A stretch of DNA of 64,000 bases from Chryseobacterium luteum. GTDB lineage: Bacteria > Bacteroidota > Bacteroidia > Flavobacteriales > Weeksellaceae. Within the stretch, counting starts at the first letter, position 1. Each line of letters opens with the position of its first letter. Under the pieces are notes generated by a model. That model saw only the letters and a list, made by a program, of their open reading frames with translations. It was not told the origin of the DNA and searched no databases. Shown here piece by piece: positions 1-64,000 of the stretch. The position numbers and the translations under genes are program-made. The DNA is taken from assembly GCF_000737785.1 (NCBI RefSeq), contig NZ_JPRO01000004.1, forward strand, positions 1-64,000, written 5' to 3'.

Positions 1-428
1 TGAGAATCCATTCTCCAGAATTCCAATTCGGTTTCCTTATTTTTAAGAATACCTACTTCTATTCCGATAACCTCTTTGCCTTTAGCTACCGGGTAAAGAA
101 TCCACCGCTCATTCCCGTTTTTCATCATCAGCTCCTGAGAACGGATGTTAAATTCCACATATTCTTCCGATACCGATTTTCCCAGGATATTGTTTTTCAA
201 AAGGGCTTTTCTTGTGTAGGCAGTACTATATATACTGTCGTATCTTTCCAGCAGGATTTTATATCCCAGGGGATAGTTTACAGGTTCTCCATTCCGGGAA
301 GTAAAGATCTGAAAACGGTTCACCGTTTTCTGAGGATTGTGGTTTAGCTCGTCTTCCGTCCTGCAGGAGTGCAGGGAAAAGGTTGCAGCGGTCAGAAAGG
401 CCAGCCGGAAAATAAATTTTTTCTTCAT
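1..428 (-). CDS. Putative lipoprotein, 3' end outside window
   Basis: The frame opens with ATG at 428 and runs leftward off the window edge, so only about 142 N-terminal residues are visible. The start is a lysine-rich, then hydrophobic signal sequence ending in HSC at about residue 22, a plausible lipobox, followed by RTEDE. This suggests an exported lipoprotein. The rest is polar and I recognise no catalytic motif. It is divergent from the XRE regulator at 606, with an AT-rich 177-bp gap between them. Function unknown. Confidence 0.6.
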   Translation of the reverse strand, partial: MKKKFIFRLAFLTAATFSLHSCRTEDELNHNPQKTVNRFQIFTSRNGEPVNYPLGYKILLERYDSIYSTAYTRKALLKNNILGKSVSEEYVEFNIRSQELMMKNGNERWILYPVAKGKEVIGIEVGILKNKETELEFWRMDS

Positions 429-519
429 GCATTTTGTGTTTTTTTAGTTGTTAAATATAATTCTTTTCCTATTCACTTCCATGTGAATTTCGACAAAACT
501 AAAACTAAATCTCAATCTG

Positions 520-560
520 TACAACAACTTTTGTTTTAAAATCTACAACATTTGTTTTAT
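520..560. promoter_or_regulatory. Candidate operator: two near-identical direct repeats
   Basis: Two copies of TACAACA followed by TTTGTTTTA start at 520 and 544, each followed by TTTTAAAATC or AAAATC. Each unit holds an ACAA/TTGT dyad. They lie 45-85 bp upstream of the XRE regulator and between divergent genes, so autoregulation is a reasonable guess. No footprinting-type evidence is possible from sequence. Confidence 0.4.
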
Positions 561-605
561 TTTTAAAATCTAAAAAACAGTAAATTAGCAAAAAAATACA
601 CCCAT

Positions 606-989
606 ATGTCTTTAGGAACCAAACTTCGTGAGCTGAGACACGAGAAAAAACTATCACAAACCCAAGTTGCCATAGAGCTGGATGTTTCCCAAACTGCATA
701 CGGAAAATGGGAAAGCGACCTGACAAAACCCGGAATAGATAATCTCTTGAAAATATCTGAGTTTTATGAAATGGATATTTATGATTTGTTAGGTAGTAAA
801 GACGGAAATCATAATTTCAATAACACTTATGACAACTCAAACGTGAACAATGCGGTTGAAACGGTAAATTATTACGTTTCAGAAAAGCTGACCGAACAAT
901 ACGAAGCCCGTATCACGGAGCTACAGGAAATAAATAAAGAACTTCGGGAGCAGCTTACTTTCTGGAAAAATAAGGCGGAAGGACAGTAA
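606..989 (+). CDS. XRE-family helix-turn-helix transcriptional regulator
   Basis: The 127-residue protein has an HTH_3/Cro-C1 domain at residues 5-60. The helix KKLSQTQVAIELDVSQTAYGKWE has the usual S-Q-x-x-x-A ... V-S-x-x-x-x-x-W-E pattern. After a polar Asn-rich linker (residues 67-85), residues 90-125 form a likely coiled coil (EARITELQEINKELREQL), probably for oligomerisation. It is a single gene with a short AT-rich leader carrying repeated ACAACA/TTTGTTTT words that could be its own operator. Targets are unknown. Its stop codon lies at the start of a 42-bp tandem repeat. Confidence 0.85.
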   Translation: MSLGTKLRELRHEKKLSQTQVAIELDVSQTAYGKWESDLTKPGIDNLLKISEFYEMDIYDLLGSKDGNHNFNNTYDNSNVNNAVETVNYYVSEKLTEQYEARITELQEINKELREQLTFWKNKAEGQ

Positions 990-1153
990 CATACTTTCCC
1001 TTTTCACCGGACACTTCCTGCACCCTAGCAACAGACTTTCCAATATTCCGGAAAGTTCGTCGCAATACTGCAACGGACTTTCCGGGAACTCCGAAAACAA
1101 CTTACACCTCTGCAACAAACCTTCGGGAATGATAAAGATATAAAACGGTGTAA
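986..1153 (+). repeat. Degenerate 42-bp tandem repeat, four units
   Basis: Units begin at 986, 1028, 1070 and 1112, exactly 42 bp apart, each starting G(T/C)AAC followed by (A/G)nAC(T)TTCC in the first three. Later positions in the unit are more divergent. The array starts at the stop codon of the XRE gene and fills most of the gap before the M16 peptidase. Confidence 0.6.
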
Positions 1154-1201
1154 CATCTCACTTATATCTTCTACTAATCTATACAAAACAATTTCTACTT
1201 T

Positions 1202-2515
1202 ATGAAAAAGCGACTTCTTTCTGTGGTAGCAGCATCTTTCTTCGGAATGGTCCTGAATGCACAGCAAATTAAATTCGAAGAGTATGACCTGCCAAATGGC
1301 CTTCACGTAATTCTTCATCAGGACAATTCTGCACCGGTAGTAACTACAGGTGTGATGTACCATGTAGGTGCCAAGGATGAAGTAAAGGGAAGAACCGGCT
1401 TTGCCCACTTCTTTGAACACCTTTTATTTGAAGGAACCCCCAACATCAAAAGAGGTGACTGGTTCAAGATAGTTTCTTCAAACGGTGGTCAGAATAATGC
1501 AAACACTACGAATGACCGAACGTATTACTATGAAACATTCCCGTCCAACAACGAACAGCTTGGTCTATGGATGGAAGCTGAAAGAATGCGTCACGCTGTC
1601 ATCAACCAGGTGGGAGTAGATACTCAGAGAGAGGTTGTAAAAGAGGAAAAAAGATTAAGAATGGACAATCAGCCTTACGGAAATCTTTTCCCTACCATTC
1701 AGAAAAATTTATTTACGAATCACCCGTACAACTGGCCTACGATCGGTTCTATGGAAGATCTTAATTCTGCAAAACTGGAAGAGTTCCAGGCATTCTATAA
1801 AAAATACTACATTCCGAACAATGCTACATTAGTGGTTGCAGGAGATATCAAGCCTGAACAGACTAAAAAATGGATCCAGGAATATTACGGAGGAATTCAG
1901 AAAGGAACCCTTTATCCAAAGGATTTCCCGAAAGATGCTCCTATCACCCAGGAAAAAGAGGTAACGGCTACAGACCCGAACATTCAGCTTCCTGCGTATA
2001 TTTTCGCATACAGAACTCCGGCCAACAAGGAAAAAGATGCGTATGTTCTTGATATGCTTTCATCTTATCTGAGCAATGGTAAATCTTCGGTTTTATACAA
2101 AAAATTAGTTGACCAGGATAAAAAAGCGCTTGCCGTACAGGCTTTCAACCAGGGTCTTGAAGATTACAGTATTTTTGCATTCTTCGCAATCCCAATGGGG
2201 CAGACTACGAAACAGGCTTTACAGTCTGACATTGATGCTGAAATCAAAAAACTGCAGACAGGTCTGATCTCTGAGGAGGATTATCAAAAACTTCAGAACC
2301 AGTATGAAAATCAGTTTGTGAATGCGAATTCAAGCATTCAGGGAATTGCTGCTTCACTGGCAACGAATCATGTACTGATGGGAGATACCAACCTGATCAA
2401 TAAGGAAATCGACATCTACAGATCGATCACGAGACAGGATCTGCAGAACGCGGCTAAGAAATATCTGAATTCTAATCAAAGGGTAATCATTAATTACGTT
2501 CCTGAAAAAAAATAA
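1202..2515 (+). CDS. M16-family zinc metallopeptidase, catalytic subunit
   Basis: The 437-residue protein starts with a Sec signal peptide (cleavage near NAQQ, residue 20), so it acts in the periplasm or is exported. The inverted zinc motif H69-F-F-E-H73 is present, and the distal glutamate is supplied by the VVKEEKR segment near residue 148, the expected spacing for M16. The C-terminal half is the second M16 fold. The next gene, 52 bp downstream, is an M16 protein without the zinc motif. Such active/inactive pairs form a two-subunit clamshell peptidase in M16B families, so I infer they work as a complex on peptides or unfolded proteins. Confidence 0.9.
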   Translation: MKKRLLSVVAASFFGMVLNAQQIKFEEYDLPNGLHVILHQDNSAPVVTTGVMYHVGAKDEVKGRTGFAHFFEHLLFEGTPNIKRGDWFKIVSSNGGQNNANTTNDRTYYYETFPSNNEQLGLWMEAERMRHAVINQVGVDTQREVVKEEKRLRMDNQPYGNLFPTIQKNLFTNHPYNWPTIGSMEDLNSAKLEEFQAFYKKYYIPNNATLVVAGDIKPEQTKKWIQEYYGGIQKGTLYPKDFPKDAPITQEKEVTATDPNIQLPAYIFAYRTPANKEKDAYVLDMLSSYLSNGKSSVLYKKLVDQDKKALAVQAFNQGLEDYSIFAFFAIPMGQTTKQALQSDIDAEIKKLQTGLISEEDYQKLQNQYENQFVNANSSIQGIAASLATNHVLMGDTNLINKEIDIYRSITRQDLQNAAKKYLNSNQRVIINYVPEKK

Positions 2516-2567
2516 TCATTTAAAACCGAGGTTTGAAATATGATTATTAAAAATTAAATTTTTACAA

Positions 2568-4613
2568 ATGAAAAAGCAATTAACATATATAGCTGTAGCG
2601 TTTTTATTCGCAGGAACGGTTTCAGCACAAAAAATTGACCTTAATGCAATGCCGAAGCCGGGACCTACTCCAGCGATCAACATTGCAAAACCAAAAACTT
2701 TCCAGCTAAGCAACGGCCTTACGGTAATGGTTGTGGAGAACAATAAACTACCGAGAGTAAACACTACTCTTTCTATGGACAGACCGCCTTTCCATGAAGG
2801 AAGCGTAGCCGGAGTAAGCTCCATCATGGCTGAACAGTTTGAAAACGGAACAACCAATCTGAGCAAAGAGGATTTTAATAAAAAAGTAGATTATCTGGGA
2901 GCTAATGTAAGCTTTTCTTCCAACGGTGCTTTTGCCAACTCTCTTTCAAAATATTTCCCTGAAGTATTGGGCTTAATGGCAGATGCGATCATTAATCCAA
3001 AATTCTCTGCGGAAGAAATTCAAAATTCAAAAGAAAGAGCCGTAGAAGGATTAAAATCTGAAGAGAAGAATGCTTCTTCTATCGCTGCCAAGGTTTCCAA
3101 TGCGTTAATGTATGGTAAAAATACATCGAGAGGTGAATTTGAAACAGTGGAAACCATCAACAAGATCCAGTTAGCCGACGTACAAAACGTTTATAAAAAA
3201 TATTACGCGCCTGACAATGCTTATTTAGTCATTGTAGGAGATGTGAAATTTGATCAGGTAAAATCATTGGTTGAAAAAGCTTTCAGCGGATGGAAAAAGG
3301 CGAATACACCTGTCACTCCTCTGGAACCTACCGCTAATGTTGGAAAGACCGAGATTAATATTGTAGACGTTCCTTCTGCCGTACAGTCTGTGGTTTCGGT
3401 AAACAACCTTAACAATCTTAAGATGAAGGATCCTAACTACTTCGCTGCTACTATGGCCAACTATATCTTAGGTGGCGGCGGTGAAGCGAGACTTTTCATG
3501 AACCTTCGTGAGAAAAACGGATTCACTTACGGTGCTTATTCCAGCATGAATGCCGGTAAATATTCTTCTGATTTCTCGGCCGAGGCAAGTGTGAGAAATG
3601 AGGTAACGGATAAAGCGGTTAAAGAATTTATGAATGAGCTTAATGCTATTTCTACCGTAAAACCTGAAGAACTGGAAAATGCCAAGGCTAAACTGAAAGG
3701 ATCTTTCATCATGTCTTTGGAAAAGCCGGAAACGATTGCAAAATTTGCTTTAAATCAAAAAGTTCAGGATCTTCCATCTGATTTCTATACCAATTATTTA
3801 AAGTCAATTGATAAAGTAACTGCTGCTGATATTTCCAATGCGGCAAAAACCAACATCTTACCTAATCAAAGCAGAATTTTCATCGCCGGTAAAGCTGCTG
3901 ATATTGCTGAAGGACTTGAAAAACTGGGCTATGCTGTAAAATATTACGACAAGGAAGCTAATCCGGTAGCAAAACCGACTGCACAGAAAGTGGATGCCAA
4001 TGTAAGCGTAGCTTCTATCGCTGATAAATACATCAATGCAATAGGAGGAAAAGCCAATATTGCGAAGATCTCTTCTTATACAATGACTGCTTCTATGTCT
4101 ATGCAGGGACAGAATATTGATTTTAAAATCATAAAAGCTCAGGGCGGAAAAGAATTGACATCAGTTACTGCCATGGGACAGGTTGTTCAAAAGCAGGTTT
4201 TCGACGGAAAACAGGGATATTCTGAACAAATGGGACAAAAAACACCTATGAAACCGGAACAGGTTGCTGAAAAACAGAAAAACACTGAGCTGTTTGAAGA
4301 ATTAGGCTTCGCGAAATCTCCAGACTATAAAGTGGCTGGAATCGAAAAAATAGGTGGTGAAGATTCTTATACCGTTAAAGGTAATAATGTAACGTATTAT
4401 TACAGCGTAGCTACAGGATTGAAAACAGGAGAAACCAGAACTGCAAAAGCGCAGGGACAGGAAATAACTATTCCTTCCACTTTCTCTAATTATAAGGAGG
4501 TAAATGGGGTAAAAATGCCACACACCATTTCAATCAATCAAATGGGCATGGACATGGTTATGAATGTAAAATCATACGAAGTGAACCAGGCTAAAGATTC
4601 TGATTTCAAATAA
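2568..4613 (+). CDS. M16-family peptidase, non-catalytic partner with extra C-terminal domain
   Basis: The 681-residue protein has a signal peptide (cleavage after VSAQ, near residue 21). Two M16 domains cover about residues 40-460. The HxxEH site is replaced (SSIMAEQFE region), so it cannot bind zinc, while the glycine-rich loop and R/Y segment (GGGGEARLF...NGFTYGAYS, near residue 300) used by inactive partners to hold substrate is kept. Residues about 485-681 form an added beta-rich domain resembling LolA or outer-membrane lipoprotein-sorting folds, which the partner lacks. It is co-directional with the catalytic subunit and ends before a strong terminator. Confidence 0.87.
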   Translation: MKKQLTYIAVAFLFAGTVSAQKIDLNAMPKPGPTPAINIAKPKTFQLSNGLTVMVVENNKLPRVNTTLSMDRPPFHEGSVAGVSSIMAEQFENGTTNLSKEDFNKKVDYLGANVSFSSNGAFANSLSKYFPEVLGLMADAIINPKFSAEEIQNSKERAVEGLKSEEKNASSIAAKVSNALMYGKNTSRGEFETVETINKIQLADVQNVYKKYYAPDNAYLVIVGDVKFDQVKSLVEKAFSGWKKANTPVTPLEPTANVGKTEINIVDVPSAVQSVVSVNNLNNLKMKDPNYFAATMANYILGGGGEARLFMNLREKNGFTYGAYSSMNAGKYSSDFSAEASVRNEVTDKAVKEFMNELNAISTVKPEELENAKAKLKGSFIMSLEKPETIAKFALNQKVQDLPSDFYTNYLKSIDKVTAADISNAAKTNILPNQSRIFIAGKAADIAEGLEKLGYAVKYYDKEANPVAKPTAQKVDANVSVASIADKYINAIGGKANIAKISSYTMTASMSMQGQNIDFKIIKAQGGKELTSVTAMGQVVQKQVFDGKQGYSEQMGQKTPMKPEQVAEKQKNTELFEELGFAKSPDYKVAGIEKIGGEDSYTVKGNNVTYYYSVATGLKTGETRTAKAQGQEITIPSTFSNYKEVNGVKMPHTISINQMGMDMVMNVKSYEVNQAKDSDFK

Positions 4614-4630
4614 GAATACTCTTATATAGA

Positions 4631-4658
4631 AAAAACGGCAGCTGACGCTGCCGTTTTT
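4631..4658 (+). terminator. Rho-independent terminator of the M16 pair
   Basis: A perfect 12-bp stem (AAAAACGGCAGC / GCTGCCGTTTTT) with a TGAC loop runs into TTTTTATTTTT, 17 bp after the stop codon. Confidence 0.9.
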
Positions 4659-4686
4659 ATTTTTACTAATATTTACCGTGATGTTC

Positions 4687-4717
4687 TTTGTCATTCGGTA
4701 AAAAAAGATTAAATTTG
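4687..4717 (+). promoter_or_regulatory. Promoter of secG
   Basis: TTTG at 4687-4690 and TAAATTTG at 4710-4717 are separated by 19 bp, matching the Bacteroidota TTTG/TAnnTTTG consensus. It predicts a leader of about 20 nt before the secG start. Confidence 0.7.
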
Positions 4718-4742
4718 CCCATTCAAAAAGATATCAAAATTA

Positions 4743-5099
4743 ATGGATACTATATTTATACTCTTGATGGTTCTTGTTATGATCGCCAGCATCTTATTGG
4801 TAATCATCGTTATGGCTCAAAATCCAAAAGGAGGAGGCCTTTCCAGTACTTTCGGAGGTGCATCACCTGCACAGTTCGGAGTACAGAGAACCAATGATTT
4901 CATGGAAAAAGCAACATGGACTCTGGGCGCAGTAATCATCGTTCTTATCCTTATAAGCGTTGTAATTACGGGTAAGCCTACTACAGCAGCTCCTGCAAAG
5001 CAGCCAGTGAAGCAAGAAACTTCTGCCCCGGCAAAGCAATCTGCTCCTGCGGCTACTACCACGGCTCCGGCTCCGGTACCTGTAGCTCCGGCAAAATAA
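4743..5099 (+). CDS. secG: Preprotein translocase subunit SecG
   Basis: The 118-residue protein has two membrane helices (residues 3-24 and about 58-79). Between them is the SecG signature loop NPKGGGLSSTFGG followed by a polar segment ending in DFMEKATW. It is the small SecYEG subunit that helps preproteins cross the inner membrane. The C-terminal tail is a low-complexity Ala/Pro/Thr/Lys stretch, which is common in Bacteroidota SecG. The gene stands alone between its own promoter and a bidirectional terminator. Confidence 0.93.
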   Translation: MDTIFILLMVLVMIASILLVIIVMAQNPKGGGLSSTFGGASPAQFGVQRTNDFMEKATWTLGAVIIVLILISVVITGKPTTAAPAKQPVKQETSAPAKQSAPAATTTAPAPVPVAPAK

Positions 5100-5123
5100 T
5101 AACAGACCTATCTTATATACAAC

Positions 5124-5150
5124 AAAAGCAGTTCAAATTGAACTGCTTTT
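5124..5150. terminator. Bidirectional terminator between secG and the glycosyltransferase
   Basis: The stem AAAAGCAGTTC / GAACTGCTTTT around AAATT is followed by TTTATTTT on the plus strand and has an A-run on the other side. It sits between two convergent genes. Confidence 0.85.
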
Positions 5151-5984
5151 TTATTTTAGCTTGATCTTCTCTATTTTGTGGCGGAGTTTCAGTCCCGCTT
5201 TTAAAAATGAATACTGCATAGGTTTAGATTTTCTGTAGTATTTATCAATAAAGATCTGCATAGCACCATAAAAACGGTCAAGGTATACCTCATCTTTAAC
5301 GGTACTTTCGCCTTTGTGATGAAGAAGGGAAGCTTTTCCGTAATAATAGTTTTTATACCCGTTTCTCAACAGCGTATAACAAAGATCAATATCTTCTCCG
5401 TACATAAAATAGCTTTCATCAAGACCTCCTGTTTTTTCGTACACCTCTCTTCTGATCAATAAAAATGCTCCGGTAATAACATCTACTTCTTCCACTGCAT
5501 ATTCGTCAATATCGCTTCTGTAATAGGACTTTGAATTACTTCTTTTAAAATTTGTAAACAGTTTTTCAAAAGAATTGAACATATCCGGTACGGAACGTTT
5601 GCTTTCAGGCAGGAAATTTCCCTCTGCATCATGCATTCTTACTCCAAGACATCCGAAATCCGCCTTTGAATCTGCAAAATCCAGAATATCTTTCATATAA
5701 GATCCTTCCAGTTCGGTATCGGGATTCAAAAGAAGGACATAGTCTCCGGATGCCGTCTTTATCGCTTTGTTATTGGCGATGGCAAAACCTTCATTATGTG
5801 CGGAGGATATAAAATGTACCTCAGGAAATTCCGGAATGAGATCACCCCAGGAGGCATCCGTAGATGCATTATCTATAACGATCACTTCATAACTCTCCTC
5901 TTCCGTGTATTTCCTGATAGAAAGAAGGCAGTTCCTCAGCAGCCTGGTCACATTATAATTAACGATAATTATTGACAGTTTCAT
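5151..5984 (-). CDS. Glycosyltransferase family 2 (rhamnosyltransferase-like)
   Basis: The 277-residue protein has a GT-A fold. It opens with SIIIVNYN, continues with VIVIDNASTD, and has the metal-binding NPDTE (DxD-type) motif near residue 82. The later segment GAFLLIRREV...GGLDESYFMYGEDIDLCYTLLRNG is typical of WbbL-like GT2 enzymes. It would add a sugar to a surface glycan or lipid carrier, but donor and acceptor cannot be read from sequence. It lies 2 bp downstream of recR on the same strand, so the two are probably co-transcribed. Confidence 0.87.
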   Translation of the reverse strand: MKLSIIIVNYNVTRLLRNCLLSIRKYTEEESYEVIVIDNASTDASWGDLIPEFPEVHFISSAHNEGFAIANNKAIKTASGDYVLLLNPDTELEGSYMKDILDFADSKADFGCLGVRMHDAEGNFLPESKRSVPDMFNSFEKLFTNFKRSNSKSYYRSDIDEYAVEEVDVITGAFLLIRREVYEKTGGLDESYFMYGEDIDLCYTLLRNGYKNYYYGKASLLHHKGESTVKDEVYLDRFYGAMQIFIDKYYRKSKPMQYSFLKAGLKLRHKIEKIKLK

Positions 5985-5986
5985 AC

Positions 5987-6598
5987 TTAATCCTTTTCGT
6001 TATAAGGCAGCCTGTTAATAATGGATCTTCCCAAAGATACTTCATCCGCGTATTCCAGCTCATCCCCTACTGAAATTCCTCTGGCAATGCTGGAAAAACT
6101 GACATTAAAGTTCTTAAATTTTTTATAAATATAGTAGGCTGTGGTATCTCCTTCCATGGTAGCACTTAATGCAAAAATAAATTCCCTCACTCCGCCTTCA
6201 TTTACTTTTCTTTCGATACTCGGAATATTCAGCTGGTTGGGACCAACGCCTTCCATTGGTGATATTTTTCCGCCCAGGATCAGATATTTCCCTGCAAACT
6301 TTCCTGTATTTTCTATGGCGATTACGTCACGGACGTCCTCCACAATGCAGATCAGCTCGCTGTTTCTTTTTTCATTGCTGCAAATCTCACAGACATCAAA
6401 ATCTGAAAAATTATGGCATTCTTTACAGTATTTTATTTCGTTAACAAGGTTGATTAATGAGTTTCCAAGACCTACCGCTCTGGAGCTGGGCTGTTTTAAC
6501 AGGTGTAGTGCCAATCTCAACGCTGTTTTTCTCCCGATTCCGGGCAGTCCTGAAATTTCGTCTACGGCTTTTGCCAAAACTTTACTAGGGTAATCCAT
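5987..6598 (-). CDS. recR: Recombination mediator RecR
   Basis: The 203-residue length matches the family (about 200). The N-terminal helix-hairpin-helix (SGLPGIGRKTALRLALHLL) is followed by a four-cysteine zinc finger (CKECHNFSDFDVCEIC, residues about 57-72) and a Toprim domain (ELICIVEDVRDVIAIE). A C-terminal Walker-like segment with ARGISVGDELEYADEVSLGRS follows. RecR works with RecO (and RecF) to load RecA on gapped DNA. The glycosyltransferase follows directly. Confidence 0.96.
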   Translation of the reverse strand: MDYPSKVLAKAVDEISGLPGIGRKTALRLALHLLKQPSSRAVGLGNSLINLVNEIKYCKECHNFSDFDVCEICSNEKRNSELICIVEDVRDVIAIENTGKFAGKYLILGGKISPMEGVGPNQLNIPSIERKVNEGGVREFIFALSATMEGDTTAYYIYKKFKNFNVSFSSIARGISVGDELEYADEVSLGRSIINRLPYNEKD

Positions 6599-6639
6599 AG
6601 GTGCAAAAATAAGGAATATTGTTGAGAATTGGACTTACA

Positions 6640-7075
6640 GGGCTGGAGGGTTTTTGCGTTTGAGAAATGAGAGTTTTAGGGTGGTTTTAAGTTTTAGTTA
6701 TAAGTAAAGACAGAAGAGTTGCTCTGATTCCGGAAATACTGAATGGGTGACAAATATCCGGTGGTTGAACCTCCCAAAGCCAACAGCAGTAATTCTTGAC
6801 GTATGTTCCCTGAAATCCATCCTTCACCATTCACTTGTGGAGCAAAATTCACAATTCACAGCTCAATCTCGTCTTGATTCCCGGCCTAAAATATCACGTC
6901 TGGTATCTAGTATCTAAAATCTTGACTTATATTCCTGAAATCTATCCTTCACCATTCACTTGCGGAGCAAAATTCACAATTGACAGTTTCAGTCTCGTCT
7001 TGATTTTCGGCCTAAAATATCACGTCTGGCATCTGGTATCTAAAATCTTGACTTCTGATCCCCGGTTCTTGGCTC
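6640..7075 (+). repeat. Dispersed intergenic repeat, copy 1, with internal 125-bp tandem duplication
   Basis: This gap of about 530 bp after recR holds no credible gene. A segment with CCTTCACCATTCACTTG, GAGCAAAATTCACAATT and CCTAAAATATCACGTCTGG occurs twice. Matching points at 6811 and 6936 give a period of 125 bp, and a third partial unit follows at about 7043. The first part is G/T-rich (GAGGGTTTTTGCG). Related copies occur at 17103-17420 (inverted) and 20925-21150. Confidence 0.65.
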
Positions 7076-7094
7076 TTCATTGTAAAAAAACCTC

Positions 7095-7102
7095 TATCTT
7101 TG
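7095..7102 (+). promoter_or_regulatory. -7 box upstream of the LURP-one gene
   Basis: TATCTTTG is an exact TAnnTTTG match 28 bp upstream of the start codon. A TTG at 7069-7071 lies 23 bp upstream, at the long limit of the usual spacing. Confidence 0.5.
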
Positions 7103-7130
7103 GGATTCTAATATGAAAAAAATAAACTAA

Positions 7131-7736
7131 ATGGTACTTAAAAATCTAAACTATCCGCTGGATTTCAAATTCAAAATCTCAACGTTGGCGAGTGACTTCA
7201 ACATTACCGACAAAAACGGAAGCTATGTAGCCTATGTTCGTCAGAAGATGTTCAAACTGAAGGAAGATGTTATTGTTTTCAACGATGAAAGCAAATCTAA
7301 GGAGCTTTTCGGGATCAAAGCGAACCAATGGATCGATTTCAATGCGTCCTATTCTTTAAATGACCTTACCGACAACAAAAACTACGGAAGACTGGCAAGA
7401 AAAGGAATGCGCTCTATCTGGAAATCCACTTACGACATCCTGGATTCAAACGACCAGCCCAAATTCACAATCACAGAAGATAATGCATGGACAAAATTCT
7501 TTGACGGAATGGTAAGTGAGATTCCTATCATAGGTATGTTTACAGGGTATTTTCTTAACCCGGCCTATACTGTAAGAGGTATCGACGGAAAAGAATATTT
7601 TAAACTTAAAAAAATGCCTTCATTCTTCGGAAGAAGATTTCAGCTTGACAGAATGATCGATATTGATGACGAAGACGAAAGTTTGGTGATCTTATCATTA
7701 CTGATGATGGTTCTTCTGGAAAGAGCAAGAGGCTAA
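7131..7736 (+). CDS. LURP-one-related / tubby-like barrel protein
   Basis: The 201-residue soluble protein begins with LNYPLDFKFKISTLASDFNITDKNG and continues with a series of beta strands containing RQKMFKLKEDVIVFND and WKSTYDILDSNDQPKFTI. This pattern resembles LURP-one-related (LOR) proteins, which share the phospholipid scramblase/tubby fold. A hydrophobic helix (EIPIIGMFTGYFL, about residues 129-141) packs in the barrel in this fold. No enzyme activity is known for bacterial members. The lipoprotein gene follows 18 bp downstream and may be co-transcribed. Confidence 0.65.
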   Translation: MVLKNLNYPLDFKFKISTLASDFNITDKNGSYVAYVRQKMFKLKEDVIVFNDESKSKELFGIKANQWIDFNASYSLNDLTDNKNYGRLARKGMRSIWKSTYDILDSNDQPKFTITEDNAWTKFFDGMVSEIPIIGMFTGYFLNPAYTVRGIDGKEYFKLKKMPSFFGRRFQLDRMIDIDDEDESLVILSLLMMVLLERARG

Positions 7737-7754
7737 AAATAAAAACAGCAGACA

Positions 7755-8246
7755 ATGAAATATCTTATCATTTTCTTTTCAGCATTTCTTTTAACCGCGT
7801 GCAAAAAAGATAAAGAAACCGTTCAAAACCCTACTTCTAAAGATTCTTTAAATCTGGTTAAGGATTCTGCAAAAACAGGTACAGCATCAGGAAAAGTACT
7901 TGTAGACATTATCCCTTTTCCAAAAGAGATCAAAGAATGTTCATGCTATTTCGCAAGGAACAAGGCTGATTTTGAAGCAGAGAAATACATCTATGCCGAC
8001 GATGCAGGAAAAACGGCCTACATGAAACTTGACGGTAAAAGAATGGCCATGAATCTCATTTCATCCAGTGATATGGAAGTGGACGAAGAACTGACAAAAG
8101 AAATTGAAAGTGACCAATACAAAATCTCTGTAAAAGGCAAAAAAATAAAAAGCGAAGAAGCTTTATTATTCGAAGGTACGCTGACGATTGAAAAACCGGA
8201 CGGTACTGTAGAAACCATCCCTATCTATGGGGAATGCGGATGTTAA
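7755..8246 (+). CDS. Hypothetical lipoprotein
   Basis: The 163-residue protein has a short signal ending in the lipobox LLTAC, cysteine at residue 16, followed by KKDKE. It should be lipid-anchored, probably in the outer membrane. The body contains ECSCYFARNKADFEAEKYIYADD and ends in YGECGC, giving paired cysteines that could form disulfides in the periplasm. I do not recognise a named domain. It follows the LURP-one-like gene closely and precedes a terminator. Confidence 0.7.
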   Translation: MKYLIIFFSAFLLTACKKDKETVQNPTSKDSLNLVKDSAKTGTASGKVLVDIIPFPKEIKECSCYFARNKADFEAEKYIYADDAGKTAYMKLDGKRMAMNLISSSDMEVDEELTKEIESDQYKISVKGKKIKSEEALLFEGTLTIEKPDGTVETIPIYGECGC

Positions 8247-8290
8247 AAAAACAGGGATAAAAAACAAATTTACCTCTATCCCACTTATAA

Positions 8291-8318
8291 AATGCTTCCG
8301 GATTCACGGAAGCATTTT
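8291..8318 (+). terminator. Rho-independent terminator
   Basis: The stem AAATGCTTCCG / CGGAAGCATTT with a GATTCA loop is followed by TTTTATTTTG. The pepD -7 box candidate TAATTTTG (8328-8335) starts just after it. Confidence 0.88.
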
Positions 8319-8350
8319 TTATTTTGTAATTTTGATAAAAATAAAAGTTC

Positions 8351-9793
8351 ATGGAATTATCTAATATAGAACCGCAGATTATCTGGAAAAATTTCTCCAG
8401 ATTAAATGCAGTTCCAAGACCGTCTAAAAAAGAAGAAAGAGTAATCGCTTTCATCAAAGAATTTGGTGAAAATCTAGGGCTGGAAACTACAGTAGACGAG
8501 GTAGGAAACGTTATCATCAGGAAACCCGCAACTCCGGGCATGGAAAACCGTAAATCTGTTGTCCTTCAGTCGCATCTGGATATGGTATGCCAGAAGAACA
8601 GCGATATTAATTTTGATTTTGAAACTGAAGGAATCAAAATGGAAATTGACGGAGATTGGGTAAAAGCAAAAGGAACAACTTTAGGTGCAGATAATGGCTT
8701 AGGAGTGGCAACAATTATGTCTATCCTGGAAAGTTCAGATATTCCTCATCCGGCTATGGAAGCTCTTTTCACGATCGATGAAGAAACAGGTATGACGGGC
8801 GCTTTAGGTTTAAAGCCGGGTCAGCTTACAGGAGAAATCCTATTAAACCTTGACACAGAAGAAGATGACGAAATTGATATTGGCTGTGCAGGCGGTGTAG
8901 ATGTAACCATTACTCAAAATTACGGAACAGAAGCCGCAAAAGGGCAGATTGTAAAAATTGAGGTTAAAGGACTTCAGGGAGGACATTCCGGAATGGACAT
9001 CCACAAAGGTTTCGGAAACTCCAATATTATCCTGGGAAGACTGCTTTACACAGGCGTGGCTAACCAGAATATCCAGCTGGTCTCTGTAGACGGCGGCGGA
9101 TTGAGAAATGCAATTCCAAGAGAAGCTTCAACTCTTATTTCTGTGAGAAATGCTCAGGAATTTATTGAAGCTGCAACAGCTCTAAAAAAAGAAATTTTAG
9201 AAGAGTTTGCTACGGTAGAACCTGGTATCCATATTAATATTGAAAATTCTACAACTTCTGACAAAGCAATCTCCGAAGAAGATTCAAAGAAGATCATTCT
9301 TACATTAAAATCTCTTCACAACGGGGTTTACAGAATGAGTCCAGATGTGAAAGATCTCGTGGAAGCATCCAATAATGTAGCCAGAGTGGAATTGAAAGGC
9401 GGTGAGCTTAAAATTTTAAACCTGACCAGATCATCTGTAGATTCATCTAAATATTCTGTGGCAGAACAGTTAAAATCTGTTGCGGAATTAGCCGGAATGA
9501 ACGTAGAATTCAGTGGTTCTTACCCGGGATGGAAACCAAAACCGGGTTCTGAAATCGTACAGCTTATGGAAAAGATCTACACAGAAAAATTCGGTGAAAA
9601 ACCTCATGTGGTAGCTTGCCACGCAGGACTTGAATGCGGGATCATCGGAGCGAATTACCCTGAAATGGAAATGGTAAGCTTCGGACCTACAATCAGAGGA
9701 GCTCACTCTCCGGATGAGAAAGCCAATATTCCTTCTGCTCAGAAATTCTGGAGCTTTACTAAAGATATTTTAGCGAATATTCCTTTAAAATAA
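8351..9793 (+). CDS. pepD: Aminoacyl-histidine dipeptidase (peptidase D, M20C)
   Basis: The 480-residue protein has the M20 metal-site series. These are SHLDMV with H75 and D77, the bridging aspartate in LGADNGLG near residue 118, the catalytic glutamate in TIDEETGMTGA near 148, and later the ACHAGLECG and GAHSPDEK metal-ligand segments near the C-terminus. The lid/dimerisation domain occupies the middle. It is a cytosolic di-zinc enzyme that cleaves Xaa-His dipeptides and other small peptides. The length matches PepD. It is a single gene with terminators on both sides. Confidence 0.93.
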   Translation: MELSNIEPQIIWKNFSRLNAVPRPSKKEERVIAFIKEFGENLGLETTVDEVGNVIIRKPATPGMENRKSVVLQSHLDMVCQKNSDINFDFETEGIKMEIDGDWVKAKGTTLGADNGLGVATIMSILESSDIPHPAMEALFTIDEETGMTGALGLKPGQLTGEILLNLDTEEDDEIDIGCAGGVDVTITQNYGTEAAKGQIVKIEVKGLQGGHSGMDIHKGFGNSNIILGRLLYTGVANQNIQLVSVDGGGLRNAIPREASTLISVRNAQEFIEAATALKKEILEEFATVEPGIHINIENSTTSDKAISEEDSKKIILTLKSLHNGVYRMSPDVKDLVEASNNVARVELKGGELKILNLTRSSVDSSKYSVAEQLKSVAELAGMNVEFSGSYPGWKPKPGSEIVQLMEKIYTEKFGEKPHVVACHAGLECGIIGANYPEMEMVSFGPTIRGAHSPDEKANIPSAQKFWSFTKDILANIPLK

Positions 9794-9814
9794 GAAGATA
9801 AAATTGCTATATTG

Positions 9815-9844
9815 AATATCCAAAATCGTATGATTTTGGATATT
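9815..9844 (+). terminator. Rho-independent terminator of pepD
   Basis: The 13-bp stem AATATCCAAAATC / GATTTTGGATATT with loop GTAT is followed by TTTATTTG. Confidence 0.88.
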
Positions 9845-9996
9845 TTTATTTGAACCATTAAGGTTTTTAAGTTGTTAAGATGATTGAGAAGGCACAAGCT
9901 TCATGCTTAAAAATATCTCTGATATTTCTTTTTAACTTTCTTTAATAACTTCATTCATCTTAATGTTTGAAAAATTATTTAATAAGATTTACAATA

Positions 9997-10578
9997 ATGA
10001 AAAGTATAACAGTATTTTGCGGCTCAAGTTTCGGCACAGATGATATTTTTAAAGAACAGGCTTTCCTGCTTGGGCAAACATTAGCAAAACAAGACATTCA
10101 ACTCATATATGGTGGTGCAGATGTTGGCTTGATGGGAGCTGTTGCAGACGGAACTTTAAGTGAAGGAGGAAAAGCAACAGGAGTCCTTCCCCACTTCCTG
10201 CAGTCTAAAGAAATTGCCCATAAAAATCTTACAGAGCTTATCCTCGTAGAAACCATGCACGAAAGAAAAACGAAGATGAATGATCTCTGCGACGGCGTGA
10301 TCGTTCTTCCCGGCGGCTACGGAACCCTGGAAGAGTTTTTCGAAATGATCACCTGGGCACAGCTTGGACTTCATAAAAAACCGATCGGGATTTTGAATAT
10401 TGATGGATTTTATGATGATCTGATAAAACTTGTTCAGACGATGGTTGATAAAGGATTCTTAAAGCAGGTGAACAGAGATATGCTTCTGATAAATAACAGT
10501 ATTGATGAGCTTTTGGAGAAAATGAGGAATTATGAGGCGCCTACTATTGGAAAGTGGATTTCGAAGGATAAAGTTTAA
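9997..10578 (+). CDS. LOG-family protein (Rossmann-fold nucleotide hydrolase)
   Basis: I place the start at ATG 9997, giving 193 residues beginning MKSITVFCGSS, the usual LOG N-terminus. An upstream in-frame TTG at 9967 would add ten residues that the family lacks. The diagnostic motif PGGYGTLEEFFE is present, preceded by MHERKTKMNDLCDG. Relatives cleave cytokinin nucleotide 5'-monophosphates or similar nucleotide monophosphates to free base and ribose phosphate. The bacterial role is mostly unknown. A small hypothetical gene follows 16 bp later. Confidence 0.85.
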   Translation: MKSITVFCGSSFGTDDIFKEQAFLLGQTLAKQDIQLIYGGADVGLMGAVADGTLSEGGKATGVLPHFLQSKEIAHKNLTELILVETMHERKTKMNDLCDGVIVLPGGYGTLEEFFEMITWAQLGLHKKPIGILNIDGFYDDLIKLVQTMVDKGFLKQVNRDMLLINNSIDELLEKMRNYEAPTIGKWISKDKV

Positions 10579-10594
10579 AACTTTTTAGTTTCAT

Positions 10595-10960
10595 ATGAAT
10601 AATTACAATGTTAATAAAGAAATGCTTGGAGTTGCTACTGTATTTGTAACTATATTCATTATTATTCCTACTCTTTCTTCTTATTTTAGGGAAGATTGTA
10701 AGACAGCAATGGAAAGAATCAAAAAGCAAAAATGTAAAATTAAAGTAGAAAGTATTGAAGGTATAAGATCTCTTAAACTAACAGGAACTATTCCTGAAAG
10801 TTTTATGCACTGTGAATGTTCTGAAGACGGCCAATGGTGGGCTTCCTATAAAAATGAAATAGAACCTGGAGATTACTTTATAAAGAATGAAGGAGAAAAT
10901 CATTTAGAAATCATTAAAGAAGACACTCTAATAAGACACGAGTATATATGTTCTCAATAA
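10595..10960 (+). CDS. Hypothetical single-pass membrane protein
   Basis: The 121-residue protein has one likely membrane helix (about residues 10-28, MLGVATVFVTIFIIIPTL). A basic segment and a soluble domain with a CEC dipeptide cluster (MHCECSEDGQWW) follow. No family recognised. It is close behind the LOG gene and ahead of a strong terminator, so co-transcription is likely. Confidence 0.55.
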   Translation: MNNYNVNKEMLGVATVFVTIFIIIPTLSSYFREDCKTAMERIKKQKCKIKVESIEGIRSLKLTGTIPESFMHCECSEDGQWWASYKNEIEPGDYFIKNEGENHLEIIKEDTLIRHEYICSQ

Positions 10961-10982
10961 TAAAATGGTTAATATAAAAAAC

Positions 10983-11012
10983 AAAACCCGTTCAAAAATC
11001 TGAACGGGTTTT
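10983..11012. terminator. Bidirectional terminator between convergent genes
   Basis: The 12-bp stem AAAACCCGTTCA / TGAACGGGTTTT with loop AAAATC has a T-run on the plus side and an A-run upstream. It separates the LOG operon from the ferredoxin gene. Confidence 0.88.
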
Positions 11013-11033
11013 TATAGATTAAAAAAATATTTT

Positions 11034-11363
11034 CTAAGGATAAGGAGCAATAGCCACTTCAAGACCTTCCATTTCATCCATCATATGCAGCTGACATCCC
11101 AGTCTGCTGTTCTCTTTTACATGGTAGGCTTCTGCCAGCATCGCATCTTCTTCATCTCCCATTGGTTCAAGGCCCGGATCATTGATCACATATACCTGAC
11201 ATGAGGCGCACATCGCCATTCCTCCGCATACTCCAATGGTTCCCTCTTCCGCCAGTTCATAAGAGCGGATGATCTCCATCAGGTTCATAGACATATCTGT
11301 AGGTGCTACAACATCATGGGTTACCCCTTCCCGATCCGTGATCTTTATATTAATATCTGACAT
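11034..11363 (-). CDS. 2Fe-2S ferredoxin, adrenodoxin type
   Basis: The 109-residue protein carries the [2Fe-2S] ligands C46, C52, C55 and C90 in VCGGMAMCASC and RLGCQL, the adrenodoxin/ISC-ferredoxin pattern. It is a soluble one-electron carrier. The gene lies 12 bp downstream of a ferredoxin reductase-like flavoprotein on the same strand, so the pair is probably co-expressed and the reductase is the likely electron donor. The acceptor is not encoded nearby. Confidence 0.92.
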   Translation of the reverse strand: MSDINIKITDREGVTHDVVAPTDMSMNLMEIIRSYELAEEGTIGVCGGMAMCASCQVYVINDPGLEPMGDEEDAMLAEAYHVKENSRLGCQLHMMDEMEGLEVAIAPYP

Positions 11364-11375
11364 AATAATGCAAAA

Positions 11376-12431
11376 TTAGTCAATTTTTTTCACAACTGCC
11401 TTTTCTGCTTCCTTACGGCTGCCGTCAAATCCGTCTACACCGCTTACTGTCGTATACTTAAGTACAAATTTCTTACCCGGATTCAGCCTGTTGTAAACAC
11501 TCTGACACATCAAAGTAGCTTCGTGGAAACCGCAAAGGATTAGCTTCAGTTTACCCGGATAGGTATTGATATCTCCGATTGCATAGATTCCGTCGATGTT
11601 CGTTTGATAATCAAGGGCATTATTTACTACAATCGCATTTTTTTCGATATTCAGTCCCCAGTTTGCGATCTCGCCCAATTTTGGAGTCAGTCCGAATAAA
11701 GGAATGAAATAATCTGTTTCAATATCAAAAGCGTCCTGCCCTTCAATTTGTACTGTGATGGCTTCTACTTTTCCGTCCCCTTTGATACCGGTAACTTCAG
11801 CAGGCGTAATTAATTTAATTTTCCCCTGGTTTTTAAGATCCTGAACTTTCTCCACGGAATCCAAAGCTCCTCTGAATTCATTTCTCCTGTGGATCAAAGT
11901 AACCTCGCTTGCAACATTGGAAAGGAAAACACTCCAGTCCAGTGCAGAATCACCTCCTCCGGCGATTACTACTTTCTTATTTCTGAAATGCTCAGGCTCT
12001 TTAACGAAATATTCAAGACCTTTCTCCTCATAATCAGCAACATTTTCAAAAGTCGGTTTTCTAGGCTCAAAAGTTCCCAATCCACCAGCAATCGCAATAG
12101 CTTTACATCTGTGAACCGTTCCTTTATTGGTAATCACTTCAAACCATTCATCGTCCACTTTTGTATAAGAAACCGCAGTTTCCCCCAAAGTGAATCCCGG
12201 CTGGAACTGCTTGATCTGCTCCATCAAATTATCTACTAATTCCCCAGCATTCACTGAAGGATATCCCGGAATATCGAAAATAGGCTTTTTCGGATAAAGC
12301 TCTGCCAACTGTCCTCCCGGCTGCGGAAGCGCGTCGATAATGTGGCACTTCATTTTTAATAAACCTGCTTCAAAAACAGCAAAAAGCCCGGTAGGTCCGG
12401 CTCCTATGATCAATATATCAGTGGTTATCAT
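11376..12431 (-). CDS. FAD-dependent ferredoxin--NADP reductase, thioredoxin-reductase-like
   Basis: The 351-residue protein has an FAD-binding GAGPTGLFAVFEAG near residue 10 and an NAD(P)-binding GGGDSALDW near residue 160. A C-terminal FAD segment, IYAIGDINTYPGKLKLILCGFHEA, follows. It lacks the CxxC redox pair of true thioredoxin reductases, which points to the FNR subgroup. It would pass electrons from NADPH to the ferredoxin encoded just downstream. Length and motif spacing match this subgroup. Confidence 0.9.
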   Translation of the reverse strand: MITTDILIIGAGPTGLFAVFEAGLLKMKCHIIDALPQPGGQLAELYPKKPIFDIPGYPSVNAGELVDNLMEQIKQFQPGFTLGETAVSYTKVDDEWFEVITNKGTVHRCKAIAIAGGLGTFEPRKPTFENVADYEEKGLEYFVKEPEHFRNKKVVIAGGGDSALDWSVFLSNVASEVTLIHRRNEFRGALDSVEKVQDLKNQGKIKLITPAEVTGIKGDGKVEAITVQIEGQDAFDIETDYFIPLFGLTPKLGEIANWGLNIEKNAIVVNNALDYQTNIDGIYAIGDINTYPGKLKLILCGFHEATLMCQSVYNRLNPGKKFVLKYTTVSGVDGFDGSRKEAEKAVVKKID

Positions 12432-12588
12432 AATAAAAAGATAATTTAATTATACTTGTAACTGCAAATTTACTAATTTTAATGCGAAGCATATTTAATT
12501 GATTCTAAATAAAAACCTGAGATTTATCAAATCCCTGTAAATACTTAAGAATCTTAATTTTGGCAACGTTTTTGTTAAATGTCATATC

Positions 12589-13356
12589 ATGAAGAAAATT
12601 TTAACTCTTTTTGCAATGTGTATGTTCCTGATGAGCTATGCTCAGATCGACAATATTGCTGATGGCGAGTCTATTACATTCAGAATCCATTATGGAATCC
12701 TGAATGCCGGAACCGCCAATCTCACTACCAAAAAGACCAGCTATATGGGTGTTCCCCATCTGTACGTTAAAGGTACAGGAAAAACTACAGGTGCTGTAAA
12801 AGCCTTTTTTAAAGTAGAGGATTTATATGAAAGCTTCATCAATACACAAACCGGGCTGCCAAGCTTTTACGTAAGAAATGTACGGGAAGGAAGCTACCGC
12901 CAGCATTTTGAAACAGTTTTCAACCACAATAACAATACGCTGATTCTAACTGATAAAAAAACACCTGCCAACGGTTCAAAGGTGATTAAATCAGTAAAAG
13001 GAGTTCAGGATATGCTGTCCTGCTTCTACTACCTGAGAAGCAAAAGCACAAGCGAGCTGAAAGTAGGAACAGTGATCAATATGAATGTATGGATTGATGA
13101 TGAAATGTTTCCGTTTCAGCTTAAAGTGACGGGAACAGAAGATCTGAAAACCAAATTCGGTACCATCAACTGTCTGAAGATTATCCCGTCTGTAAAGAGC
13201 GGAAGGGTTTTTAAAGAAAAAGAAGGCGTAACGATGTGGGTTACCAACGATGCGAACCATATTCCGATGCTTTTGCAGGCCGAACTGGCCGTAGGATCAC
13301 TGAAAGCAAGTATTGATGATCTTAAAAATGTAAAATATCCTTTAAAATATAAGTAA
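12589..13356 (+). CDS. DUF3108-family exported protein
   Basis: The 255-residue protein has a signal peptide (cleavage near SYAQ, residue 18) and then a beta-rich body. The opening ESITFRIHYGILNAGTANL and later FKVEDLYESFINTQTGLPSFYVRNVREG match the DUF3108 pattern of periplasmic or outer-membrane-associated proteins of unknown role. The last part, GTINCLKIIPSVKSGRVFKEKEGVTMWVTNDANHIPM, also fits. TAATTTTG at 12555-12562 is a possible -7 box. It is a single gene with its own terminator. Confidence 0.8.
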   Translation: MKKILTLFAMCMFLMSYAQIDNIADGESITFRIHYGILNAGTANLTTKKTSYMGVPHLYVKGTGKTTGAVKAFFKVEDLYESFINTQTGLPSFYVRNVREGSYRQHFETVFNHNNNTLILTDKKTPANGSKVIKSVKGVQDMLSCFYYLRSKSTSELKVGTVINMNVWIDDEMFPFQLKVTGTEDLKTKFGTINCLKIIPSVKSGRVFKEKEGVTMWVTNDANHIPMLLQAELAVGSLKASIDDLKNVKYPLKYK

Positions 13357-13380
13357 AAGATAATCAGTCTTTTGATTAAA

Positions 13381-13414
13381 AAAATGCCGGCAAAAAAGAT
13401 TTTGCCGGCATTTT
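13381..13414 (+). terminator. Rho-independent terminator
   Basis: The 15-bp stem AAAATGCCGGCAAAA / TTTTGCCGGCATTTT with an AAGA loop continues into TTTATTTTA. Confidence 0.92.
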
Positions 13415-13593
13415 TTATTTTATGATGTAATAGATTTCAACTTCTGATTGTCTTATTAATAACAGCAGATATAAGAATAAAGCTGCTTAACATGACATCC
13501 CTTCAGATGTCAGCCAATAAAGAATCACGTTGTAATTTTCAATACAATCGTTTTTAATTACGTTTTGTTTCTTAGGTCAGTAATTAAAAACAA

Positions 13594-13618
13594 AAACCTC
13601 CGGAAATTCCGGAGGTTT
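13594..13618 (-). terminator. Terminator of pheS
   Basis: The stem AAACCTCCGGA / TCCGGAGGTTT lies 5 bp past the pheS stop. On the minus strand it is followed by TTTGTTTTTAA. Confidence 0.85.
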
Positions 13619-13623
13619 AATTT

Positions 13624-14634
13624 TTATAGTGATTTAAACTGTTCTAAAGTTCTGATATCATTTTCAAAGAACATTCTGATGTCGCTCATCTGGTAAAGAA
13701 GCATTGTAATTCTTTCAATCCCCATTCCGAAAGCATAACCTGAATATTTCTCAGAGTCGATATTTACATTTTTCAATACGGCAGGATCTACCATTCCGCA
13801 TCCCATGATTTCCAGCCATCCTGTTCCCTTGGTAATTCTGTAATCGGTTTCAGAGTTCAGTCCCCAGTAAACATCAATTTCAGCACTCGGCTCTGTGAAC
13901 GGGAAATAAGAAGGTCTCATCCTGATCTTGGATTTTCCGAAAAGCTCAGTGGTAAAGAACTGGATCGTCTGCTTAAGATCTGCAAAGCTTACATTCTCAT
14001 CAATATACAAGCCTTCAATCTGATGGAATATACAGTGCGAACGTGAAGAAATAGCCTCATTTCTGAATACTCTTCCCGGAGAAAGGATTCTGATCGGCGG
14101 CTGGTTTTCTTCCATATAACGGATCTGTACGGAGGATGTATGCGTTCTTAAAAGGATATCCGGATTCTGTTCAATGAAGAAAGTATCCTGCATATCTCTT
14201 GCCGGATGGTATTCGGGAAGGTTAAGCGCCGTAAAGTTGTGCCAGTCGTCCTCTATTTCAGGACCGTCAGCTACCGCGAAACCTATAGATTTGAAAATTT
14301 CAATAATCCTGTTCTTCACCAGATTGATCGGGTGTCTTGACCCAAGATCCAACGGAAATGCGGGTCTTGTAAGATCTTCTTTTTCTGTGACCACAGCAGA
14401 CTGGGAAGCATCTTTCAGATCTTCCAGCTTTCCTGCAACAGCCTGTTTCAAAGAATTGATCTTCTGTCCGAATTCCTTTTTCTGGTCGTTTGGAACTTCC
14501 TTAAATTTTTCAAAAAAATCATTCAGAACCCCTTTTTTACCATTATACTTAATCCGGAAGTTTTCTATTTCCTCTTTAGACGTAGCATTGAAGCTGTTTA
14601 CTTCGGTAAGTAGTTCTTCTATCTTTTCTATCAT
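13624..14634 (-). CDS. pheS: Phenylalanine--tRNA ligase alpha subunit
   Basis: The 336-residue length is normal for PheS. The N-terminal coiled coil (residues 1-90) binds tRNA. The class II aminoacyl-tRNA synthetase core follows, with motif 2 ([25 protein letters not shown], near residue 190) and motif 3 ([16 protein letters not shown] near the end). [12 protein letters not shown] is a family signature. It charges tRNA-Phe together with PheT, which is not adjacent here. The gene stands alone. Confidence 0.96.
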
Positions 14635-14705
14635 TGTTTTACCCTTTCAAAATGTTTTGCAAAAATACGTTTTTTAAGTTTAATAATGAATCTGTGATAA
14701 AAAAA

Positions 14706-14728
14706 TCTGCCCCTTTACGGGAGGCAGA
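14706..14728 (-). terminator. Terminator of the YceI gene
   Basis: On the minus strand, TCTGCCTCCC / GGGGCAGA around GTAAA is followed by TTTTTTTAT. One bulged or mismatched position is present. Confidence 0.75.
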
Positions 14729-14760
14729 CTTCAATCACTTATTTCACTTAAATAAAAAAA

Positions 14761-15420
14761 TTATTTCTTTTCTAAAGCTTTAACGTTGATCTGAAGAGTT
14801 ACCTCATCCTTAATCACTCCGTTTTCAGCAGGAGCCTGGAACTTCACGCCAAACTCTTCTCTTTTAATATCCTTAGGCTCAGTAGCCACACTTACTTCTG
14901 CGCCTTTTACAGAAACATTGGCCTTAAACTGAACCGGTTTTGAAATACCTTTAATCGTTAAATTCCCGTCAAGAAGTGTATTGTAATCTCCTTCCACAGC
15001 CGGTGTCACTTTTGTAATTTCAAAAGAAGCTGTTGGGAATTTTTCCACTTCAAAAAAATCACCGCTCTTAAGATGGCCGTTCAGTTTTCCTAACTGATCA
15101 GCGTCATTTTTCAGATCTTCAGAGGTTAAAGAAGCCATATCAGCAACAAATTTTCCGCTTTCAAGCTTCCCGTCTTTCACCGTTACGTCACCACTTTCAA
15201 ATTTGATGGTTCCGAAATGGCTTGTACTTTCAGACTTGAAAACCTTATATCCTTTCCACTCCACTTTACTGTTTAATGTATCCACCGTATACTGATTCCC
15301 GTCTTTTGTAGTTGTCACTTCATTGCCTTCGCTTGTAACCGGTTTGTCTTTTTTACAAGAAACCGCTACAGCCACAACAAATAAAGCAGGAATAGCCAGT
15401 GAAAACAGTTTTTTTCTCAT
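14761..15420 (-). CDS. YceI-family lipoprotein
   Basis: The 219-residue protein has a signal ending in VAVSC (cysteine at residue 22), followed by KKDK, a lipobox. The body is a YceI-type lipocalin-like barrel. It includes YTVDTLNSKVEWKGYKVFKSESTSHFGTIKF, LNGHLKSGDFFEVEKFPTASFEI and GNLTIKGISKPVQFKANV. YceI proteins bind isoprenoid or amphiphilic molecules in the periplasm; the ligand here is unknown. It is a single gene with a terminator, divergent from the ABC ATPase at 15496 with a 75-bp AT-rich gap. Confidence 0.9.
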   Translation of the reverse strand: MRKKLFSLAIPALFVVAVAVSCKKDKPVTSEGNEVTTTKDGNQYTVDTLNSKVEWKGYKVFKSESTSHFGTIKFESGDVTVKDGKLESGKFVADMASLTSEDLKNDADQLGKLNGHLKSGDFFEVEKFPTASFEITKVTPAVEGDYNTLLDGNLTIKGISKPVQFKANVSVKGAEVSVATEPKDIKREEFGVKFQAPAENGVIKDEVTLQINVKALEKK

Positions 15421-15495
15421 TTTTGATATATTTTTATTACTTCCGCTAATATAATAAAAAATTTTATTTTTTCATAAAAACCTTACATTTGTATT

Positions 15496-16452
15496 ATGCT
15501 TTTAGAAATAAACAATTTATATTTTTCCCACAACCAGGATAATCCCCTGTTTCAGAACCTTAATCTGGGTTTTGAAGAAGGCAGAATCATTGCACTGGCA
15601 GGAGAAAGTGGCTGTGGAAAGTCTACATTGCTCAACCTGATTTACGGTCTTCTGGACTGGGAAAGCGGCGAGATTATTTTTAACGGAAAACGGCTTCTGG
15701 GCCCTAAGGGAAACCTTGTTCCCGGAGAAGCTGAGATGAAACTGGTGGCCCAGAATTTTGACCTGATGCCTTACGCTACCGTTGCCGAAAACGTAGGGAA
15801 ATTCATTTCCAACATCAATTTAACTCAAAAAAAAGAAACGGTCATGGAACTTCTGGAAGTGGTAGGACTTCAGGAATTTGCCCATGTACTTCCTAAATAT
15901 CTGAGTGGCGGCCAGCAGCAGAGGGTTGCCATAGCAAGGGCACTTTCCGTACTGCCGAAACTTCTTATTTTAGACGAACCTTTCAGCAACCTGGATTTTT
16001 CCAGAAAAATAGAGCTTCGCGAAAGACTGTTCAGATATGTGAAACAGCATCAGATTTCGTTGATCATCTCTACCCATGAGCTTCAGGAAATTATGCCGTG
16101 GCTGGATCAGATCGTGATCCTGAAAGACGGAAGGCTGATCCAGAACGACAGCCCTGAAGAAACCTATAAGCATCCTTACAATTCTTATGTAGCCAAACTT
16201 TTTGGTGAGGTCAATATTTTCAGTGAAGAGGAAAAAGCAGAATTCCGGCTTCCAAAATTTTCATACTATCCTAAAGAAATAAAAATCTCTGAAAACGGAA
16301 CCGAGGCCGAACTCCTGGAAAGCAGATTTGCAGGAAACCATTACTGGAATAAAATCAGGGTCCAAAATAAAGAACTTACAGTTTATACGGATGAGAAGAT
16401 AGAGGGAAATATCAGGATTTCTTTTGTTCAACCCGGAGAGAAATTAAAATAG
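15496..16452 (+). CDS. ABC transporter ATP-binding protein
   Basis: The 318-residue protein has Walker A (GESGCGKST, about residue 36), Q-loop (LVAQNFDLMPY), signature (LSGGQQQR), Walker B (LLILDEPFSN) and H-loop (STHEL). Residues after about 230 form a short regulatory-type extension (LFGEVNIFSEEEKAEF...), as in PotA/CysA-type import ATPases. No permease or binding protein is adjacent, so substrate and direction stay open. TACATTTG just upstream (15484-15491) is a good -7 box. Confidence 0.87.
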   Translation: MLLEINNLYFSHNQDNPLFQNLNLGFEEGRIIALAGESGCGKSTLLNLIYGLLDWESGEIIFNGKRLLGPKGNLVPGEAEMKLVAQNFDLMPYATVAENVGKFISNINLTQKKETVMELLEVVGLQEFAHVLPKYLSGGQQQRVAIARALSVLPKLLILDEPFSNLDFSRKIELRERLFRYVKQHQISLIISTHELQEIMPWLDQIVILKDGRLIQNDSPEETYKHPYNSYVAKLFGEVNIFSEEEKAEFRLPKFSYYPKEIKISENGTEAELLESRFAGNHYWNKIRVQNKELTVYTDEKIEGNIRISFVQPGEKLK

Positions 16453-16587
16453 CTGTTGAAGTTAATTCCTATCAACAAATTCACAGATACACTCATCAAT
16501 CCTCATAACTCATACATTTTCTTGTAGTTATTGTTAATATGTGGATAAAAAAAATACAAATCTAAGAAGCGGTCTGAAACTTTTTCT

Positions 16588-16720
16588 TACATTTGTATTT
16601 CTACAGCATAAGGAAATTTTTGGTTAATTCTCTTTCTGCCTTGAGACGGACATTAGCACACCCTGCAATCAAGTCTTTTTGAAAGATTACACTGTCCAAT
16701 CTTTTCCTTTTTTATTTTTT
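16588..16720 (+). ncRNA. Possible small RNA with promoter box and terminator
   Basis: TACATTTG (16588-16595) is an exact TAnnTTTG box with no reading frame behind it. About 90 nt later the hairpin AAAGATT (16682-16688) / AATCTTT (16698-16704) runs into a long T-rich tract to 16720, oriented for the plus strand. The gene to the right is on the minus strand and does not use it. No -33 TTG is visible at the right distance. The hairpin could instead be a distant terminator for the ABC gene that ends at 16452. Confidence 0.3.
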
Positions 16721-16730
16721 GCAATAAGCC

Positions 16731-17078
16731 TTAAGCTTTCTTTACAAATTCTGATTTCAGAGCCATAGATCCGAAACCATCAATTTTACAGTCGATATTA
16801 TGATCGCTGTCCGGTCTTAGACGGATATTTTTCACTTTTGTTCCCGCTTTTACAGGTTTTGGTGCTCCTTTTACAGGAAGATCTTTTATGACTACCACAG
16901 AATCCCCATCCTGAAGCTCGTTTCCGTTTGAATCCAGTATTTTTCCGTCATTAGCGGTTTCAGCAGCCGTTTCTTCAGGATTCCATTCGTAAAAACATTG
17001 CGAACAGGTCATCATATTATTTTCACTTGGATAAGTAAATTCGGAGCTGCATTTCGGACAAAGTACAGTATCACTCAT
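16731..17078 (-). CDS. PhnA/YjdM-family zinc-ribbon protein
   Basis: The 115-residue protein has an N-terminal zinc ribbon [10 protein letters not shown]...[10 protein letters not shown] (residues 7-33). The conserved C-terminal domain [23 protein letters not shown]...[38 protein letters not shown] follows. This is the complete YjdM (formerly PhnA) architecture. Despite the old name alkylphosphonate uptake protein, its biochemical role is unclear. It is a single gene. Confidence 0.9.
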
Positions 17079-17102
17079 ATTTTTATTTTTTGCAAAGGTA
17101 AG

Positions 17103-17420
17103 ATTTTTGTTTCAGATTTCAGATTTCAGACATGAGACAGGAGAAAGAGGTTAAGGCTGAATGGGAAGATGTCAATAGCAAATTTTGCTTTACAAGTGAA
17201 TGGTGAATAGTTTAGATCTAAGGATTATAAAGTGTGAACTAAAGCTTAAAATGCAGCTATTAGATTTCAGATATGGTATCTTATGCTCAGAAACCCATAC
17301 TTCAAAATTGAAACTCTCAAACCCTATGACCTTGAATCCCTCATCCAAAACCCAAACCTACTCTCAAACACTAAAACCCTCCAACTCTCCAACTTCCCCA
17401 CCCTCAAAACTCTAATCCTG
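17103..17420 (-). repeat. Dispersed intergenic repeat, copy 2 (inverted)
   Basis: The 395-bp gap between the YjdM gene and the RNA methyltransferase has no credible gene. Read on the minus strand it has the same module order as copies 1 and 3. These are a G/T-rich part (GAGGGTTTTAGTG, GGGTTTGAGAGTTTCAA), then ATTCACCATTCACTTG and AGCAAAATTTGCTATTGACA, then CTGTCTCATGTCTGAAATCT. The last words are themselves short tandem TCTGAAA repeats. Confidence 0.6.
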
Positions 17421-17440
17421 TAACTCTCAACTATAATTCG

Positions 17441-17448
17441 TACTTTTG
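17441..17448 (+). promoter_or_regulatory. -7 box of the RNA methyltransferase gene
   Basis: TACTTTTG is an exact TAnnTTTG match, 26 bp before the start codon. No TTG is visible at the usual distance upstream. Confidence 0.45.
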
Positions 17449-17474
17449 CAGATTCAAACAGCGAAGCAAATTTT

Positions 17475-18680
17475 ATGGAACTTATTCACAGAAACCTGGC
17501 TATCGGAATTCACGATGCTTTACAGGAAACATTTTTCGAAAAAAACAAATACGCAGATAAGGTAATCGAAAGACTTTTAAAAGCCCATAAAAAATGGGGA
17601 AGCCAGGACAGAGCCGTTGTTTCTGAGATTTTCTATAATATCATCCGCTGGAAAAAACGTCTTGAATATTATATGGGTGAGGGCGTAAAACCTACCAATA
17701 TCTATAAACTGATGATTGCGTATCTGCTTTGGAGCAAGACGAATTACAAAAAGTTTGAAGAGTTTGACGGAATTAAAATCGCAGATATCCTTACCAAGCT
17801 TAAAAAGAACACCGTTCCCACGAAAGCTATCGAACATTCCATTCCTGAATGGTTAGCCGAAACTCTGGAAAAAGAATTGGGACCGGGCTGGGAAAAAGAA
17901 ATGCATGCTTTAAATGAGCAGGCTCCAACCGTATTAAGAGCAAACAGCCTTAAAACAACTCCCCGGGAACTTATTTCTGATCTTTCGGATGAAGGTGTAG
18001 TAGCTTACACTGTGAAAAATTATCCGGATGCCGTACAGCTTGAGGAAAAGAAGAATGTTTTTCTTACGACAGCTTTCAAAGAAGGCTTATTTGAGGTTCA
18101 GGATGCTTCTTCACAGAAAATCGGGTATTTCCTTGATGTAAAAGAAGGACAGAGAGTTGTGGATGCTTGTGCAGGTGCAGGTGGAAAAACGCTTCACTTA
18201 GCTGCATTGATGGGAAATAAAGGTCAGATCGTTGCTTTAGACATCTTTGAATGGAAACTTGCTGAACTGAAACGTCGTGCAAAAAGAGCGGGAGCGCACA
18301 ATATTGAAACCCGTATGATCTCTGACAATAAGGTGATCAAACGTCTTCATGACAAAGTGGACCGACTTCTGATTGATGCTCCGTGCTCAGGACTTGGAGT
18401 TTTAAAAAGAAATCCGGACAGTAAATGGAAAATTGACCAGGATTTTATCGACAGAATCAAAAAAGAACAGCAGCAGATTCTTCAGGATTATTCCAAAATG
18501 CTGAAAGTAGGCGGAAAATTGGTGTATGCAACATGTTCTATCCTTCCTTCTGAAAATAATCTCCAGGTAGAAGAGTTTTTGAAGAGCAATTCAGGCTATA
18601 AATTAATCAAAGATGATAAAGTAATGCCAAGTCATGGCTACGATGGATTCTATATGGCACTGATCGAAAGAATTTCTTAA
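17475..18680 (+). CDS. RsmB/NOP-family RNA (cytosine-C5) methyltransferase
   Basis: The 401-residue protein has an N-terminal helical NusB-like region (residues 1-130). A Rossmann methyltransferase core follows, with SAM motif VVDACAGAGGKTLHLAALM (about residue 222), motif IV DAPCSGLGVLKRNPDSKWK with the P-C catalytic cysteine, and motif VI KLVYATCSILPSEN with the second, nucleophilic cysteine. It is expected to methylate cytosine C5 in 16S rRNA or tRNA using S-adenosylmethionine. The exact target cannot be read, so I give no gene symbol. Confidence 0.92.
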   Translation: MELIHRNLAIGIHDALQETFFEKNKYADKVIERLLKAHKKWGSQDRAVVSEIFYNIIRWKKRLEYYMGEGVKPTNIYKLMIAYLLWSKTNYKKFEEFDGIKIADILTKLKKNTVPTKAIEHSIPEWLAETLEKELGPGWEKEMHALNEQAPTVLRANSLKTTPRELISDLSDEGVVAYTVKNYPDAVQLEEKKNVFLTTAFKEGLFEVQDASSQKIGYFLDVKEGQRVVDACAGAGGKTLHLAALMGNKGQIVALDIFEWKLAELKRRAKRAGAHNIETRMISDNKVIKRLHDKVDRLLIDAPCSGLGVLKRNPDSKWKIDQDFIDRIKKEQQQILQDYSKMLKVGGKLVYATCSILPSENNLQVEEFLKSNSGYKLIKDDKVMPSHGYDGFYMALIERIS

Positions 18681-18705
18681 TCAGATTCAAATCTTAAAAA
18701 TATAC

Positions 18706-18729
18706 AGCTGCTCCATCCCAGGGGCAGCT
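18706..18729 (+). terminator. Rho-independent terminator of the RNA methyltransferase gene
   Basis: The stem AGCTGCTCC / GGGGCAGCT (one G-U pair) with loop ATCCCA is followed by TTTTTATT. Confidence 0.88.
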
Positions 18730-18808
18730 TTTTTATTGGAAAAATTTAATCTTTATATATTTTAAGGTTTCAAAATCCAGAAAAATTTATATGTATTATG
18801 TATGGTGT

Positions 18809-18971
18809 CCGGTAACCTTTTATAAATGTCCGGAGAGCTGAAAGCGTGAAAACATATGATAAAGACTCGCAGGAGTAACGGAAGGTACGAGTTCCGGCTC
18901 GTAGGATGTTAATGCGTTCTGCTAAGGTACCCCTAAAACAAAACCTTCTTGCAAGAGAATTGCAAGAAGGT
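18809..18971. other. Possible structured RNA region upstream of asnB
   Basis: This GC-richer island in an AT-rich 570-bp gap contains an outer pairing GGTAACCTT (18811-18819) with AAGGTACC (18924-18931). Inside is a hairpin TACGAG/CTCGTA around TTCCGG (18886-18903). At the end is a perfect 12-bp stem ACCTTCTTGCAA / TTGCAAGAAGGT (18943-18954 / 18960-18971). The last hairpin is followed by TTTTGTTTTAG on the minus strand and TAAAAAC on the plus strand, so direction is unclear. I cannot match it to a known riboswitch or RNA family. The rest of the gap (18975-19200) is plain AT-rich sequence. Confidence 0.35.
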
Positions 18972-19204
18972 AAAAACACAAATGATGAAAAAAAATTATT
19001 TCGAGCCACAAAGTAAAGGCTAAATTTTATATAATAAATTATCATATATTATTAATTATTTCATTTTAATTTTGTATAGCATATAAGACGGGATTCTCAC
19101 AGCGAAAAAAATCAATCAAATACGTAATAATTGATTCAAATAATTAATATTTTTCATTAAAACAAAGTATTTAGTTAAAAATATTAACTTTTAATTATTT
19201 TTTG

Positions 19205-19235
19205 TTGTTATTTTTAAACATCAAAGCTAATTTCG
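19205..19235 (+). promoter_or_regulatory. Promoter of asnB
   Basis: TTG (19205-19207) and TAATTTCG (19228-19235, one mismatch to TAnnTTTG) are 20 bp apart. The start codon follows 18 bp later. Confidence 0.5.
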
Positions 19236-19253
19236 CTTCAAATAAGTAACAAC

Positions 19254-20924
19254 ATGTGTGGAATTGTATGTTTGTTTGATGCCAAACAAAAAACTGAAAT
19301 GCTAAGACCTCAGGTTTTAGAAATGTCAAAAAAGATCCGTCACCGCGGTCCGGACTGGAGCGGTGTATTTCAGGATGATAAAGTAATATTTTCTCATGAG
19401 AGGCTAGCCATCGTAGATCCTGCTTCAGGAAAGCAGCCTTTATTCACCAAGGACGAAAAAGTAGTTCTGGCAGTGAACGGAGAGATCTATAACCATAGAG
19501 AATTAAAAGAGAAGTTTCCTGATTTTGAATTCCAGACCCAGTCGGATTGTGAAGTAATCCTTGCCCTGTACGGAAAATATGGGGAAAACTTCATCGAAAA
19601 ACTTAACGGAATTTTCGCATTTGCCCTTTATGATATAGAAAAAGGAGTCTACCTGATCGCCCGTGATCACATGGGAATCTGCCCTCTTTATCAGGGTTGG
19701 GACAAAAACGGAAATTATTATGTGGCTTCCGAATTAAAGGCGCTGGAAGGAGTCTGTAAGACAATTGAAACATTCCTTCCGGGACATTTTGTATACAGTC
19801 CGGATGGAACTGAACTTCAGCAGTGGTACAAAAGAGACTGGGAAAGCTTTGACAGTGTAAAAGACAATGAAACCGATATTTCAAAAATAAGAAAAGGCCT
19901 TGAAGATGCCGTTCACAGACAGTTAATGAGTGATGTTCCTTATGGTGTACTCCTTTCCGGAGGACTGGATTCATCCGTTATTTCGGCAATTACAGCAAAA
20001 TACGCAAGACAGAGGGTTGAAAGCGGCGATACTCAGGAAGCGTGGTACCCAAGACTTCACAGTTTTGCAGTGGGTTTGACAGGATCTCCCGACTTGGTGG
20101 CAGCAAGAAAAGCGGCAGACCATATTGGATCTGTGCATCATGAGGTTAATTTCACCGTTCAGGAAGGATTGGATGCAGTACGCGATGTGATCTATCACCT
20201 GGAAACTTATGATGTAACGACCATCAGAGCTTCTACGCCAATGTATCTTTTGGCAAGAGTGATCAAATCCATGGGAATCAAAATGGTTCTTTCCGGGGAG
20301 GGCTCAGATGAGCTTTTCGGAGGATACCTGTATTTCCACAAAGCGCCTAACGCAAAAGAATTCCATGATGAAACGGTAAGAAAACTGGGCAAGCTTCATT
20401 TATATGACTGTTTAAGGGCCAACAAAGCCCTGATGAGCTGGGGAATTGAAGGCAGGGTTCCTTTCCTTGATAAAGAATTCATGGATATTGCAATGGCTGT
20501 TAACCCAAAAGACAAAATGATCAGCGTTGAAGAAGGTAAAATCGAGAAATGGGTATTGAGAAAAGCGTTTGAAGATATTCTTCCGGAATCTATTGTCTGG
20601 AGACAGAAGGAGCAGTTTTCAGACGGTGTGGGTTATTCATGGATCGATACTTTAAAAGAGGTGGCCGAAAAAGAAGTCACGGATGAAATGATGGCCAATG
20701 CGAGATTCAGATTCCCGCTTAACACACCTCAGAATAAAGAGGAATACCGTTACAGAACAATTTTTGAAGAACATTTTCCAAGTGAAACGGCAGCGGCAAC
20801 AGTTCCGTCCGTACCTTCGGTGGCCTGCTCCACTCCTATCGCTTTGGAATGGGATGAAGCTTTCAAAAAGATGAATGACCCGAGCGGAAGAGCCGTAAAA
20901 GTACATGAAACGAGTTATGAATGA
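19254..20924 (+). CDS. asnB: Asparagine synthetase B (glutamine-hydrolysing)
   Basis: The 556-residue protein starts MCGIV, so Cys2 is the glutaminase nucleophile after methionine removal. The N-terminal Ntn glutaminase domain (1-200) has RHRGPDWSG and AVNGEIYNH. The C-terminal synthetase has the PP-loop LLSGGLDSSVISAI (about residue 231) and the later SGEGSDELFGGYLYFH and EGRVPFLDKEF. It makes asparagine and glutamate from aspartate, glutamine and ATP in the cytosol. The length fits E. coli AsnB (554). Confidence 0.97.
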   Translation: MCGIVCLFDAKQKTEMLRPQVLEMSKKIRHRGPDWSGVFQDDKVIFSHERLAIVDPASGKQPLFTKDEKVVLAVNGEIYNHRELKEKFPDFEFQTQSDCEVILALYGKYGENFIEKLNGIFAFALYDIEKGVYLIARDHMGICPLYQGWDKNGNYYVASELKALEGVCKTIETFLPGHFVYSPDGTELQQWYKRDWESFDSVKDNETDISKIRKGLEDAVHRQLMSDVPYGVLLSGGLDSSVISAITAKYARQRVESGDTQEAWYPRLHSFAVGLTGSPDLVAARKAADHIGSVHHEVNFTVQEGLDAVRDVIYHLETYDVTTIRASTPMYLLARVIKSMGIKMVLSGEGSDELFGGYLYFHKAPNAKEFHDETVRKLGKLHLYDCLRANKALMSWGIEGRVPFLDKEFMDIAMAVNPKDKMISVEEGKIEKWVLRKAFEDILPESIVWRQKEQFSDGVGYSWIDTLKEVAEKEVTDEMMANARFRFPLNTPQNKEEYRYRTIFEEHFPSETAAATVPSVPSVACSTPIALEWDEAFKKMNDPSGRAVKVHETSYE

Positions 20925-21150
20925 GGATTCGGAGTTAGAACGTCGGAGAGTTTGAGGGTTTGAGGGTTTGGGAGGCTTAGAAGTTTCAATATAGAGTTTA
21001 AACAAAAAGTATTGATTTTGATCTCTCAATTTAAAATATAGAGTTCACTTGGGAAACAAAATTCAAAATTTGCGGTTTTCAGGTCTGAAATCTAAAAATT
21101 CAGTGTCTCATATATGATTTCTGACTTCTAATCTGCGGCTTCTAACAATT
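20925..21150 (+). repeat. Dispersed intergenic repeat, copy 3
   Basis: The gap after asnB holds GAGGGTTTGAGGGTTTGGG, then TTCACTTGGGAAACAAAATT at 21044, then GGTCTGAAATCTAAA, GTGTCTCAT and TTTCTGACTTCTAATC. This is the same order of words as in the copies at 6640 and 17103. The remaining 21151-21250 is AT-rich with a short GTAGAAATACAGGATTTTC segment. Confidence 0.55.
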
Positions 21151-21252
21151 AAAATTTATCAATCCTGTAGAAATACAGGATTTTCTTTTGAATAACGCTA
21201 ATAATATCAATATAATTTAACTGACAATCAAAAATAATATCTAAGAAATAAT

Positions 21253-21260
21253 TATATTTG
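21253..21260 (+). promoter_or_regulatory. -7 box of the following gene
   Basis: TATATTTG matches TAnnTTTG and sits 28 bp before the ATG at 21288. It overlaps a TTG at 21258 that could be mistaken for a start codon. Confidence 0.5.
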
Positions 21261-21287
21261 GACAACGAAAATATCAATTATAAAAAA

Positions 21288-22100
21288 ATGAGAAGAAATC
21301 TTACTGTTTTATTTGCCTTACTATCCATCAGTTTTGCTTTCGGACAGGGAAAATATGGCAAATACTTAAATTCAAAAAAGCTTGCTTTGACTTATAAAAG
21401 CGTTAAGGATGCAGATAAGGACGACTATTATCAGCAGTTCTACTGGCTGGTAAAAGCGGAGCAGCTTAAAACGTATCCTCACCTTAAAGACGTAAAACCA
21501 GTCATTTTGTATGAGTTTGTAAAAAAAGTAAATCCTCAGAACCCTACGAAAAAGCTGGATGACAGAGGAAAAGAACTCAGAGCAACGGCAGAATTATCTT
21601 TAAATCAGTATTTTAAGAACAAAAAATTCGAGAATAATTCGGTTTTGATGTACAATCTTGAAACTTACGTAGATCCGTCCAAAGGTCAGTTTTACACCAA
21701 GGTAGATCCGGAGAAGATCAAAGAACTGGTTCCTAAAGAGCTTTTTGCCTTCAATTCTTTAAACAGGAACTTAGGTGAAGAAAAAACATACTACCTGTGG
21801 ATCGATAAGAAAAAAGACGACCTTAATATTGTAGATATCATCCCTGACGAAAAAGATAACAAAGCTTTCTACGCAAGATTAAAACAGTATCTTCCGAGCT
21901 ATAAATTTTCCAAGTATGTTCCGACTGTGAAAAAAGGGAACAAATCAGACAAAACAGATGTTGATTATTACTACATCATGCCGTTTGAACAGAACACCGA
22001 TAATATCGAGTACAAAACAAAAGATTTCAAAACTTTTATCTTAAGCCAGTACAGAAAAGCCGGTGATGAATGGAAAGGAGTAGAAAAACCTAGAAAATAA
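21288..22100 (+). CDS. Hypothetical exported protein
   Basis: I start at ATG 21288 (270 residues), because it opens directly with a signal peptide MRRNLTVLFALLSISFAFG cleaved near GQG. The upstream TTG at 21258 lies inside the promoter box. The mature protein is lysine-rich and charged, with segments such as YYQQFYWLVKAEQLKTYPHL and FFAFN-like aromatic stretches, and has no further membrane segment. No domain recognised. It is a single gene with a strong terminator. Confidence 0.65.
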   Translation: MRRNLTVLFALLSISFAFGQGKYGKYLNSKKLALTYKSVKDADKDDYYQQFYWLVKAEQLKTYPHLKDVKPVILYEFVKKVNPQNPTKKLDDRGKELRATAELSLNQYFKNKKFENNSVLMYNLETYVDPSKGQFYTKVDPEKIKELVPKELFAFNSLNRNLGEEKTYYLWIDKKKDDLNIVDIIPDEKDNKAFYARLKQYLPSYKFSKYVPTVKKGNKSDKTDVDYYYIMPFEQNTDNIEYKTKDFKTFILSQYRKAGDEWKGVEKPRK

Positions 22101-22104
22101 ATCT

Positions 22105-22134
22105 AAAAGTCCTGTGAAAATTCACAGGACTTTT
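22105..22134 (+). terminator. Rho-independent terminator
   Basis: The stem AAAAGTCCTGTGAA / TTCACAGGACTTTT continues into TTAATTTTAT. Confidence 0.88.
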
Positions 22135-22238
22135 TTAATTTTATAAGAAATTCCTGATCTAAGGTCAGACTGTAAAAAAAACAGAACTGAATCAATAAAA
22201 ATAAATCTGGAAATAATTTGATCTCCAGTCTATAACGA

Positions 22239-23642
22239 ATGACAGAAACAAGCCCGCAACAAACCTCTGTAAAAAAAATACTCCCATTAATCCTGGCCAC
22301 TGCTATTTTTATGCAGATGCTGGATTCCACAATCCTGAACACTTCCCTGCCCTCCATCGCAAAAGACCTTCATGAATCTCCACTCAATATGCAGAATGCC
22401 ATTATCAGCTATGTTCTTACATTGGCCGTTTTCATGCCTGCAAGCGGTTTCCTGGCAGACAGATTCGGAACAAAAAAAGTATTTATTTTTTCCCTGGTCC
22501 TTTTCAGTTTCGGATCACTGCTCTGCTCCATGTCGCAAAACCTTACGCATCTGGTTATTTCAAGGGTGATTCAGGGTGTCGGAGGAAGCCTGATGACACC
22601 AGTAGGAAAACTGGCCCTGATCAAGACTTTTGATAAAAGTGAATTGCTTAAAGCAATGAATTTTGCCATTATTCCTGCACTGATCGGCCCCGTGCTTGGT
22701 CCGCTGGTCGGAGGATATATGGTGGATTATCTTTCATGGCACTGGATCTTCCTGATCAATATTCCCATCGGATTTCTGGGAATTATTTTAGGGCTAAAAT
22801 ACATGCCCAATTACAAATCTACCGATGTTGACTTTGATTTAAAAGGATTTTTAATTTTTGCCGCCGCATCACTTCTGTTATCCGTTTCACTGGAACTTTT
22901 CGGGGATGTACAGAATATCAGTCCCGTCCTTTTTGTATTTATTCTGGGCTTTTTATTCCTCTATTACTATTACAGACATGCAAGAAGAGGCGGAAATCCT
23001 ATTTTCCCCCTGGATCTGTTCCAGGTAAGAACGTTCCGCGTAGGAATTGTCGGAAACATGGCTACCCGGTTAGGGATCAGCTCTGTTCCGTTGCTCCTTC
23101 CCCTGATGATACAGATTGCTTACAAACAATCTGCGGTAACTTCCGGATGGATCATTGCTCCTATGGCCCTTACCGCTATATTCGGAAAATCATCAGTCAT
23201 TAAAATTTTGGACAGATACGGTTACCGGCAGACTCTAATGGTGAATACCTTCATCATCGGAACCCTGATCTGTCTTCTTGCCATTCCCGATATCCATACT
23301 TCTCTATACTGGTTTGTCCCGATCATTGCTATACTGGGGTTCTTTAACTCTATTCAGTTTACCTCAATGAATACAATTTCCATTGCAGACCTTAGAAATT
23401 TCCAGACCAGCAGCGGAAATTCACTGATATCAGTTAACCAGCAGCTGGCTATCGGCTTCGGAATTGCTTTCGGACTTATCGTTTTGAAATTGTTTGAAAA
23501 CTCAGATCTTATCGGGGGCGAAACTCACAATGCTTTCCGCTACACTTTCCTTACCGTGGGAATACTGACCATTATCTCAGGTTTTGTTTTCAGAAGGCTC
23601 CATATTTCAGACGGGAAGAATATGAAGTCAAAAGAAGATTGA
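22239..23642 (+). CDS. MFS transporter, DHA2 (EmrB/QacA) type
   Basis: The 467-residue hydrophobic protein has about 14 membrane helices. It has the DHA2 motif MLDSTILNTSLPSIAKDL in the first helix and motif A GFLADRFGTKKVF in the helix 2-3 loop. The antiporter motif C region IPALIGPVLGPLVGGYMVDYLSWHWIFLINIPIG follows. It would export drugs or other hydrophobic compounds using the proton gradient. There is no adjacent EmrA-type periplasmic adaptor, so it probably acts alone. Substrate unknown. Confidence 0.9.
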   Translation: MTETSPQQTSVKKILPLILATAIFMQMLDSTILNTSLPSIAKDLHESPLNMQNAIISYVLTLAVFMPASGFLADRFGTKKVFIFSLVLFSFGSLLCSMSQNLTHLVISRVIQGVGGSLMTPVGKLALIKTFDKSELLKAMNFAIIPALIGPVLGPLVGGYMVDYLSWHWIFLINIPIGFLGIILGLKYMPNYKSTDVDFDLKGFLIFAAASLLLSVSLELFGDVQNISPVLFVFILGFLFLYYYYRHARRGGNPIFPLDLFQVRTFRVGIVGNMATRLGISSVPLLLPLMIQIAYKQSAVTSGWIIAPMALTAIFGKSSVIKILDRYGYRQTLMVNTFIIGTLICLLAIPDIHTSLYWFVPIIAILGFFNSIQFTSMNTISIADLRNFQTSSGNSLISVNQQLAIGFGIAFGLIVLKLFENSDLIGGETHNAFRYTFLTVGILTIISGFVFRRLHISDGKNMKSKED

Positions 23643-23755
23643 TATAACCGAACCAATCCGTTCCTTATCACTTTTGCTATTTTAAAGAACTTACCACAGA
23701 TCAATGCATCTGATTCTTCGCTGCAGTATTTTTGTTATATAAAATTCACACTAGT

Positions 23756-24631
23756 ATGACAGCGAAAAAAGTAGAAATCGTCGTATCACCAAAACCTGCA
23801 CACTTTGTAGGTGATGGTTTTAGGGTTCATAATTTTATACCGGGGGCACAGGGATTGGACATGAAAAGAATGGACCCTTTCATTATGCTTGATTATAATT
23901 CAAAATTCCATTTTAACGGTTCGGAAACTCCCAGAGGTGTAGGAGTTCATCCCCACAGAGGTTTCGAAACCGTAACAATAGCTTACCAGGGAAAAGTAGA
24001 ACATCATGACAGTGCCGGTGGTGGCGGAATCATAGGAGAAGGTGATGTACAGTGGATGACGGCTGCAAAAGGCGTTCTTCACAAAGAATATCATGAAACC
24101 GAATGGTCCAGAAAGGGAGGGATTTTCCAGATGGTCCAGCTATGGGTGAATCTTCCGGCAAAAGATAAAATGAGCTGCCCGAAATACCAGGCTATAGAAA
24201 ATGCAGCCATGGAACGCGTCAGTCTTGGTGAAAACGGCCTGGTTGAGATCATTGCAGGAGAATATAACGGGCACAAAGGTCCGGCAGACACTTTCACCCC
24301 GGTGAATATGATGAATGCTAAATTAAAAGCCGGCGGAAAAGCTGAATTTAGTTTCCCTGCGAACTTTAATACAGCTGCGTTGGTAATTGAAGGAAACATT
24401 ACCGTAAATGGAGAGGAAAAAGCAGCAGCAGACCACTTTATTTTATTTGAAAATGAAGGTGAAACATTCAGTATTGAAGCTCATGAAGATGCAATAGTAC
24501 TGATCATCAGTGGCGAGCCTATCAATGAACCGATTTATCCTCACGGACCTTTCGTGATGAATTCAAGAGAAGAGATCATGCAGGCTTTTGAAGATTATAA
24601 TACCGGAAAATTTGGATACCTGGAGGATTAA
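23756..24631 (+). CDS. Pirin-family bicupin protein
   Basis: I start at ATG 23756 (291 residues, MTAKKVEIVV). An in-frame TTG at 23732 overlaps the -7 box TATTTTTG (23727-23734) and is unlikely. The N-terminal cupin has the metal-binding pattern GVHPHRGFETVT and later VEHHDSAGG and QWMTAAKGVLHKE, as in pirins. The C-terminal cupin has lost metal ligands, as is usual. Some pirins are quercetin dioxygenases and others act as redox-sensitive regulators. A second pirin gene lies at 26062, and a fossil of a pirin C-terminus lies between them. Confidence 0.9.
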   Translation: MTAKKVEIVVSPKPAHFVGDGFRVHNFIPGAQGLDMKRMDPFIMLDYNSKFHFNGSETPRGVGVHPHRGFETVTIAYQGKVEHHDSAGGGGIIGEGDVQWMTAAKGVLHKEYHETEWSRKGGIFQMVQLWVNLPAKDKMSCPKYQAIENAAMERVSLGENGLVEIIAGEYNGHKGPADTFTPVNMMNAKLKAGGKAEFSFPANFNTAALVIEGNITVNGEEKAAADHFILFENEGETFSIEAHEDAIVLIISGEPINEPIYPHGPFVMNSREEIMQAFEDYNTGKFGYLED

Positions 24632-24690
24632 AAAAAGAAAAGGCATATTAAATTATAATATACCTTTCCTTTTTATGAAATGCAATATTC

Positions 24691-25098
24691 TTATTTAGGC
24701 TGTTGAGCCTGTACTAATTTCATTGCAAACTCTGACCATAATTTAGCATCATCCGGAGTCATTTTACCAGCCAAAGAAGACTGTTTTGTAGCCCACTCCT
24801 GTGCTTTTGCATTTAGTTCCTGTATTTTAGCTGCGTCACCGGATTTTGATGCTGCCATTGTTTCAGACACATAAGCTGCATAATCATTGGCAAATTGCTG
24901 CATCTCAGGAGTACTGAATTTTGGCACCTCAACACCATTTACAGTAGTAGGGGCAGCGGTTGATTCCTTAGCAGCCGGAGTTGAAGCAGTTGACTCTACA
25001 GGCGCTGCAGAAGTATCTGTAGTTTTTGCTTCTTCTTTTTTACATGCTGTAAGAAGTACCATACCTGCTAACCCCAGAGTTAATGAAAGTTTTTTCAT
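24691..25098 (-). CDS. Small alanine/threonine-rich lipoprotein
   Basis: The 135-residue protein has a signal ending in VLLTAC (cysteine at residue 19) followed by KKEE. A low-complexity Thr/Ala/Ser/Pro linker covers residues 25-55. The C-terminal part (residues 60-135) is helical (FANDYAAYVSETMAASKSGDAAKIQELNAKAQEWATKQ). It should be an outer-membrane lipoprotein. Function unknown. It lies convergent with the pirin gene. Confidence 0.7.
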   Translation of the reverse strand: MKKLSLTLGLAGMVLLTACKKEEAKTTDTSAAPVESTASTPAAKESTAAPTTVNGVEVPKFSTPEMQQFANDYAAYVSETMAASKSGDAAKIQELNAKAQEWATKQSSLAGKMTPDDAKLWSEFAMKLVQAQQPK

Positions 25099-25473
25099 GA
25101 TTTTAATAATTTTATTATTTAGTTATCAACAAATATAAATAATATTTTAATTAATTATAATCAAAATTAAATTTTAACATAAAAATGGCAATAATATCAC
25201 TTTATATAGAAAAATTAACACTTTATAAAAATAATTTAATCAGATAAATCCCGGTATTTTTTAATAGCATTTATCGTTAAAGCTAAATTATTTTGTATTA
25301 AATTATACTAATTATGAAATAACATTAAAGAGAAAAATAATAATAAATTTGCTATTTATGCCGGGTATCATTGAACTTATCACATAAATAAAAGCAGGAT
25401 TTAACCATTCTGTTCTGTTTAAAAATAAAGATGAAATGTTATTCAACAGGATAATGAATGGATCTGTCTTCAC

Positions 25474-25551
25474 GAACCTTTCAGAGAGAAAATTATACAG
25501 GCTTTTGAAGAATACAATACCGGAAATTTAGGTTATCCGGAGGATGAATAG
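25474..25551 (+). pseudogene. Fossil of a pirin C-terminus
   Basis: Reading from 25474 gives EPFREKIIQAFEEYNTG, then NLGYPEDE and a stop. The end of the intact pirin at 23756 reads REEIMQAFEDYNTGKFGYLED. The match covers the last 20 or so residues including the position of the stop, but no cupin coding sequence remains upstream. It sits in a 590-bp gap whose left part (25100-25440) is very AT-rich and shows nothing else. Confidence 0.7.
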
Positions 25552-25687
25552 AATTAATTGATCTTAATCTTACGTTATTGCTTTTTTATTTAACTTTATA
25601 TAATGATGTTTGGTGAAATATAAAGATGCACAGTTTAAATGACTTTGCCTCTTTTGAGACACCAATCCTTTTACAATACAATAATTT

Positions 25688-25999
25688 ATGAAACCAGAAT
25701 TTGAAAACATTCCTCTTGTAAAAGCAGGAAAAAGATTTGAAATAGAAATCGAAGGGCATTTTGCATTTATCGATTACCGTGAAATGGGCCACCAGATCGC
25801 TTTGGTACACACGGAAGCAGAGCCTGAACTGGCAGGAACCGGTGCCGCCACTGCCGTTGTGGAAAAAACACTGGCTTATATTGAAGAAAATGAAAAAAAA
25901 CTTCTTCCGTTCTGTCCTTATGTCTTTGCCTACATCAAGAAGCATCCGGAGTGGAAACGTATTGTTGATGAAAGATTTGAAGGATACGACAAACTGTAA
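25688..25999 (+). CDS. Small GNAT-family N-acetyltransferase (YjdJ type)
   Basis: The 103-residue minimal GNAT fold has HTEAEPELAGTGAATAVVEKTLAYIEE, the acetyl-CoA pyrophosphate-binding segment, followed by LLPFCPYVFAYIKKHPEW. This is the YjdJ/GNAT_2 pattern. It probably binds acetyl-CoA; the acceptor is unknown. A paralogue with the same layout is at 28711, and both sit in the pirin/OsmC region. Confidence 0.8.
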   Translation: MKPEFENIPLVKAGKRFEIEIEGHFAFIDYREMGHQIALVHTEAEPELAGTGAATAVVEKTLAYIEENEKKLLPFCPYVFAYIKKHPEWKRIVDERFEGYDKL

Positions 26000-26061
26000 C
26001 CGTATACTTTAAAGACTGTCCATCCACTTAAAACAAAATTCAAAAAAACATTTACCTTATT

Positions 26062-26961
26062 ATGTCAAATATCGGACTCATTATAGAAGAAAAAGCAGCA
26101 GACATCGGAAATTTCCTGGTCGGAAGACTTCTTCCTTTCCGTGAAAAAAGAGCAGTCGGACCTTTTGTATTCATCGATCATATGGGACCTTCTGAACTGA
26201 AGGATTACCAGAACCTTGATGTTCCGCCGCATCCTCATATCGGATTATCCACCCTAACTTACCTTTTGGAAGGCTCTATTTTTCACAGGGACAGCATTGG
26301 AAGCGCGGTTGAAATAAAACCGGGAGCCGTTAACTGGATGACTGCCGGAAAAGGTGTGGTACACTCTGAAAGAACTCCTGAATACCTGAGACACAGCGAC
26401 AAAAGACTTCACGGATTCCAGATCTGGGTAGGTCTTCCAAAACATCTGGAACAGTCGGAACCTACATTCCATCATATTGAGGCCGATGAAATTCCGGTAT
26501 GGGAAGAAGATGGAATCCAGTATAAGCTGATTGCCGGTGAGGCATTCGGAAGGAAGTCTGCAGTTCCTGTTCACAGCCAATTATTTTTTATCGAAATCAA
26601 AACGAAAGAAGCAAAGAAAATAAGCATCGGAAAGGATCTTTATGGGGAAGCAGCGATGTATGTGCTGGACGGAACGGTTTCTACGGAAGGAAATACTTAC
26701 GGTTCAAAACAGCTGATGATCGCCAAAGACACCAAGCTTTGTGAGTTCGAGATGAGTGAAAACGGTACCGTGTATCTTTTCGGCGGCGAACCTTTTGATG
26801 AGGAGCGTTTTATATTCTGGAATTTTGTAAATTCAGATAAAGAAATGATCAACCAGGCCAAAATCAACTGGAATGATCAGAACCACGATGCTTTCCCTCT
26901 GGTTCCCGGTGATGAAAAAGAATACGTTCCGCTTCCTAAAGCGATTTTAAACAGGAAATAA
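26062..26961 (+). CDS. Pirin-family bicupin protein, second copy
   Basis: The 299-residue protein has an N-terminal cupin with VPPHPHIGLSTLTYLLEGSIFHRDS (metal histidines) and NWMTAGKGVVHSERTP. A C-terminal cupin contains YVLDGTVSTEG and ends FGGEPFDEERFIFWNFVNSDKEMI. It belongs to a different pirin subgroup from the 23756 protein, as the sequences are clearly divergent outside the cupin motifs. It leads a tight run of genes: 22 bp to the FMN reductase, which overlaps the next gene. Confidence 0.9.
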   Translation: MSNIGLIIEEKAADIGNFLVGRLLPFREKRAVGPFVFIDHMGPSELKDYQNLDVPPHPHIGLSTLTYLLEGSIFHRDSIGSAVEIKPGAVNWMTAGKGVVHSERTPEYLRHSDKRLHGFQIWVGLPKHLEQSEPTFHHIEADEIPVWEEDGIQYKLIAGEAFGRKSAVPVHSQLFFIEIKTKEAKKISIGKDLYGEAAMYVLDGTVSTEGNTYGSKQLMIAKDTKLCEFEMSENGTVYLFGGEPFDEERFIFWNFVNSDKEMINQAKINWNDQNHDAFPLVPGDEKEYVPLPKAILNRK

Positions 26962-26983
26962 CCGTCAGTGTCAGTATACAACC

Positions 26984-27523
26984 ATGAAAATATTAGCATT
27001 TGCAGGAAGTACTTCTTCCACTTCGATCAACAGGGAACTGGTAAAATTTGTTCTGAAAGATTTCAGGGAGGAAGAGGTCAATCTGATCGACCTGAATGAT
27101 TTCACCATGCCTGTTTTCTCCGTAGATCTTGAAAAGAAAGGATTTCCGGATGAAGCCCACAGCTTTTTAAAAAGGATTGAAGAATGTGATGTGATCATCT
27201 GTTCGCTTGCGGAGCACAACAGATCCTACAGCTCGGCTTTTAAAAATGTCTTCGACTGGGCGTCAAGGATCAATGTCAAAGTATTCCAGAATAAGCCTAT
27301 GCTTTTGATGAGTACATCTCCGGGAGGCTACGGCGGAGGTAATGTGATGAATACAGCCAGGACATTTTTCCCGCAGTTTGCGGCAGATATCAAAGATACC
27401 TTCTCACTTCCGAAGTTTTATGAAAATTTTGATCTGGAAAGCGGGGTCATCAATCCGGACCTGCTTAAGGAGCTTAAAGACAAGATAGAAAACTTTAAAA
27501 ACGAGGTTAAAACCGATGACTAA
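26984..27523 (+). CDS. NADPH-dependent FMN reductase
   Basis: The 179-residue flavodoxin-like protein opens ILAFAGSTSSTSINRELV (FMN phosphate loop). It then has EHNRSYSSAFKNVFDWASR and STSPGGYGGGNVM, the usual SsuE/ChrR/azoreductase-like set. It reduces FMN or quinone-like compounds with NADPH in the cytosol. Its stop overlaps the start of the TMEM175-like gene by 8 nt, so translation is coupled. Neighbours (pirin, OsmC) suggest an oxidative or electrophile stress role, which is inference. Confidence 0.88.
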   Translation: MKILAFAGSTSSTSINRELVKFVLKDFREEEVNLIDLNDFTMPVFSVDLEKKGFPDEAHSFLKRIEECDVIICSLAEHNRSYSSAFKNVFDWASRINVKVFQNKPMLLMSTSPGGYGGGNVMNTARTFFPQFAADIKDTFSLPKFYENFDLESGVINPDLLKELKDKIENFKNEVKTDD

Positions 27524-28094
27524 AGGAAGACTGGAAGCTTTCAGTGATGGCGTTTTAGCTATCATCATCACCATCATGGTCCTTGAACTGAAGGTTCCGG
27601 AAGGAAGCAGCTGGAGCAGTCTCAGGCCTCTCCTGCCGAGGTTTCTTGCTTATATTTTCAGCTTTATTTATGTAGGAATCTACTGGAACAATCACCATCA
27701 TCTGTTTCAGACCGTAAAAAATGTAAACGGAAGCATTCTCTGGGCCAATCTTCATCTGCTGTTCTGGCTTTCGCTGATGCCGATTGCCACGGAATGGATC
27801 GGGACAACACATTTTGCAGAGAATCCCGTGGCAGCCTACGGGATCTGCCTGATCATGGCTGCTGTGGCCTATACTATTTTAGAAAACGTGATCATCCGGT
27901 ATGAAGGTGAAAATTCCAGACTTAAGGAAGCTATCCATTCAAAATTTAAAGAATATATCTCAATTATATTTTACGTTCTCGGAATCGCTGTTTCGTTTTT
28001 TTATCCTTATATTGCCATCGGTTTTTATTATATTGTGGCTCTCATATGGCTGATTCCGGACCGAAGAATCGAAAAATCACTAAAAGAAAACTGA
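27516..28094 (+). CDS. TMEM175-like (DUF1211) potassium channel family protein
   Basis: The 192-residue membrane protein starts KGRLEAFSDGVLAIIITIMVLELKVP. The RxxxFSDG signature in helix 1 defines the bacterial TMEM175/DUF1211 family. About six helices follow, including IYWNNHHHLFQTV. Bacterial members are tetrameric K+-permeable channels lacking a P-loop filter. It overlaps the FMN reductase gene by 8 nt and is 1 bp from the ferredoxin-like gene. Confidence 0.88.
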   Translation: MTKGRLEAFSDGVLAIIITIMVLELKVPEGSSWSSLRPLLPRFLAYIFSFIYVGIYWNNHHHLFQTVKNVNGSILWANLHLLFWLSLMPIATEWIGTTHFAENPVAAYGICLIMAAVAYTILENVIIRYEGENSRLKEAIHSKFKEYISIIFYVLGIAVSFFYPYIAIGFYYIVALIWLIPDRRIEKSLKEN

Positions 28095-28095
28095 T

Positions 28096-28314
28096 ATGGA
28101 AACACACGAATATCCCAACGGCAGCATCACTGTCATCTGGCAGCCACAGAAGTGCATCCACTCGGGTGTCTGCGTAAAATTGCTTCCCAAAGTCTACAAT
28201 CCTAAAGACAGACCGTGGATAAAAGCTGAAAACGCAGCCCCGGAAGAGCTTAAAAACCAGATAGACCAATGCCCTTCAGGAGCATTAAGTTATAAATTCA
28301 ATACAAAACAATAA
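28096..28314 (+). CDS. (4Fe-4S) mono-cluster binding protein, YjdI type
   Basis: The 72-residue protein has KCIHSGVCVKLLPKVYNP...RPWI and, near the end, QCPSGALSYKF, giving three cysteines in the YjdI/Fer4_19 arrangement. It probably carries one iron-sulfur cluster. YjdI and YjdJ-type genes are commonly neighbours, and a YjdJ-like gene lies two genes downstream. The stop shares one base with the start of the OsmC gene. Confidence 0.85.
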   Translation: METHEYPNGSITVIWQPQKCIHSGVCVKLLPKVYNPKDRPWIKAENAAPEELKNQIDQCPSGALSYKFNTKQ

Positions 28315-28709
28315 TGGCGGTAACCGTAAAAGCAAGTTTAGGAAAAACAAAATATTATACTGAGGTAACGGCCGGGGAAAACAAGATCATTACCGACGAG
28401 CCAATAGATAAAGGCGGACAGAACAAAGGTTTTAATCCGCTCGAAATCTTAGCTGCGTCTCTGGCAAGCTGCACTGCAGCCACGTTAAGGATGTACATCG
28501 AACGAAAGGAATGGGACGTAGAAAACATCAGCGTAGAAGTAGAACTCGAAAATTTTCCTTTAACGAAGCGAGCTGTATTCAAAAGGGATATCAGCTTTGA
28601 AGGTATTCTGGATGATGAGCAGATAAAAAGGCTGCATACCATCGCAGATGCCTGCCCTGTGCACAAAATATTAACCAACGACATAGAAATACTAACCAAA
28701 TTTTCATAA
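28314..28709 (+). CDS. OsmC/Ohr-family protein
   Basis: The 131-residue protein has the two reactive cysteines of the family, in LAASLASCTAATLRMYIERK (about residue 59) and DACPVHKIL (about residue 120). These cysteine-based peroxidases reduce organic hydroperoxides or other reactive species as dimers in the cytosol. It is directly coupled to the ferredoxin-like gene upstream and is 1 bp from the GNAT gene downstream, so all belong to one operon. Confidence 0.9.
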   Translation: MAVTVKASLGKTKYYTEVTAGENKIITDEPIDKGGQNKGFNPLEILAASLASCTAATLRMYIERKEWDVENISVEVELENFPLTKRAVFKRDISFEGILDDEQIKRLHTIADACPVHKILTNDIEILTKFS

Positions 28710-28710
28710 T

Positions 28711-28998
28711 ATGACCGAAGTAAAACAAAACAACGACGAAAAACACGGAAGTTTTGAAGCTTTCATAGATGGAAGACGCGCAGGGATGATGACTTATACC
28801 TGGGCTGGAGAAGAAAGATTCATCATAGACCACACAGAGGTGGAAGAAGACTACAACGGAAAAGGGGTAGGAAAGGAAATGCTCCTGGCAGCAGTAGATT
28901 TTGCCAGGAAAAACGGCAAAAAGATTATCCCTCTCTGTCCTTTTGCCAAAGCAAGTTTTCAGAAAAGTGAAGAATTACAGGATGTTTTAGTGAATTGA
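28711..28998 (+). CDS. Small GNAT-family N-acetyltransferase (YjdJ type), second copy
   Basis: The 95-residue minimal GNAT contains FEAFIDGRRAGMMTYTWAGEERFIIDHTEVEEDYNGKGVGKEMLLAAVDFARKNGKKIIPLCPFAKASF. The core GKGVGKEM is the acetyl-CoA loop and PLCPFA is the YjdJ end motif. It is the last gene of the operon that starts at the second pirin. Confidence 0.85.
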   Translation: MTEVKQNNDEKHGSFEAFIDGRRAGMMTYTWAGEERFIIDHTEVEEDYNGKGVGKEMLLAAVDFARKNGKKIIPLCPFAKASFQKSEELQDVLVN

Positions 28999-29108
28999 TA
29001 CTATTTTGTCCTTCAGATACAGACCTTTCAGATGTTTTACTCTGGAAGGTTTTTTCTTTTTCAGCGGAACAGAAAAAAACTATATTTGCTAAAATTTAAA
29101 ATTTCAGC

Positions 29109-30668
29109 ATGAATTCAGGAACGATCCTTTTGCTATTTGTTTTTATCTATTTCGTCGGCCTTTTGGTGATTTCCTATTTTACAAGCCGGAATTCTGATAA
29201 CCAGTCATTTTTTATAGGCAATAAGAAAAGTAAATGGTGGCTTGTGGCATTCGGGATGATAGGAACCAGCTTAAGCGGGGTGACCTTTATTTCGGTTCCG
29301 GGAACAGTCGGAAAGATGACAGGCAGCGAATATATTTTCGGCGGTTTTGAATATTATATGATGGTGATCGGCTTTTTCATCGGCTATTTTATTGTGGCAG
29401 CGGTACTTCTTCCACTCTATTATAAGATGAATCTGACCTCCATTTACACGTATTTAGGCAAAAGATTCAATGTGGAAGCCCACAAAATCGGCTCGGTCTT
29501 TTTCATTGTTTCAAGAGCCATTGGAGCCACGGCAAGACTGTACCTGGTTGTCAACGTTTTACAGATATTTCTACTGGAAGGTTTAGGCGTGCCTTTTTGG
29601 GTTACGGGTCTTGTACTTTTACTGATGGTTCTTTTATATACTTTTGAAGGAGGGGTAAAAACGATTGTAATTACCGATACTTTGCAGACTTCCTTTATGA
29701 TCATCAGCCTGGTGGCGTGTATTATTTATATTTTATCCAATCTGAATTTATCCTTTGGTGAAGCATACACCATTTTAGAGCAGAAAAATTATACTCATTT
29801 TATCAACTTTGATCCCAATTCCAAAACATTTTTCCTTAAAACCATTTTAGGAGGGATTTTCATCACCATTGCCATGACGGGACTGGATCAGGAAATGATG
29901 CAGAAAAACATTTCTGTTGACAATTTGAAAAACTCAAAGAAAAATATGCTGACTTTTGCAGGAACTCTTCTTTTTGTGAATCTTGCATTCCTGTTTTTAG
30001 GAGGTCTGCTTTACCTTTTTGCATTACAGAACGGTGCGGAATACGGACTGGCAAAATCTGAAACGGTAACCAATATTTTCGGGTTCAAAGATGCAGCAGG
30101 AAATATAAAAAATATTATGGGTGACGACCTTTTCCCTGCCTTATCACTTCAGGGACACTTTCCGATGATGATTTCCGTTATTTTTATTATCGGACTGATT
30201 TCGGCACTGTTTCCTTCTGCCGACGGTGCTCTTACGGCAGTAACAAGCTCATACTGCGTGGATTTACTAAACCTTAATGAGGATAAAACCAAAACTGAAA
30301 AAGAAAAAAAACACCTCCGTATGAAAGTTCACCTGACTTTCACCGTGGTTTTCTTTATTCTGATCATGGTTTTTAAAGCAATGAATGATAAATCAATCGT
30401 TTACCTCATCATGGAAATTGCCGGCTATACTTATGGGCCACTTTTAGGACTTTTTGCATTCGGAATTTTCACCAAATTTCAGATTTCGAAAAAATATTCA
30501 ATCCTTGCTGTGACCATTTTAGCTCCGTTTCTTACCTATTTAATTAATTATTTAGTAACCACTTACACCGACTACAGAATTGGTGTGGAACTGATAATCC
30601 TTAATGGGTTACTTACCTTTATCGGGTTGTGGCTGGTAAAGAATAAGCAGTATTTAAAGGTTGTATGA
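29109..30668 (+). CDS. Sodium:solute symporter
   Basis: The 519-residue membrane protein has about 13 helices with the SSS-family opening VISYFTSRNSDNQSFFIGNKKSKWWLVAFGMIGTSLSGVTFISVPG. Later segments AMTGLDQEMMQKN and GLISALFPSADGALTAVTSS contribute to the Na2 site. It imports an organic solute with sodium across the inner membrane. The substrate (sugar, sialic acid, proline or other) cannot be assigned. It is a single gene. Confidence 0.9.
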   Translation: MNSGTILLLFVFIYFVGLLVISYFTSRNSDNQSFFIGNKKSKWWLVAFGMIGTSLSGVTFISVPGTVGKMTGSEYIFGGFEYYMMVIGFFIGYFIVAAVLLPLYYKMNLTSIYTYLGKRFNVEAHKIGSVFFIVSRAIGATARLYLVVNVLQIFLLEGLGVPFWVTGLVLLLMVLLYTFEGGVKTIVITDTLQTSFMIISLVACIIYILSNLNLSFGEAYTILEQKNYTHFINFDPNSKTFFLKTILGGIFITIAMTGLDQEMMQKNISVDNLKNSKKNMLTFAGTLLFVNLAFLFLGGLLYLFALQNGAEYGLAKSETVTNIFGFKDAAGNIKNIMGDDLFPALSLQGHFPMMISVIFIIGLISALFPSADGALTAVTSSYCVDLLNLNEDKTKTEKEKKHLRMKVHLTFTVVFFILIMVFKAMNDKSIVYLIMEIAGYTYGPLLGLFAFGIFTKFQISKKYSILAVTILAPFLTYLINYLVTTYTDYRIGVELIILNGLLTFIGLWLVKNKQYLKVV

Positions 30669-30716
30669 TCAGGAAATTGATTTTAAATTTTGGCTAAAGC
30701 CTGATAAAATAATTCT

Positions 30717-30743
30717 AAAATCCGGATCATAAGTCCGGATTTT
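30717..30743 (+). terminator. Rho-independent terminator of the symporter
   Basis: The 10-bp stem AAAATCCGGA / TCCGGATTTT with loop TCATAAG is followed by TTGCATTT. Confidence 0.8.
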
Positions 30744-30800
30744 TGCATTTCCGTAAGCCGACAAAAAATTGTAAATTCGCATGCAAATAAATCCTAATAT

Positions 30801-31652
30801 ATGAGTAAAAGTATTGAAGAGCTGAAATCTCTTACAACACAAATCAGAAGAGACATTTTAAGAATGGTTCATGCTGTAAATTCAGGTCACCCGGGCGGAA
30901 GTTTAGGCTGTACGGAATATTTTACGGCACTTTACGGTAAAGTAATGAACTACAATCTTCCTTTCACCATGGAAGGTAAGAATGAAGATCATTTCTACCT
31001 TTCAAACGGGCATATTTCGCCGGTTTTTTATTCTACTTTGGCAAGATTCGGTTTCTTTCCGGTTGACGAATTGAGAACTTTCAGAAAATTAGATTCAAGA
31101 TTACAAGGTCACCCAACCACTCACGAAGGTTTGCCGGGAATCAGAATTGCTTCAGGATCTTTAGGTCAGGGACTTTCTGTTGCTCTTGGTGTTGCTCAGG
31201 GTAAAAAATTAGACGGTGACGATTCTTTGGTATACACGCTTCATGGTGACGGAGAATTACAGGAAGGTCAGGTTTGGGAAGCATTGATGTATGCTGCGGC
31301 TAAAAAAGTAGATAATATCATTTCAACAATTGATTATAACGGACAACAAATTGACGGAAGCACAGAAAATGTACTTTCATTAGGAAATCTTCATGCAAAA
31401 TTAGAAGCTTTCGGATGGATCGTTTTGGAAGAAAAAAACGGAAACGACCTTGAAGCGGTAATGGCAATCCTTGAAAGAGCAAAAACTGAAACAGGAAATG
31501 GAAAACCTGTTGTCATCATTCTTCATACAGAAATGGGTAATGGTGTTGATTACATGATGGGAAGCCACGCTTGGCACGGTAAAGCTCCGAATGACGAGCA
31601 GCTGGATACCGCTTTCAAACAATTGTACTTAGAAGCTCCGGCAGATTATTAA
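30801..31652 (+). CDS. Transketolase, N-terminal (TPP-binding) subunit
   Basis: The 283-residue protein contains GHPGGSLGCTEYFTALY and the thiamine diphosphate motif HGDGELQEGQVWEALMYAAAKKVDNIISTIDYNGQQIDG (GDG...N). SGSLGQGLSVALGVAQG precedes it. It corresponds to the first third of a full transketolase. The second half is the next gene, 73 bp downstream. Together they form the pentose phosphate pathway enzyme, a split arrangement that is common in Bacteroidota and archaea. Confidence 0.93.
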   Translation: MSKSIEELKSLTTQIRRDILRMVHAVNSGHPGGSLGCTEYFTALYGKVMNYNLPFTMEGKNEDHFYLSNGHISPVFYSTLARFGFFPVDELRTFRKLDSRLQGHPTTHEGLPGIRIASGSLGQGLSVALGVAQGKKLDGDDSLVYTLHGDGELQEGQVWEALMYAAAKKVDNIISTIDYNGQQIDGSTENVLSLGNLHAKLEAFGWIVLEEKNGNDLEAVMAILERAKTETGNGKPVVIILHTEMGNGVDYMMGSHAWHGKAPNDEQLDTAFKQLYLEAPADY

Positions 31653-31725
31653 TAATAAATGATGACGGTTTAAATCTTTAGAGAGAATTGTCATTTATCA
31701 ATTATCAAAAACTTTAGTAAAAAAA

Positions 31726-32673
31726 ATGAAATATACATATACAGAAAAAAAGGATACCCGTTCAGGATTCGGCGCCGGATTAGCAGAACTTGCCGACAAA
31801 AATCCTAATGTAGTGGCACTTTGTGCAGACCTTATCGGTTCTTTGAAAATGGAAAAATTCATCGAAAAAGCACCGGAAAGATTCTTTCAGATAGGTATTG
31901 CGGAAGCAAATATGATGGGAATTGCTGCAGGTTTGAGCATTACCGGAAAAATTCCTTTTACGGGAACTTTCGCTAATTTCTCTACTTCAAGAGTCTATGA
32001 CCAGATCCGCCAGTCTATTGCTTATTCTGGGAAAAATGTGAAGATCTGTGCATCTCACGCGGGTCTTACTTTAGGGGAAGACGGTGCTACCCACCAGGTT
32101 CTGGAAGATATCGGTATGATGAAAATGCTTCCTGGTATGACGGTAATTAACCCATGCGATTACAACCAGACGAAAGCGGCAACATTGGCCATCGCTGATC
32201 ACGAAGGTCCTGTATATTTAAGATTCGGAAGACCTACGGTTCCTGTATTCATCCCGGAAGATATGCCTTTTGAAATAGGAAAAGGAATTATGCTTCAGGA
32301 AGGTACTGATGTAACGATTGTTGCAACAGGGCACCTTGTCTGGGAATCTCTGGTAGCAGCCGATGAGCTTGCAAAAGAAGGAATTTCCTGTGAAGTGATC
32401 AATATTCACACGATCAAGCCTCTGGATGAAGAAATCATCATTAAATCTGTTGAAAAAACCGGGAAGATTGTTACCGCTGAAGAGCATAACTATCTTGGAG
32501 GATTAGGAGAATCTGTGGCGGGAATGCTTGCAAGAAAGAGACCTACAAGACAGGAATTTGTAGCGGTAAATGATACTTTCGGAGAATCTGCTACCCCTGC
32601 CGAGCTTATGAAAAAGTACAAAATTGATTCAGAAGCTGTAAAAGAAGCTGTGAAAAGAATTTTAGCTAACTAA
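31726..32673 (+). CDS. Transketolase, C-terminal (pyrimidine-binding) subunit
   Basis: The 315-residue protein contains the pyrimidine-binding domain with RFFQIGIAEANMMGIAAGLSITG (the catalytic Glu in IAEANM), SHAGLTLGEDGATHQVLEDIGMM and a C-terminal domain GTDVTIVATGHLVWESLVAADEL. It pairs with the upstream subunit to transfer two-carbon ketol groups between sugar phosphates. The stop is followed at once by the mobile element border region. Confidence 0.93.
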   Translation: MKYTYTEKKDTRSGFGAGLAELADKNPNVVALCADLIGSLKMEKFIEKAPERFFQIGIAEANMMGIAAGLSITGKIPFTGTFANFSTSRVYDQIRQSIAYSGKNVKICASHAGLTLGEDGATHQVLEDIGMMKMLPGMTVINPCDYNQTKAATLAIADHEGPVYLRFGRPTVPVFIPEDMPFEIGKGIMLQEGTDVTIVATGHLVWESLVAADELAKEGISCEVINIHTIKPLDEEIIIKSVEKTGKIVTAEEHNYLGGLGESVAGMLARKRPTRQEFVAVNDTFGESATPAELMKKYKIDSEAVKEAVKRILAN

Positions 32674-32676
32674 GAT

Positions 32677-32875
32677 TATATATAACCCGTTGTGCATTTT
32701 GCAAAATTTTGGTATTAGATTCGTCGGTTCGAGTGTTTTTTCGTAACAAAGTGGAGAAAAAATGTATCGAGAAAAGATTTATCTTCAAAATTACCAACTT
32801 CTCCATCCTATTTTTTTTTCAAAAGTCTACTCGAAGTGACGAAAATAAATCAAAATGCACAACGGGTTATATATA
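32677..32875. mobile_element. MITE-like element with 24-bp perfect terminal inverted repeats
   Basis: TATATATAACCCGTTGTGCA plus TTTT at 32677-32700 is repeated exactly inverted at 32852-32875, leaving a 151-bp interior. Just inside, TCGTCGGTTCGAGTG and the inverse of CTCGAAGTGACGA extend the palindrome imperfectly. No open frame of use is inside. It lies 3 bp after the transketolase stop. Confidence 0.5.
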
Positions 32876-32877
32876 TT

Positions 32878-32897
32878 AAAAAGGCTCGGGCTGTTTC
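32878..32897 (+). repeat. Left boundary inverted repeat of the integrated element
   Basis: AAAAAGGCTCGGGCTGTTTC is the exact reverse complement of 53974-53993. It reads as the left arm of a terminator hairpin whose right arm is now 21 kb away. Confidence 0.7.
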
Positions 32898-32913
32898 TTA
32901 GATGCAACCTGAC

Positions 32914-32952
32914 AAAATCGCAATACATTCACTTACAATGTATTGCGATTTT
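32914..32952 (+). terminator. Strong hairpin at the left end of the element
   Basis: A perfect 16-bp stem AAAATCGCAATACATT / AATGTATTGCGATTTT with a 7-nt loop is followed by ATTTTATGG. The sequence to 33267 holds no convincing gene. Confidence 0.75.
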
Positions 32953-32966
32953 ATTTTATGGAAATT

Positions 32967-32985
32967 TTCCGACATATTTCCGACA
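32967..32985 (+). repeat. Direct repeat near left end (partner at 53813-53831)
   Basis: TTCCGACATATTTCCGACA matches TTCCGACATCTTTCCGACA at 53813-53831 in 18 of 19 positions and in the same orientation. Each copy itself holds TTCCGACA twice, 10 bp apart. It may be an integrase arm-type binding site. Confidence 0.45.
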
Positions 32986-33267
32986 ATCAAAACTCAAACC
33001 CCTTTCAAAGAACTCTACTGCAAAGATACAAATACTATGCCTGAAAGGCAAAAATCATACTCTTTTGTGGTTGTTTAAAACCTTAAAAATGCGAAATGTT
33101 ATTATTTTTAAAGATCAACAGGTAGCTAAATAGAGGACCATATTAACTATATAGAATAATAAAAGCAACTACAACGCCTCCGATAGTAAAAACAGCTCGT
33201 TTTACCTCATTTCTGATCTGTCGATAGTGATAATTTTATTTTCTTTGAGTGGTCTACCCTCTTTACA

Positions 33268-33855
33268 TCAGATATTATTTTTGACTTTCTGAACAGTTCC
33301 TATACTAACATTACAAATTTTTGCAGTGTCCCGGATAGAGTTTCCTTTCTTTAGGCTCTTAATCACCTCTTTATACTTAGATAGAAAATCTTCCATACTC
33401 TCCGTAGAACCCTTTTCACGCCCTTTGTAAGTTCCACGAGCCTTTGCCAGTGCAATGCCCTCACGTTGACGCTCTAAAATCGTTTCTCGCTCCATTTCTG
33501 CAATGTTAGCCATAACAGAAATGATAAGTTTGAATGCCTGATTCTCCTTTCCTTTGATTAGGCTTTCTATTCCGAGATTATCTACTTTTAAGATAACGCC
33601 ATTTTCTTTGAAAAATTCCAAAGTTGTTAATATGTCGTACAGATTACGTCCTAACCTGTCAATAGAACTCACAGAAACGTAATTAATTTCGCCGTCCCCA
33701 ATAGCTTTTATAAGTTCCTTCCCATGTTCTCTATCCTTAAAGGGAGTAGAACCACTAACAATATCAGTAAATACTCTTTCACCTACTGCTTGTCGTTCCT
33801 CTTGTCTTGCAATGTTTTGTGCACCTGTGGAAACTCTAATATATCGTGCTTTCAT
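33268..33855 (-). CDS. Serine recombinase (resolvase/invertase family)
   Basis: The 195-residue protein opens KARYIRVSTGAQNIARQ, with the catalytic serine S9 in RVSTGAQ. The core motif VSSIDRLGRNLYDILTTLEFF and the E-helix region AEMERETILERQREGIALAKARGTYKGR are intact. A C-terminal HTH (GNSIRDTAKICNVSIGTVQKVKNNI) binds the site. The length fits the small resolvase/invertase subgroup. It could resolve element multimers or invert a segment; no inverted crossover-site pair was found nearby. ArdA lies upstream on the same strand. Confidence 0.93.
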   Translation of the reverse strand: MKARYIRVSTGAQNIARQEERQAVGERVFTDIVSGSTPFKDREHGKELIKAIGDGEINYVSVSSIDRLGRNLYDILTTLEFFKENGVILKVDNLGIESLIKGKENQAFKLIISVMANIAEMERETILERQREGIALAKARGTYKGREKGSTESMEDFLSKYKEVIKSLKKGNSIRDTAKICNVSIGTVQKVKNNI

Positions 33856-33914
33856 AATTTTAAAATATTATAAGCACCCTGCATTTAAGCAAGGTGCAAA
33901 GATTCTTATTGTAA

Positions 33915-34457
33915 TTAGTTTCTGAAATAATACCCGTTAGAACTCATATAATCATACATCAAATGTCTGGCTGTTGCTTCCCAATCAATGTAAATGTAAG
34001 AAGGTAAGTTTTCAGGAATTGAGCCGTCCTGTTCTAAAGTAGTCTGTGCAAAATCTTCGTCTGAACTGTACTCGCCATAATATGAATCTGAAAGACTCTC
34101 TAATAGGTCTTCTACGTCCTTATGATAATAACTCATGCACTCTGCATAGGCTTCTATAACCTCGAAATCATAATCTGAATTGTTGATCTCTTCGGCAATC
34201 TCATAAATGTTTGCTGAAAGATGGCATTCGCTGATTAGCTTTTGTTTGATAAAGAACTGACTACATTCATAGTCCTGAAACATAAATTCTGGATCTTGCT
34301 CGTCTTGGTGAAGTTCCTGCATAGCTTCTAAAAGCTCGTCATAATTTGAATAATCTGATAATTTAAGCCATGAGCCATAAATGCTCCCTGAATTGTACTT
34401 ACTGTAAGTACCAACATAGATTTGGAAGTCCTCCAAACAATTTTGTAACTTTGTCAT
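33915..34457 (-). CDS. ardA: Antirestriction protein ArdA
   Basis: The 180-residue acidic protein has the opening FQIYVGTYSKYNSGSIYGSWLKLSDYSNYDELLEAM and then LHQDEQDPEFMFQDYE. This is the ArdA pattern in which the fold mimics bent B-form DNA. The rest is rich in Asp/Glu (EEINNSDYDFEVIEAYAEC). ArdA blocks type I restriction enzymes and protects incoming mobile DNA. It is encoded next to the element's own restriction-modification genes, read in the opposite direction. Confidence 0.88.
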   Translation of the reverse strand: MTKLQNCLEDFQIYVGTYSKYNSGSIYGSWLKLSDYSNYDELLEAMQELHQDEQDPEFMFQDYECSQFFIKQKLISECHLSANIYEIAEEINNSDYDFEVIEAYAECMSYYHKDVEDLLESLSDSYYGEYSSDEDFAQTTLEQDGSIPENLPSYIYIDWEATARHLMYDYMSSNGYYFRN

Positions 34458-34496
34458 TGTAGATAAGTTTTAATTACACGTTAAAATTTTACACAT

Positions 34497-34532
34497 CCCC
34501 GCTCAATATTCGTAGTATTGACGGGGTTTTTT
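34497..34532 (+). terminator. Hairpin with T-run between ArdA and the restriction genes
   Basis: CCCCG-c-TCAATA (34497-34508) pairs with TATTGA-CGGGG (34516-34526) and is followed by TTTTTTC on the plus strand. No plus-strand gene precedes it, so it may act in the ArdA leader or mark an unseen short transcript. The rest of the 407-bp gap holds no convincing gene. Confidence 0.55.
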
Positions 34533-34841
34533 CTTAGTTTTTATCACTCGAAAACTATGCCAAATGTGCAAATTTTAGGGTGCTTTTGAATGAAACACAA
34601 GAAATATTTTAAACCTGTACAAAATTCTCTCAAACCCGTTCTAACTTTAAGTTACAGTCTAAAAATGTTCAAAAAAAGTGCTGAGGTTTTTAGACCTCCC
34701 AAAAACTTTTGCCCGACTCTCAACAGCTGGGGGTACTATCGAAAACTTGACCTAGTGGGGTACTGCTTGGCTTAGATACCTACTCTATCGAGACATACAA
34801 AAAGAGTACTAATAATATTTCAAATTCAAGATTTTTAATGA

Positions 34842-34849
34842 TACTTTTG
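34842..34849 (+). promoter_or_regulatory. -7 box of the restriction-modification operon
   Basis: TACTTTTG is an exact TAnnTTTG match only 16 bp before the start codon, predicting a very short leader. Confidence 0.5.
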
Positions 34850-34865
34850 CAAAACAATTTCAAAT

Positions 34866-37031
34866 ATGACCTTTACAGAAGCTAAACAGGATTTTGACCA
34901 CAAATACGAAAATGTAGTAGAGTTTGACTGCTTCATTCAAGAGCACTTAACTTTTGGAAAAAAAACAAAATTCCAAAAGAAGGATGGAACTAAGAATGAA
35001 CAATATTACAAGTGGCAATTTCTATATTCTATTATCCAATCGGGACTTTATATAAAAGATTATATTGGCACAGAAATACAATTTCCAAAAGGAAATAAAT
35101 CTTCAGCACCACTAAAACTTGACGGAGCCATTTTTGATGACATTTCTTGGTCAGACAAATACAAAGACTATCATGAAAATGGCAACAATGAAAGTTTAGA
35201 ATGGTTACGGGAACATTTAATTGTCTCATTAGAATTCAAAAAAGAAGATAATAAAACTGTAAGTGATGTTTGGGATAAACAGTTAAAAGCCTATCTAAAC
35301 GAAAGTAGAAGATCTTTTTGTTTGGCAGTCCTTTATGATACAGAAAGGCTTTATTTATTCCGTAAACACAATAATAAGTTTTTACGATATAGCGAAGAAT
35401 TTAACACAAAGGGAGAAGCAAGTAAAAGTAAAGAATTGGCTTTGCACATTCCTGATCCTTACATAAATATCCCAAGTTTCGAAGATATTTTAGCATGGAC
35501 AGAAACCAAAGTTGTTGATCGTTCAAAACGAAGTATAAAAGATTTAGATATTATTTCAGGAGTACATTCTACACAAATTAACGATGCTATGAGTAGTATT
35601 TTACGTACTATGGACAAAGTAGGAATGGTTAATCAAAAAGGCTTTGAAATTTTAATTCAAATTCTTTCTTTAAAAATCTTTGATGAAAAAAGAAATGAAA
35701 AAACTTCAAGCCGTTTTTTAGATTTTTATATTAAAGAAGAAGAAAAGAATTTCAAATCTCTTGCCGATAAACCATTACAAAACTTCATAAAGCGTAATAA
35801 TGATCTAAGGGACGAAGCATCAGGAACATATTATAGAATTTTAAAAGATAATCCTTTAAACCCTAAAAACGAAAATCACATAAAAGTACTTATTGAAGTT
35901 GTCTATCAATTTCAAGACTATTCCTTTGTTCGTTCTCATAAAACAGACCTATACCAATTAGTATTTTACAAGTTTGCGACACCCTTTTCAAAAGATGCTA
36001 ATGCACAGTTTGTAACACCATTACCACTAATTGAGTTTTTGGTTAATATTGTAAATCCAAGAAATGGTGAAACGGTAATTGATCCAACAGTTGGTATTGC
36101 TGATTTCCTTTCGGTTTCTTATGTGAACTCAAATAGTAAATTAGACGATAATAATATTTTTGGGATGGACATTGATGAGCAAATGGTAATGCTTGCCACC
36201 TTAAATATGTTATTAAATGGGGATGGAAATGCAAAAATTAAAGCACAAGCAGGTTATGGTTCCTTACTTTCAAAATTTGATCACAAAGGGGAAGTCTTAG
36301 AACTTGTGCCAAGCATGAACCAAAAAGGTAATTGGGATAACAGACCCGACGAAAACAAACTTAAAAAATTCGATGTCGTTTTAACTAATCCACCATTTGG
36401 AGAAGATCGAGCCTTTGTACCAAAAGACGACAAAGATCTTGAAATGATACAATGTTATGAACTCTGGCATTTGTACAGTAACAAAGGGGAAGAACCAGAA
36501 GAGGGCAGAAAGAAAAAAGCTGAAAAACAAGCTAGCAAAATAGATCTAGGCGTTGTATTTCTTGAAAACGCTTACCGAATTTTGAAAGAGAATGGAAGAA
36601 TGGGGATTGTTATATCTAATTCCATTGCAAGTATTGATACTCATAAAATAGCAAGAAAATGGATCATGGACAACATGCGAATTGTTGCAATTTTTGATTT
36701 ACCTGCCAATGTATTTGCTGAAACAGGTGTAAATACCTCAATTATTGTCGCCTATAAACCCAGTGAAAAAGAGCTGAAAAAACTAAAAAAACTAAACTAC
36801 GAAGTATATTTTAAAGGCATTGAAAAAGTCGGGTATGAAGTGAAAACAAGTAAAAGAGTCAAATTTTTCTCACCAAATTATAAAATCAATTACGAAAACT
36901 TTGAGATAGAAATAGACAAAGATGGTAGAGCTTTGCTTGATGAAGAATTTACATATACTATTTCTGATTTCAAGAATTGGTGTTTGAAGCAAGAAAAATC
37001 ATTGCAAGATATTTTTATTAAAGCTAAATAA
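34866..37031 (+). CDS. Fused restriction nuclease / N6-adenine DNA methyltransferase
   Basis: The 721-residue protein combines two parts. Residues 1-215 look like a PD-(D/E)xK nuclease. D86 in KLDGAIFDD and E123-F-K125 in SLEFKKED form the catalytic set, with a conserved Q139 nearby. Residues 240-700 are an HsdM-like N6-adenine methyltransferase with a helical region, AQFVTP, SAM motif VIDPTVGIADFL (about 404-415) and catalytic NPPF (508-511). A separate specificity subunit follows 1 bp later. This RM-fusion plus S layout resembles type IIB/IIG enzymes such as BcgI, and no HsdR helicase is present. It would methylate its own site and cut unmodified DNA. Confidence 0.85.
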   Translation: MTFTEAKQDFDHKYENVVEFDCFIQEHLTFGKKTKFQKKDGTKNEQYYKWQFLYSIIQSGLYIKDYIGTEIQFPKGNKSSAPLKLDGAIFDDISWSDKYKDYHENGNNESLEWLREHLIVSLEFKKEDNKTVSDVWDKQLKAYLNESRRSFCLAVLYDTERLYLFRKHNNKFLRYSEEFNTKGEASKSKELALHIPDPYINIPSFEDILAWTETKVVDRSKRSIKDLDIISGVHSTQINDAMSSILRTMDKVGMVNQKGFEILIQILSLKIFDEKRNEKTSSRFLDFYIKEEEKNFKSLADKPLQNFIKRNNDLRDEASGTYYRILKDNPLNPKNENHIKVLIEVVYQFQDYSFVRSHKTDLYQLVFYKFATPFSKDANAQFVTPLPLIEFLVNIVNPRNGETVIDPTVGIADFLSVSYVNSNSKLDDNNIFGMDIDEQMVMLATLNMLLNGDGNAKIKAQAGYGSLLSKFDHKGEVLELVPSMNQKGNWDNRPDENKLKKFDVVLTNPPFGEDRAFVPKDDKDLEMIQCYELWHLYSNKGEEPEEGRKKKAEKQASKIDLGVVFLENAYRILKENGRMGIVISNSIASIDTHKIARKWIMDNMRIVAIFDLPANVFAETGVNTSIIVAYKPSEKELKKLKKLNYEVYFKGIEKVGYEVKTSKRVKFFSPNYKINYENFEIEIDKDGRALLDEEFTYTISDFKNWCLKQEKSLQDIFIKAK

Positions 37032-37032
37032 T

Positions 37033-38547
37033 ATGAGCAACAAGTATTTAAAGGTACCTAATTCTATTTCTTATAATTCCATCGTTGAAAAAGAATATAC
37101 CTTATCTTCATCTCAATATATGGATTTGATAATGCCTAACAAAAATTTTCTTTTTGTTAGAAATTTCTTGACAAGAGATCTACAAAGAAAAGATTTAGGT
37201 GTAGAAGTTGGTTCCTTGAACTATATTGGGCAATCAACGCATTATTTTGTAAGAACAAAAGCACTACAAGCTCATTCATTTTTACCAGAAATAACAATCG
37301 AAACAGCCCTCCCAATAATGCCAAATTCATTTGTTAATATGAATCTAAAACAAGGCGATTTATTAATTTCAAAAGATAGTAATATTGGTGAGGTTGTAAT
37401 TTTAGATAAAGACTATCCAAACTTTATGCTTTCAGGGGCAATTTATAGATTACCCGTAATTGAAAAAAAATATTATTTACTAGCATTTATAAAACACCAT
37501 ATTTTTAGAGAACAACTAGACTTCATGGTTCCTAAGGGATCAACCATCCGCCACGCAAAAACACTCTTTCTGGATTGTAAAATTCCAATGCCTAATCATG
37601 ATCCAGAAAATACAATTAAATTTGTAGAAACACTAACAAAAGCAATTATAGTTAAAGAAAATCTTATAAAACAACGTCATAAAACAATTTTATCTTTGAT
37701 TGAGAATGAAATAACAAATAATCAAAGATCAGATATCTTCACGTTTGAACTACCGAAATTGAAAGAAATTAGTGAAATTGGAAGATTGGACACAAATTTA
37801 TATGGTAAATATTTTAAAAAAGAAATTTTCAAAATACAGAATTACATTGGTGGTTTCAAATCATTTCAAGACCTTGGTTTCAAACTAATTAGAGGCAATA
37901 ATTTAGCCGTATCTGTAATTGGATCAAGTGTATATTCAGATATCGACTATAAAAATTTCTATAAATTATTTCTGCCTAAGAACATTAGTAAATATGGTAC
38001 AAATATCAGAAGTGAATACTTAGGAAATCCTAATAAACTAATAACTTTAAAAAAAGGGGATATAATTTTTGGTGCTGAGGGTTTTGAAAAGGGGCGCTCA
38101 ATGGTAATTTTCGATGATTCACAAAGGAATATTACAAATTTTCATGGAATGACCATTAGACAAAGTACTAATAATTTAAATCTTACAATTTATTTTAAAT
38201 GTTTGTTAGATTACCTACGAGATAAAGGGCTAATAGATTTGTACGCAACAGGAGGTAATGGAGGGAGTTTATCACAATCTTATTGGAGCACAATTCCTTT
38301 TCCCATGTTTGATGAAAATAAACAAAAAGAGATTGTCTCTCTCTATCATAATCCCACTAACTCTTATATGTCTGACAACATCACATTAGATAATTTTATC
38401 GAAAAAGACGATATTTTTAATAAAAATGCGGGCATATGCGAATTAGATAAAACAGCAAAACAATTAAAACAATTATTAAATCAAACTATTGACAATATTA
38501 CTAATGACATTGAAACTGAAATCAATTTTAATATACTAATGAGTTAA
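37033..38547 (+). CDS. Restriction-modification DNA specificity (S) subunit
   Basis: The 504-residue protein consists of two half-repeats, each a target-recognition domain plus a helical spacer. The first is about residues 1-235 (with QGDLLISKDSNIGEVVIL) and the second about 245-500 (with LKKGDIIFGAEGFEKGRSMVIFDD and ATGGNGGSLSQSYWSTIPFPMF). The GDxLx...G and IPxP-type ends are typical of HsdS domains. It determines the two-part recognition sequence for the fused enzyme encoded 1 bp upstream. No phase-variation tract or inverted duplicate is visible. Confidence 0.82.
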   Translation: MSNKYLKVPNSISYNSIVEKEYTLSSSQYMDLIMPNKNFLFVRNFLTRDLQRKDLGVEVGSLNYIGQSTHYFVRTKALQAHSFLPEITIETALPIMPNSFVNMNLKQGDLLISKDSNIGEVVILDKDYPNFMLSGAIYRLPVIEKKYYLLAFIKHHIFREQLDFMVPKGSTIRHAKTLFLDCKIPMPNHDPENTIKFVETLTKAIIVKENLIKQRHKTILSLIENEITNNQRSDIFTFELPKLKEISEIGRLDTNLYGKYFKKEIFKIQNYIGGFKSFQDLGFKLIRGNNLAVSVIGSSVYSDIDYKNFYKLFLPKNISKYGTNIRSEYLGNPNKLITLKKGDIIFGAEGFEKGRSMVIFDDSQRNITNFHGMTIRQSTNNLNLTIYFKCLLDYLRDKGLIDLYATGGNGGSLSQSYWSTIPFPMFDENKQKEIVSLYHNPTNSYMSDNITLDNFIEKDDIFNKNAGICELDKTAKQLKQLLNQTIDNITNDIETEINFNILMS

Positions 38548-38619
38548 TAATTACTAGGCACAAAATTTGTAGTTTTGTGCAAATATTTCAACGAAAAAAT
38601 AAAAGTGTAATAACGTTTG

Positions 38620-38780
38620 TCTTTTGTTCTGTGAATCGGCAAAATTTATAAGAACCACAAAATACAAACAGTTTAACACACTTGTCATATCTATGGCAAG
38701 TGGTTATCCTGTTTTTATGTGGTACAGGCTTTGCCGAGCCTTCAGAACAGAAAGCATGTGAGAACCCACTTGCTTTTTTT
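38620..38780 (+). ncRNA. Candidate structured small RNA
   Basis: Five helices are strictly nested: GTTCTG/CAGAAC (38626-31/38743-48), TCGGCAAA/TTTGCCGA (38636-43/38730-37), CCACA/TGTGG (38655-59/38718-22), AACAG/CTGTT (38667-71/38709-13) and CACTTG/CAAGTG (38679-84/38697-702). They form a rod with internal bulges and a 12-nt loop. A separate hairpin and T-run follows immediately, as expected at an RNA 3' end. No open frame covers it. The overall shape recalls 6S RNA, but I cannot confirm a family, and an old palindromic insertion is possible. Confidence 0.5.
38751..38780 (+). terminator. Terminator of the candidate small RNA
   Basis: AAAGCATGTG (38751-38760) pairs with CACTTGCTTT (38767-38776) with one T-T mismatch, followed by T residues to 38780. 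Confidence 0.75.
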
Positions 38781-38812
38781 GTTGCCCAAAATCAAACAAA
38801 ATTTATAAAAAT

Positions 38813-39022
38813 ATGAGCAACACAAATGACAGCGGATGCCTGCCCGTATTCGCATTTATCCTTTACTTAATCGTAATTATTGGTTCAGGGGTTCTCTCAT
38901 GGAACTGGACAGAACCAGAATCTTTTGTCGGAGCAATTGGATTTTTGATTGTCTGGGGAGTCCTCACCTCCATCGGACATTTTATTCTCATTGGAATTAT
39001 TGCATTAATATCTGAAAAATAA
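38813..39022 (+). CDS. Small two-helix membrane protein
   Basis: The 69-residue protein has two hydrophobic helices (about residues 9-28 and 40-65) joined by WNWTEPESFVGAIG. It starts a run of four short genes spaced 0-11 bp apart. No family recognised. The context (between restriction genes and the toxin operon) gives no clear role. Confidence 0.55.
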   Translation: MSNTNDSGCLPVFAFILYLIVIIGSGVLSWNWTEPESFVGAIGFLIVWGVLTSIGHFILIGIIALISEK

Positions 39023-39028
39023 TTCATT

Positions 39029-39487
39029 ATGAAAAATATTTACTTATTAATAGCTTTTTCCGTAGTAGTTAGCTGTAAAAAACGAGATACTTTGGATGAT
39101 GTTTATATGAATACTGATTCCATTAGCACCGACACCACCTATCAGGCTTCTACAACCATTTTCAACGATTCAGCAAACAGTATTCAGGACACCGCATCAA
39201 TTGAGTCAATAAAGCCCAAATACGCAATTATATGGGCGATAATAGCTCCCAATAGCGACTCTGTACTTACTAAAGAGAATATGTCTCGTTACCAAAGTAT
39301 CGGAAGCGATGTTATTGAAATGATGGATATAAGCGAAGATGCTAAGTACAAAAAAATGGACGAGTTTGAAAAAACGCTGTATCATGACCGTGCTATTCCA
39401 GCAGGTATGAATATCAGAAAAAGGAAAATCCTTGTGTTTGACACTTACGCAGAAACTTCAAAACAAAGAGAAGAATTTATCAAATAA
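39029..39487 (+). CDS. Hypothetical lipoprotein
   Basis: The 152-residue protein has a signal with lipobox SVVVSC (cysteine at residue 16) followed by KKRD. The body has Ser/Thr/Asp-rich linkers and a helix with RYQSIGSDVIEMMDISEDAKYKKMDEFEKTLYHD. Lipid-anchored in the envelope by prediction. Unknown function. It is 6 bp downstream of the small membrane protein gene. Confidence 0.6.
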   Translation: MKNIYLLIAFSVVVSCKKRDTLDDVYMNTDSISTDTTYQASTTIFNDSANSIQDTASIESIKPKYAIIWAIIAPNSDSVLTKENMSRYQSIGSDVIEMMDISEDAKYKKMDEFEKTLYHDRAIPAGMNIRKRKILVFDTYAETSKQREEFIK

Positions 39488-39498
39488 AATATATCATT

Positions 39499-39864
39499 AT
39501 GAAAAAATTAATTTTTACACTAGCGTTGGTACTACCAACACTTTATTTTGCACAAACAGCTCAAAAAGAAATTCCAGAATCCTGCAATATTGAAACAGGA
39601 TTTAAAGAGCCAAAAGGACAGTATAAAAACCAAAGAGCCCTCAAAAGAGTTGGTGCAAGTGTTGATGATTTAAAAACACATATTTCTGTTGACAGAGGTG
39701 TTGATGCTAAGTCAATTACACTGCTTCAAATATCTGAACAATTAGGCAACGGAATTTACATTGTATGTGCTAATGGGGTAAAATATAAATACCGTCGAAG
39801 TGGTTCCGTTTTCTATAGGGATGGCGTTGAGAATCCATTTGAACAATTAAACTCTGGGAAATAA
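39499..39864 (+). CDS. Hypothetical exported protein
   Basis: The 121-residue protein has a signal peptide cleaved near YFAQ (residue 19), then a short basic domain. It includes KNQRALKRVGASVDDLKTHISVDRGVDAKSITLLQISEQLGNGIYIVCANGVKYKYRRSGSVFYRDGVENP, a compact alpha/beta region with one cysteine. No family recognised. Its stop abuts the start of the next gene. Confidence 0.6.
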   Translation: MKKLIFTLALVLPTLYFAQTAQKEIPESCNIETGFKEPKGQYKNQRALKRVGASVDDLKTHISVDRGVDAKSITLLQISEQLGNGIYIVCANGVKYKYRRSGSVFYRDGVENPFEQLNSGK

Positions 39865-40065
39865 ATGCATTTTCTAACTTCAACCCTTAGTTTAAGATGC
39901 TATACACTACCATATAAAGAATATAGCACTTGGGAAAATATAGAGTTTTACTTAATGCTAATCTCACTTGCTATTCTTTATGTTGGTTGTACTTATTACC
40001 TTCTGTATGCTTTAAAACTTATTACGGATAGACTGAAAAAGTATTTTAACAACGAAAAATGCTAA
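39865..40065 (+). CDS. Small single-helix protein
   Basis: The 66-residue protein has one clear membrane helix (about residues 30-52, FYLMLISLAILYVGCTYYLLY). Its ATG directly follows the TAA of the preceding gene, so translation may be coupled. No ribosome-binding site of its own is evident. Function unknown; weak support as a gene. Confidence 0.4.
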   Translation: MHFLTSTLSLRCYTLPYKEYSTWENIEFYLMLISLAILYVGCTYYLLYALKLITDRLKKYFNNEKC

Positions 40066-40072
40066 ATAACTC

Positions 40073-40100
40073 AAAACCTGTTTATAACACGACAGGTTTT
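40073..40100 (+). terminator. Terminator after the small-gene run
   Basis: The 9-bp stem AAAACCTGT / ACAGGTTTT with a 10-nt loop separates the small genes from the toxin operon. Confidence 0.6.
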
Positions 40101-40197
40101 GTCGCTTTGCTGAAATATCTTTGTGTTATAACAACTTAAAAACTAATAAAAAGACCTCTAGGTGATAAAAAATTATATTAAATCACATTAACATGAC

Positions 40198-40226
40198 TTG
40201 AATGCGTTAAAAAAACGTTAAATTTG
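40198..40226 (+). promoter_or_regulatory. Promoter of the T9SS/RHS toxin operon
   Basis: TTG (40198-40200) and TAAATTTG (40219-40226) are 18 bp apart, a good Bacteroidota promoter, 31 bp upstream of the first gene. A second exact -7 box, TATCTTTG, lies at 40116-40123. Confidence 0.65.
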
Positions 40227-40257
40227 CAAAATTTTAAAAACTAACATACACAAATAG

Positions 40258-41802
40258 ATGAGAAAACTCTACATGAGTGCATTTACGATGTGCACAATTT
40301 TTGGTCTGTCGGCTCAGGAGGTTGTTTGGCAAAAAGATATCAAATCCAGTACTCAGGATTTTTTAAGCCAAATCACTACAACAATAGATCAACAGTATTT
40401 GATCACGGGAAGCTCGATTCAGAGCAATAAACTTCAAAAAGAAGGAAGTAAACAAAACAATGGCTATGATTTCCATTTGGTTAAATTAAATCAACAAGGC
40501 CAAGAGGTTTGGGAAAAGTATTTCTCAGGAAATAATCATGATTACCTGTCAGCCTCAGTATCTACTCAGGATGGAGGATTTTTGCTTTCAGGCACCTCAT
40601 ATTCAGCGAAAGGGCTGGATAAAAAAGAAGAATCCAAAGGTGGGTCTGACATCTGGCTAATTAGGCTCAACGAATTTGGAGACGAACTTTGGCAAAAAAC
40701 TTTAGGATCAGCATCCGATGAAGAAGCAAGATCAGTTATTCAGACAACAGATCTTGGATTTTTTGTAGCAGGTAATGTTCAGAATTCAGCTAAAGGTTAT
40801 GGTTCAAAAGATGTTTTGATTATAAAACTCGATAAGGATGGAAAAGAAATTTCTCAGTTAATCTTAGGCGGAAAAGGATTAGATGAAGTAGAGAAAATGA
40901 TTCCCACTAGAGACGGTGGTGCATTGTTAGGGATCTATTCCAGAAGCAACTTGAGAGGTTCAAAGAAAACGGAAAATTATGGTGAAGGAGATTTTTGGGT
41001 TATCAAATTGGATAAATCTGGAAAAGTAGAATGGGAAAAGGATTTTGGAGGAAAAGCAGATGATCATTTGAAAACGTTAGCTTTGACTTCAACTGGCTAT
41101 ATTATCGGTGGGGAATCCAGATCGGAAAGATCAGGAAATAAAACTGTAGGTATTGAAGAAGGAACAGACCTTTGGTTAATCTCGCTTAATGAAAGAGGAG
41201 AAGAAATCTGGCAGAAGTCTTACAATTTCAAAAACCGTGATATTTTGATGGGAATGAGTGTCATTCATTCAGCAGATGACAAATCTTCAAAAGGAATTCT
41301 TTTAGGTGGCTACACGCAGGCAGAAGGAAGGCTAGAAACTGACGATGAGACCTTCTGGGTGTTTTATTTAAATGCAGATGGAAATGAGCAGTGGCGCAAA
41401 CATGTTAAAGGAGAATCCAGAAAAAGAGAAGAACGGCTTTCTGATATTAAACTAAACAGAGATGGCTCTATTATTCTGGCAGGAACCAGCGCAGAAGAGC
41501 TGGGAAAAGAAAACTGGAAGATCGTAAAGCTTGGGGATAAGCAGCTTGACCAGTTGATCGAAAAGCAGGATATTAAGATTTATCCAAACCCAGTATCAGA
41601 GTATGCTTATGTAGAAATTGGCTTTGACTTCAAAGAGGCTGATATTATTCTTTATGATATGGGAGGAAGACAGCTTCAGACTGTAAAAACCAAGAATAAA
41701 GTAACCAAGATCAACACACAAAACTTAATTCAAGGAGCTTATCTGGTGACCATAAAAACAGATACCAATAAAACAGCAAATGCTAAATTGATTAAAAAAT
41801 GA
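40258..41802 (+). CDS. T9SS-sorted beta-propeller protein of the RHS operon
   Basis: The 514-residue protein has a signal peptide (cleavage near LSAQ, residue 20). Repeated blades of the form DxWLI(R/K)LNxxGxExWQKxxGG span residues about 25-420. A type A T9SS sorting domain starts at IYPNPVSEYAYVEIG (about 440) and ends QGAYLVTIKTDTNKTANAKLIKK. It should pass the outer membrane through the type IX system. Its stop overlaps the start of the 1077-residue gene by 4 nt, so the two are translationally coupled. It may help display or release the RHS toxin. Confidence 0.82.
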   Translation: MRKLYMSAFTMCTIFGLSAQEVVWQKDIKSSTQDFLSQITTTIDQQYLITGSSIQSNKLQKEGSKQNNGYDFHLVKLNQQGQEVWEKYFSGNNHDYLSASVSTQDGGFLLSGTSYSAKGLDKKEESKGGSDIWLIRLNEFGDELWQKTLGSASDEEARSVIQTTDLGFFVAGNVQNSAKGYGSKDVLIIKLDKDGKEISQLILGGKGLDEVEKMIPTRDGGALLGIYSRSNLRGSKKTENYGEGDFWVIKLDKSGKVEWEKDFGGKADDHLKTLALTSTGYIIGGESRSERSGNKTVGIEEGTDLWLISLNERGEEIWQKSYNFKNRDILMGMSVIHSADDKSSKGILLGGYTQAEGRLETDDETFWVFYLNADGNEQWRKHVKGESRKREERLSDIKLNRDGSIILAGTSAEELGKENWKIVKLGDKQLDQLIEKQDIKIYPNPVSEYAYVEIGFDFKEADIILYDMGGRQLQTVKTKNKVTKINTQNLIQGAYLVTIKTDTNKTANAKLIKK

Positions 41803-44800
41803 TGAATAAAAAAATAGTTCTGGGTCTATTATTATCAATCTCGCTTAACACATTTATTTTGGCACAAGCGGATTTAATACCAGTAGCAAAATGGAGTGAA
41901 AACAATGATGCTTCTGTAAGTAAGTATGGAAATGATTTAATTAGTGTAGATCATTATCGAGGACAACCCAATATAAATATACCGTTGTTTAGTGTTGAAG
42001 AGGGAGGGTTAACATTAGATATTTCATTAAAATATAAATCTCAAGGTGTTAAAGTTAATAAACCCTCAAATTGGGCAGGACATGACTGGATGCTAGAAGT
42101 TGGTAGCATTAATCGAACTGTTAAGGGAATGCAATTTGATGAATTAGACTTTAACAATGCTGAAGGTATTGCTCCAAATAGCCATGATGGCAATTGTTAT
42201 CCTTTACCAAGTGGAACAGTTGGAATGGGAGATTTCCAATATGGCGGATTAGCAAAGGGCTTTATGCTCACACATCCTAAAATTAACTCAATCGATAATA
42301 GCTGGCGTGGTTTAGACAACCTTGTAAATCTGATGGCAGAAACATCCCCGAAAGACGGAGGTTACAGAGCTGATTATGAACCAGATATTTTTAATTTTAG
42401 TTTTTTTGGCCATACTGGATTTTTCTTTATTGGAACCGATGGAAAGTGGAAAGTTTCATCAAAAAGTAATTTAAAAATACTTTTTGATAAAGAACAAGAT
42501 ATGTTTTATGGCTTAAATGGATTTAAAGATATTTGGGGAACATATCCAGCAACATGCAGAATAAAAACTATTGGTAGATTTACTATTATTGACGATAAAG
42601 GCTATAAATATGTTTTTGGAGACAATAATGTGAGAAATATTGAAATGAATTTGCGGGATTTTTATCATGGAGCTGATTCGCTTCCTGTATATGCAAATTC
42701 TTGGAGTATTGTAAGGGTGTATGATTCCAATAATATTGTTTTATATGATTTTGAACATATTAATGGAGAACACTATTCTAACTATTTGTATAGTAACAGT
42801 AAACAATATATCGTAGTCCCTAGAGAATCAACAGATGGAAATAACCCTTTAACCACCACATCAGTTCACCCTAATAATACCACTAATAGTACAGCGCATT
42901 ATAGTAGTTTTTATAAGGCCTCTGGGATTTTATATATTCCAACATATCCAAGCGTAATTAGAACAAAATCAGGAAATAAGATTGATTTCTCATCAATAAT
43001 TGAAGATAATTTAAATTATTTTAGTACTTCAGGAAACACTTTACTTGAGAATGACCCTTCGTACTATAATAATATATTAACACCGCCATATACATGGGGT
43101 AGTAATTCGCCAACTCTTGGGATTGGTGACAATACATCATCTTTTAATAAATTTAAAAAGAGAAAGTTAACGGCAATAAAATTGACCTCTGCAACTGGAG
43201 CTATTATCAATGATATTAAGCTCACTCATGCTATTGCAACGCAAAGGATTTTCCTCCATAGTATTAAGAATAATGAAAAAACATATGTCTTTAATTATGA
43301 TAATGTAAATTCACTCCCACCGCTTTTAAGTAATAAAACCGACATGTGGGGCTATAATAATAACATTCCCTATAAGATACATGTAGATTTTGGGAGTACA
43401 AAAACTTATTGGAATAATTTTGAAAATAACAAATTCGGGGAATTACAAGTTAATACTCCATATTTATATTATGGAACTCTTAAAGAAATATATTGGCCAA
43501 CTGGGGGAAAAACTGTTCTTGACTGGGAGTCCAATAGCTTCACGACAAGAGTTTACCCCAAAAACGGTAACTTAGTTTCTGCAAATTTACCTGGCGGAGG
43601 TGCCAGAATTAAGAAAATAACTTCTGATAATTCTACAAGAGAGTTTTTTTATACAAACTCTTTTAATGAAATGGATTATAACATATCAAGTGGTATTTTG
43701 GTTAATGAACCGATTTTCTATGATAATTCAAATAAAGCTCTAGAAATATTAGGTTTCCATAATAATTCTAATGCAAACCCCTCTTTTCCCAACAATACAT
43801 ATACAGGGAGTATAATGGGGATTAATCCGAAATCGATATTTGAGCCTTCAGATGTAGTATATTCATCAGTTTTCGAGAAAAGTAATGATGGTTATACCCA
43901 TTATAATTTTTCAACTCATTTTGATGTTCCTGAGAATTATTATCCTGGAATAATACCTAGTAATAACACACTAGGATTAACCAGAAATGATTTATCTAAT
44001 CAAAGAGGTTTATTATTAAGAAAAGATTTTTATGACAATAGTCAAAAAATTATTAAGAGAATAGATTTCAAATACAAAAAAACATCAAATTTGCTTGGTA
44101 GAGGTGTCTCTTATGATTTGTTTTCTACAAGCACTTATGTTAATTGTTATTTTTGCATCACTAATGCATCCCCTTATGAGATTGATTATTCAGATAATGT
44201 TTTGAGTGAAATTTTTACTACAGAATTTTTTCAGAATGGAAGAAACTTACAATATTTGACAAAGTATTACTACCAAAGTCCTATAGATCCTAGCTACACC
44301 CTTGTTGATAAAATAGAAGAGTATCCTAATAAATTTGACCTTTCTAAGTTTAAGACTGTTAAATTTCAGTATCCATCAGATATGGGTACTTCAAGCCAGC
44401 TTTTTTCTGATATGATTGCTAGAAATATGATAGGAATTCCTTTATCAACTACAAAATATAATGAAGCTCAGCAGCCAATTTCCAGAACAGAAACTATTTT
44501 TGCCAAAAACTCTACAACGAATAATTTTATACTGCCAGTTTCATCCCGAATTATAAAAACAGGTTTAAATGATTACGGGAATGACACCAGCGTTGATACA
44601 AAAATGACTTATGATTTATATGATGGTCAGGGACGTGTTTTGCAATATACTGATGCTTTAGGAATTCCGACAACCATTATTTATGGTTACAATAAATCTC
44701 AGCCAATTGCAAAAATTGTAGGTGCTACCTATAATTATGTAAATGCAAATACCAACATTGGATATTTGCAGGATGCCTCAGATGTGGATGTGGATGCTGC

Positions 44801-45032
44801 CTCAGAAAATATATTGATCTCACTATTAGATGATCTTAGAAAAACCACAGCTTTTAAAGATTATATGATCACAACATATACATATGATCCTTTAATTGGA
44901 ATAACAAGCCTTACAAATCCTGATGGATTAAGAGAGAATTATAAGTATAATGCTCAGAACCATAAGCTTGAAAAAATGGTAGATGTTGATGGTAAGATAA
45001 TGGAGGAATACAAGTATCATTATAAAAACTAA
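41799..45032 (+). CDS. Large exported YD/RHS-type repeat protein
   Basis: The 1077-residue protein has a signal peptide ending near ILAQA (residue 23). The N-terminal region DLISVDHYRGQPNINIPLFSVEEGGLTLDISLKYKSQGVKVNKPSNWAGHDW is common to Bacteroidota RHS-associated proteins. The C-terminal third has YD-type repeats (TKMTYDLYDGQGRVLQYTDALGIPTTIIYGYNKSQP and LTNPDGLRENYKYNAQNHKLEKMVDVDGK). It has no toxin-like tail. It sits between the propeller gene and the RHS toxin gene and probably forms part of the shell or delivery module. Confidence 0.78.
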   Translation: MMNKKIVLGLLLSISLNTFILAQADLIPVAKWSENNDASVSKYGNDLISVDHYRGQPNINIPLFSVEEGGLTLDISLKYKSQGVKVNKPSNWAGHDWMLEVGSINRTVKGMQFDELDFNNAEGIAPNSHDGNCYPLPSGTVGMGDFQYGGLAKGFMLTHPKINSIDNSWRGLDNLVNLMAETSPKDGGYRADYEPDIFNFSFFGHTGFFFIGTDGKWKVSSKSNLKILFDKEQDMFYGLNGFKDIWGTYPATCRIKTIGRFTIIDDKGYKYVFGDNNVRNIEMNLRDFYHGADSLPVYANSWSIVRVYDSNNIVLYDFEHINGEHYSNYLYSNSKQYIVVPRESTDGNNPLTTTSVHPNNTTNSTAHYSSFYKASGILYIPTYPSVIRTKSGNKIDFSSIIEDNLNYFSTSGNTLLENDPSYYNNILTPPYTWGSNSPTLGIGDNTSSFNKFKKRKLTAIKLTSATGAIINDIKLTHAIATQRIFLHSIKNNEKTYVFNYDNVNSLPPLLSNKTDMWGYNNNIPYKIHVDFGSTKTYWNNFENNKFGELQVNTPYLYYGTLKEIYWPTGGKTVLDWESNSFTTRVYPKNGNLVSANLPGGGARIKKITSDNSTREFFYTNSFNEMDYNISSGILVNEPIFYDNSNKALEILGFHNNSNANPSFPNNTYTGSIMGINPKSIFEPSDVVYSSVFEKSNDGYTHYNFSTHFDVPENYYPGIIPSNNTLGLTRNDLSNQRGLLLRKDFYDNSQKIIKRIDFKYKKTSNLLGRGVSYDLFSTSTYVNCYFCITNASPYEIDYSDNVLSEIFTTEFFQNGRNLQYLTKYYYQSPIDPSYTLVDKIEEYPNKFDLSKFKTVKFQYPSDMGTSSQLFSDMIARNMIGIPLSTTKYNEAQQPISRTETIFAKNSTTNNFILPVSSRIIKTGLNDYGNDTSVDTKMTYDLYDGQGRVLQYTDALGIPTTIIYGYNKSQPIAKIVGATYNYVNANTNIGYLQDASDVDVDAASENILISLLDDLRKTTAFKDYMITTYTYDPLIGITSLTNPDGLRENYKYNAQNHKLEKMVDVDGKIMEEYKYHYKN

Positions 45033-45036
45033 AATC

Positions 45037-48000
45037 ATGAATAAAATATTAATCATATTATTAGGGCTAATTTTTAGCTATTCCTACTCTCAGAATCTCA
45101 CCGATACTGAAAATTATGTTTATAAGAAAACATACCTGTCTGATCCTTCTGATGCTGTACAGAAGCAATTAGAAGAAGTTCAATATTTAGACGGCCTTGG
45201 ACGACCCAAACAGGTAATATCCGTAAAGTCTACACCGTCAGGACAGGATATGGTTTTACCAATAGTATATGACCAGTTTGGAAGGAAAACAAAAGATTAT
45301 TTACCTGTTCCTGTACAGACTTCTAATGCTGGTATTCAGACTTCGGTTAACGAAAGTACAGTTAATTCATATTATGGAGTTACCAATGCATTTTCTGAAA
45401 AAGAGCTTGAATCCTCACCTTTAAGCAGAATGTTTCAGTCTGCCAATCCTGGCGAAGAATGGAAAATGAGTTCAGGTCATACTGTAAAATATTCTTATGA
45501 TGCCAACTCAACGGCTGATCAGGTAAAAAAATATCAGATCACTACAACATGGGATAATGCCAATCAAATTTATAATTCAACTCTTTCTGAAACTGTTTTG
45601 TATGATGAAAACTCATTATATAAATTTAGTATTAAGGATGAAGATAACAATGAAAAGATAGTATTTAAAGATCTTTATGGTCATATTATACTGATTAGAA
45701 AAAATGATGGAACTCATAATATTGATACATACTATGTCTATGATAGTAATGATCATCTGGCTTATGTTATTCCGCCATTAGCATCAGCATCATCTTCATT
45801 AACAACAACTATGTTAGATAATCTGTGCTATCAGTACCGTTATGATAATAAAAACAGATTGGTTGAAAAGAAGATTCCTGGAAGAGGATTAGAATATTTA
45901 GTATATGACAAGAAGAACAGGCTTGTCCTGTCACAGGATGCTGTGTTAAGAACAGTAAATAATAACTTTACGAAGAGAGGCTGGTTATTTACAAAATACG
46001 ATCAATTTGGAAGAATCGTTTATTCAGGTTTTTTTGCTAATACGGCATCGAGAACAGCTATGCAGACAGCCTTAAATAATATGGCATCGTGGAATAACGA
46101 AAGTAGAAGCAATACGCCGTTTACATTAAACGGGATGGATGTTTTTTATACTAAAGACGCTTTCCCTACAGGAAGTATGACGATTTTAGGTGTTAGCTAC
46201 TATGATACTTATCCTCCACTTCCAACTGGAGTCTCTATTCCGTCTTATGTTATTACTCCAACACAGTCAGTATTGACACAGGATGCACAAAACTCATCGA
46301 GAAGTACAAAAAGTCTCCCAACTGCTTCTTATGTGAAGAATGTCGAAGATGATAATTGGAGTAAAGATTTTATCTGGTACGATACAAAAGGAAGAGTAAT
46401 AGGAACTCATTCTGTCAACCATTTAGGAGGATATACCAAAACTGAGGCAGAACTTGATTTTTCTGGTACTCCAAAGAAAACAAATATTTATCATTTAAGA
46501 AGACTGGGGGAAAATGGAGTAACTGTTAAGGAACGTTATGTGTATGATGCTCAGAATAGGGTGAAACAGCATTATCATCAAGTAGATAATAAACAGGAGG
46601 AGCTATTAACCGAGAATACCTACAACGAACTGTCAGATCTTATAAACAAAAAAGTAGGCAATAACCTTCAGAGTATTGATTATACATATAACATAAGGGG
46701 CTGGCTCACTGCTGTCAATAAAGACCAGATGACAGTTTCTGATTTAGGAGGAAAGCTATTTTCATATAAAATAAAGTATACCCAGAAAGATGGAATCACA
46801 AACCCTGATACAGTTTTATTTCCTGATAGAAACGTAAAACCAAAATACAATGGTAATATTGCAGAAGTGGACTGGAGGGCTGTCACTAATTTAGGAAATA
46901 TCCCATCCCCAACACCCAAAAGATATGGCTATGCTTATGATGGTTTGAATAGATTAAAGGCAGGATATTATCAAAATCCTGATAATCCATGGAGTAAGGA
47001 ACACACAGAGTCTCTGGATTATGATTTGAACGGAAACATTACCAATCTGTACAGAACATCCTTAAAGGAAAATAATAATACTTTTGCTACAGTAATTGAT
47101 AGTCTGGAGTATATCTATTCAGGAAATAATGTAATTAATATTAAAGATCATGCAAATAACCCGACAGGTTATGAAGGTGGAGGTGGAGAAATCAAATATG
47201 ACCTGAATGGTAATATGTGGAAAATGGCCGATAAAAATATTAGCAAGATCCAATATAACTACCTGAACCTTCCTACCCAGTTCGAATATGGAGATATGGG
47301 AATAATGGGGATGTTTAAACATCTATACAGAGCAGACGGAACCAAACTTCAGAAATCAGCAATAAGGTTTGAGTGCGGTATCATTAACTGCTATGGAATT
47401 ACGGATACAACTGATTATCTGGATGGCTTTCAGTATATGAGAACCGTAATGTCCAATAACGGAGGTGGCGGAGAAACAGAGATCCTCCAACGTTCATTTT
47501 CACAGGAAACTGAAAAAGCAATGGAGATACAAGCCTTTTCAGTTGAAGAAAGAAAAACTATCCCTCCGACTAAAACACCTGACCTTAGGTTTTTTCCTAC
47601 AGCAGAAGGGTTTTATGATTACCAGAATGATCAGTATATTTACCAGTATAAAGATCAGCTAGGAAATGCAAGAATCAGTTTCGCAAGAAACAATTTAGGA
47701 GCTCTTGAAATTACTGATGTAAATGACTATTACCCATTTGGTATGAATCACTTAGGAACGGGAAATGCTTTCTTTGGAAAAGGAATCTACAAAAATTACA
47801 AATTTCAGGAACAGGAACTACAGGAAACTGGTTTTTACAGTTATAAATGGAGAAATTATATGCCGGATGTAGGTAGGTTTTTCAATGTTGATCCGTTAAG
47901 TGAAGCATATGCTTATCAATCGCATTATAATTTCTCTGAAAACAGGGTTATTGATGCCAGAGAGATTGAAGGTTTGGAAGCACAAACGGTAAATAATACA

Positions 48001-48816
48001 GGCTTTAACGGAGGTCATTATGAAGGAGGAATAAATGTTAATGATGGGTCATCAACACTAATGAAAGATAGTGGTGGAAATACGATAGGAGCTGATATTG
48101 CTATTATTGATTTAGGCACATTTAGTGCTTCTACATTTACCTCTGGTATAGGAAGAGGCTTTACGGATACTTTTAAAGGAATTGGTAACTTTATAAGTAG
48201 TCCTATAGATGGAATAAGTAATGCCGTGAGCAATTATACATGGAATGATTATGGAAACTCTATGCTTAATTCGTTTAGTTTTGGGCTATATGGACAGATA
48301 AATGGGATAACAAGTTTTGGTAATAATCTTTATGATGGTAATAATTATGATGCAGGTTATCAGACAGGCGAAGCTGTTGCGGGAGCAACTATAGCTTTAG
48401 CTACTGAAGGAGCAGGAAGAGGTATGGGGAAATTGGCTGGTTCTGGACCTGTTGCTGGGGTAATAGAAGTTAGTGAACGAGTAAAATCTGTTGGTCGATT
48501 CAAAAATTACTTTCCCAAAAGCTATATAGAATTTGTTTTTGATACTGAAACTAATTCTTTTGCTGTTGGAAAACCACACACTCCACAACCGTTTACTTCT
48601 CCCCATGAGAGCCTAGCTAATGCATTAGAATCTGGAAGTGCTGGAAATAAGAAATATGTTGGAGGTATGTTTGAAAGAAAAGGTAATACTATATTTACTA
48701 ATGAAAATTCGGGACATTATGGATGGAATTGGACTAACGAAAATAGAGCCCAGTTTATTAAATATATGGAAAACAAAACTGGTATAAAAATTAATCATCA
48801 AGCTTGGACAGATTAA
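45037..48816 (+). CDS. DUF6443/RHS polymorphic toxin
   Basis: The 1259-residue protein has a signal peptide (about residue 19, SYSQ). A DUF6443-type start (EEVQYLDGLGRPKQVISVKSTPSGQDMVLPIVYDQFGRK) leads into a long series of RHS/YD repeats. The RHS core ends near residue 980 in YKWRNYMPDVGRFFNVDPLSEAYAYQSHYNFSENRVIDAREIEG. The variable C-terminal region (about 985-1259) has a glycine-rich linker. A compact toxin candidate follows from about 1150, with SPHESLANAL and ENSGHYGWNWT motifs. I cannot assign the toxin family. An immunity gene follows 4 bp later. Confidence 0.85.
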   Translation: MNKILIILLGLIFSYSYSQNLTDTENYVYKKTYLSDPSDAVQKQLEEVQYLDGLGRPKQVISVKSTPSGQDMVLPIVYDQFGRKTKDYLPVPVQTSNAGIQTSVNESTVNSYYGVTNAFSEKELESSPLSRMFQSANPGEEWKMSSGHTVKYSYDANSTADQVKKYQITTTWDNANQIYNSTLSETVLYDENSLYKFSIKDEDNNEKIVFKDLYGHIILIRKNDGTHNIDTYYVYDSNDHLAYVIPPLASASSSLTTTMLDNLCYQYRYDNKNRLVEKKIPGRGLEYLVYDKKNRLVLSQDAVLRTVNNNFTKRGWLFTKYDQFGRIVYSGFFANTASRTAMQTALNNMASWNNESRSNTPFTLNGMDVFYTKDAFPTGSMTILGVSYYDTYPPLPTGVSIPSYVITPTQSVLTQDAQNSSRSTKSLPTASYVKNVEDDNWSKDFIWYDTKGRVIGTHSVNHLGGYTKTEAELDFSGTPKKTNIYHLRRLGENGVTVKERYVYDAQNRVKQHYHQVDNKQEELLTENTYNELSDLINKKVGNNLQSIDYTYNIRGWLTAVNKDQMTVSDLGGKLFSYKIKYTQKDGITNPDTVLFPDRNVKPKYNGNIAEVDWRAVTNLGNIPSPTPKRYGYAYDGLNRLKAGYYQNPDNPWSKEHTESLDYDLNGNITNLYRTSLKENNNTFATVIDSLEYIYSGNNVINIKDHANNPTGYEGGGGEIKYDLNGNMWKMADKNISKIQYNYLNLPTQFEYGDMGIMGMFKHLYRADGTKLQKSAIRFECGIINCYGITDTTDYLDGFQYMRTVMSNNGGGGETEILQRSFSQETEKAMEIQAFSVEERKTIPPTKTPDLRFFPTAEGFYDYQNDQYIYQYKDQLGNARISFARNNLGALEITDVNDYYPFGMNHLGTGNAFFGKGIYKNYKFQEQELQETGFYSYKWRNYMPDVGRFFNVDPLSEAYAYQSHYNFSENRVIDAREIEGLEAQTVNNTGFNGGHYEGGINVNDGSSTLMKDSGGNTIGADIAIIDLGTFSASTFTSGIGRGFTDTFKGIGNFISSPIDGISNAVSNYTWNDYGNSMLNSFSFGLYGQINGITSFGNNLYDGNNYDAGYQTGEAVAGATIALATEGAGRGMGKLAGSGPVAGVIEVSERVKSVGRFKNYFPKSYIEFVFDTETNSFAVGKPHTPQPFTSPHESLANALESGSAGNKKYVGGMFERKGNTIFTNENSGHYGWNWTNENRAQFIKYMENKTGIKINHQAWTD

Positions 48817-48820
48817 ATTT

Positions 48821-49240
48821 ATGGAAAAAAGAATAATATATATCGCTGAATTACAATATGAATGCTATTTTTTTGAAGATCAATGGAAAGTTGTTCGTGA
48901 AAATAAAATAGAAAATATTTTTATTAAATCTTTTTATGGCTATCCTTTTTATATAGTTTTTGAAAATATAGAAACTGCAAGTGAGCAACTAATATTATTT
49001 ATGGATAAGCACAGTGTTTCACTTTTAGATATTTTTCCAGTAGAGCTAATATTGAAAGATATAGTAGACAATCAGCAAGGTTATTGGCTTAATTTAAGCC
49101 TTGATTTTATTATTAAGATGAAATGTTTGAATGAAAATATTGTGAAAACACTGACGAAAAGTATGAATGATAAAAGTCTCAATCAAGAATTAAGGCATAA
49201 AATTAGAAGAATTATTAATAGTTTTAAATCTCAATTTTAA
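48821..49240 (+). CDS. Probable immunity protein of the RHS toxin
   Basis: The 139-residue cytosolic protein has no signal peptide. Aromatic strands at the start (IYIAELQYECYFFEDQWKVVRE) lead into a helical C-terminal half. No family recognised. The call rests on position, as it starts 4 bp after the RHS toxin stop, and on size and lack of export signal, as expected for a cognate immunity protein. A terminator follows at 49311. Confidence 0.6.
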   Translation: MEKRIIYIAELQYECYFFEDQWKVVRENKIENIFIKSFYGYPFYIVFENIETASEQLILFMDKHSVSLLDIFPVELILKDIVDNQQGYWLNLSLDFIIKMKCLNENIVKTLTKSMNDKSLNQELRHKIRRIINSFKSQF

Positions 49241-49310
49241 TGACAGAATTTTAACAGTTCTACTACTACGAAAAAGTTCAAATTATTAGTCCTAAAAACT
49301 TAAAAAATAG

Positions 49311-49337
49311 AAAACAGGCTTATTGTAAGCCTGTTTT
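49311..49337. terminator. Bidirectional terminator after the immunity gene
   Basis: The 12-bp stem AAAACAGGCTTA / TAAGCCTGTTTT with loop TTG has an A-run before and CTATTTT after. A near-copy is at 49888-49912. Confidence 0.85.
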
Positions 49338-49404
49338 CTATTTTGGTATTTTACCTTCTTTGATTTGACATGTTTTAAATCATCTTAAAGCCCTATTGTA
49401 GAGT

Positions 49405-49466
49405 ACTAATCAATTGAAATTCTCGGTACATTCCCAAAATTACTATAAAAAACAACATTTTTTAAA
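49405..49466 (-). pseudogene. Fossil of the 3' end of the polymerase-like gene
   Basis: On the minus strand it reads FYSNFGNVPRISID then stop. The intact gene at 49961-51391 ends FYSSFGNVPRISID. Only the last 15 or so codons are recognisable. Its adjacent terminator is also duplicated, so a block of about 160 bp was copied. Confidence 0.7.
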
Positions 49467-49511
49467 AATGGTAGTGAAGTGAAGTGGGACGGAACACAAT
49501 TTGTAAAATAA
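49467..49511 (+). pseudogene. Remnant of a toxin C-terminus
   Basis: Fourteen codons, NGSEVKWDGTQFVK, then a stop lie 5 bp before a disrupted immunity-like gene. No coding sequence continues upstream; it abuts the fossil of the polymerase-like gene. The tail looks like the end of a displaced RHS toxin variant; the assignment is from context. Confidence 0.4.
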
Positions 49512-49516
49512 ATAAT

Positions 49517-49864
49517 ATGGAAATAGTAACAACTCAATGAGAACTTAAAACTTTAAATAGTAGTAGAGCTCAAATTTGGTTATTTGATATTAGCCATCAA
49601 AAAATGGCAATAAAAATATCTATTAAAGAAAATAACAAGATAGCCTATTTAATACTGGCAAACTGTCATTACATTAAAGGGTCTTTTTCTATAGATAATC
49701 CTACATTTTCAGTAAGTCAATATTTTAATGAGATAAGCTTAGAAAATATGTATAGAATTATTGATGAAAATAATAATTTTGAACTTATTTCAGGTGGAAT
49801 TGCTCTAGCACAAGGTATGGAATCTGAATTTGGAGAGAATTTTGAGAACTTCTTGAAAAAATAG
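49517..49864 (+). pseudogene. Immunity-like gene interrupted by an in-frame TGA
   Basis: ATG at 49517 gives MEIVTTQ, then TGA at 49538-49540. The same frame then continues without break (ELKTLNSSRAQIWLFDISHQKMAIKISI...) to the stop at 49864. Restoring one codon gives a 115-residue protein. An internal ATG at 49604 could still yield 86 residues. The product has no signal peptide and ends LAQGMESEFGENFENFLKK. Position after a toxin remnant suggests an orphan immunity gene that has decayed, or one now restarted internally. Confidence 0.6.
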
Positions 49865-49887
49865 AAATAAACGTAACACAAAAACAA

Positions 49888-49912
49888 AAACAGGCTTACA
49901 ATAAGCCTGTTT
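49888..49912. terminator. Bidirectional terminator, duplicate of 49311-49337
   Basis: The 11-bp stem AAACAGGCTTA / TAAGCCTGTTT with loop CAA has an A-run before and TCTATTTT after. It serves the convergent end between the cassette and the polymerase-like gene. Confidence 0.82.
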
Positions 49913-49960
49913 CTCTATTTTAATATCTTTTACTTTCTTAAAGCCCCATATCGTAGCTTA

Positions 49961-51391
49961 CTAATCAATCGAGATTCTCGGCACATTCCCGAAACTACTA
50001 TAGAATACAGATTCTATTTGTTTGGTCACAACGGGAATATTTTCTTCTGTAGTGGCTATGCAGTCGTGGACGCTAAAAACAGGAATCTTTCTCTTATGAT
50101 TTTTAATGAGCGGTTTAGCTACTTGGTCAATCATGAGACTACCTTCCAAATCAAAAAGAGATTTTGCTACTGCTTTATAGCTTTGTTTCTTCTTTGTGGT
50201 TAGAACGTCCCACAATATAGGAAAACTCTCTGCAAATACTTGTTGAACCTCTGTGAATTGACTAATCTTACCGAATAACATCATAATAAATAATTGTTTG
50301 GCTAGAGCTCTGTCATGCTTATAAGATTCAACATACCTTTTATCAAAATACATTATAAACATTTCAGACCACTTTTTAGCGTACTTTTCTTTCAAAGGTT
50401 CAATAAAAATATCATAGACTGTCCCTTCAATACATAAATTTTTGAAGTCTACAATCTCCCTATCCATGCATGTTTTCAAGTCTTCTGAACACATATAAAT
50501 AGAAAGACTAAATTGTAGACGACTAACCCTCTTGGAGGTCATTCTAATATTGGTTACACTGAAAAGATTAGAGAGAAGGTATGGTACACAATTCTTCAAA
50601 TCTATTTCAATTAGTTTTCCCCCTTTGTAGATAAGGTTTTGCCTGATCTCCTTATTGAGAAAAGAAAAAGAAGTATATAGTCTACCTTTTGTCTTATAAT
50701 CTTTTTTCCCTGTTTTCTTATTGTTCAAGCTGGCTGTACTTCTGGAAAACATATATTCTCCATTCATGAATTGAACCATTTTTTTCAAAGCCATAAGATA
50801 ACTACTGTAAGACTTCAAATCACTCGCAATCGGTTTTCCGTGCGATTTTTTAAGCTGATAATTAGCCAACCCAAAATACCTTTCAAACAAATCGTTTTCA
50901 GCCTTATCACCATCAATAGCAAAATCGGTATTCACAAAAAAGTCACTTAAAGGCTTTTCATATTTCTTCGTATAACTTGAATTGAACTTTTTATTTTGAT
51001 GTTTATGAACACCTTTTATTTGAATCACCTCTACATTGATTCTGGAATAACGATATGGAACGACCAAACCATAGCCAAAGCATGTTTTTTCTTGATAAGG
51101 GGTTCGATATATTATTTTTTCATCTCTTAAAAGTTCAATATATCTTAAATAATCCGTCCCAATTGTTTCAACCCAATAATTTCTGGATAGATAACTTTGA
51201 TCGAAATAGTTAATAACTTCCATACCACCTTTAAAAGCAACTGATTTCAAGACAATTGAGTGTAAAATGAATTTAATAATATTCATGTCAAATTTTTCAA
51301 TCTTCCCTTTTCCAGAGTTTTCAATATGCTCATAGTTAACCGAGCTTGGCAAAAGTGCCATCATTTCATTTTTTCTGATAGTTTGTATCAT
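49961..51391 (-). CDS. Family A polymerase-like protein of the mobile element
   Basis: The 476-residue protein has what looks like the palm/fingers series of family A polymerases. GRLYTSFSFLNKEIRQNL (residues 236-253) resembles the TGRLSS...NIPIR motif. EIDLKNCVPYLL resembles motif A, with D264. R361...K365...FG at 373-374 (RALAKQLFIMMLFGK) resembles the motif B helix. SVHDCIATT resembles motif C, with H442-D443. There is no exonuclease domain. The N-terminal 200 residues are unassigned. It may copy or prime element DNA. This is a reading of motifs only, but spacing and order are consistent. It lies downstream of the HTH gene on the same strand. Confidence 0.5.
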   Translation of the reverse strand: MIQTIRKNEMMALLPSSVNYEHIENSGKGKIEKFDMNIIKFILHSIVLKSVAFKGGMEVINYFDQSYLSRNYWVETIGTDYLRYIELLRDEKIIYRTPYQEKTCFGYGLVVPYRYSRINVEVIQIKGVHKHQNKKFNSSYTKKYEKPLSDFFVNTDFAIDGDKAENDLFERYFGLANYQLKKSHGKPIASDLKSYSSYLMALKKMVQFMNGEYMFSRSTASLNNKKTGKKDYKTKGRLYTSFSFLNKEIRQNLIYKGGKLIEIDLKNCVPYLLSNLFSVTNIRMTSKRVSRLQFSLSIYMCSEDLKTCMDREIVDFKNLCIEGTVYDIFIEPLKEKYAKKWSEMFIMYFDKRYVESYKHDRALAKQLFIMMLFGKISQFTEVQQVFAESFPILWDVLTTKKKQSYKAVAKSLFDLEGSLMIDQVAKPLIKNHKRKIPVFSVHDCIATTEENIPVVTKQIESVFYSSFGNVPRISID

Positions 51392-51449
51392 TTATATAGA
51401 TTTAATCCTCAAATCTTTAGTAGAAATAAGGATGGTTAATAAAATAGAC

Positions 51450-51495
51450 TTCAAGCAAAAGCAGCGGCTAACATAAGCCCTCGCTCATGCTTGAA
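51450..51495 (-). other. Nested hairpin in the leader of the polymerase-like gene
   Basis: TTCAAGCA (51450-51457) pairs with TGCTTGAA (51488-51495). Inside, AGCGGCT pairs with AGCC-CTCGCT around AACATA. It lies in the 169-bp gap between the HTH gene and the polymerase-like gene. It could be a regulatory leader, a terminator-like structure or a nicking/origin site. Confidence 0.4.
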
Positions 51496-51560
51496 ATCTT
51501 CCAATAAAATTTTAGGTGTTTGGTTCAGTAGGACAGAAAAAATCCTACTTTACAGATAGA

Positions 51561-52343
51561 TTAATTCGTTCTTACGAGACAGTTTACAATCTCATGTGGT
51601 TTAAAGTAGGTTTGTGCTCCAAGCATATACTCTGGAATCAACCCCGCTTTTCTCATTCTCCAAAAAGTAGTTTCACCCACCCCTAAGAAATCAGTAGCTT
51701 CTTTGATTGATAAAAGTTCAGGTAACATTCTTTCTTCCAAAGAGCTTATTTTAGCCGTCAAATCAGCAGTTCGTTCAGCTAAAATCCTTTCAATGACAGA
51801 TTGTAATATTTCATCATTTGACACGCCAGAATCGCCTGAAAATGATTCAGAATATTGCACACATAGTTTATCCAGATTCTCAATTTCTTTACTGTATTGA
51901 TCCACGAAGTAATCAACTACTTCTTTTTGGATAGGATTAAGGTTTTCAAGTGTAGATAAAATCTCACCGATACTAATAAAATGTAATTTTATTTCATAGG
52001 CAGTTTGTCGTTTTGTTTTTAAATCGTTAATAGTTAATAGATAATCTCTCAATTCATTTCTGAAACCATGCGACAAATCCGAAAAGATTTGTGCGGTTGC
52101 ATTATAGAACAATCCGAAGTCGAAAATGGGTAGTACCTCATCATAATTGACAAAATACACATGAAAATGATTGTTTACGTCAAATTCACTTTCCAAGATT
52201 TCTGTTTCTTCGTTACAGTCAAAAAATGTCATTCCTACACTCATTTTAGGGTGCAAAAATCCGAGATTTCCGTACCTGCATACAAATGTATCAATCGACA
52301 ATAAATCGTGTTTTAAAAGCGGGTTTTGTAATAGTTTATTCAT
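51561..52343 (-). CDS. HTH-domain protein of the mobile element (excisionase-like C-terminus)
   Basis: The 260-residue protein has an unassigned N-terminal domain (1-150). A coiled-coil stretch IERILAERTADLTAKISSLEERM precedes a C-terminal HTH_17/MerR-like winged helix LLSIKEATDFLGVGETTFWRMRKAGLIPEYMLGAQTYFKPHEIVNCL (about 210-257). The same type of wHTH is used by excisionases and replication regulators. The gene is 13 bp from the integrase end on the same strand, so the integrase, this gene and the polymerase-like gene probably form one module. Confidence 0.75.
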   Translation of the reverse strand: MNKLLQNPLLKHDLLSIDTFVCRYGNLGFLHPKMSVGMTFFDCNEETEILESEFDVNNHFHVYFVNYDEVLPIFDFGLFYNATAQIFSDLSHGFRNELRDYLLTINDLKTKRQTAYEIKLHFISIGEILSTLENLNPIQKEVVDYFVDQYSKEIENLDKLCVQYSESFSGDSGVSNDEILQSVIERILAERTADLTAKISSLEERMLPELLSIKEATDFLGVGETTFWRMRKAGLIPEYMLGAQTYFKPHEIVNCLVRTN

Positions 52344-52356
52344 TCTGTATTATCAT

Positions 52357-53652
52357 TTAATTATTAATCATAAAATAACTGGCTAATGCATGAGATTGTT
52401 GTTGGTCTACTTTTCCGATGTACCTTAGAAACATACCCTCGGATTTGTGACCAGTCGCAGTCATTAACAAAGGGGTTGGTATTTTACCATAATTATTACT
52501 TGCAAAGCTCCTTCTTCCGATGTGACTTGTCACAAGCTCATGTTTTGGATAATTGGCAAAGACTTTCCTTTTACCTTTTTCAACTCCTCCATAACAAACC
52601 TCAGTAATTCCCGCATCTTTACAAACAGTTTTCACTAATTTGTTGTACTTGTCTTCGTCATATTTGGGCGGAAATTGAAAACCTCTTTTATTGAGTATAT
52701 CCAAAATCTTCGGGTGAACAGGCAAATGTAACACATGATCTGTTTTATCTTGGGTGAAGTTTAAAAAGTAGCCTTCTTGCTCATTTTCAAGCTTTTCTTT
52801 AGTAAGCATTTCTACATTAAACCTCATAAAGTCCGATATTCTTTGCCCACTGAAAACCGAGACTAATAACCAATCACGGACATTGTATAAGTCGGAATCT
52901 TCAAAATTGTGTCTTTCAATAGCTTCTAATTCAGCAGGTGTTAAGATTTGAAAAATGGCCTTTTCTTCTTTTGACTTCACCAACTTAATTTGAGAATGTA
53001 GTTTAACACCATTTCTCTCAGCTTGATAAGCTATAATTCTCAATAGCCTAAGATTTGCAAATGTGTAATTCTTTGAGTACCTCATCACTTCATAGCAATA
53101 CTTCTCAAAGTCAACCTTAAACTTCATATTAATTTCGCTGAATTTTAAAACTTTCTTCTTATTATTCTTCAAAAATTTCTCAACAATCACTTTAACACAG
53201 TTGATTCTTGTTATATAACTTTTTGAAATTTCGTGTTTCTTTTGCTCTATGAAGACAGCACAGAATGACACAAAATCATCTGGAACAGTATTTTCCACTA
53301 CAACAGGGGGATTAATCACGCTTTTCAACCATTCTGTATTAAATTCTACCTCTTCAGCTTCTTTAAAGGCTTTATCAATCTTTTTAGCCAAGTCTTGAAG
53401 CCTTTCGTTTACTACTTGACTCTCTACAAACAAGGCTCTTGTTGCCCCGTCTCTCTTCTCAACCAATTTACCTTTTTGCTCAACGAAAAATCTCTCTTTC
53501 ATCATTCCATTATCACCATCCCAATGGGAAGCAATACATGTTTCTTTAGTTGCTATTTTAAGGTCGAACGCTCGACCATTGCTTACGCGTACATAAATAG
53601 GCGTAATTACTTCGCCAGACTTGTGTCTGACAAAAAATTTTGTCTTTAACAT
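52357..53652 (-). CDS. Tyrosine integrase
   Basis: The 431-residue protein has an N-terminal arm-binding domain (residues 1-110), a SAM-like core-binding domain (120-225) and a catalytic domain with the full set. These are R271 (SGQRISD), K303, H377-x-x-R380 (HIGRRSF), H402 (GHKSE) and nucleophile Y411 (RYIG). It belongs to the Bacteroidota phage/ICE integrase group. It catalyses integration and excision of the element, whose right end lies about 320 bp upstream of its start. It has its own consensus promoter. Confidence 0.95.
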   Translation of the reverse strand: MLKTKFFVRHKSGEVITPIYVRVSNGRAFDLKIATKETCIASHWDGDNGMMKERFFVEQKGKLVEKRDGATRALFVESQVVNERLQDLAKKIDKAFKEAEEVEFNTEWLKSVINPPVVVENTVPDDFVSFCAVFIEQKKHEISKSYITRINCVKVIVEKFLKNNKKKVLKFSEINMKFKVDFEKYCYEVMRYSKNYTFANLRLLRIIAYQAERNGVKLHSQIKLVKSKEEKAIFQILTPAELEAIERHNFEDSDLYNVRDWLLVSVFSGQRISDFMRFNVEMLTKEKLENEQEGYFLNFTQDKTDHVLHLPVHPKILDILNKRGFQFPPKYDEDKYNKLVKTVCKDAGITEVCYGGVEKGKRKVFANYPKHELVTSHIGRRSFASNNYGKIPTPLLMTATGHKSEGMFLRYIGKVDQQQSHALASYFMINN

Positions 53653-53701
53653 AAATTATTTGGATTAAATGTTAGTATTACCTCAAGCTTTTTGAGGAGT
53701 G

Positions 53702-53733
53702 CAAAGATACGAAAATTCTCACAATCGGACAAA
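53702..53733 (-). promoter_or_regulatory. Integrase promoter
   Basis: On the minus strand, TTTG (53730-53733) and TATCTTTG (53702-53709) are 20 bp apart, a full Bacteroidota consensus. It predicts a leader of about 40 nt. Confidence 0.75.
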
Positions 53734-53812
53734 TTGTCACATGTTAAAATTTGGTTAAATAAAATTAATTTCATATAATACGAGCAGATTCAAAAATTCA
53801 GCGTCAGATTTG

Positions 53813-53831
53813 TTCCGACATCTTTCCGACA
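53813..53831 (+). repeat. Direct repeat near right end (partner at 32967-32985)
   Basis: TTCCGACATCTTTCCGACA differs at one position from the left-end copy. It lies between the integrase promoter and the right boundary repeat. Confidence 0.45.
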
Positions 53832-53893
53832 TTTAAGAAATTCAATGAAAAAAATTGAAGTTTTTAGACGTAAATACGAAATGTAACAAAACA

Positions 53894-53946
53894 GAAAACC
53901 CCTGAAAAGAGCCGTTATTACACGAAACTCGTTTCAAGGGTTTTCA
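53894..53946. other. Hairpin near the right end of the element
   Basis: GAAAACCCCT (53894-53903) pairs with AGGGGTTTTC (53937-53946), with a smaller GAAACTCGTTTC palindrome inside. It may be a terminator shielding the element end. Confidence 0.45.
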
Positions 53947-53973
53947 TTTGATTTCAAGCGCACCAGTATCTTC

Positions 53974-53993
53974 GAAACAGCCCGAGCCTTTTT
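53974..53993 (+). repeat. Right boundary inverted repeat of the integrated element
   Basis: GAAACAGCCCGAGCCTTTTT is the exact reverse complement of 32878-32897 and is followed by one more T. It looks like the right arm and T-run of the original transketolase terminator. Confidence 0.7.
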
Positions 53994-54086
53994 TAACCAC
54001 CCCGGCAAATCAAAGATTTGCCGGAGAGTAGCTATAGTACCAATTGTAATGTTTATCAATACTCTGTCATTTTACTGCTAATATTA

Positions 54087-54599
54087 TTACTGTGGTCTAT
54101 TGATAGGAATATCCATCACATCAAGAACCGGGTATAATATTTTTTCCAGGAATTCATCTTCTCTTATCCGGGATGCTTTGGAACCGGAAAAATAATTGCT
54201 GATCCTGTAGTTCTTTACAAACTGATTTCTTTTTTTACCGATCACATAATAATATGCTCCGCTCTCTTCATTAATGAAATAGGTCATTTCATCGAAGCTC
54301 ATGATTTTTGTGGTAATAAATAGTTTTCTGTAAATACATTTCTCTCTCTTGTCAAAAATATATTTTACAGGAACCCTAAAGATCAGATCAAACAGAAAAT
54401 AAACCATATAGACTCCCCATATAACGGAAGCAATGATAAAGGCTTTTTCAGCTATGATATTTCTGAAATAATACATAACCGGAACGGCAAGAATGCCGGC
54501 TCCCAACCACCATCTTAAGCCACGAAGGGAGCTGTAATCAGGCATAAAACTTATTTCGCTGCCATTTTCTTCAAATTGATATCGGGTTTTGGTATTCAT
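54087..54599 (-). CDS. Hypothetical membrane protein
   Basis: The 170-residue protein has two adjacent membrane helices (about residues 30-47 and 52-72) inside a soluble fold. FDKREKCIYRKLFITTKIMSFDEMTYFINEESGAYYYVIGKKRNQF suggests a PH-like/bacterial membrane-anchored domain. The ATG overlaps the stop of the upstream 154-residue gene by 4 nt, so the two are coupled. Function unknown. Confidence 0.6.
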   Translation of the reverse strand: MNTKTRYQFEENGSEISFMPDYSSLRGLRWWLGAGILAVPVMYYFRNIIAEKAFIIASVIWGVYMVYFLFDLIFRVPVKYIFDKREKCIYRKLFITTKIMSFDEMTYFINEESGAYYYVIGKKRNQFVKNYRISNYFSGSKASRIREDEFLEKILYPVLDVMDIPINRPQ

Positions 54600-55060
54600 C
54601 GCTGGTTTTCATTTAAGCGCATGATATCTTCAGTTTCGTTCACCATTTTTTGTATTGCTTTATGGTTAAGAGCCTGTCCTATCATGAATTTATGTTCTTT
54701 TCCATTGACCTCAAAATGAATATTCAGAAATACATTCATGGTAATGAATCCAAGATATTTAGTCGTTAAAACTTCAAAATTTGTAAAATCCTGGAAAGCA
54801 TAGGTTTTTGCGGGAACAAAAACACTGGGTTTGCAGGTAATGGTCTGCTGCTGCTGATCGATCACAAACTTTTTTGCAAAGAAATTAGCGATGATCAGGC
54901 CTCCGAAAGCAATCAGGAATAAGGCAAACAAAGGGAAATTATATTTATAGGCAAGTCCTGCAGCAATGAATAAAAGAATAACCAATACGGAAAGAAATAC
55001 CGGCTGGTTTTTAAAAATAAAAAGGTTTCCGTCTTTTTTGTAAAATTGATAGATGTTCAT
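54596..55060 (-). CDS. Hypothetical membrane protein
   Basis: The 154-residue protein has two membrane helices (about residues 22-38 and 42-60). A soluble part with FVIDQQQQTITCKPSVFVPAKTYAFQDFTNFEVLTTKYLGFITMNVFLNIHFEVNGKEHKFM follows. The layout is like the coupled downstream gene, and they may be distant paralogues or partners. No named family recognised. Confidence 0.6.
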   Translation of the reverse strand: MNIYQFYKKDGNLFIFKNQPVFLSVLVILLFIAAGLAYKYNFPLFALFLIAFGGLIIANFFAKKFVIDQQQQTITCKPSVFVPAKTYAFQDFTNFEVLTTKYLGFITMNVFLNIHFEVNGKEHKFMIGQALNHKAIQKMVNETEDIMRLNENQR

Positions 55061-55094
55061 AATGAATAGTGATTTATTTTAATATATAGTTATT

Positions 55095-55649
55095 TTATCC
55101 GGATGTGTAACGTGTTGCGATGTCATCATCACTAATGGTTTTGAAAGTATTCAGGTCCGTTCTAAAGTATGTGTCATGAATTGAAAAATAGGCATCTGCC
55201 CGACTTTCTGTCTGTGCCGAGGCTTTTTTCCAGCAGTCAAAGAACCAGTTTTCAAACAGTTCATATTTTTCATCATTATACTCGTCCCAGAGGTCATGAA
55301 AGTCGTCATCTTCCTCATGGTGATACTGAAAACCGGAGGCTGTCATCCATATTTTTTCCGGCAGAAAAGAATTCCAATTGCTGTTTCCGGCAGACTTTTC
55401 TTTCTTTTGACTTGTCAGGGTTACTGTATGTGTAATGATTTCTCCTTTTTCATCTACGGCCCAAACCATGATATCCAAATAATCGTACTCATATTCAAAA
55501 TACAGAGATTTGATATCCTTCTTATTCTTCCCGTCAAAATAATCCAGATTTTCACCCTTTAGAAGCAGGGCAAGGTGTTCAATAATTTGTACACTTGATT
55601 GTTTAAGATACTTTTTTAATTCAACATTCAGGGGCTTGAGGCTTTCCAT
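55095..55649 (-). CDS. Hypothetical cytosolic protein
   Basis: The 184-residue acidic soluble protein, rich in Asp, Glu and Tyr (YFEYEYDYLDIMVWAVDEKGE, HHEEDDDFHDLWDEYNDEKYELFENWFFDCWKKA), has no signal peptide. The composition resembles SUKH or DUF-type immunity proteins, but that is only a resemblance. It precedes the two membrane protein genes on the same strand, 34 bp upstream, and may share their transcript. Confidence 0.6.
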   Translation of the reverse strand: MESLKPLNVELKKYLKQSSVQIIEHLALLLKGENLDYFDGKNKKDIKSLYFEYEYDYLDIMVWAVDEKGEIITHTVTLTSQKKEKSAGNSNWNSFLPEKIWMTASGFQYHHEEDDDFHDLWDEYNDEKYELFENWFFDCWKKASAQTESRADAYFSIHDTYFRTDLNTFKTISDDDIATRYTSG

Positions 55650-55694
55650 ACAATCATCTTTTTCATTAGAGGATTAAAAAATCGACACAAAAAT

Positions 55695-55749
55695 AGTCCA
55701 AAAATACAAGCCTGACCAGCATTTCAGGCAGTTTTTGCATTTTTGGACT
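55695..55749. other. Nested palindrome in the gap before the peptide cluster
   Basis: AGTCCAAAAAT (55695-55705) pairs with ATTTTTGGACT (55739-55749). Inside, GCCTGA (55710-55715) pairs with TCAGGC (55724-55729) and is followed by AGTTTTTGC. It may be a terminator or a small insertion; no plus-strand gene precedes it. The rest of 55750-55959 is AT-rich with nothing recognised. Confidence 0.45.
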
Positions 55750-55959
55750 TAATATTTTATTGTACAATAGAAAATATTACGATTTATTTTATTCTTAATT
55801 GATATTTTACTTTATATAATCAGGTGCTCTTTTATGCTTTTAAAGAGTATTTAGCTTCTGTTTAAATTCTCATTATGTTGTTGTATGCCGTATGTACAAA
55901 CCAAAAAAACCTACAATAAGATTACAATTTTGTCCCAATTAAGTGATGTAAAAAATTAA

Positions 55960-55983
55960 TAGTTTTGAAACATCAACGTTGAT
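55960..55983 (+). promoter_or_regulatory. Candidate promoter and operator of the peptide cluster
   Basis: TAGTTTTG (55960-55967) is an exact TAnnTTTG box, and a perfect 12-bp palindrome ATCAACGTTGAT (55972-55983) lies where the transcript would start. The nearest upstream TTG (55930-55932) is 27 bp away, longer than usual. The predicted leader is over 110 nt and contains the hairpin AAACCC/GGGTTT (56041-56058). Confidence 0.4.
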
Positions 55984-56097
55984 TGAAAATTTGACATTTC
56001 GCCTGTAAGTGTACAGTATGGGATGGAATGAAGAATGGTAAAACCCATGTCAGGGTTTGTATGGCAACACAAATATTAATTAAAAAATTATTCAATT

Positions 56098-56301
56098 ATG
56101 AAAAAGCTTCAAGGAATGAAGAACGGTTTTTCTTCATTAGAAAACAAAAAGATGAACAATCTGGGAACAATTACCGGAGGAAGTGGTACCTCACGAACTT
56201 CAAATCAGACACTATGTGGCCCCAACTGTTCTGATACGGAATATTATAAAGATGGCGCAAAGACTATGACATTATATATTGACGGTCCTAATCCAGCTTA
56301 A
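56098..56301 (+). CDS. Grasp-with-spasm system precursor peptide
   Basis: The 67-residue protein has a leader (1-28) that is basic then FSSLENKKMNNLGTITGG. It ends in a double glycine, the usual cleavage site for C39-type leader peptidases. The 39-residue core begins SGTSRTSNQTLCGPNCSD and ends in TLYIDGPNPA. It has two cysteines (C40, C44) and many Thr, Ser, Asp, Glu and Lys, as needed for ester or amide crosslinks made by an ATP-grasp ligase. A clear terminator follows, then the maturase genes. A longer overlapping frame from 56028 was not preferred, as it lacks these features. Confidence 0.8.
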   Translation: MKKLQGMKNGFSSLENKKMNNLGTITGGSGTSRTSNQTLCGPNCSDTEYYKDGAKTMTLYIDGPNPA

Positions 56302-56311
56302 ATTTAAAATG

Positions 56312-56340
56312 AACAGGGCAGTTGCTAAAACAGCCCTGTT
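56312..56340 (+). terminator. Terminator/attenuator after the precursor gene
   Basis: AACAGGGC (56312-56319) pairs with GCCCTGTT (56333-56340) and is followed by CTATTACTTT. A weak T-run suggests partial readthrough into the maturase genes. Confidence 0.7.
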
Positions 56341-56409
56341 CTATTACTTTAAAACGGAAAAAAGCATATCCTACAATCTATAGCTTTCAAATATACCTTC
56401 TTCACAAAT

Positions 56410-57303
56410 ATGAAACAAAATCAAAACATCAAATATATAGTGAGCTCTTTAATTATATGCTTTTTCTTTTACTGCTGTAAAAGCAAAGATTATATTGCAT
56501 ACTATAATAAGGTGAACGAAATCGACAGCATCTACAGGATGGCAAAGCAGCCTGAAAAAGCAGCAGATCTGTATCATAAGCTATTCAGAAAATACCGTCC
56601 ACTCAACCAGGAACGGATTGAAGAGTATGAGACCTATATCAGGATTTCCGACAGATACCATAAAAATTTCGGAGGAAAGAAAAGTCTTTACCGTCTGATT
56701 CCCCTGATTGCTCCCTACTGGAGGTATAAAAAAGAAGATCCTAAATTCATTAAACTTTATAAAAAATACGGAATAGACAGCCTGAGCATGGAACAGAAAG
56801 TTGCCCAATGGGATAAAAGCCTAAACAAAAAACTGATAGACTCTTTTGTGATAGCATTTGAACGTGACCAATATGGAGATCGCCTTAATAATTCTGATCG
56901 TGTTGAAAATGATCTGAAAAATGCTGAACTATTGAAATGGACTTTTGAGAATCACGGCTTTCCTTCCATGCAGAAAATAGGTCTCTACTATAAGGATGCT
57001 TTTATGCCAATGAGTGTATTATTACTACATATGGCAGATTATGATGAATATCACCCTTATTTCAAAACTAAAATACTGGAATATATAAAGTCCGGTGAGT
57101 GCTCTCCACGAGATTATGCTGCTATGATGGACAGGAATAATCTGCATCATAAAACTCCTTATCCCTACGGTGTTTATCAGGGATATCAAAATATAAAAGA
57201 TTCAGCACAGGTAAACCGGAACAGGAAAAGTATTGGTCTTCCAAGCTTAAAATATCGAAACAAATTAGCAAAAGATCAGGCAGACAGCCTAAGAAACAAA
57301 TGA
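56410..57303 (+). CDS. DUF6624-like lipoprotein of the peptide cluster, copy 1
   Basis: The 297-residue protein has a signal ending FFYCCKSK (cysteines at about 22-23), a likely lipobox. The C-terminal half matches DUF6624 as I know it: NAELLKWTFENHGFPSMQKIG, then SVLLLHMADYDEYHPYFKTKILEYIKSGECSPRDYAAMMDRN, then YGVYQGY and VNRNRKSIGLPSL. The N-terminal half (LFRKYRP...ERIEEYETYI) is shared with the paralogue at 59462. Its stop overlaps the ATP-grasp start by 4 nt, tying it to the maturation system. The role is unknown. Confidence 0.7.
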   Translation: MKQNQNIKYIVSSLIICFFFYCCKSKDYIAYYNKVNEIDSIYRMAKQPEKAADLYHKLFRKYRPLNQERIEEYETYIRISDRYHKNFGGKKSLYRLIPLIAPYWRYKKEDPKFIKLYKKYGIDSLSMEQKVAQWDKSLNKKLIDSFVIAFERDQYGDRLNNSDRVENDLKNAELLKWTFENHGFPSMQKIGLYYKDAFMPMSVLLLHMADYDEYHPYFKTKILEYIKSGECSPRDYAAMMDRNNLHHKTPYPYGVYQGYQNIKDSAQVNRNRKSIGLPSLKYRNKLAKDQADSLRNK

Positions 57304-58202
57304 TACTGATACTTTCCAACAATAACGACAGAACAACGATAGAAGTTATACGGTGGCTGGCAGCTCTCAACAAAAACTTTATTCTTGTGAATGATGATGA
57401 ATTTTTTGAAATTAAAGTTGATAAAAAACGCATCCTTCTTCAAAGCCAAAAGAACCGTTTCTTTCTTGATGAGATAAAAAGCGTATGGTACAGAAGAGGA
57501 GGTATGCAGTTTAAACGTTTCCGGTACAGCCATGAGTCTATTAATATTTATATGAATGAAGCCCAGCATTGGCTGGAAGATTATATACTGCGGACTTTAG
57601 AATCCAAAAGGCACGTCAACAAACAAAGCAACAGCATTGTCAATAAGCTTTTGGTATTAGAATATGCGAAAAAAACAGGATTCCACGTCCCTGAATATTT
57701 TCTGGCCGAAAATACAGATGAAATTATTTTGGATAGGACCATCACAAAGTCAATCACAGGAAACGTGATAATAGACCGGATATCTGAAAACATGGATGGA
57801 ATTATGTATACAACCATTGTGGAAGAAAAGGAAAAAGAGGAGTTCTTTATCTCTTTTTTTCAGGAAAAAATAGAAAAGGATTTTGAGATCAGAACTTTTT
57901 ATTTGAATGGTGAATGTTTCTCCATGGCTATTTTTTCACAAAATGATGATCAGACCAAAACAGATTTCAGAAAATACAATGATGAAAAACCCAATAGAAA
58001 TATCAGGTACAATCTTCCGAAAGAGATAGAATTTAAGATTCAAAAGCTGATGGAAATACTGGATCTTAATTGTGGTTCTTTAGATTTTATCAAGAGTGGA
58101 GATGTGTACTACTTCTTAGAGGTTAATCCTGTAGGACAGTTTGCTAATGTAGCCTATCATTGTAATTATCCCTTATTTAAAAAAATTGCAGATTATTTAT
58201 GA
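57300..58202 (+). CDS. Grasp-with-spasm system ATP-grasp peptide maturase
   Basis: The 300-residue protein has an MvdD/GwsG-like ATP-grasp fold. It opens ILILSNNNDRTTIEVIRWL, has the conserved SVWYRRGG (about residue 62), then the central domain with GNVIIDRIS. The Mg-ATP site has FEIRTFYLNGE, FRKYND, LNCGSLDFIKSGDVYYFLEVNPVGQF (Asp, Glu and Asn ligands). It activates side-chain carboxylates with ATP and joins them to hydroxyl or amine side chains in the precursor core. It is coupled by 4-nt overlaps to both neighbours. Confidence 0.9.
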   Translation: MILILSNNNDRTTIEVIRWLAALNKNFILVNDDEFFEIKVDKKRILLQSQKNRFFLDEIKSVWYRRGGMQFKRFRYSHESINIYMNEAQHWLEDYILRTLESKRHVNKQSNSIVNKLLVLEYAKKTGFHVPEYFLAENTDEIILDRTITKSITGNVIIDRISENMDGIMYTTIVEEKEKEEFFISFFQEKIEKDFEIRTFYLNGECFSMAIFSQNDDQTKTDFRKYNDEKPNRNIRYNLPKEIEFKIQKLMEILDLNCGSLDFIKSGDVYYFLEVNPVGQFANVAYHCNYPLFKKIADYL

Positions 58203-58381
58203 AAAAAAATTTTGGAGAAAAATATAAACTCCCCTTATCATTTAAACAAATGGAATATTTTAAACATAAAAACTCTAACAAAATAGACAGCAACACAATA
58301 TGTGTATTAAAAAGTGAAAAATACCAAAGTGACTTTTATGTAAGAGAAAAACCTGTAAAATCACTGTTCCGGTTGTTATGA
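58199..58381 (+). CDS. Unrecognised 60-residue protein inside the maturase operon
   Basis: The very basic small protein (many Lys, start MKKNFGEKYKLPLSFKQMEYFKHKN, end KPVKSLFRLL) has one cysteine, no signal peptide and no double glycine. Its start overlaps the ATP-grasp stop (ATGA) and its stop overlaps the SPASM gene start (ATGA), so it is translated as part of the chain. I do not recognise a family. It could be an accessory or a precursor-binding partner; a second precursor is less likely without a leader motif. Confidence 0.65.
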   Translation: MKKNFGEKYKLPLSFKQMEYFKHKNSNKIDSNTICVLKSEKYQSDFYVREKPVKSLFRLL

Positions 58382-59397
58382 GATATTTCAATTTGTTTTC
58401 AAATATATTGGTTACAAAAGGAGTAAGCAGAATTTTGATATCCGATCTTCAAAGGAATATCTCTGAACTCTATCCTTTAGAATTATATGATATCATAGAA
58501 AAATTAAAAGAGTATTCTGTAGAGAATATCATAGAATATTATGACGAAGAATCTGCAGATATAGTCAAGGAATACATCAATATTTTAGTAGAAAAAGAAT
58601 ACGGATTTATTACAGAAAACAATTGGGATAAAAATTTTCCGCCTCTTAGCTATGAATATGATGAACCCAGCATGATAACAGAGATTTTTATAGAATTATC
58701 AGAAATTTCTGTATTGAAAAAAATAAAGGAGTCAATAGAAAATCTCAGAATAAAACATTTGGTTCTTTACAGCGAAAAAACTTTTACCGCAGAGGATCTC
58801 ATACAGATCGATCAAATATTCACCACGTCCGTTTTATCCGGTATAGAAATTTTTTCTTTATTCCATAAGGATATAGATAAGCCTTTTATAAATAAGCTTC
58901 ATCAGAATACGGAAAGAATATACAATCTCGTTTTTTACAGTTGCGGGAAAAAGCCTTTCAAAGTAAAGGATGAATTCAGATTCAACTTACATTTTATTGA
59001 AGAAGAAATGAAAATCTCCTCTTGCGGAAAAGTAGATCTGAAATATTTCAATACCAATATCTCAAAAGTATCAGAGGCTATAAATTATAATTCCTGTCTC
59101 CACAAAAAAATAGGAATCGATATAAACGGCAACATCAAGAATTGTCCTTTAATGGCTGACGATTTTGGGAACATCAATAATACAAGTCTTGAAAATGCTT
59201 TGACAGACCCTAGATTCAGGAAGTACTGGAATGTAACCAAAGATAATATAGAAATATGTAAAGACTGTGAATTCAGGTATATCTGTACAGATTGCAGAGC
59301 TTATACCGAACGCAGCCATATCAACAGCGAAGGACTGGACACCTCCAGACCCCTGAAATGCGGTTATGATCCTTACACAGGGAAATGGGAAACATAG
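58378..59397 (+). CDS. Grasp-with-spasm system SPASM-domain peptide maturase
   Basis: The 339-residue protein has a C-terminal SPASM domain with cysteines at 240, 256, 294, 297, 303, 306 and 328. The motifs are SCLHKKIGIDINGNIKNCPL and CKDCEFRYICTDC...CGYDPYTGKWE. The N-terminal 230 residues resemble a degenerate radical SAM barrel, but the first cysteine is at 189, so no CxxxCxxC cluster site exists. It probably binds the auxiliary cluster(s) and the precursor rather than S-adenosylmethionine. It starts inside the previous gene's stop and lies 64 bp before the second lipoprotein. Confidence 0.88.
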   Translation: MRYFNLFSNILVTKGVSRILISDLQRNISELYPLELYDIIEKLKEYSVENIIEYYDEESADIVKEYINILVEKEYGFITENNWDKNFPPLSYEYDEPSMITEIFIELSEISVLKKIKESIENLRIKHLVLYSEKTFTAEDLIQIDQIFTTSVLSGIEIFSLFHKDIDKPFINKLHQNTERIYNLVFYSCGKKPFKVKDEFRFNLHFIEEEMKISSCGKVDLKYFNTNISKVSEAINYNSCLHKKIGIDINGNIKNCPLMADDFGNINNTSLENALTDPRFRKYWNVTKDNIEICKDCEFRYICTDCRAYTERSHINSEGLDTSRPLKCGYDPYTGKWET

Positions 59398-59461
59398 AGC
59401 AAAAACCCTTTAAAACAAAAGGCTGTACGTTTTTATAAAAGCATATACATAAACTCAGGGC

Positions 59462-60346
59462 ATGAAATATAGAAAAAACACTTTTATATTACTTATTATT
59501 TTCCTCATCCTTTCCTGCAAAAGCAAAAAACTGAATTATATTGAATATTATCATAAAGTATATGCTATTGACAGCGCCCATAGAGCGGGTAAAGATACTT
59601 TGGCAACAATCAGGCAGTATAAAAAATTATTCAGAAAATATCCTCCCGCTCAAAATGAAAGGATCGAAGAGTATGAAGCCTACATAAAGTATGCAGACAA
59701 ATTCAATAAAAAATTTGGTGGTATAAAAAGTTTGGACAGGCTTATAGCGCAGTCTGCACCTAACTGGAAATACAAAAGAGAAGATCAGGATTTTTTTAAA
59801 CTCTATAAAAAGTACGGAATTGACAGCATTGGTGTTGAACGAAAAGTTTTGCAGTGGAAAAAAGGCTTAAATAAAATACTGATAGATTCTTTCAGTATAG
59901 CAGCAACAAGGGATCGGTATAATGATCGTGTAGGCCCTACTGTAGTAATAGATGACAAAAAGAATGCGGAACTTCTGATCTGGACATTGAAGAATTATAG
60001 TTTCCCATCAAAACAAAAAATAGGACTTTACGGAAATAATGATGTCCCAATATATATGGGCATTATACTCAATCATATGGCAGGATCCGAATATTATGAG
60101 TACTTCAGGACTAAACTGCTGGAATATGTAAAATCCGGTGAATGTACACCCAGAGACTATATTGAGATGATAGATAAATACCAGTATATTCATTATCTGG
60201 AACCTGTGTACGGTATATTCATTCATTATAATTTTCCGGATTTTAATGCTTCAGACTCTGCAAGAATAGACCGGAACCGGAAAGCGGTAGGGTTTCCTAC
60301 GCTCAAACAGTCTTCAAAGATTACAAGAGACTTCCAAAGAAAATGA
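59462..60346 (+). CDS. DUF6624-like lipoprotein of the peptide cluster, copy 2
   Basis: The 294-residue paralogue of the 56410 protein has a signal with lipobox LILSC (cysteine at about 20) followed by KSKK. It shares KLFRKYPP...ERIEEYEAYI, RLIAQSAPNWKYKREDQDFFKLYKKYGIDS and the C-terminal LLEYVKSGECTPRDYIEMIDKYQ with copy 1. It ends the run of genes on this strand. Its distance of 64 bp from the SPASM gene suggests the same transcript but independent translation. Confidence 0.7.
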   Translation: MKYRKNTFILLIIFLILSCKSKKLNYIEYYHKVYAIDSAHRAGKDTLATIRQYKKLFRKYPPAQNERIEEYEAYIKYADKFNKKFGGIKSLDRLIAQSAPNWKYKREDQDFFKLYKKYGIDSIGVERKVLQWKKGLNKILIDSFSIAATRDRYNDRVGPTVVIDDKKNAELLIWTLKNYSFPSKQKIGLYGNNDVPIYMGIILNHMAGSEYYEYFRTKLLEYVKSGECTPRDYIEMIDKYQYIHYLEPVYGIFIHYNFPDFNASDSARIDRNRKAVGFPTLKQSSKITRDFQRK

Positions 60347-60461
60347 ATAGTCAATTAGTTGTTTATTATACTCCTTATTATCTCTAAAAATAATGAAATT
60401 ACAACCACAGAAGTAATTAACCGAGCTTAGATTAAACATCTGAACAGCCCAGCCGAATCTT

Positions 60462-60839
60462 CTACCTAAAGAATTTCCATTTCGGAATAATAGCAAGCAT
60501 TCCAAAACCTGTAAAAAGGAAAAGATTGGTAACATCCGTATACAAAAACGTAGACAGATAATAATTGTGCATAAAGAAATGCAGCACCAAAAGCGCTGGA
60601 AACATAAAGATCCCGATTTTTCTGTAGAAGAACATCAGGACAAGCCCGGCTATCATCAGTACATCAATGGAAAAGATAACGAAAAAGTACCATCCCGGGA
60701 TCCGGAGATATTCATGCTGAAGATATTCATCCACATCTATTCCCAGCCCCATAATGGTGAACAGCATTAGTGCTGCAAATGCTAAAATAAAGCCCCATCC
60801 TTTCTTCGGATCCTCGTCAAAGTAACTGTATTCTTCCAT
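60462..60839 (-). CDS. Hypothetical four-helix membrane protein
   Basis: The 125-residue protein has four hydrophobic helices (about 16-33, 50-71, 75-92 and 100-120), with short polar loops (DEDPKKGWG, YRKIG). No signature recognised. It is convergent with the peptide cluster, and its stop lies 115 bp from the end of the second lipoprotein. The 60347-60461 gap shows nothing notable. Confidence 0.65.
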   Translation of the reverse strand: MEEYSYFDEDPKKGWGFILAFAALMLFTIMGLGIDVDEYLQHEYLRIPGWYFFVIFSIDVLMIAGLVLMFFYRKIGIFMFPALLVLHFFMHNYYLSTFLYTDVTNLFLFTGFGMLAIIPKWKFFR

Positions 60840-60909
60840 AGATGCAAAAATAAAGAACTTATGAATACATTCATAAGTTCTCCGGTATATTATTCGTTTA
60901 AAATTTGAA

Positions 60910-61380
60910 TTATATAGAAATAGCGTTGATCAGTCTGTTTTTGTCGCTCAAGTACTCTTCCATAGAGATCATACTTTCGGTTCTCATTACATCCTGAATG
61001 TCGTCTATCTGATAGATAATTCTCTTCGCATCTTCCGTATTCTTAGCTCTTACTTTACAGAAAATATTATATTTCCCTGAAATAACGCTTGCTTCGATTA
61101 CGTTCGGAAGTACTGATAACTCTTTCAATACCTCTTGAGTGCGGTTTGATTTTGTCAAAAGGATCCCAATGAAAGCTGTAAAGTGATAATCCAGCTTACC
61201 ATAATCGATATTAAGAGATGATCCCAAAATAATACCTGCATCCTCCATTTTTTTCACTCTTACGTGAATTGTTCCAGCAGAAACATCCATCTGCTTTGCA
61301 ATTTCTGTAAAAGGCATTCTTGTGTTTTCGACTAAGAAATCAAGAATTTTCTTGTCTATTTCGTCCAGTTGATAGTTCAT
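60910..61380 (-). CDS. Lrp/AsnC-family transcriptional regulator
   Basis: The 156-residue protein has an N-terminal winged HTH (DEIDKKILDFLVENTRMPFTEIAKQMDVSAGTIHVRVKKMEDAGII, residues 5-50). A C-terminal RAM ligand/oligomerisation domain follows, with KVRAKNTEDAKRIIYQIDDIQDVMRTESMISMEEY. It binds DNA as a dimer or octamer and responds to an amino acid. On the minus strand, TAAATTTG at 61425-61432 is a good -7 box 45 bp upstream of its start. Confidence 0.92.
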   Translation of the reverse strand: MNYQLDEIDKKILDFLVENTRMPFTEIAKQMDVSAGTIHVRVKKMEDAGIILGSSLNIDYGKLDYHFTAFIGILLTKSNRTQEVLKELSVLPNVIEASVISGKYNIFCKVRAKNTEDAKRIIYQIDDIQDVMRTESMISMEEYLSDKNRLINAISI

Positions 61381-61514
61381 ATTAGTTAAATTACAATTTT
61401 CTTAAAAAATCTATGTATTTATTGCAAATTTATAAAAAATAATTTAACTAAAAAAATTATATCAAATATTAACAATAATTAACACGGATGATAAAAATCA
61501 TTAAAATATCACGA

Positions 61515-64000
61515 TTATTTACTCCCTGATTTTGTAGAATCTGTTTTTATTTCCGTTTCAACTTTTGGCTGTTTTTTATCTTTTTTCCTCTTTTTAAACA
61601 GAGAATTAAAGCTTTTACTCCACACTACCCCTCCACCATAGGCCTGATTTGCAGAACCGTTCGTGCTCACCATACCAATATTGGTAGGTTTGGAATAGCC
61701 TCTTAAAACCAAACTTCCGTCATTCTTTTTAGAAATATCATACTCAATAGATCCTTCACCAGAGAGATAATTAGCCTGTGCACCCTCCGTTTTGTTCAAA
61801 GGAATACCCAATCCTGTCTTTATATTGATCCTCGGTGAAACCGCCACACTCACTCCTGCATTGGCCCTGTCTCCCGTATTGGAGTTTTGGTCACCTTTCA
61901 CATAATTCAGGTCAATCTGAAATTCGTTACTCATTGTATTAAGGACAGATCCAAGCTGCTTAAGAAGCATATTATATCCGGAAGATTCCGCAACGCCTGC
62001 CACATCAAAATCCACCCCTCCGCTGTTGGAAACATTAAAGGTGCTCAACAGCAGTACAGAACCGAACTGAAGCACTTTTTCACCTTCCTGGCTCATCTTG
62101 GCGGCCAATGTTTCCTTTACCTGGCTGGAAACATCAAGAGCAGTCACATTCAGGTCAATTTTCGGGTTAATCAGGGACTGGGTAATATTAGCCTGAAGAA
62201 GCACACTGATCGGCTGCAGTTTCCCCATGCTCAGATATTCTCCCGCATTGGAAACCATTCTTACATAATTGGCTGTAATATCCAGTGCCGGCTTCATCGC
62301 ATCACCGTCCCACCTGATGCTGCTGTTCTTTTCTATCTGGAAAGTTTTATTAAGAATCGCTTTAGAAACAAATGTTCCGTTATCTACTTTATAAGTCCCG
62401 TTCATCGCAATACCTCCCTGTCTTCCCATCTGGAACCTCAGCTTATCCGCTGTTCCTTTTACCGTAATATTTCCCACATCATCACCTACAAGAACATTCA
62501 CCGTAGTTCCTTTATCCACATCAAGACTGAAGTCGATACGCATATTAGCCCCCGTTTTTTTCTTTTCTTCCAATGTGATAAGCCCGTCTTTTCCTTCTTT
62601 CAGGAATCTCAACATTTTAAATTCTTCCACATTGGATGTTGAGCTGGAATTAAAGGTAAAGTTACTTCCGTTCAGTGCCTTCATATTGGGAGTTGAAATA
62701 CTCAATCCGGAAACAGGTCCGTCTACATACAGATCCCCCTGTCCGTAAACCCTTCCCCAGAAAAGATCATAATCTTTCTGCGTGGTATTCAGCATAAGAA
62801 GATTGTCGGCCCTCATTACAAGGTTGACCCCCATTGATGAAATGGTTTCAAACTGGATGGCCCCGGAAACTGTTCCTTTAGAATTTGACCTTCCGTCATG
62901 AACCTGGATATTGTTAAGAATAGCAAGTCCCTTTGAAAGTGGAATTACAGTATCATCAAATGAATAATCCACTCCGGTAAACAGAAGCTTCAGTCCAAAA
63001 CCTTTCAAAGCAATGTCACCGCTGTAATCAAGATTGTTTAATTTTCCGTTGATCTTCAGATCGCCCGTTGCTTTTCCTCTGATATTTCCAAAAACAGTCT
63101 GAACAAACTGCTGGGTAAAAGCAAGGTCAAAATCACGCATTTCCGCGGTCAGATCAATTGTAGGAGAAGCAGTATTATTATTTACAGTACCTGTCAGATG
63201 CAGGTTGTTATTACCAAGAACGCCTGCCGAAGTCACTTTTACATCTACGTCATAAACATTCAGAGAGAAGCCGTTGGTCGCAGAAATTGTAAGATCACCC
63301 ATTTCATTCCCGTTCATCACAATATTGTCTACGGTAAGATCTACGAGCGGCTGCAGAGTGCTTTTATCCATCTTGATCTTTACACTTCCGTTCGCAAGAC
63401 CTTTTATGCCCATAGGATTTCCGCCGGACTGCATTTCAAGAAGCTTTTCAATAGCAAACTCTTCAACATCTGCATCTACATAAAAATCTTTGGCAGATTT
63501 GAACTGGGCCTCTTTAATAAAAAGGGCACTTTTATCCGAATATATCCGAAGATTCCTGATATCGAAATCTCCTGCCTTTTTCCTGTAGGTAATGGAATGA
63601 TCAAGCTCGGGACTTGTATCTATTGCCCAGGTCACCTCATTGAACTTAACTTCTGTAGGTTCAAACCTGAAAACGTAATCTCCGGCAGCATTGGTGGACT
63701 GATCTACATTAATGGCATAGGCTTTAAGGTTATCATTCAACTCATCCTCCGGACTTCCATGCTTGAATGTAGTGGCGAGGTGAAGAGCTGTATTGTTTTC
63801 GTTTTTTCCTTTAAGTTCAAAATCTTTGATGATGTTTTTATTGTATTCCAGCTTGCTGATTTTTGCATACAGCTGTTCGTTAAGGTTGGCCGTATTGATC
63901 CTTACCATAACGCTGTCGATCATGGCACTGTCCCTGGAAATATTATTCCTGTCATTGATCTTATATTCGGGATTGGCAGCGGCCAACGCTTTGTCTGCAT
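61515..64000 (-). CDS. TamB-like translocation and assembly module protein, 5' end outside window
   Basis: The last 828 or so residues of a very large protein are visible; the frame is still open at the window edge. Long stretches of alternating beta strands (residues with GDLKINGKLNNLDYSGDIALKGFGLKLL, GTVNNNTASPTIDLTAEM) form the bridge-like groove of the AsmA/TamB group. The C-terminal DUF490/TamB domain has KILNKTFQIEKNSSIRWDGD and, near the end, the GDRANAGVSVAVSPRINIKTGLGIPLNKTEG barrel-like part. It would span the periplasm, moving lipid or helping outer membrane protein assembly. A Lys/Ser-rich tail follows. Confidence 0.88.
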   Translation of the reverse strand, partial: ADKALAAANPEYKINDRNNISRDSAMIDSVMVRINTANLNEQLYAKISKLEYNKNIIKDFELKGKNENNTALHLATTFKHGSPEDELNDNLKAYAINVDQSTNAAGDYVFRFEPTEVKFNEVTWAIDTSPELDHSITYRKKAGDFDIRNLRIYSDKSALFIKEAQFKSAKDFYVDADVEEFAIEKLLEMQSGGNPMGIKGLANGSVKIKMDKSTLQPLVDLTVDNIVMNGNEMGDLTISATNGFSLNVYDVDVKVTSAGVLGNNNLHLTGTVNNNTASPTIDLTAEMRDFDLAFTQQFVQTVFGNIRGKATGDLKINGKLNNLDYSGDIALKGFGLKLLFTGVDYSFDDTVIPLSKGLAILNNIQVHDGRSNSKGTVSGAIQFETISSMGVNLVMRADNLLMLNTTQKDYDLFWGRVYGQGDLYVDGPVSGLSISTPNMKALNGSNFTFNSSSTSNVEEFKMLRFLKEGKDGLITLEEKKKTGANMRIDFSLDVDKGTTVNVLVGDDVGNITVKGTADKLRFQMGRQGGIAMNGTYKVDNGTFVSKAILNKTFQIEKNSSIRWDGDAMKPALDITANYVRMVSNAGEYLSMGKLQPISVLLQANITQSLINPKIDLNVTALDVSSQVKETLAAKMSQEGEKVLQFGSVLLLSTFNVSNSGGVDFDVAGVAESSGYNMLLKQLGSVLNTMSNEFQIDLNYVKGDQNSNTGDRANAGVSVAVSPRINIKTGLGIPLNKTEGAQANYLSGEGSIEYDISKKNDGSLVLRGYSKPTNIGMVSTNGSANQAYGGGVVWSKSFNSLFKKRKKDKKQPKVETEIKTDSTKSGSK

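What the first reader, a model, noticed from the sequence alone, without database searches (positions are those of the whole stretch)
56098..60346. Grasp-with-spasm ribosomal peptide cluster
Order seen: precursor with double-glycine leader, attenuator, DUF6624-like lipoprotein, ATP-grasp ligase, 60-residue protein, SPASM protein, second lipoprotein. The ATP-grasp plus SPASM pair with a small GG-leader peptide fits the grasp-with-spasm peptide maturation system known by family but with few characterised products. The core peptide (two cysteines, many Thr/Ser and Asp/Glu/Lys) allows ester or amide crosslinks. The exact product is undescribed as far as I can tell.
Basis: partly seen in the sequence, partly recalled or inferred. 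Interest (0 to 1): 0.85.

Follow-up and report, generated by a model that had tools for sequence, protein, structure and literature searches.

The report
Peptide cyclase with dead radical-SAM partner
A Chryseobacterium gene cluster predicted to make a small ring-locked peptide encodes a protein that its family name calls a maturase and a published survey calls a radical enzyme, but which lacks that enzyme's defining iron-sulfur motif and likely grips the peptide's leader for the real ring-forming ligase instead.

Summary
Window 56098-60346 is a grasp-with-spasm cluster: TIGR04139 precursor with GG leader, hairpin, DUF6624-type lipoprotein, TIGR04192 ATP-grasp ligase (GwsG), 60-aa LPL protein, TIGR04193 SPASM protein (GwsS), second lipoprotein. 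The family is known by sequence; in the passages I could read I met no characterised product.

New here: GwsS is not a radical SAM enzyme. None of 127 family members has the CX3CX2C motif, and Pfam's radical SAM model does not match. A confident model shows an RRE (leader-binding fold) on residues 2-78, then a shrunken barrel and SPASM domain. All four Aux I cysteines are lost together in 14 of 127 members; 13 of these loci were fetched with flanks and keep the ligase. In 22 of 69 loci the detected precursors have no cysteine, so thioether-making cannot be its general job.

Within Chryseobacterium the core co-diverges with the lipoprotein, GwsG and LPL but not GwsS; the leader with GwsS and LPL but not GwsG. 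I infer that GwsS reads the leader, GwsG with LPL closes the rings, and the lipoprotein handles the product outside. These steps are untested. The LPL-GwsG pairing was not resolved in 26 cross-genus loci. The window's own GwsS lacks a conserved tail.

The parts
56098..56181 (+). Precursor leader (residues 1-28), double-glycine type
   Evidence: Near-invariant across 72 precursors (MKKLxGMK..FSSxENKKL..I.GG); TIGR04139 above cut-off
56182..56298 (+). Core peptide (residues 29-67); D46 is the universal acidic column, Ser/Thr around 34-38 are candidate donors; two Cys (40, 44)
   Evidence: Column 46 is D or E in 72 of 72 precursors; column 34 is S/T in 50 of 72. Cross-links are inferred
56311..56341 (+). 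Hairpin between precursor and lipoprotein (attenuator or partial terminator, inferred)
   Evidence: 9-bp stem; comparable hairpin in 55 of 72 precursors vs 125 of 1660 random segments
56410..57303 (+). Lipoprotein 1, all-helical; C-terminal half (56824-57300) DUF6624-like; lipobox-like Cys23 (read from the sequence)
   Evidence: hhalign to DUF6624 98.9 %; Cys23, His207, Tyr236 invariant in 41; model pLDDT 92.1
57300..58202 (+). GwsG, ATP-grasp ligase of the graspetide type
   Evidence: TIGR04192 359.8 bits; CdnC 7mgv E 1.2e-18, AMdnB 7m4s 4.9e-18, 'ATP grasp ligase' 5ig9 and 5ig8 about 8e-17; K116, K150, R198, D262, E274, N276 in 83 of 83 (roles recalled)
58199..58381 (+). LPL protein, 60 aa
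   Evidence: Found in 74 of 83 loci by phmmer; L11, P12, P52, K54 98-100 % of 77; copy number follows GwsG in three duplicated loci of 81
58378..58617 (+). GwsS residues 1-80: RRE-like winged-helix domain
58657..58998 (+). GwsS residues 94-207: shortened beta/alpha barrel without the radical-SAM motif
   Evidence: Residues 94-337 match PqqE, BtrN, SuiB, anSME chains; no CX3CX2C, no PF04055
59023..59388 (+). GwsS residues 216-337: SPASM domain with eight Cys (216, 240, 256, 306; 294, 297, 303, 328)
   Evidence: PF13186 28.2 bits; the two sets are lost as blocks across the family; their assignment as Aux I and Aux II is recalled
59462..60346 (+). Lipoprotein 2, paralogue of lipoprotein 1 (52 % identical)
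   Evidence: Alignment A2

Best explanation
This is a grasp-with-spasm graspetide cluster whose SPASM protein GwsS lacks the radical-SAM motif and carries an RRE-like fold in its predicted structure, so it likely acts as a leader-gripping partner that hands the precursor to the ATP-grasp ligase, which is predicted to close ester or amide rings. Shown by calls: family membership of precursor, GwsG and GwsS; absence of the SAM-cluster motif; RRE, reduced barrel and SPASM in a confident model; all eight SPASM cysteines in the window's protein. Inferred: GwsS binds the conserved leader with its RRE; GwsG, together with the 60-aa LPL subunit, reads the variable core and joins Ser/Thr (or Lys) to the conserved Asp/Glu; a C39 transporter encoded elsewhere in the genome cuts at GG and exports; the DUF6624-type lipoproteins meet the finished peptide outside the cytoplasm (immunity, anchoring or processing).
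Against: Nothing shows leader binding or catalysis. Eight conserved Cys in most members argue that the Fe-S clusters matter, perhaps for more than structure. Foldseek TM-scores for the whole GwsS chain are low (0.27-0.43) and a GwsS profile finds no PDB chain by sequence at E <= 0.01. Leader distance also follows LPL. Co-divergence values rest on identity distances of non-independent loci and on several splits tried; in 26 new loci from several genera the LPL pairing was not resolved (LPL-GwsG 0.25 [-0.02,0.63], LPL-GwsS 0.40 [-0.11,0.69]). The window's GwsS lacks the conserved C-terminal tail and no transporter lies in its locus, so this copy may work poorly.
Confidence: 0.6

Rival explanations
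1. GwsS is a true second maturase: it uses its two auxiliary Fe-S clusters for SAM-independent redox chemistry (for example thioether or disulfide formation) on the core.
For: Aux I is complete in 112 and Aux II in 126 of 127 members; the window core has two Cys, and PMC8939145 (section 6 part 1) proposes thioethers made by the SPASM enzyme.
Against: No SAM-cluster motif, no PF04055; all Aux I ligands lost in 14 members, one of which lost Aux II too, with the ligase kept wherever flanks were fetched; 22 of 69 loci have only Cys-free detected precursors; core does not co-diverge with GwsS.
Confidence: 0.15
2. LPL serves GwsS rather than GwsG, as a PqqD-like chaperone (the reading favoured in PMC8939145).
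For: LPL is usually the direct upstream neighbour of gwsS (60 of 68 pairs overlap by 4 bp); LPL-GwsS partial 0.40 in the cross-genus set, range crossing zero; two Pedobacter loci have 2 GwsG, 1 detected LPL and 2 GwsS.
Against: GwsS already has its own RRE, so a PqqD role is filled; in 69 Chryseobacterium loci LPL follows GwsG (0.58 [0.51,0.67]) more than GwsS (0.21 [0.09,0.32]); 3 of 81 loci have 2 GwsG, 2 LPL and 1 GwsS; LPL-RRE partial is -0.08 although these two are neighbours.
Confidence: 0.3
3. The window copy is a decaying duplicate: its GwsS is cut short and it has no transporter, so no product is made.
For: An in-frame stop removes a conserved tail whose codons still follow; no C39 relative in the locus.
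Against: The conserved residues of GwsG and GwsS, the precursor, hairpin and 4-bp overlaps are intact; 19 of 128 aligned proteins (the window's own and the outlier L139 are in the set) end within 4 residues of the same place; only 16 of 83 loci have a relative of the own transporter in the fetched stretch, and the genome holds two C39 proteins elsewhere.
Confidence: 0.2
4. The DUF6624-type lipoproteins are biosynthetic enzymes (as PMC13097080 suggests for DUF6624), not immunity or handling proteins.
For: Invariant His207 and nearly invariant Arg272; the DUF6624 half follows the core (0.48).
Against: A signal-peptide-like N-terminus and lipobox-like Cys (read from the sequence) place them outside the cytoplasm, away from ATP and the leader-bearing precursor; no leader co-divergence (-0.18); fold search gave no match at E <= 1e-3.
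Confidence: 0.3

Closest known systems
Grasp-with-spasm system (NCBIfam TIGR04192/TIGR04193; 'branch 5' of PMC8939145; 'group 14' of PMC13097080, equated by me from the SPASM co-occurrence)
   Same: Same ligase, SPASM protein, GG-leader precursor, LPL protein and lipoprotein; the 80 best named loci are Chryseobacterium, Pedobacter, Sphingobacterium and kin, Taibaiella and Flagellimonas
   Different: PMC8939145 calls the SPASM protein a radical SAM enzyme; here the SAM site is absent and an RRE is present
Chryseoviridin (CdnC) and microviridin-type ligases
   Same: Homologous ATP-grasp ligase; a chryseoviridin-type cluster also lies on contig C12 of this genome
   Different: Precursors on C12 carry a PFFASFLE leader motif and such systems need no SPASM partner (recalled); here 0 of 72 leaders have the Phhx(1,2)h motif
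Rosaritide MirB-MirC (partner-protein-dependent graspetide, PMC13097080)
   Same: The ligase there needs a partner whose N-domain weakly resembles an RRE; the same logic is proposed here
   Different: MirC is a PPIase/chaperone-type protein; GwsS is a radical-SAM/SPASM relic
Radical SAM/SPASM peptide maturases (CteB, SuiB, TigE, PqqE)
   Same: Overall fold and SPASM cysteines (by comparison with recalled ligand sets)
   Different: GwsS lacks the CX3CX2C cluster and part of the barrel

Membership tests
Grasp-with-spasm system | ATP-grasp protein over TIGR04192 cut-off | tested here: met
   359.8 bits vs 230
Grasp-with-spasm system | SPASM protein over TIGR04193 cut-off in the same operon | tested here: met
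   400.7 bits vs 175; 4-bp gene overlaps
Grasp-with-spasm system | Small GG-leader precursor of a known precursor family | tested here: met
   TIGR04139 49.3 vs 40; PF14406 27.2 vs 25
TIGR04139 CxxCx5CxxC peptides | Literal CxxCxxxxxCxxC core motif (taken from the family's name) | tested here: not met
   The window precursor has only C40 and C44, though it scores over the family cut-off
Graspetides | Ligase homologous to known graspetide ligases, with conserved ATP-grasp residues | tested here: met
   CdnC E 1.2e-18; six residues in 83 of 83 (roles recalled)
Graspetides | Side-chain ester or amide macrocycles in the product | not testable with these tools
   Needs expression and mass spectrometry
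Radical SAM enzymes | CX3CX2C motif binding the SAM 4Fe-4S cluster | tested here: not met
   0 of 127 GwsS; one of 32 further proteins, L284, shows the spacing at residue 294 inside the SPASM cysteines, not in the barrel
Radical SAM enzymes | Pfam PF04055 | tested here: not met
   No match at E <= 1 in 5 of 5 GwsS; matched in 2 of 2 controls
SPASM domain | PF13186 and Cys ligands for two auxiliary clusters | tested here: met
   28.2 bits vs 21.5; eight Cys in the window protein; cluster binding itself not tested
RRE | Winged-helix RRE fold | tested here: met
RRE | Binds the leader peptide | not testable with these tools
   Only co-divergence points that way
DUF6624 | Pfam match by single sequence | tested here: not met
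   No family for the window protein at E <= 5; 3 of 41 relatives, best E 0.0014
DUF6624 | Profile-profile homology | tested here: met
   98.9 %, E 2.5e-17
Microviridin-type leader | Phhx(1,2)h motif in the precursor leader | tested here: not met
   0 of 72 precursors, first 30 residues

The most novel reading that the evidence does not exclude
Grasp-with-spasm is a division-of-labour peptide cyclase built around a gutted radical SAM enzyme: the SAM cluster went first, then Aux I, then Aux II, leaving an RRE adaptor that grips the leader, while a separate 60-aa LPL subunit completes the ligase that reads the hypervariable core, and a surface DUF6624 lipoprotein is matched to each product as its cognate receptor or immunity protein.
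Probability: 0.4. Interest if true: 0.75.

Novelty: new variant of a known kind. Interest (0 to 1): 0.6.

Why it matters
The large Bacteroidota branch of predicted graspetides has been read as a ligase plus a radical SAM tailoring enzyme. If the SPASM protein is a dead radical SAM enzyme turned leader adaptor, searches for thioether products in this branch look for the wrong thing, and expression attempts that leave out GwsS or LPL should fail. It would also be a clear case of an Fe-S enzyme losing its clusters step by step while a partner role is kept, and it gives a ready test of what DUF6624 lipoproteins do.

Tried and rejected
LPL as a detached microviridin-type leader helix: the common LPL motif PLTFKYIE looks like the PFFASFLE leader of the genome's own chryseoviridin-type precursors, but among 11603 background windows starting with Pro the LPL median falls only in the top 10 % and the window's own LPL in the top 20 %, and hhalign gives 0.3 %. 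Not supported.
Full report
OBSERVATION. The precursor, the ATP-grasp protein and the SPASM protein each score above the curated cut-off of the NCBIfam models (TIGR04139 49.3/40, TIGR04192 359.8/230, TIGR04193 400.7/175). Lipoprotein 1, GwsG, LPL and GwsS overlap by 4 bp, so they look translationally coupled. The genome is a Chryseobacterium: its nearest named protein relatives are of that genus, and a same-genus genome that I fetched (G004, contig of 192715 bases) matches the C. elymi record found by name.

HOW COMMON. TIGR04193 matches 116 of 148 same-genus genomes, 106 over the cut-off, 47 of 395 of the order at E <= 1e-10, 43 over the cut-off, and 30 of 395 of the phylum at E <= 0.001, 12 over the cut-off (its weakest matches include ordinary radical SAM proteins such as L139). 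Named loci include Chryseobacterium, Pedobacter, Sphingobacterium, Taibaiella and Flagellimonas (the best 80 of 495 relatives). This genome holds three such loci: the window, contig C26 and contig C14, the last below the SPASM family's cut-off. I compared 83 loci: the window, C26, C14, and 80 that I chose mainly from the top of the same-genus list. Most read precursor, lipoprotein, GwsG, LPL, GwsS.

PRECURSOR. phmmer with the window's precursor found 72 in 70 of the 83 loci. The leader is almost fixed (MKKLxGMK..FSSxENKKL..I.GG) and the core is highly variable (mean pairwise difference 0.33 against 0.79 in 66 loci). One column, D46, is Asp or Glu in 72 of 72; column 34 is Ser/Thr in 50 of 72. 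PMC8939145 had already noted a strictly conserved Thr/Ser and Asp/Glu in part of this branch (section 6 part 1). The literal CxxCx5CxxC of the TIGR04139 name is absent from the window precursor. In 22 of the 69 loci with both a detected precursor and a full-length GwsS, no detected precursor has any Cys; precursors that phmmer missed are not excluded.

GwsG. The ligase is homologous to CdnC (chryseoviridin), AMdnB and two chains named 'ATP grasp ligase', 5ig9 and 5ig8, which I recall as microviridin ligases. K116, K150, R198, D262, E274 and N276 are present in 83 of 83 aligned GwsG. That it joins Ser/Thr/Lys side chains to Asp/Glu is inferred from those relatives.

STEPWISE LOSS OF CLUSTERS. 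The eight SPASM cysteines fall into two sets by their pattern of loss. The set 216/240/256/306 is complete in 112 of 127, wholly lost in 14, and reduced to Cys216 in one (L177). The set 294/297/303/328 is complete in 126 and lost in one, L137, which has lost both. The sets agree with the Aux I and Aux II ligands of SPASM enzymes as I recall them. One protein without Aux I is this genome's own on C14. Of the 15 proteins with a damaged Aux I set, 14 were fetched with flanks and all 14 have a GwsG of 310 to 340 aa beside them; the fifteenth lies at the edge of L117. An ORF of 46 to 74 aa fills the gap between ligase and SPASM gene in 28 of 28 divergent loci, although only 3 of these 28 match the LPL profile. 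A protein that can lose one or both clusters while the ligase stays is more likely a scaffold than an Fe-S catalyst.

WHO READS WHAT. I compared pairwise identity distances of the operon's parts across loci with exactly one copy of each (61 of 83). Partial correlations, given all other parts, with bootstrap ranges: the core follows the lipoprotein (0.60 [0.51,0.69]), GwsG (0.30 [0.19,0.38]) and LPL (0.27 [0.15,0.38]), not the RRE (-0.04 [-0.12,0.04]) or barrel (-0.15 [-0.25,-0.05]). The leader follows the GwsS barrel (0.28 [0.16,0.39]), the RRE (0.16 [0.05,0.25]) and LPL (0.21 [0.07,0.33]), not GwsG (-0.13 [-0.24,0.01]) or the lipoprotein (-0.18 [-0.30,-0.05]). Split further, the core follows the DUF6624 half of the lipoprotein (0.48) more than its N half (0.18), and the C-terminal part of GwsG (0.35) and not its N part (-0.09). 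Distance along the DNA does not explain this alone: LPL and RRE are neighbours with -0.08, and leader and core share one gene yet behave differently; but the lipoprotein gene is the precursor's neighbour, which may add to its value. Limits: distances are not independent, several splits were looked at, and the 26 new cross-genus loci did not resolve LPL.

LPL. PMC8939145 proposed LPL as a PqqD-like chaperone for the SPASM enzyme and mentioned the ligase as an alternative. Since GwsS has its own RRE, since 3 of 81 loci (L012 in this genome, L064, L085) have two GwsG, two LPL and one GwsS, and since LPL follows GwsG in 69 Chryseobacterium loci (0.58 [0.51,0.67] against 0.21 [0.09,0.32]), I favour GwsG as its partner. 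Two Pedobacter loci (L253, L254) instead show two GwsG, one detected LPL and two GwsS.

LIPOPROTEINS AND EXPORT. Both lipoproteins have a signal-like N-terminus and a Cys after it (read from the sequence); lipoprotein 1 has an all-helical model and the family a DUF6624-like C-terminal half. The coupling to the core and not to the leader fits a role with the finished peptide outside the cytoplasm; which role is open. A relative of this genome's C39 peptidase transporter lies in the fetched stretch of 16 of 83 loci, not in the window's; this genome has two C39 proteins, on C26 beside the sister locus and on C1. The hairpin after the precursor is matched in 55 of 72 and may let the precursor message exceed that of the enzymes.

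THE WINDOW COPY. Its GwsS stops at 339 residues; 94 of 128 aligned proteins run 15 to 24 residues further, and the codons of that conserved tail still follow the stop in frame. This may be a recent defect or tolerated: 19 of the 128 (a set that includes the window's own and the outlier L139) end within 4 residues of the same place.

WHAT IS KNOWN. PMC8939145 (passages; section 6 part 1) describes this branch, LPL and the lipoproteins, calls the SPASM protein a radical SAM enzyme and suggests thioethers. PMC13097080 (abstract, passages, sections 5 and 7) states that group 14 always co-occurs with a SPASM-domain protein, reports MirC as a partner protein that a graspetide ligase needs, with an N-domain weakly like an RRE, and suggests DUF6624 as an undiscovered enzyme class. 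PMC9576775 (passages) says that 9 of 24 groups had characterised members in 2022, 11 after its work, and names groups 2, 7, 8 and 19 among its own; I did not see the nine listed. PMC13003496 (passages) reports a graspetide ligase that depends on a short leader segment. PMC10352776 (passages) describes an ordinary radical SAM/SPASM enzyme of Bacteroidales with an RRE-like extension. None of what I read states that the SPASM protein of this branch lacks the SAM site.

VERDICT. Membership in the grasp-with-spasm family is certain by the models; that GwsS is not a radical SAM enzyme is close to certain; that it is the leader-reading partner is likely (about 0.7); that LPL belongs with GwsG is slightly favoured (about 0.55). 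The product is unknown.

Noticed in passing
window 59395-59397: An in-frame stop ends the window's GwsS 15-24 residues before most relatives; the conserved tail codons still follow.
   Followed up: partly
L012 (contig C26) 2579-14623, - strand: Sister locus in the same genome with two GwsG-LPL pairs, one GwsS, a C39 peptidase ABC transporter, HlyD and a VKOR-thioredoxin protein.
   Followed up: partly
L012 6197-6379 and 6413-6598, - strand: Two other GG-leader peptides (61-62 aa, Cys-containing, no Pfam match) beside the transporter, unlike the grasp-with-spasm precursors.
   Followed up: no
L012 8391-9227, - strand: Protein with a Porph_ging match and a weak PNGase F-II N-terminal match directly downstream of GwsS.
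   Followed up: no
L013 / L004 (contig C14): Third locus, with a GwsS that has lost the Aux I cysteines and three small leader-type peptides upstream, two of them Cys-rich with GG.
   Followed up: partly
L015 (contig C12) 4101-6943, - strand: Chryseoviridin-type cluster with two ATP-grasp ligases and three precursors (PFFASFLE leader); one precursor matches in 79 of 98 same-genus genomes.
   Followed up: partly
window 51561-53652, - strand: Phage-integrase-like protein (PF13102) and a 260-aa companion gene about 2.4 kb upstream of the cluster; possibly a small mobile island.
   Followed up: no
61 Chryseobacterium loci: The DUF6624-type lipoprotein co-diverges with the core more strongly than any enzyme does (partial 0.60), hinting at cognate pairs.
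   Followed up: partly
L137 / L179 (G244): A GwsS that has lost both auxiliary cluster ligand sets beside a full-length GwsG.
   Followed up: no
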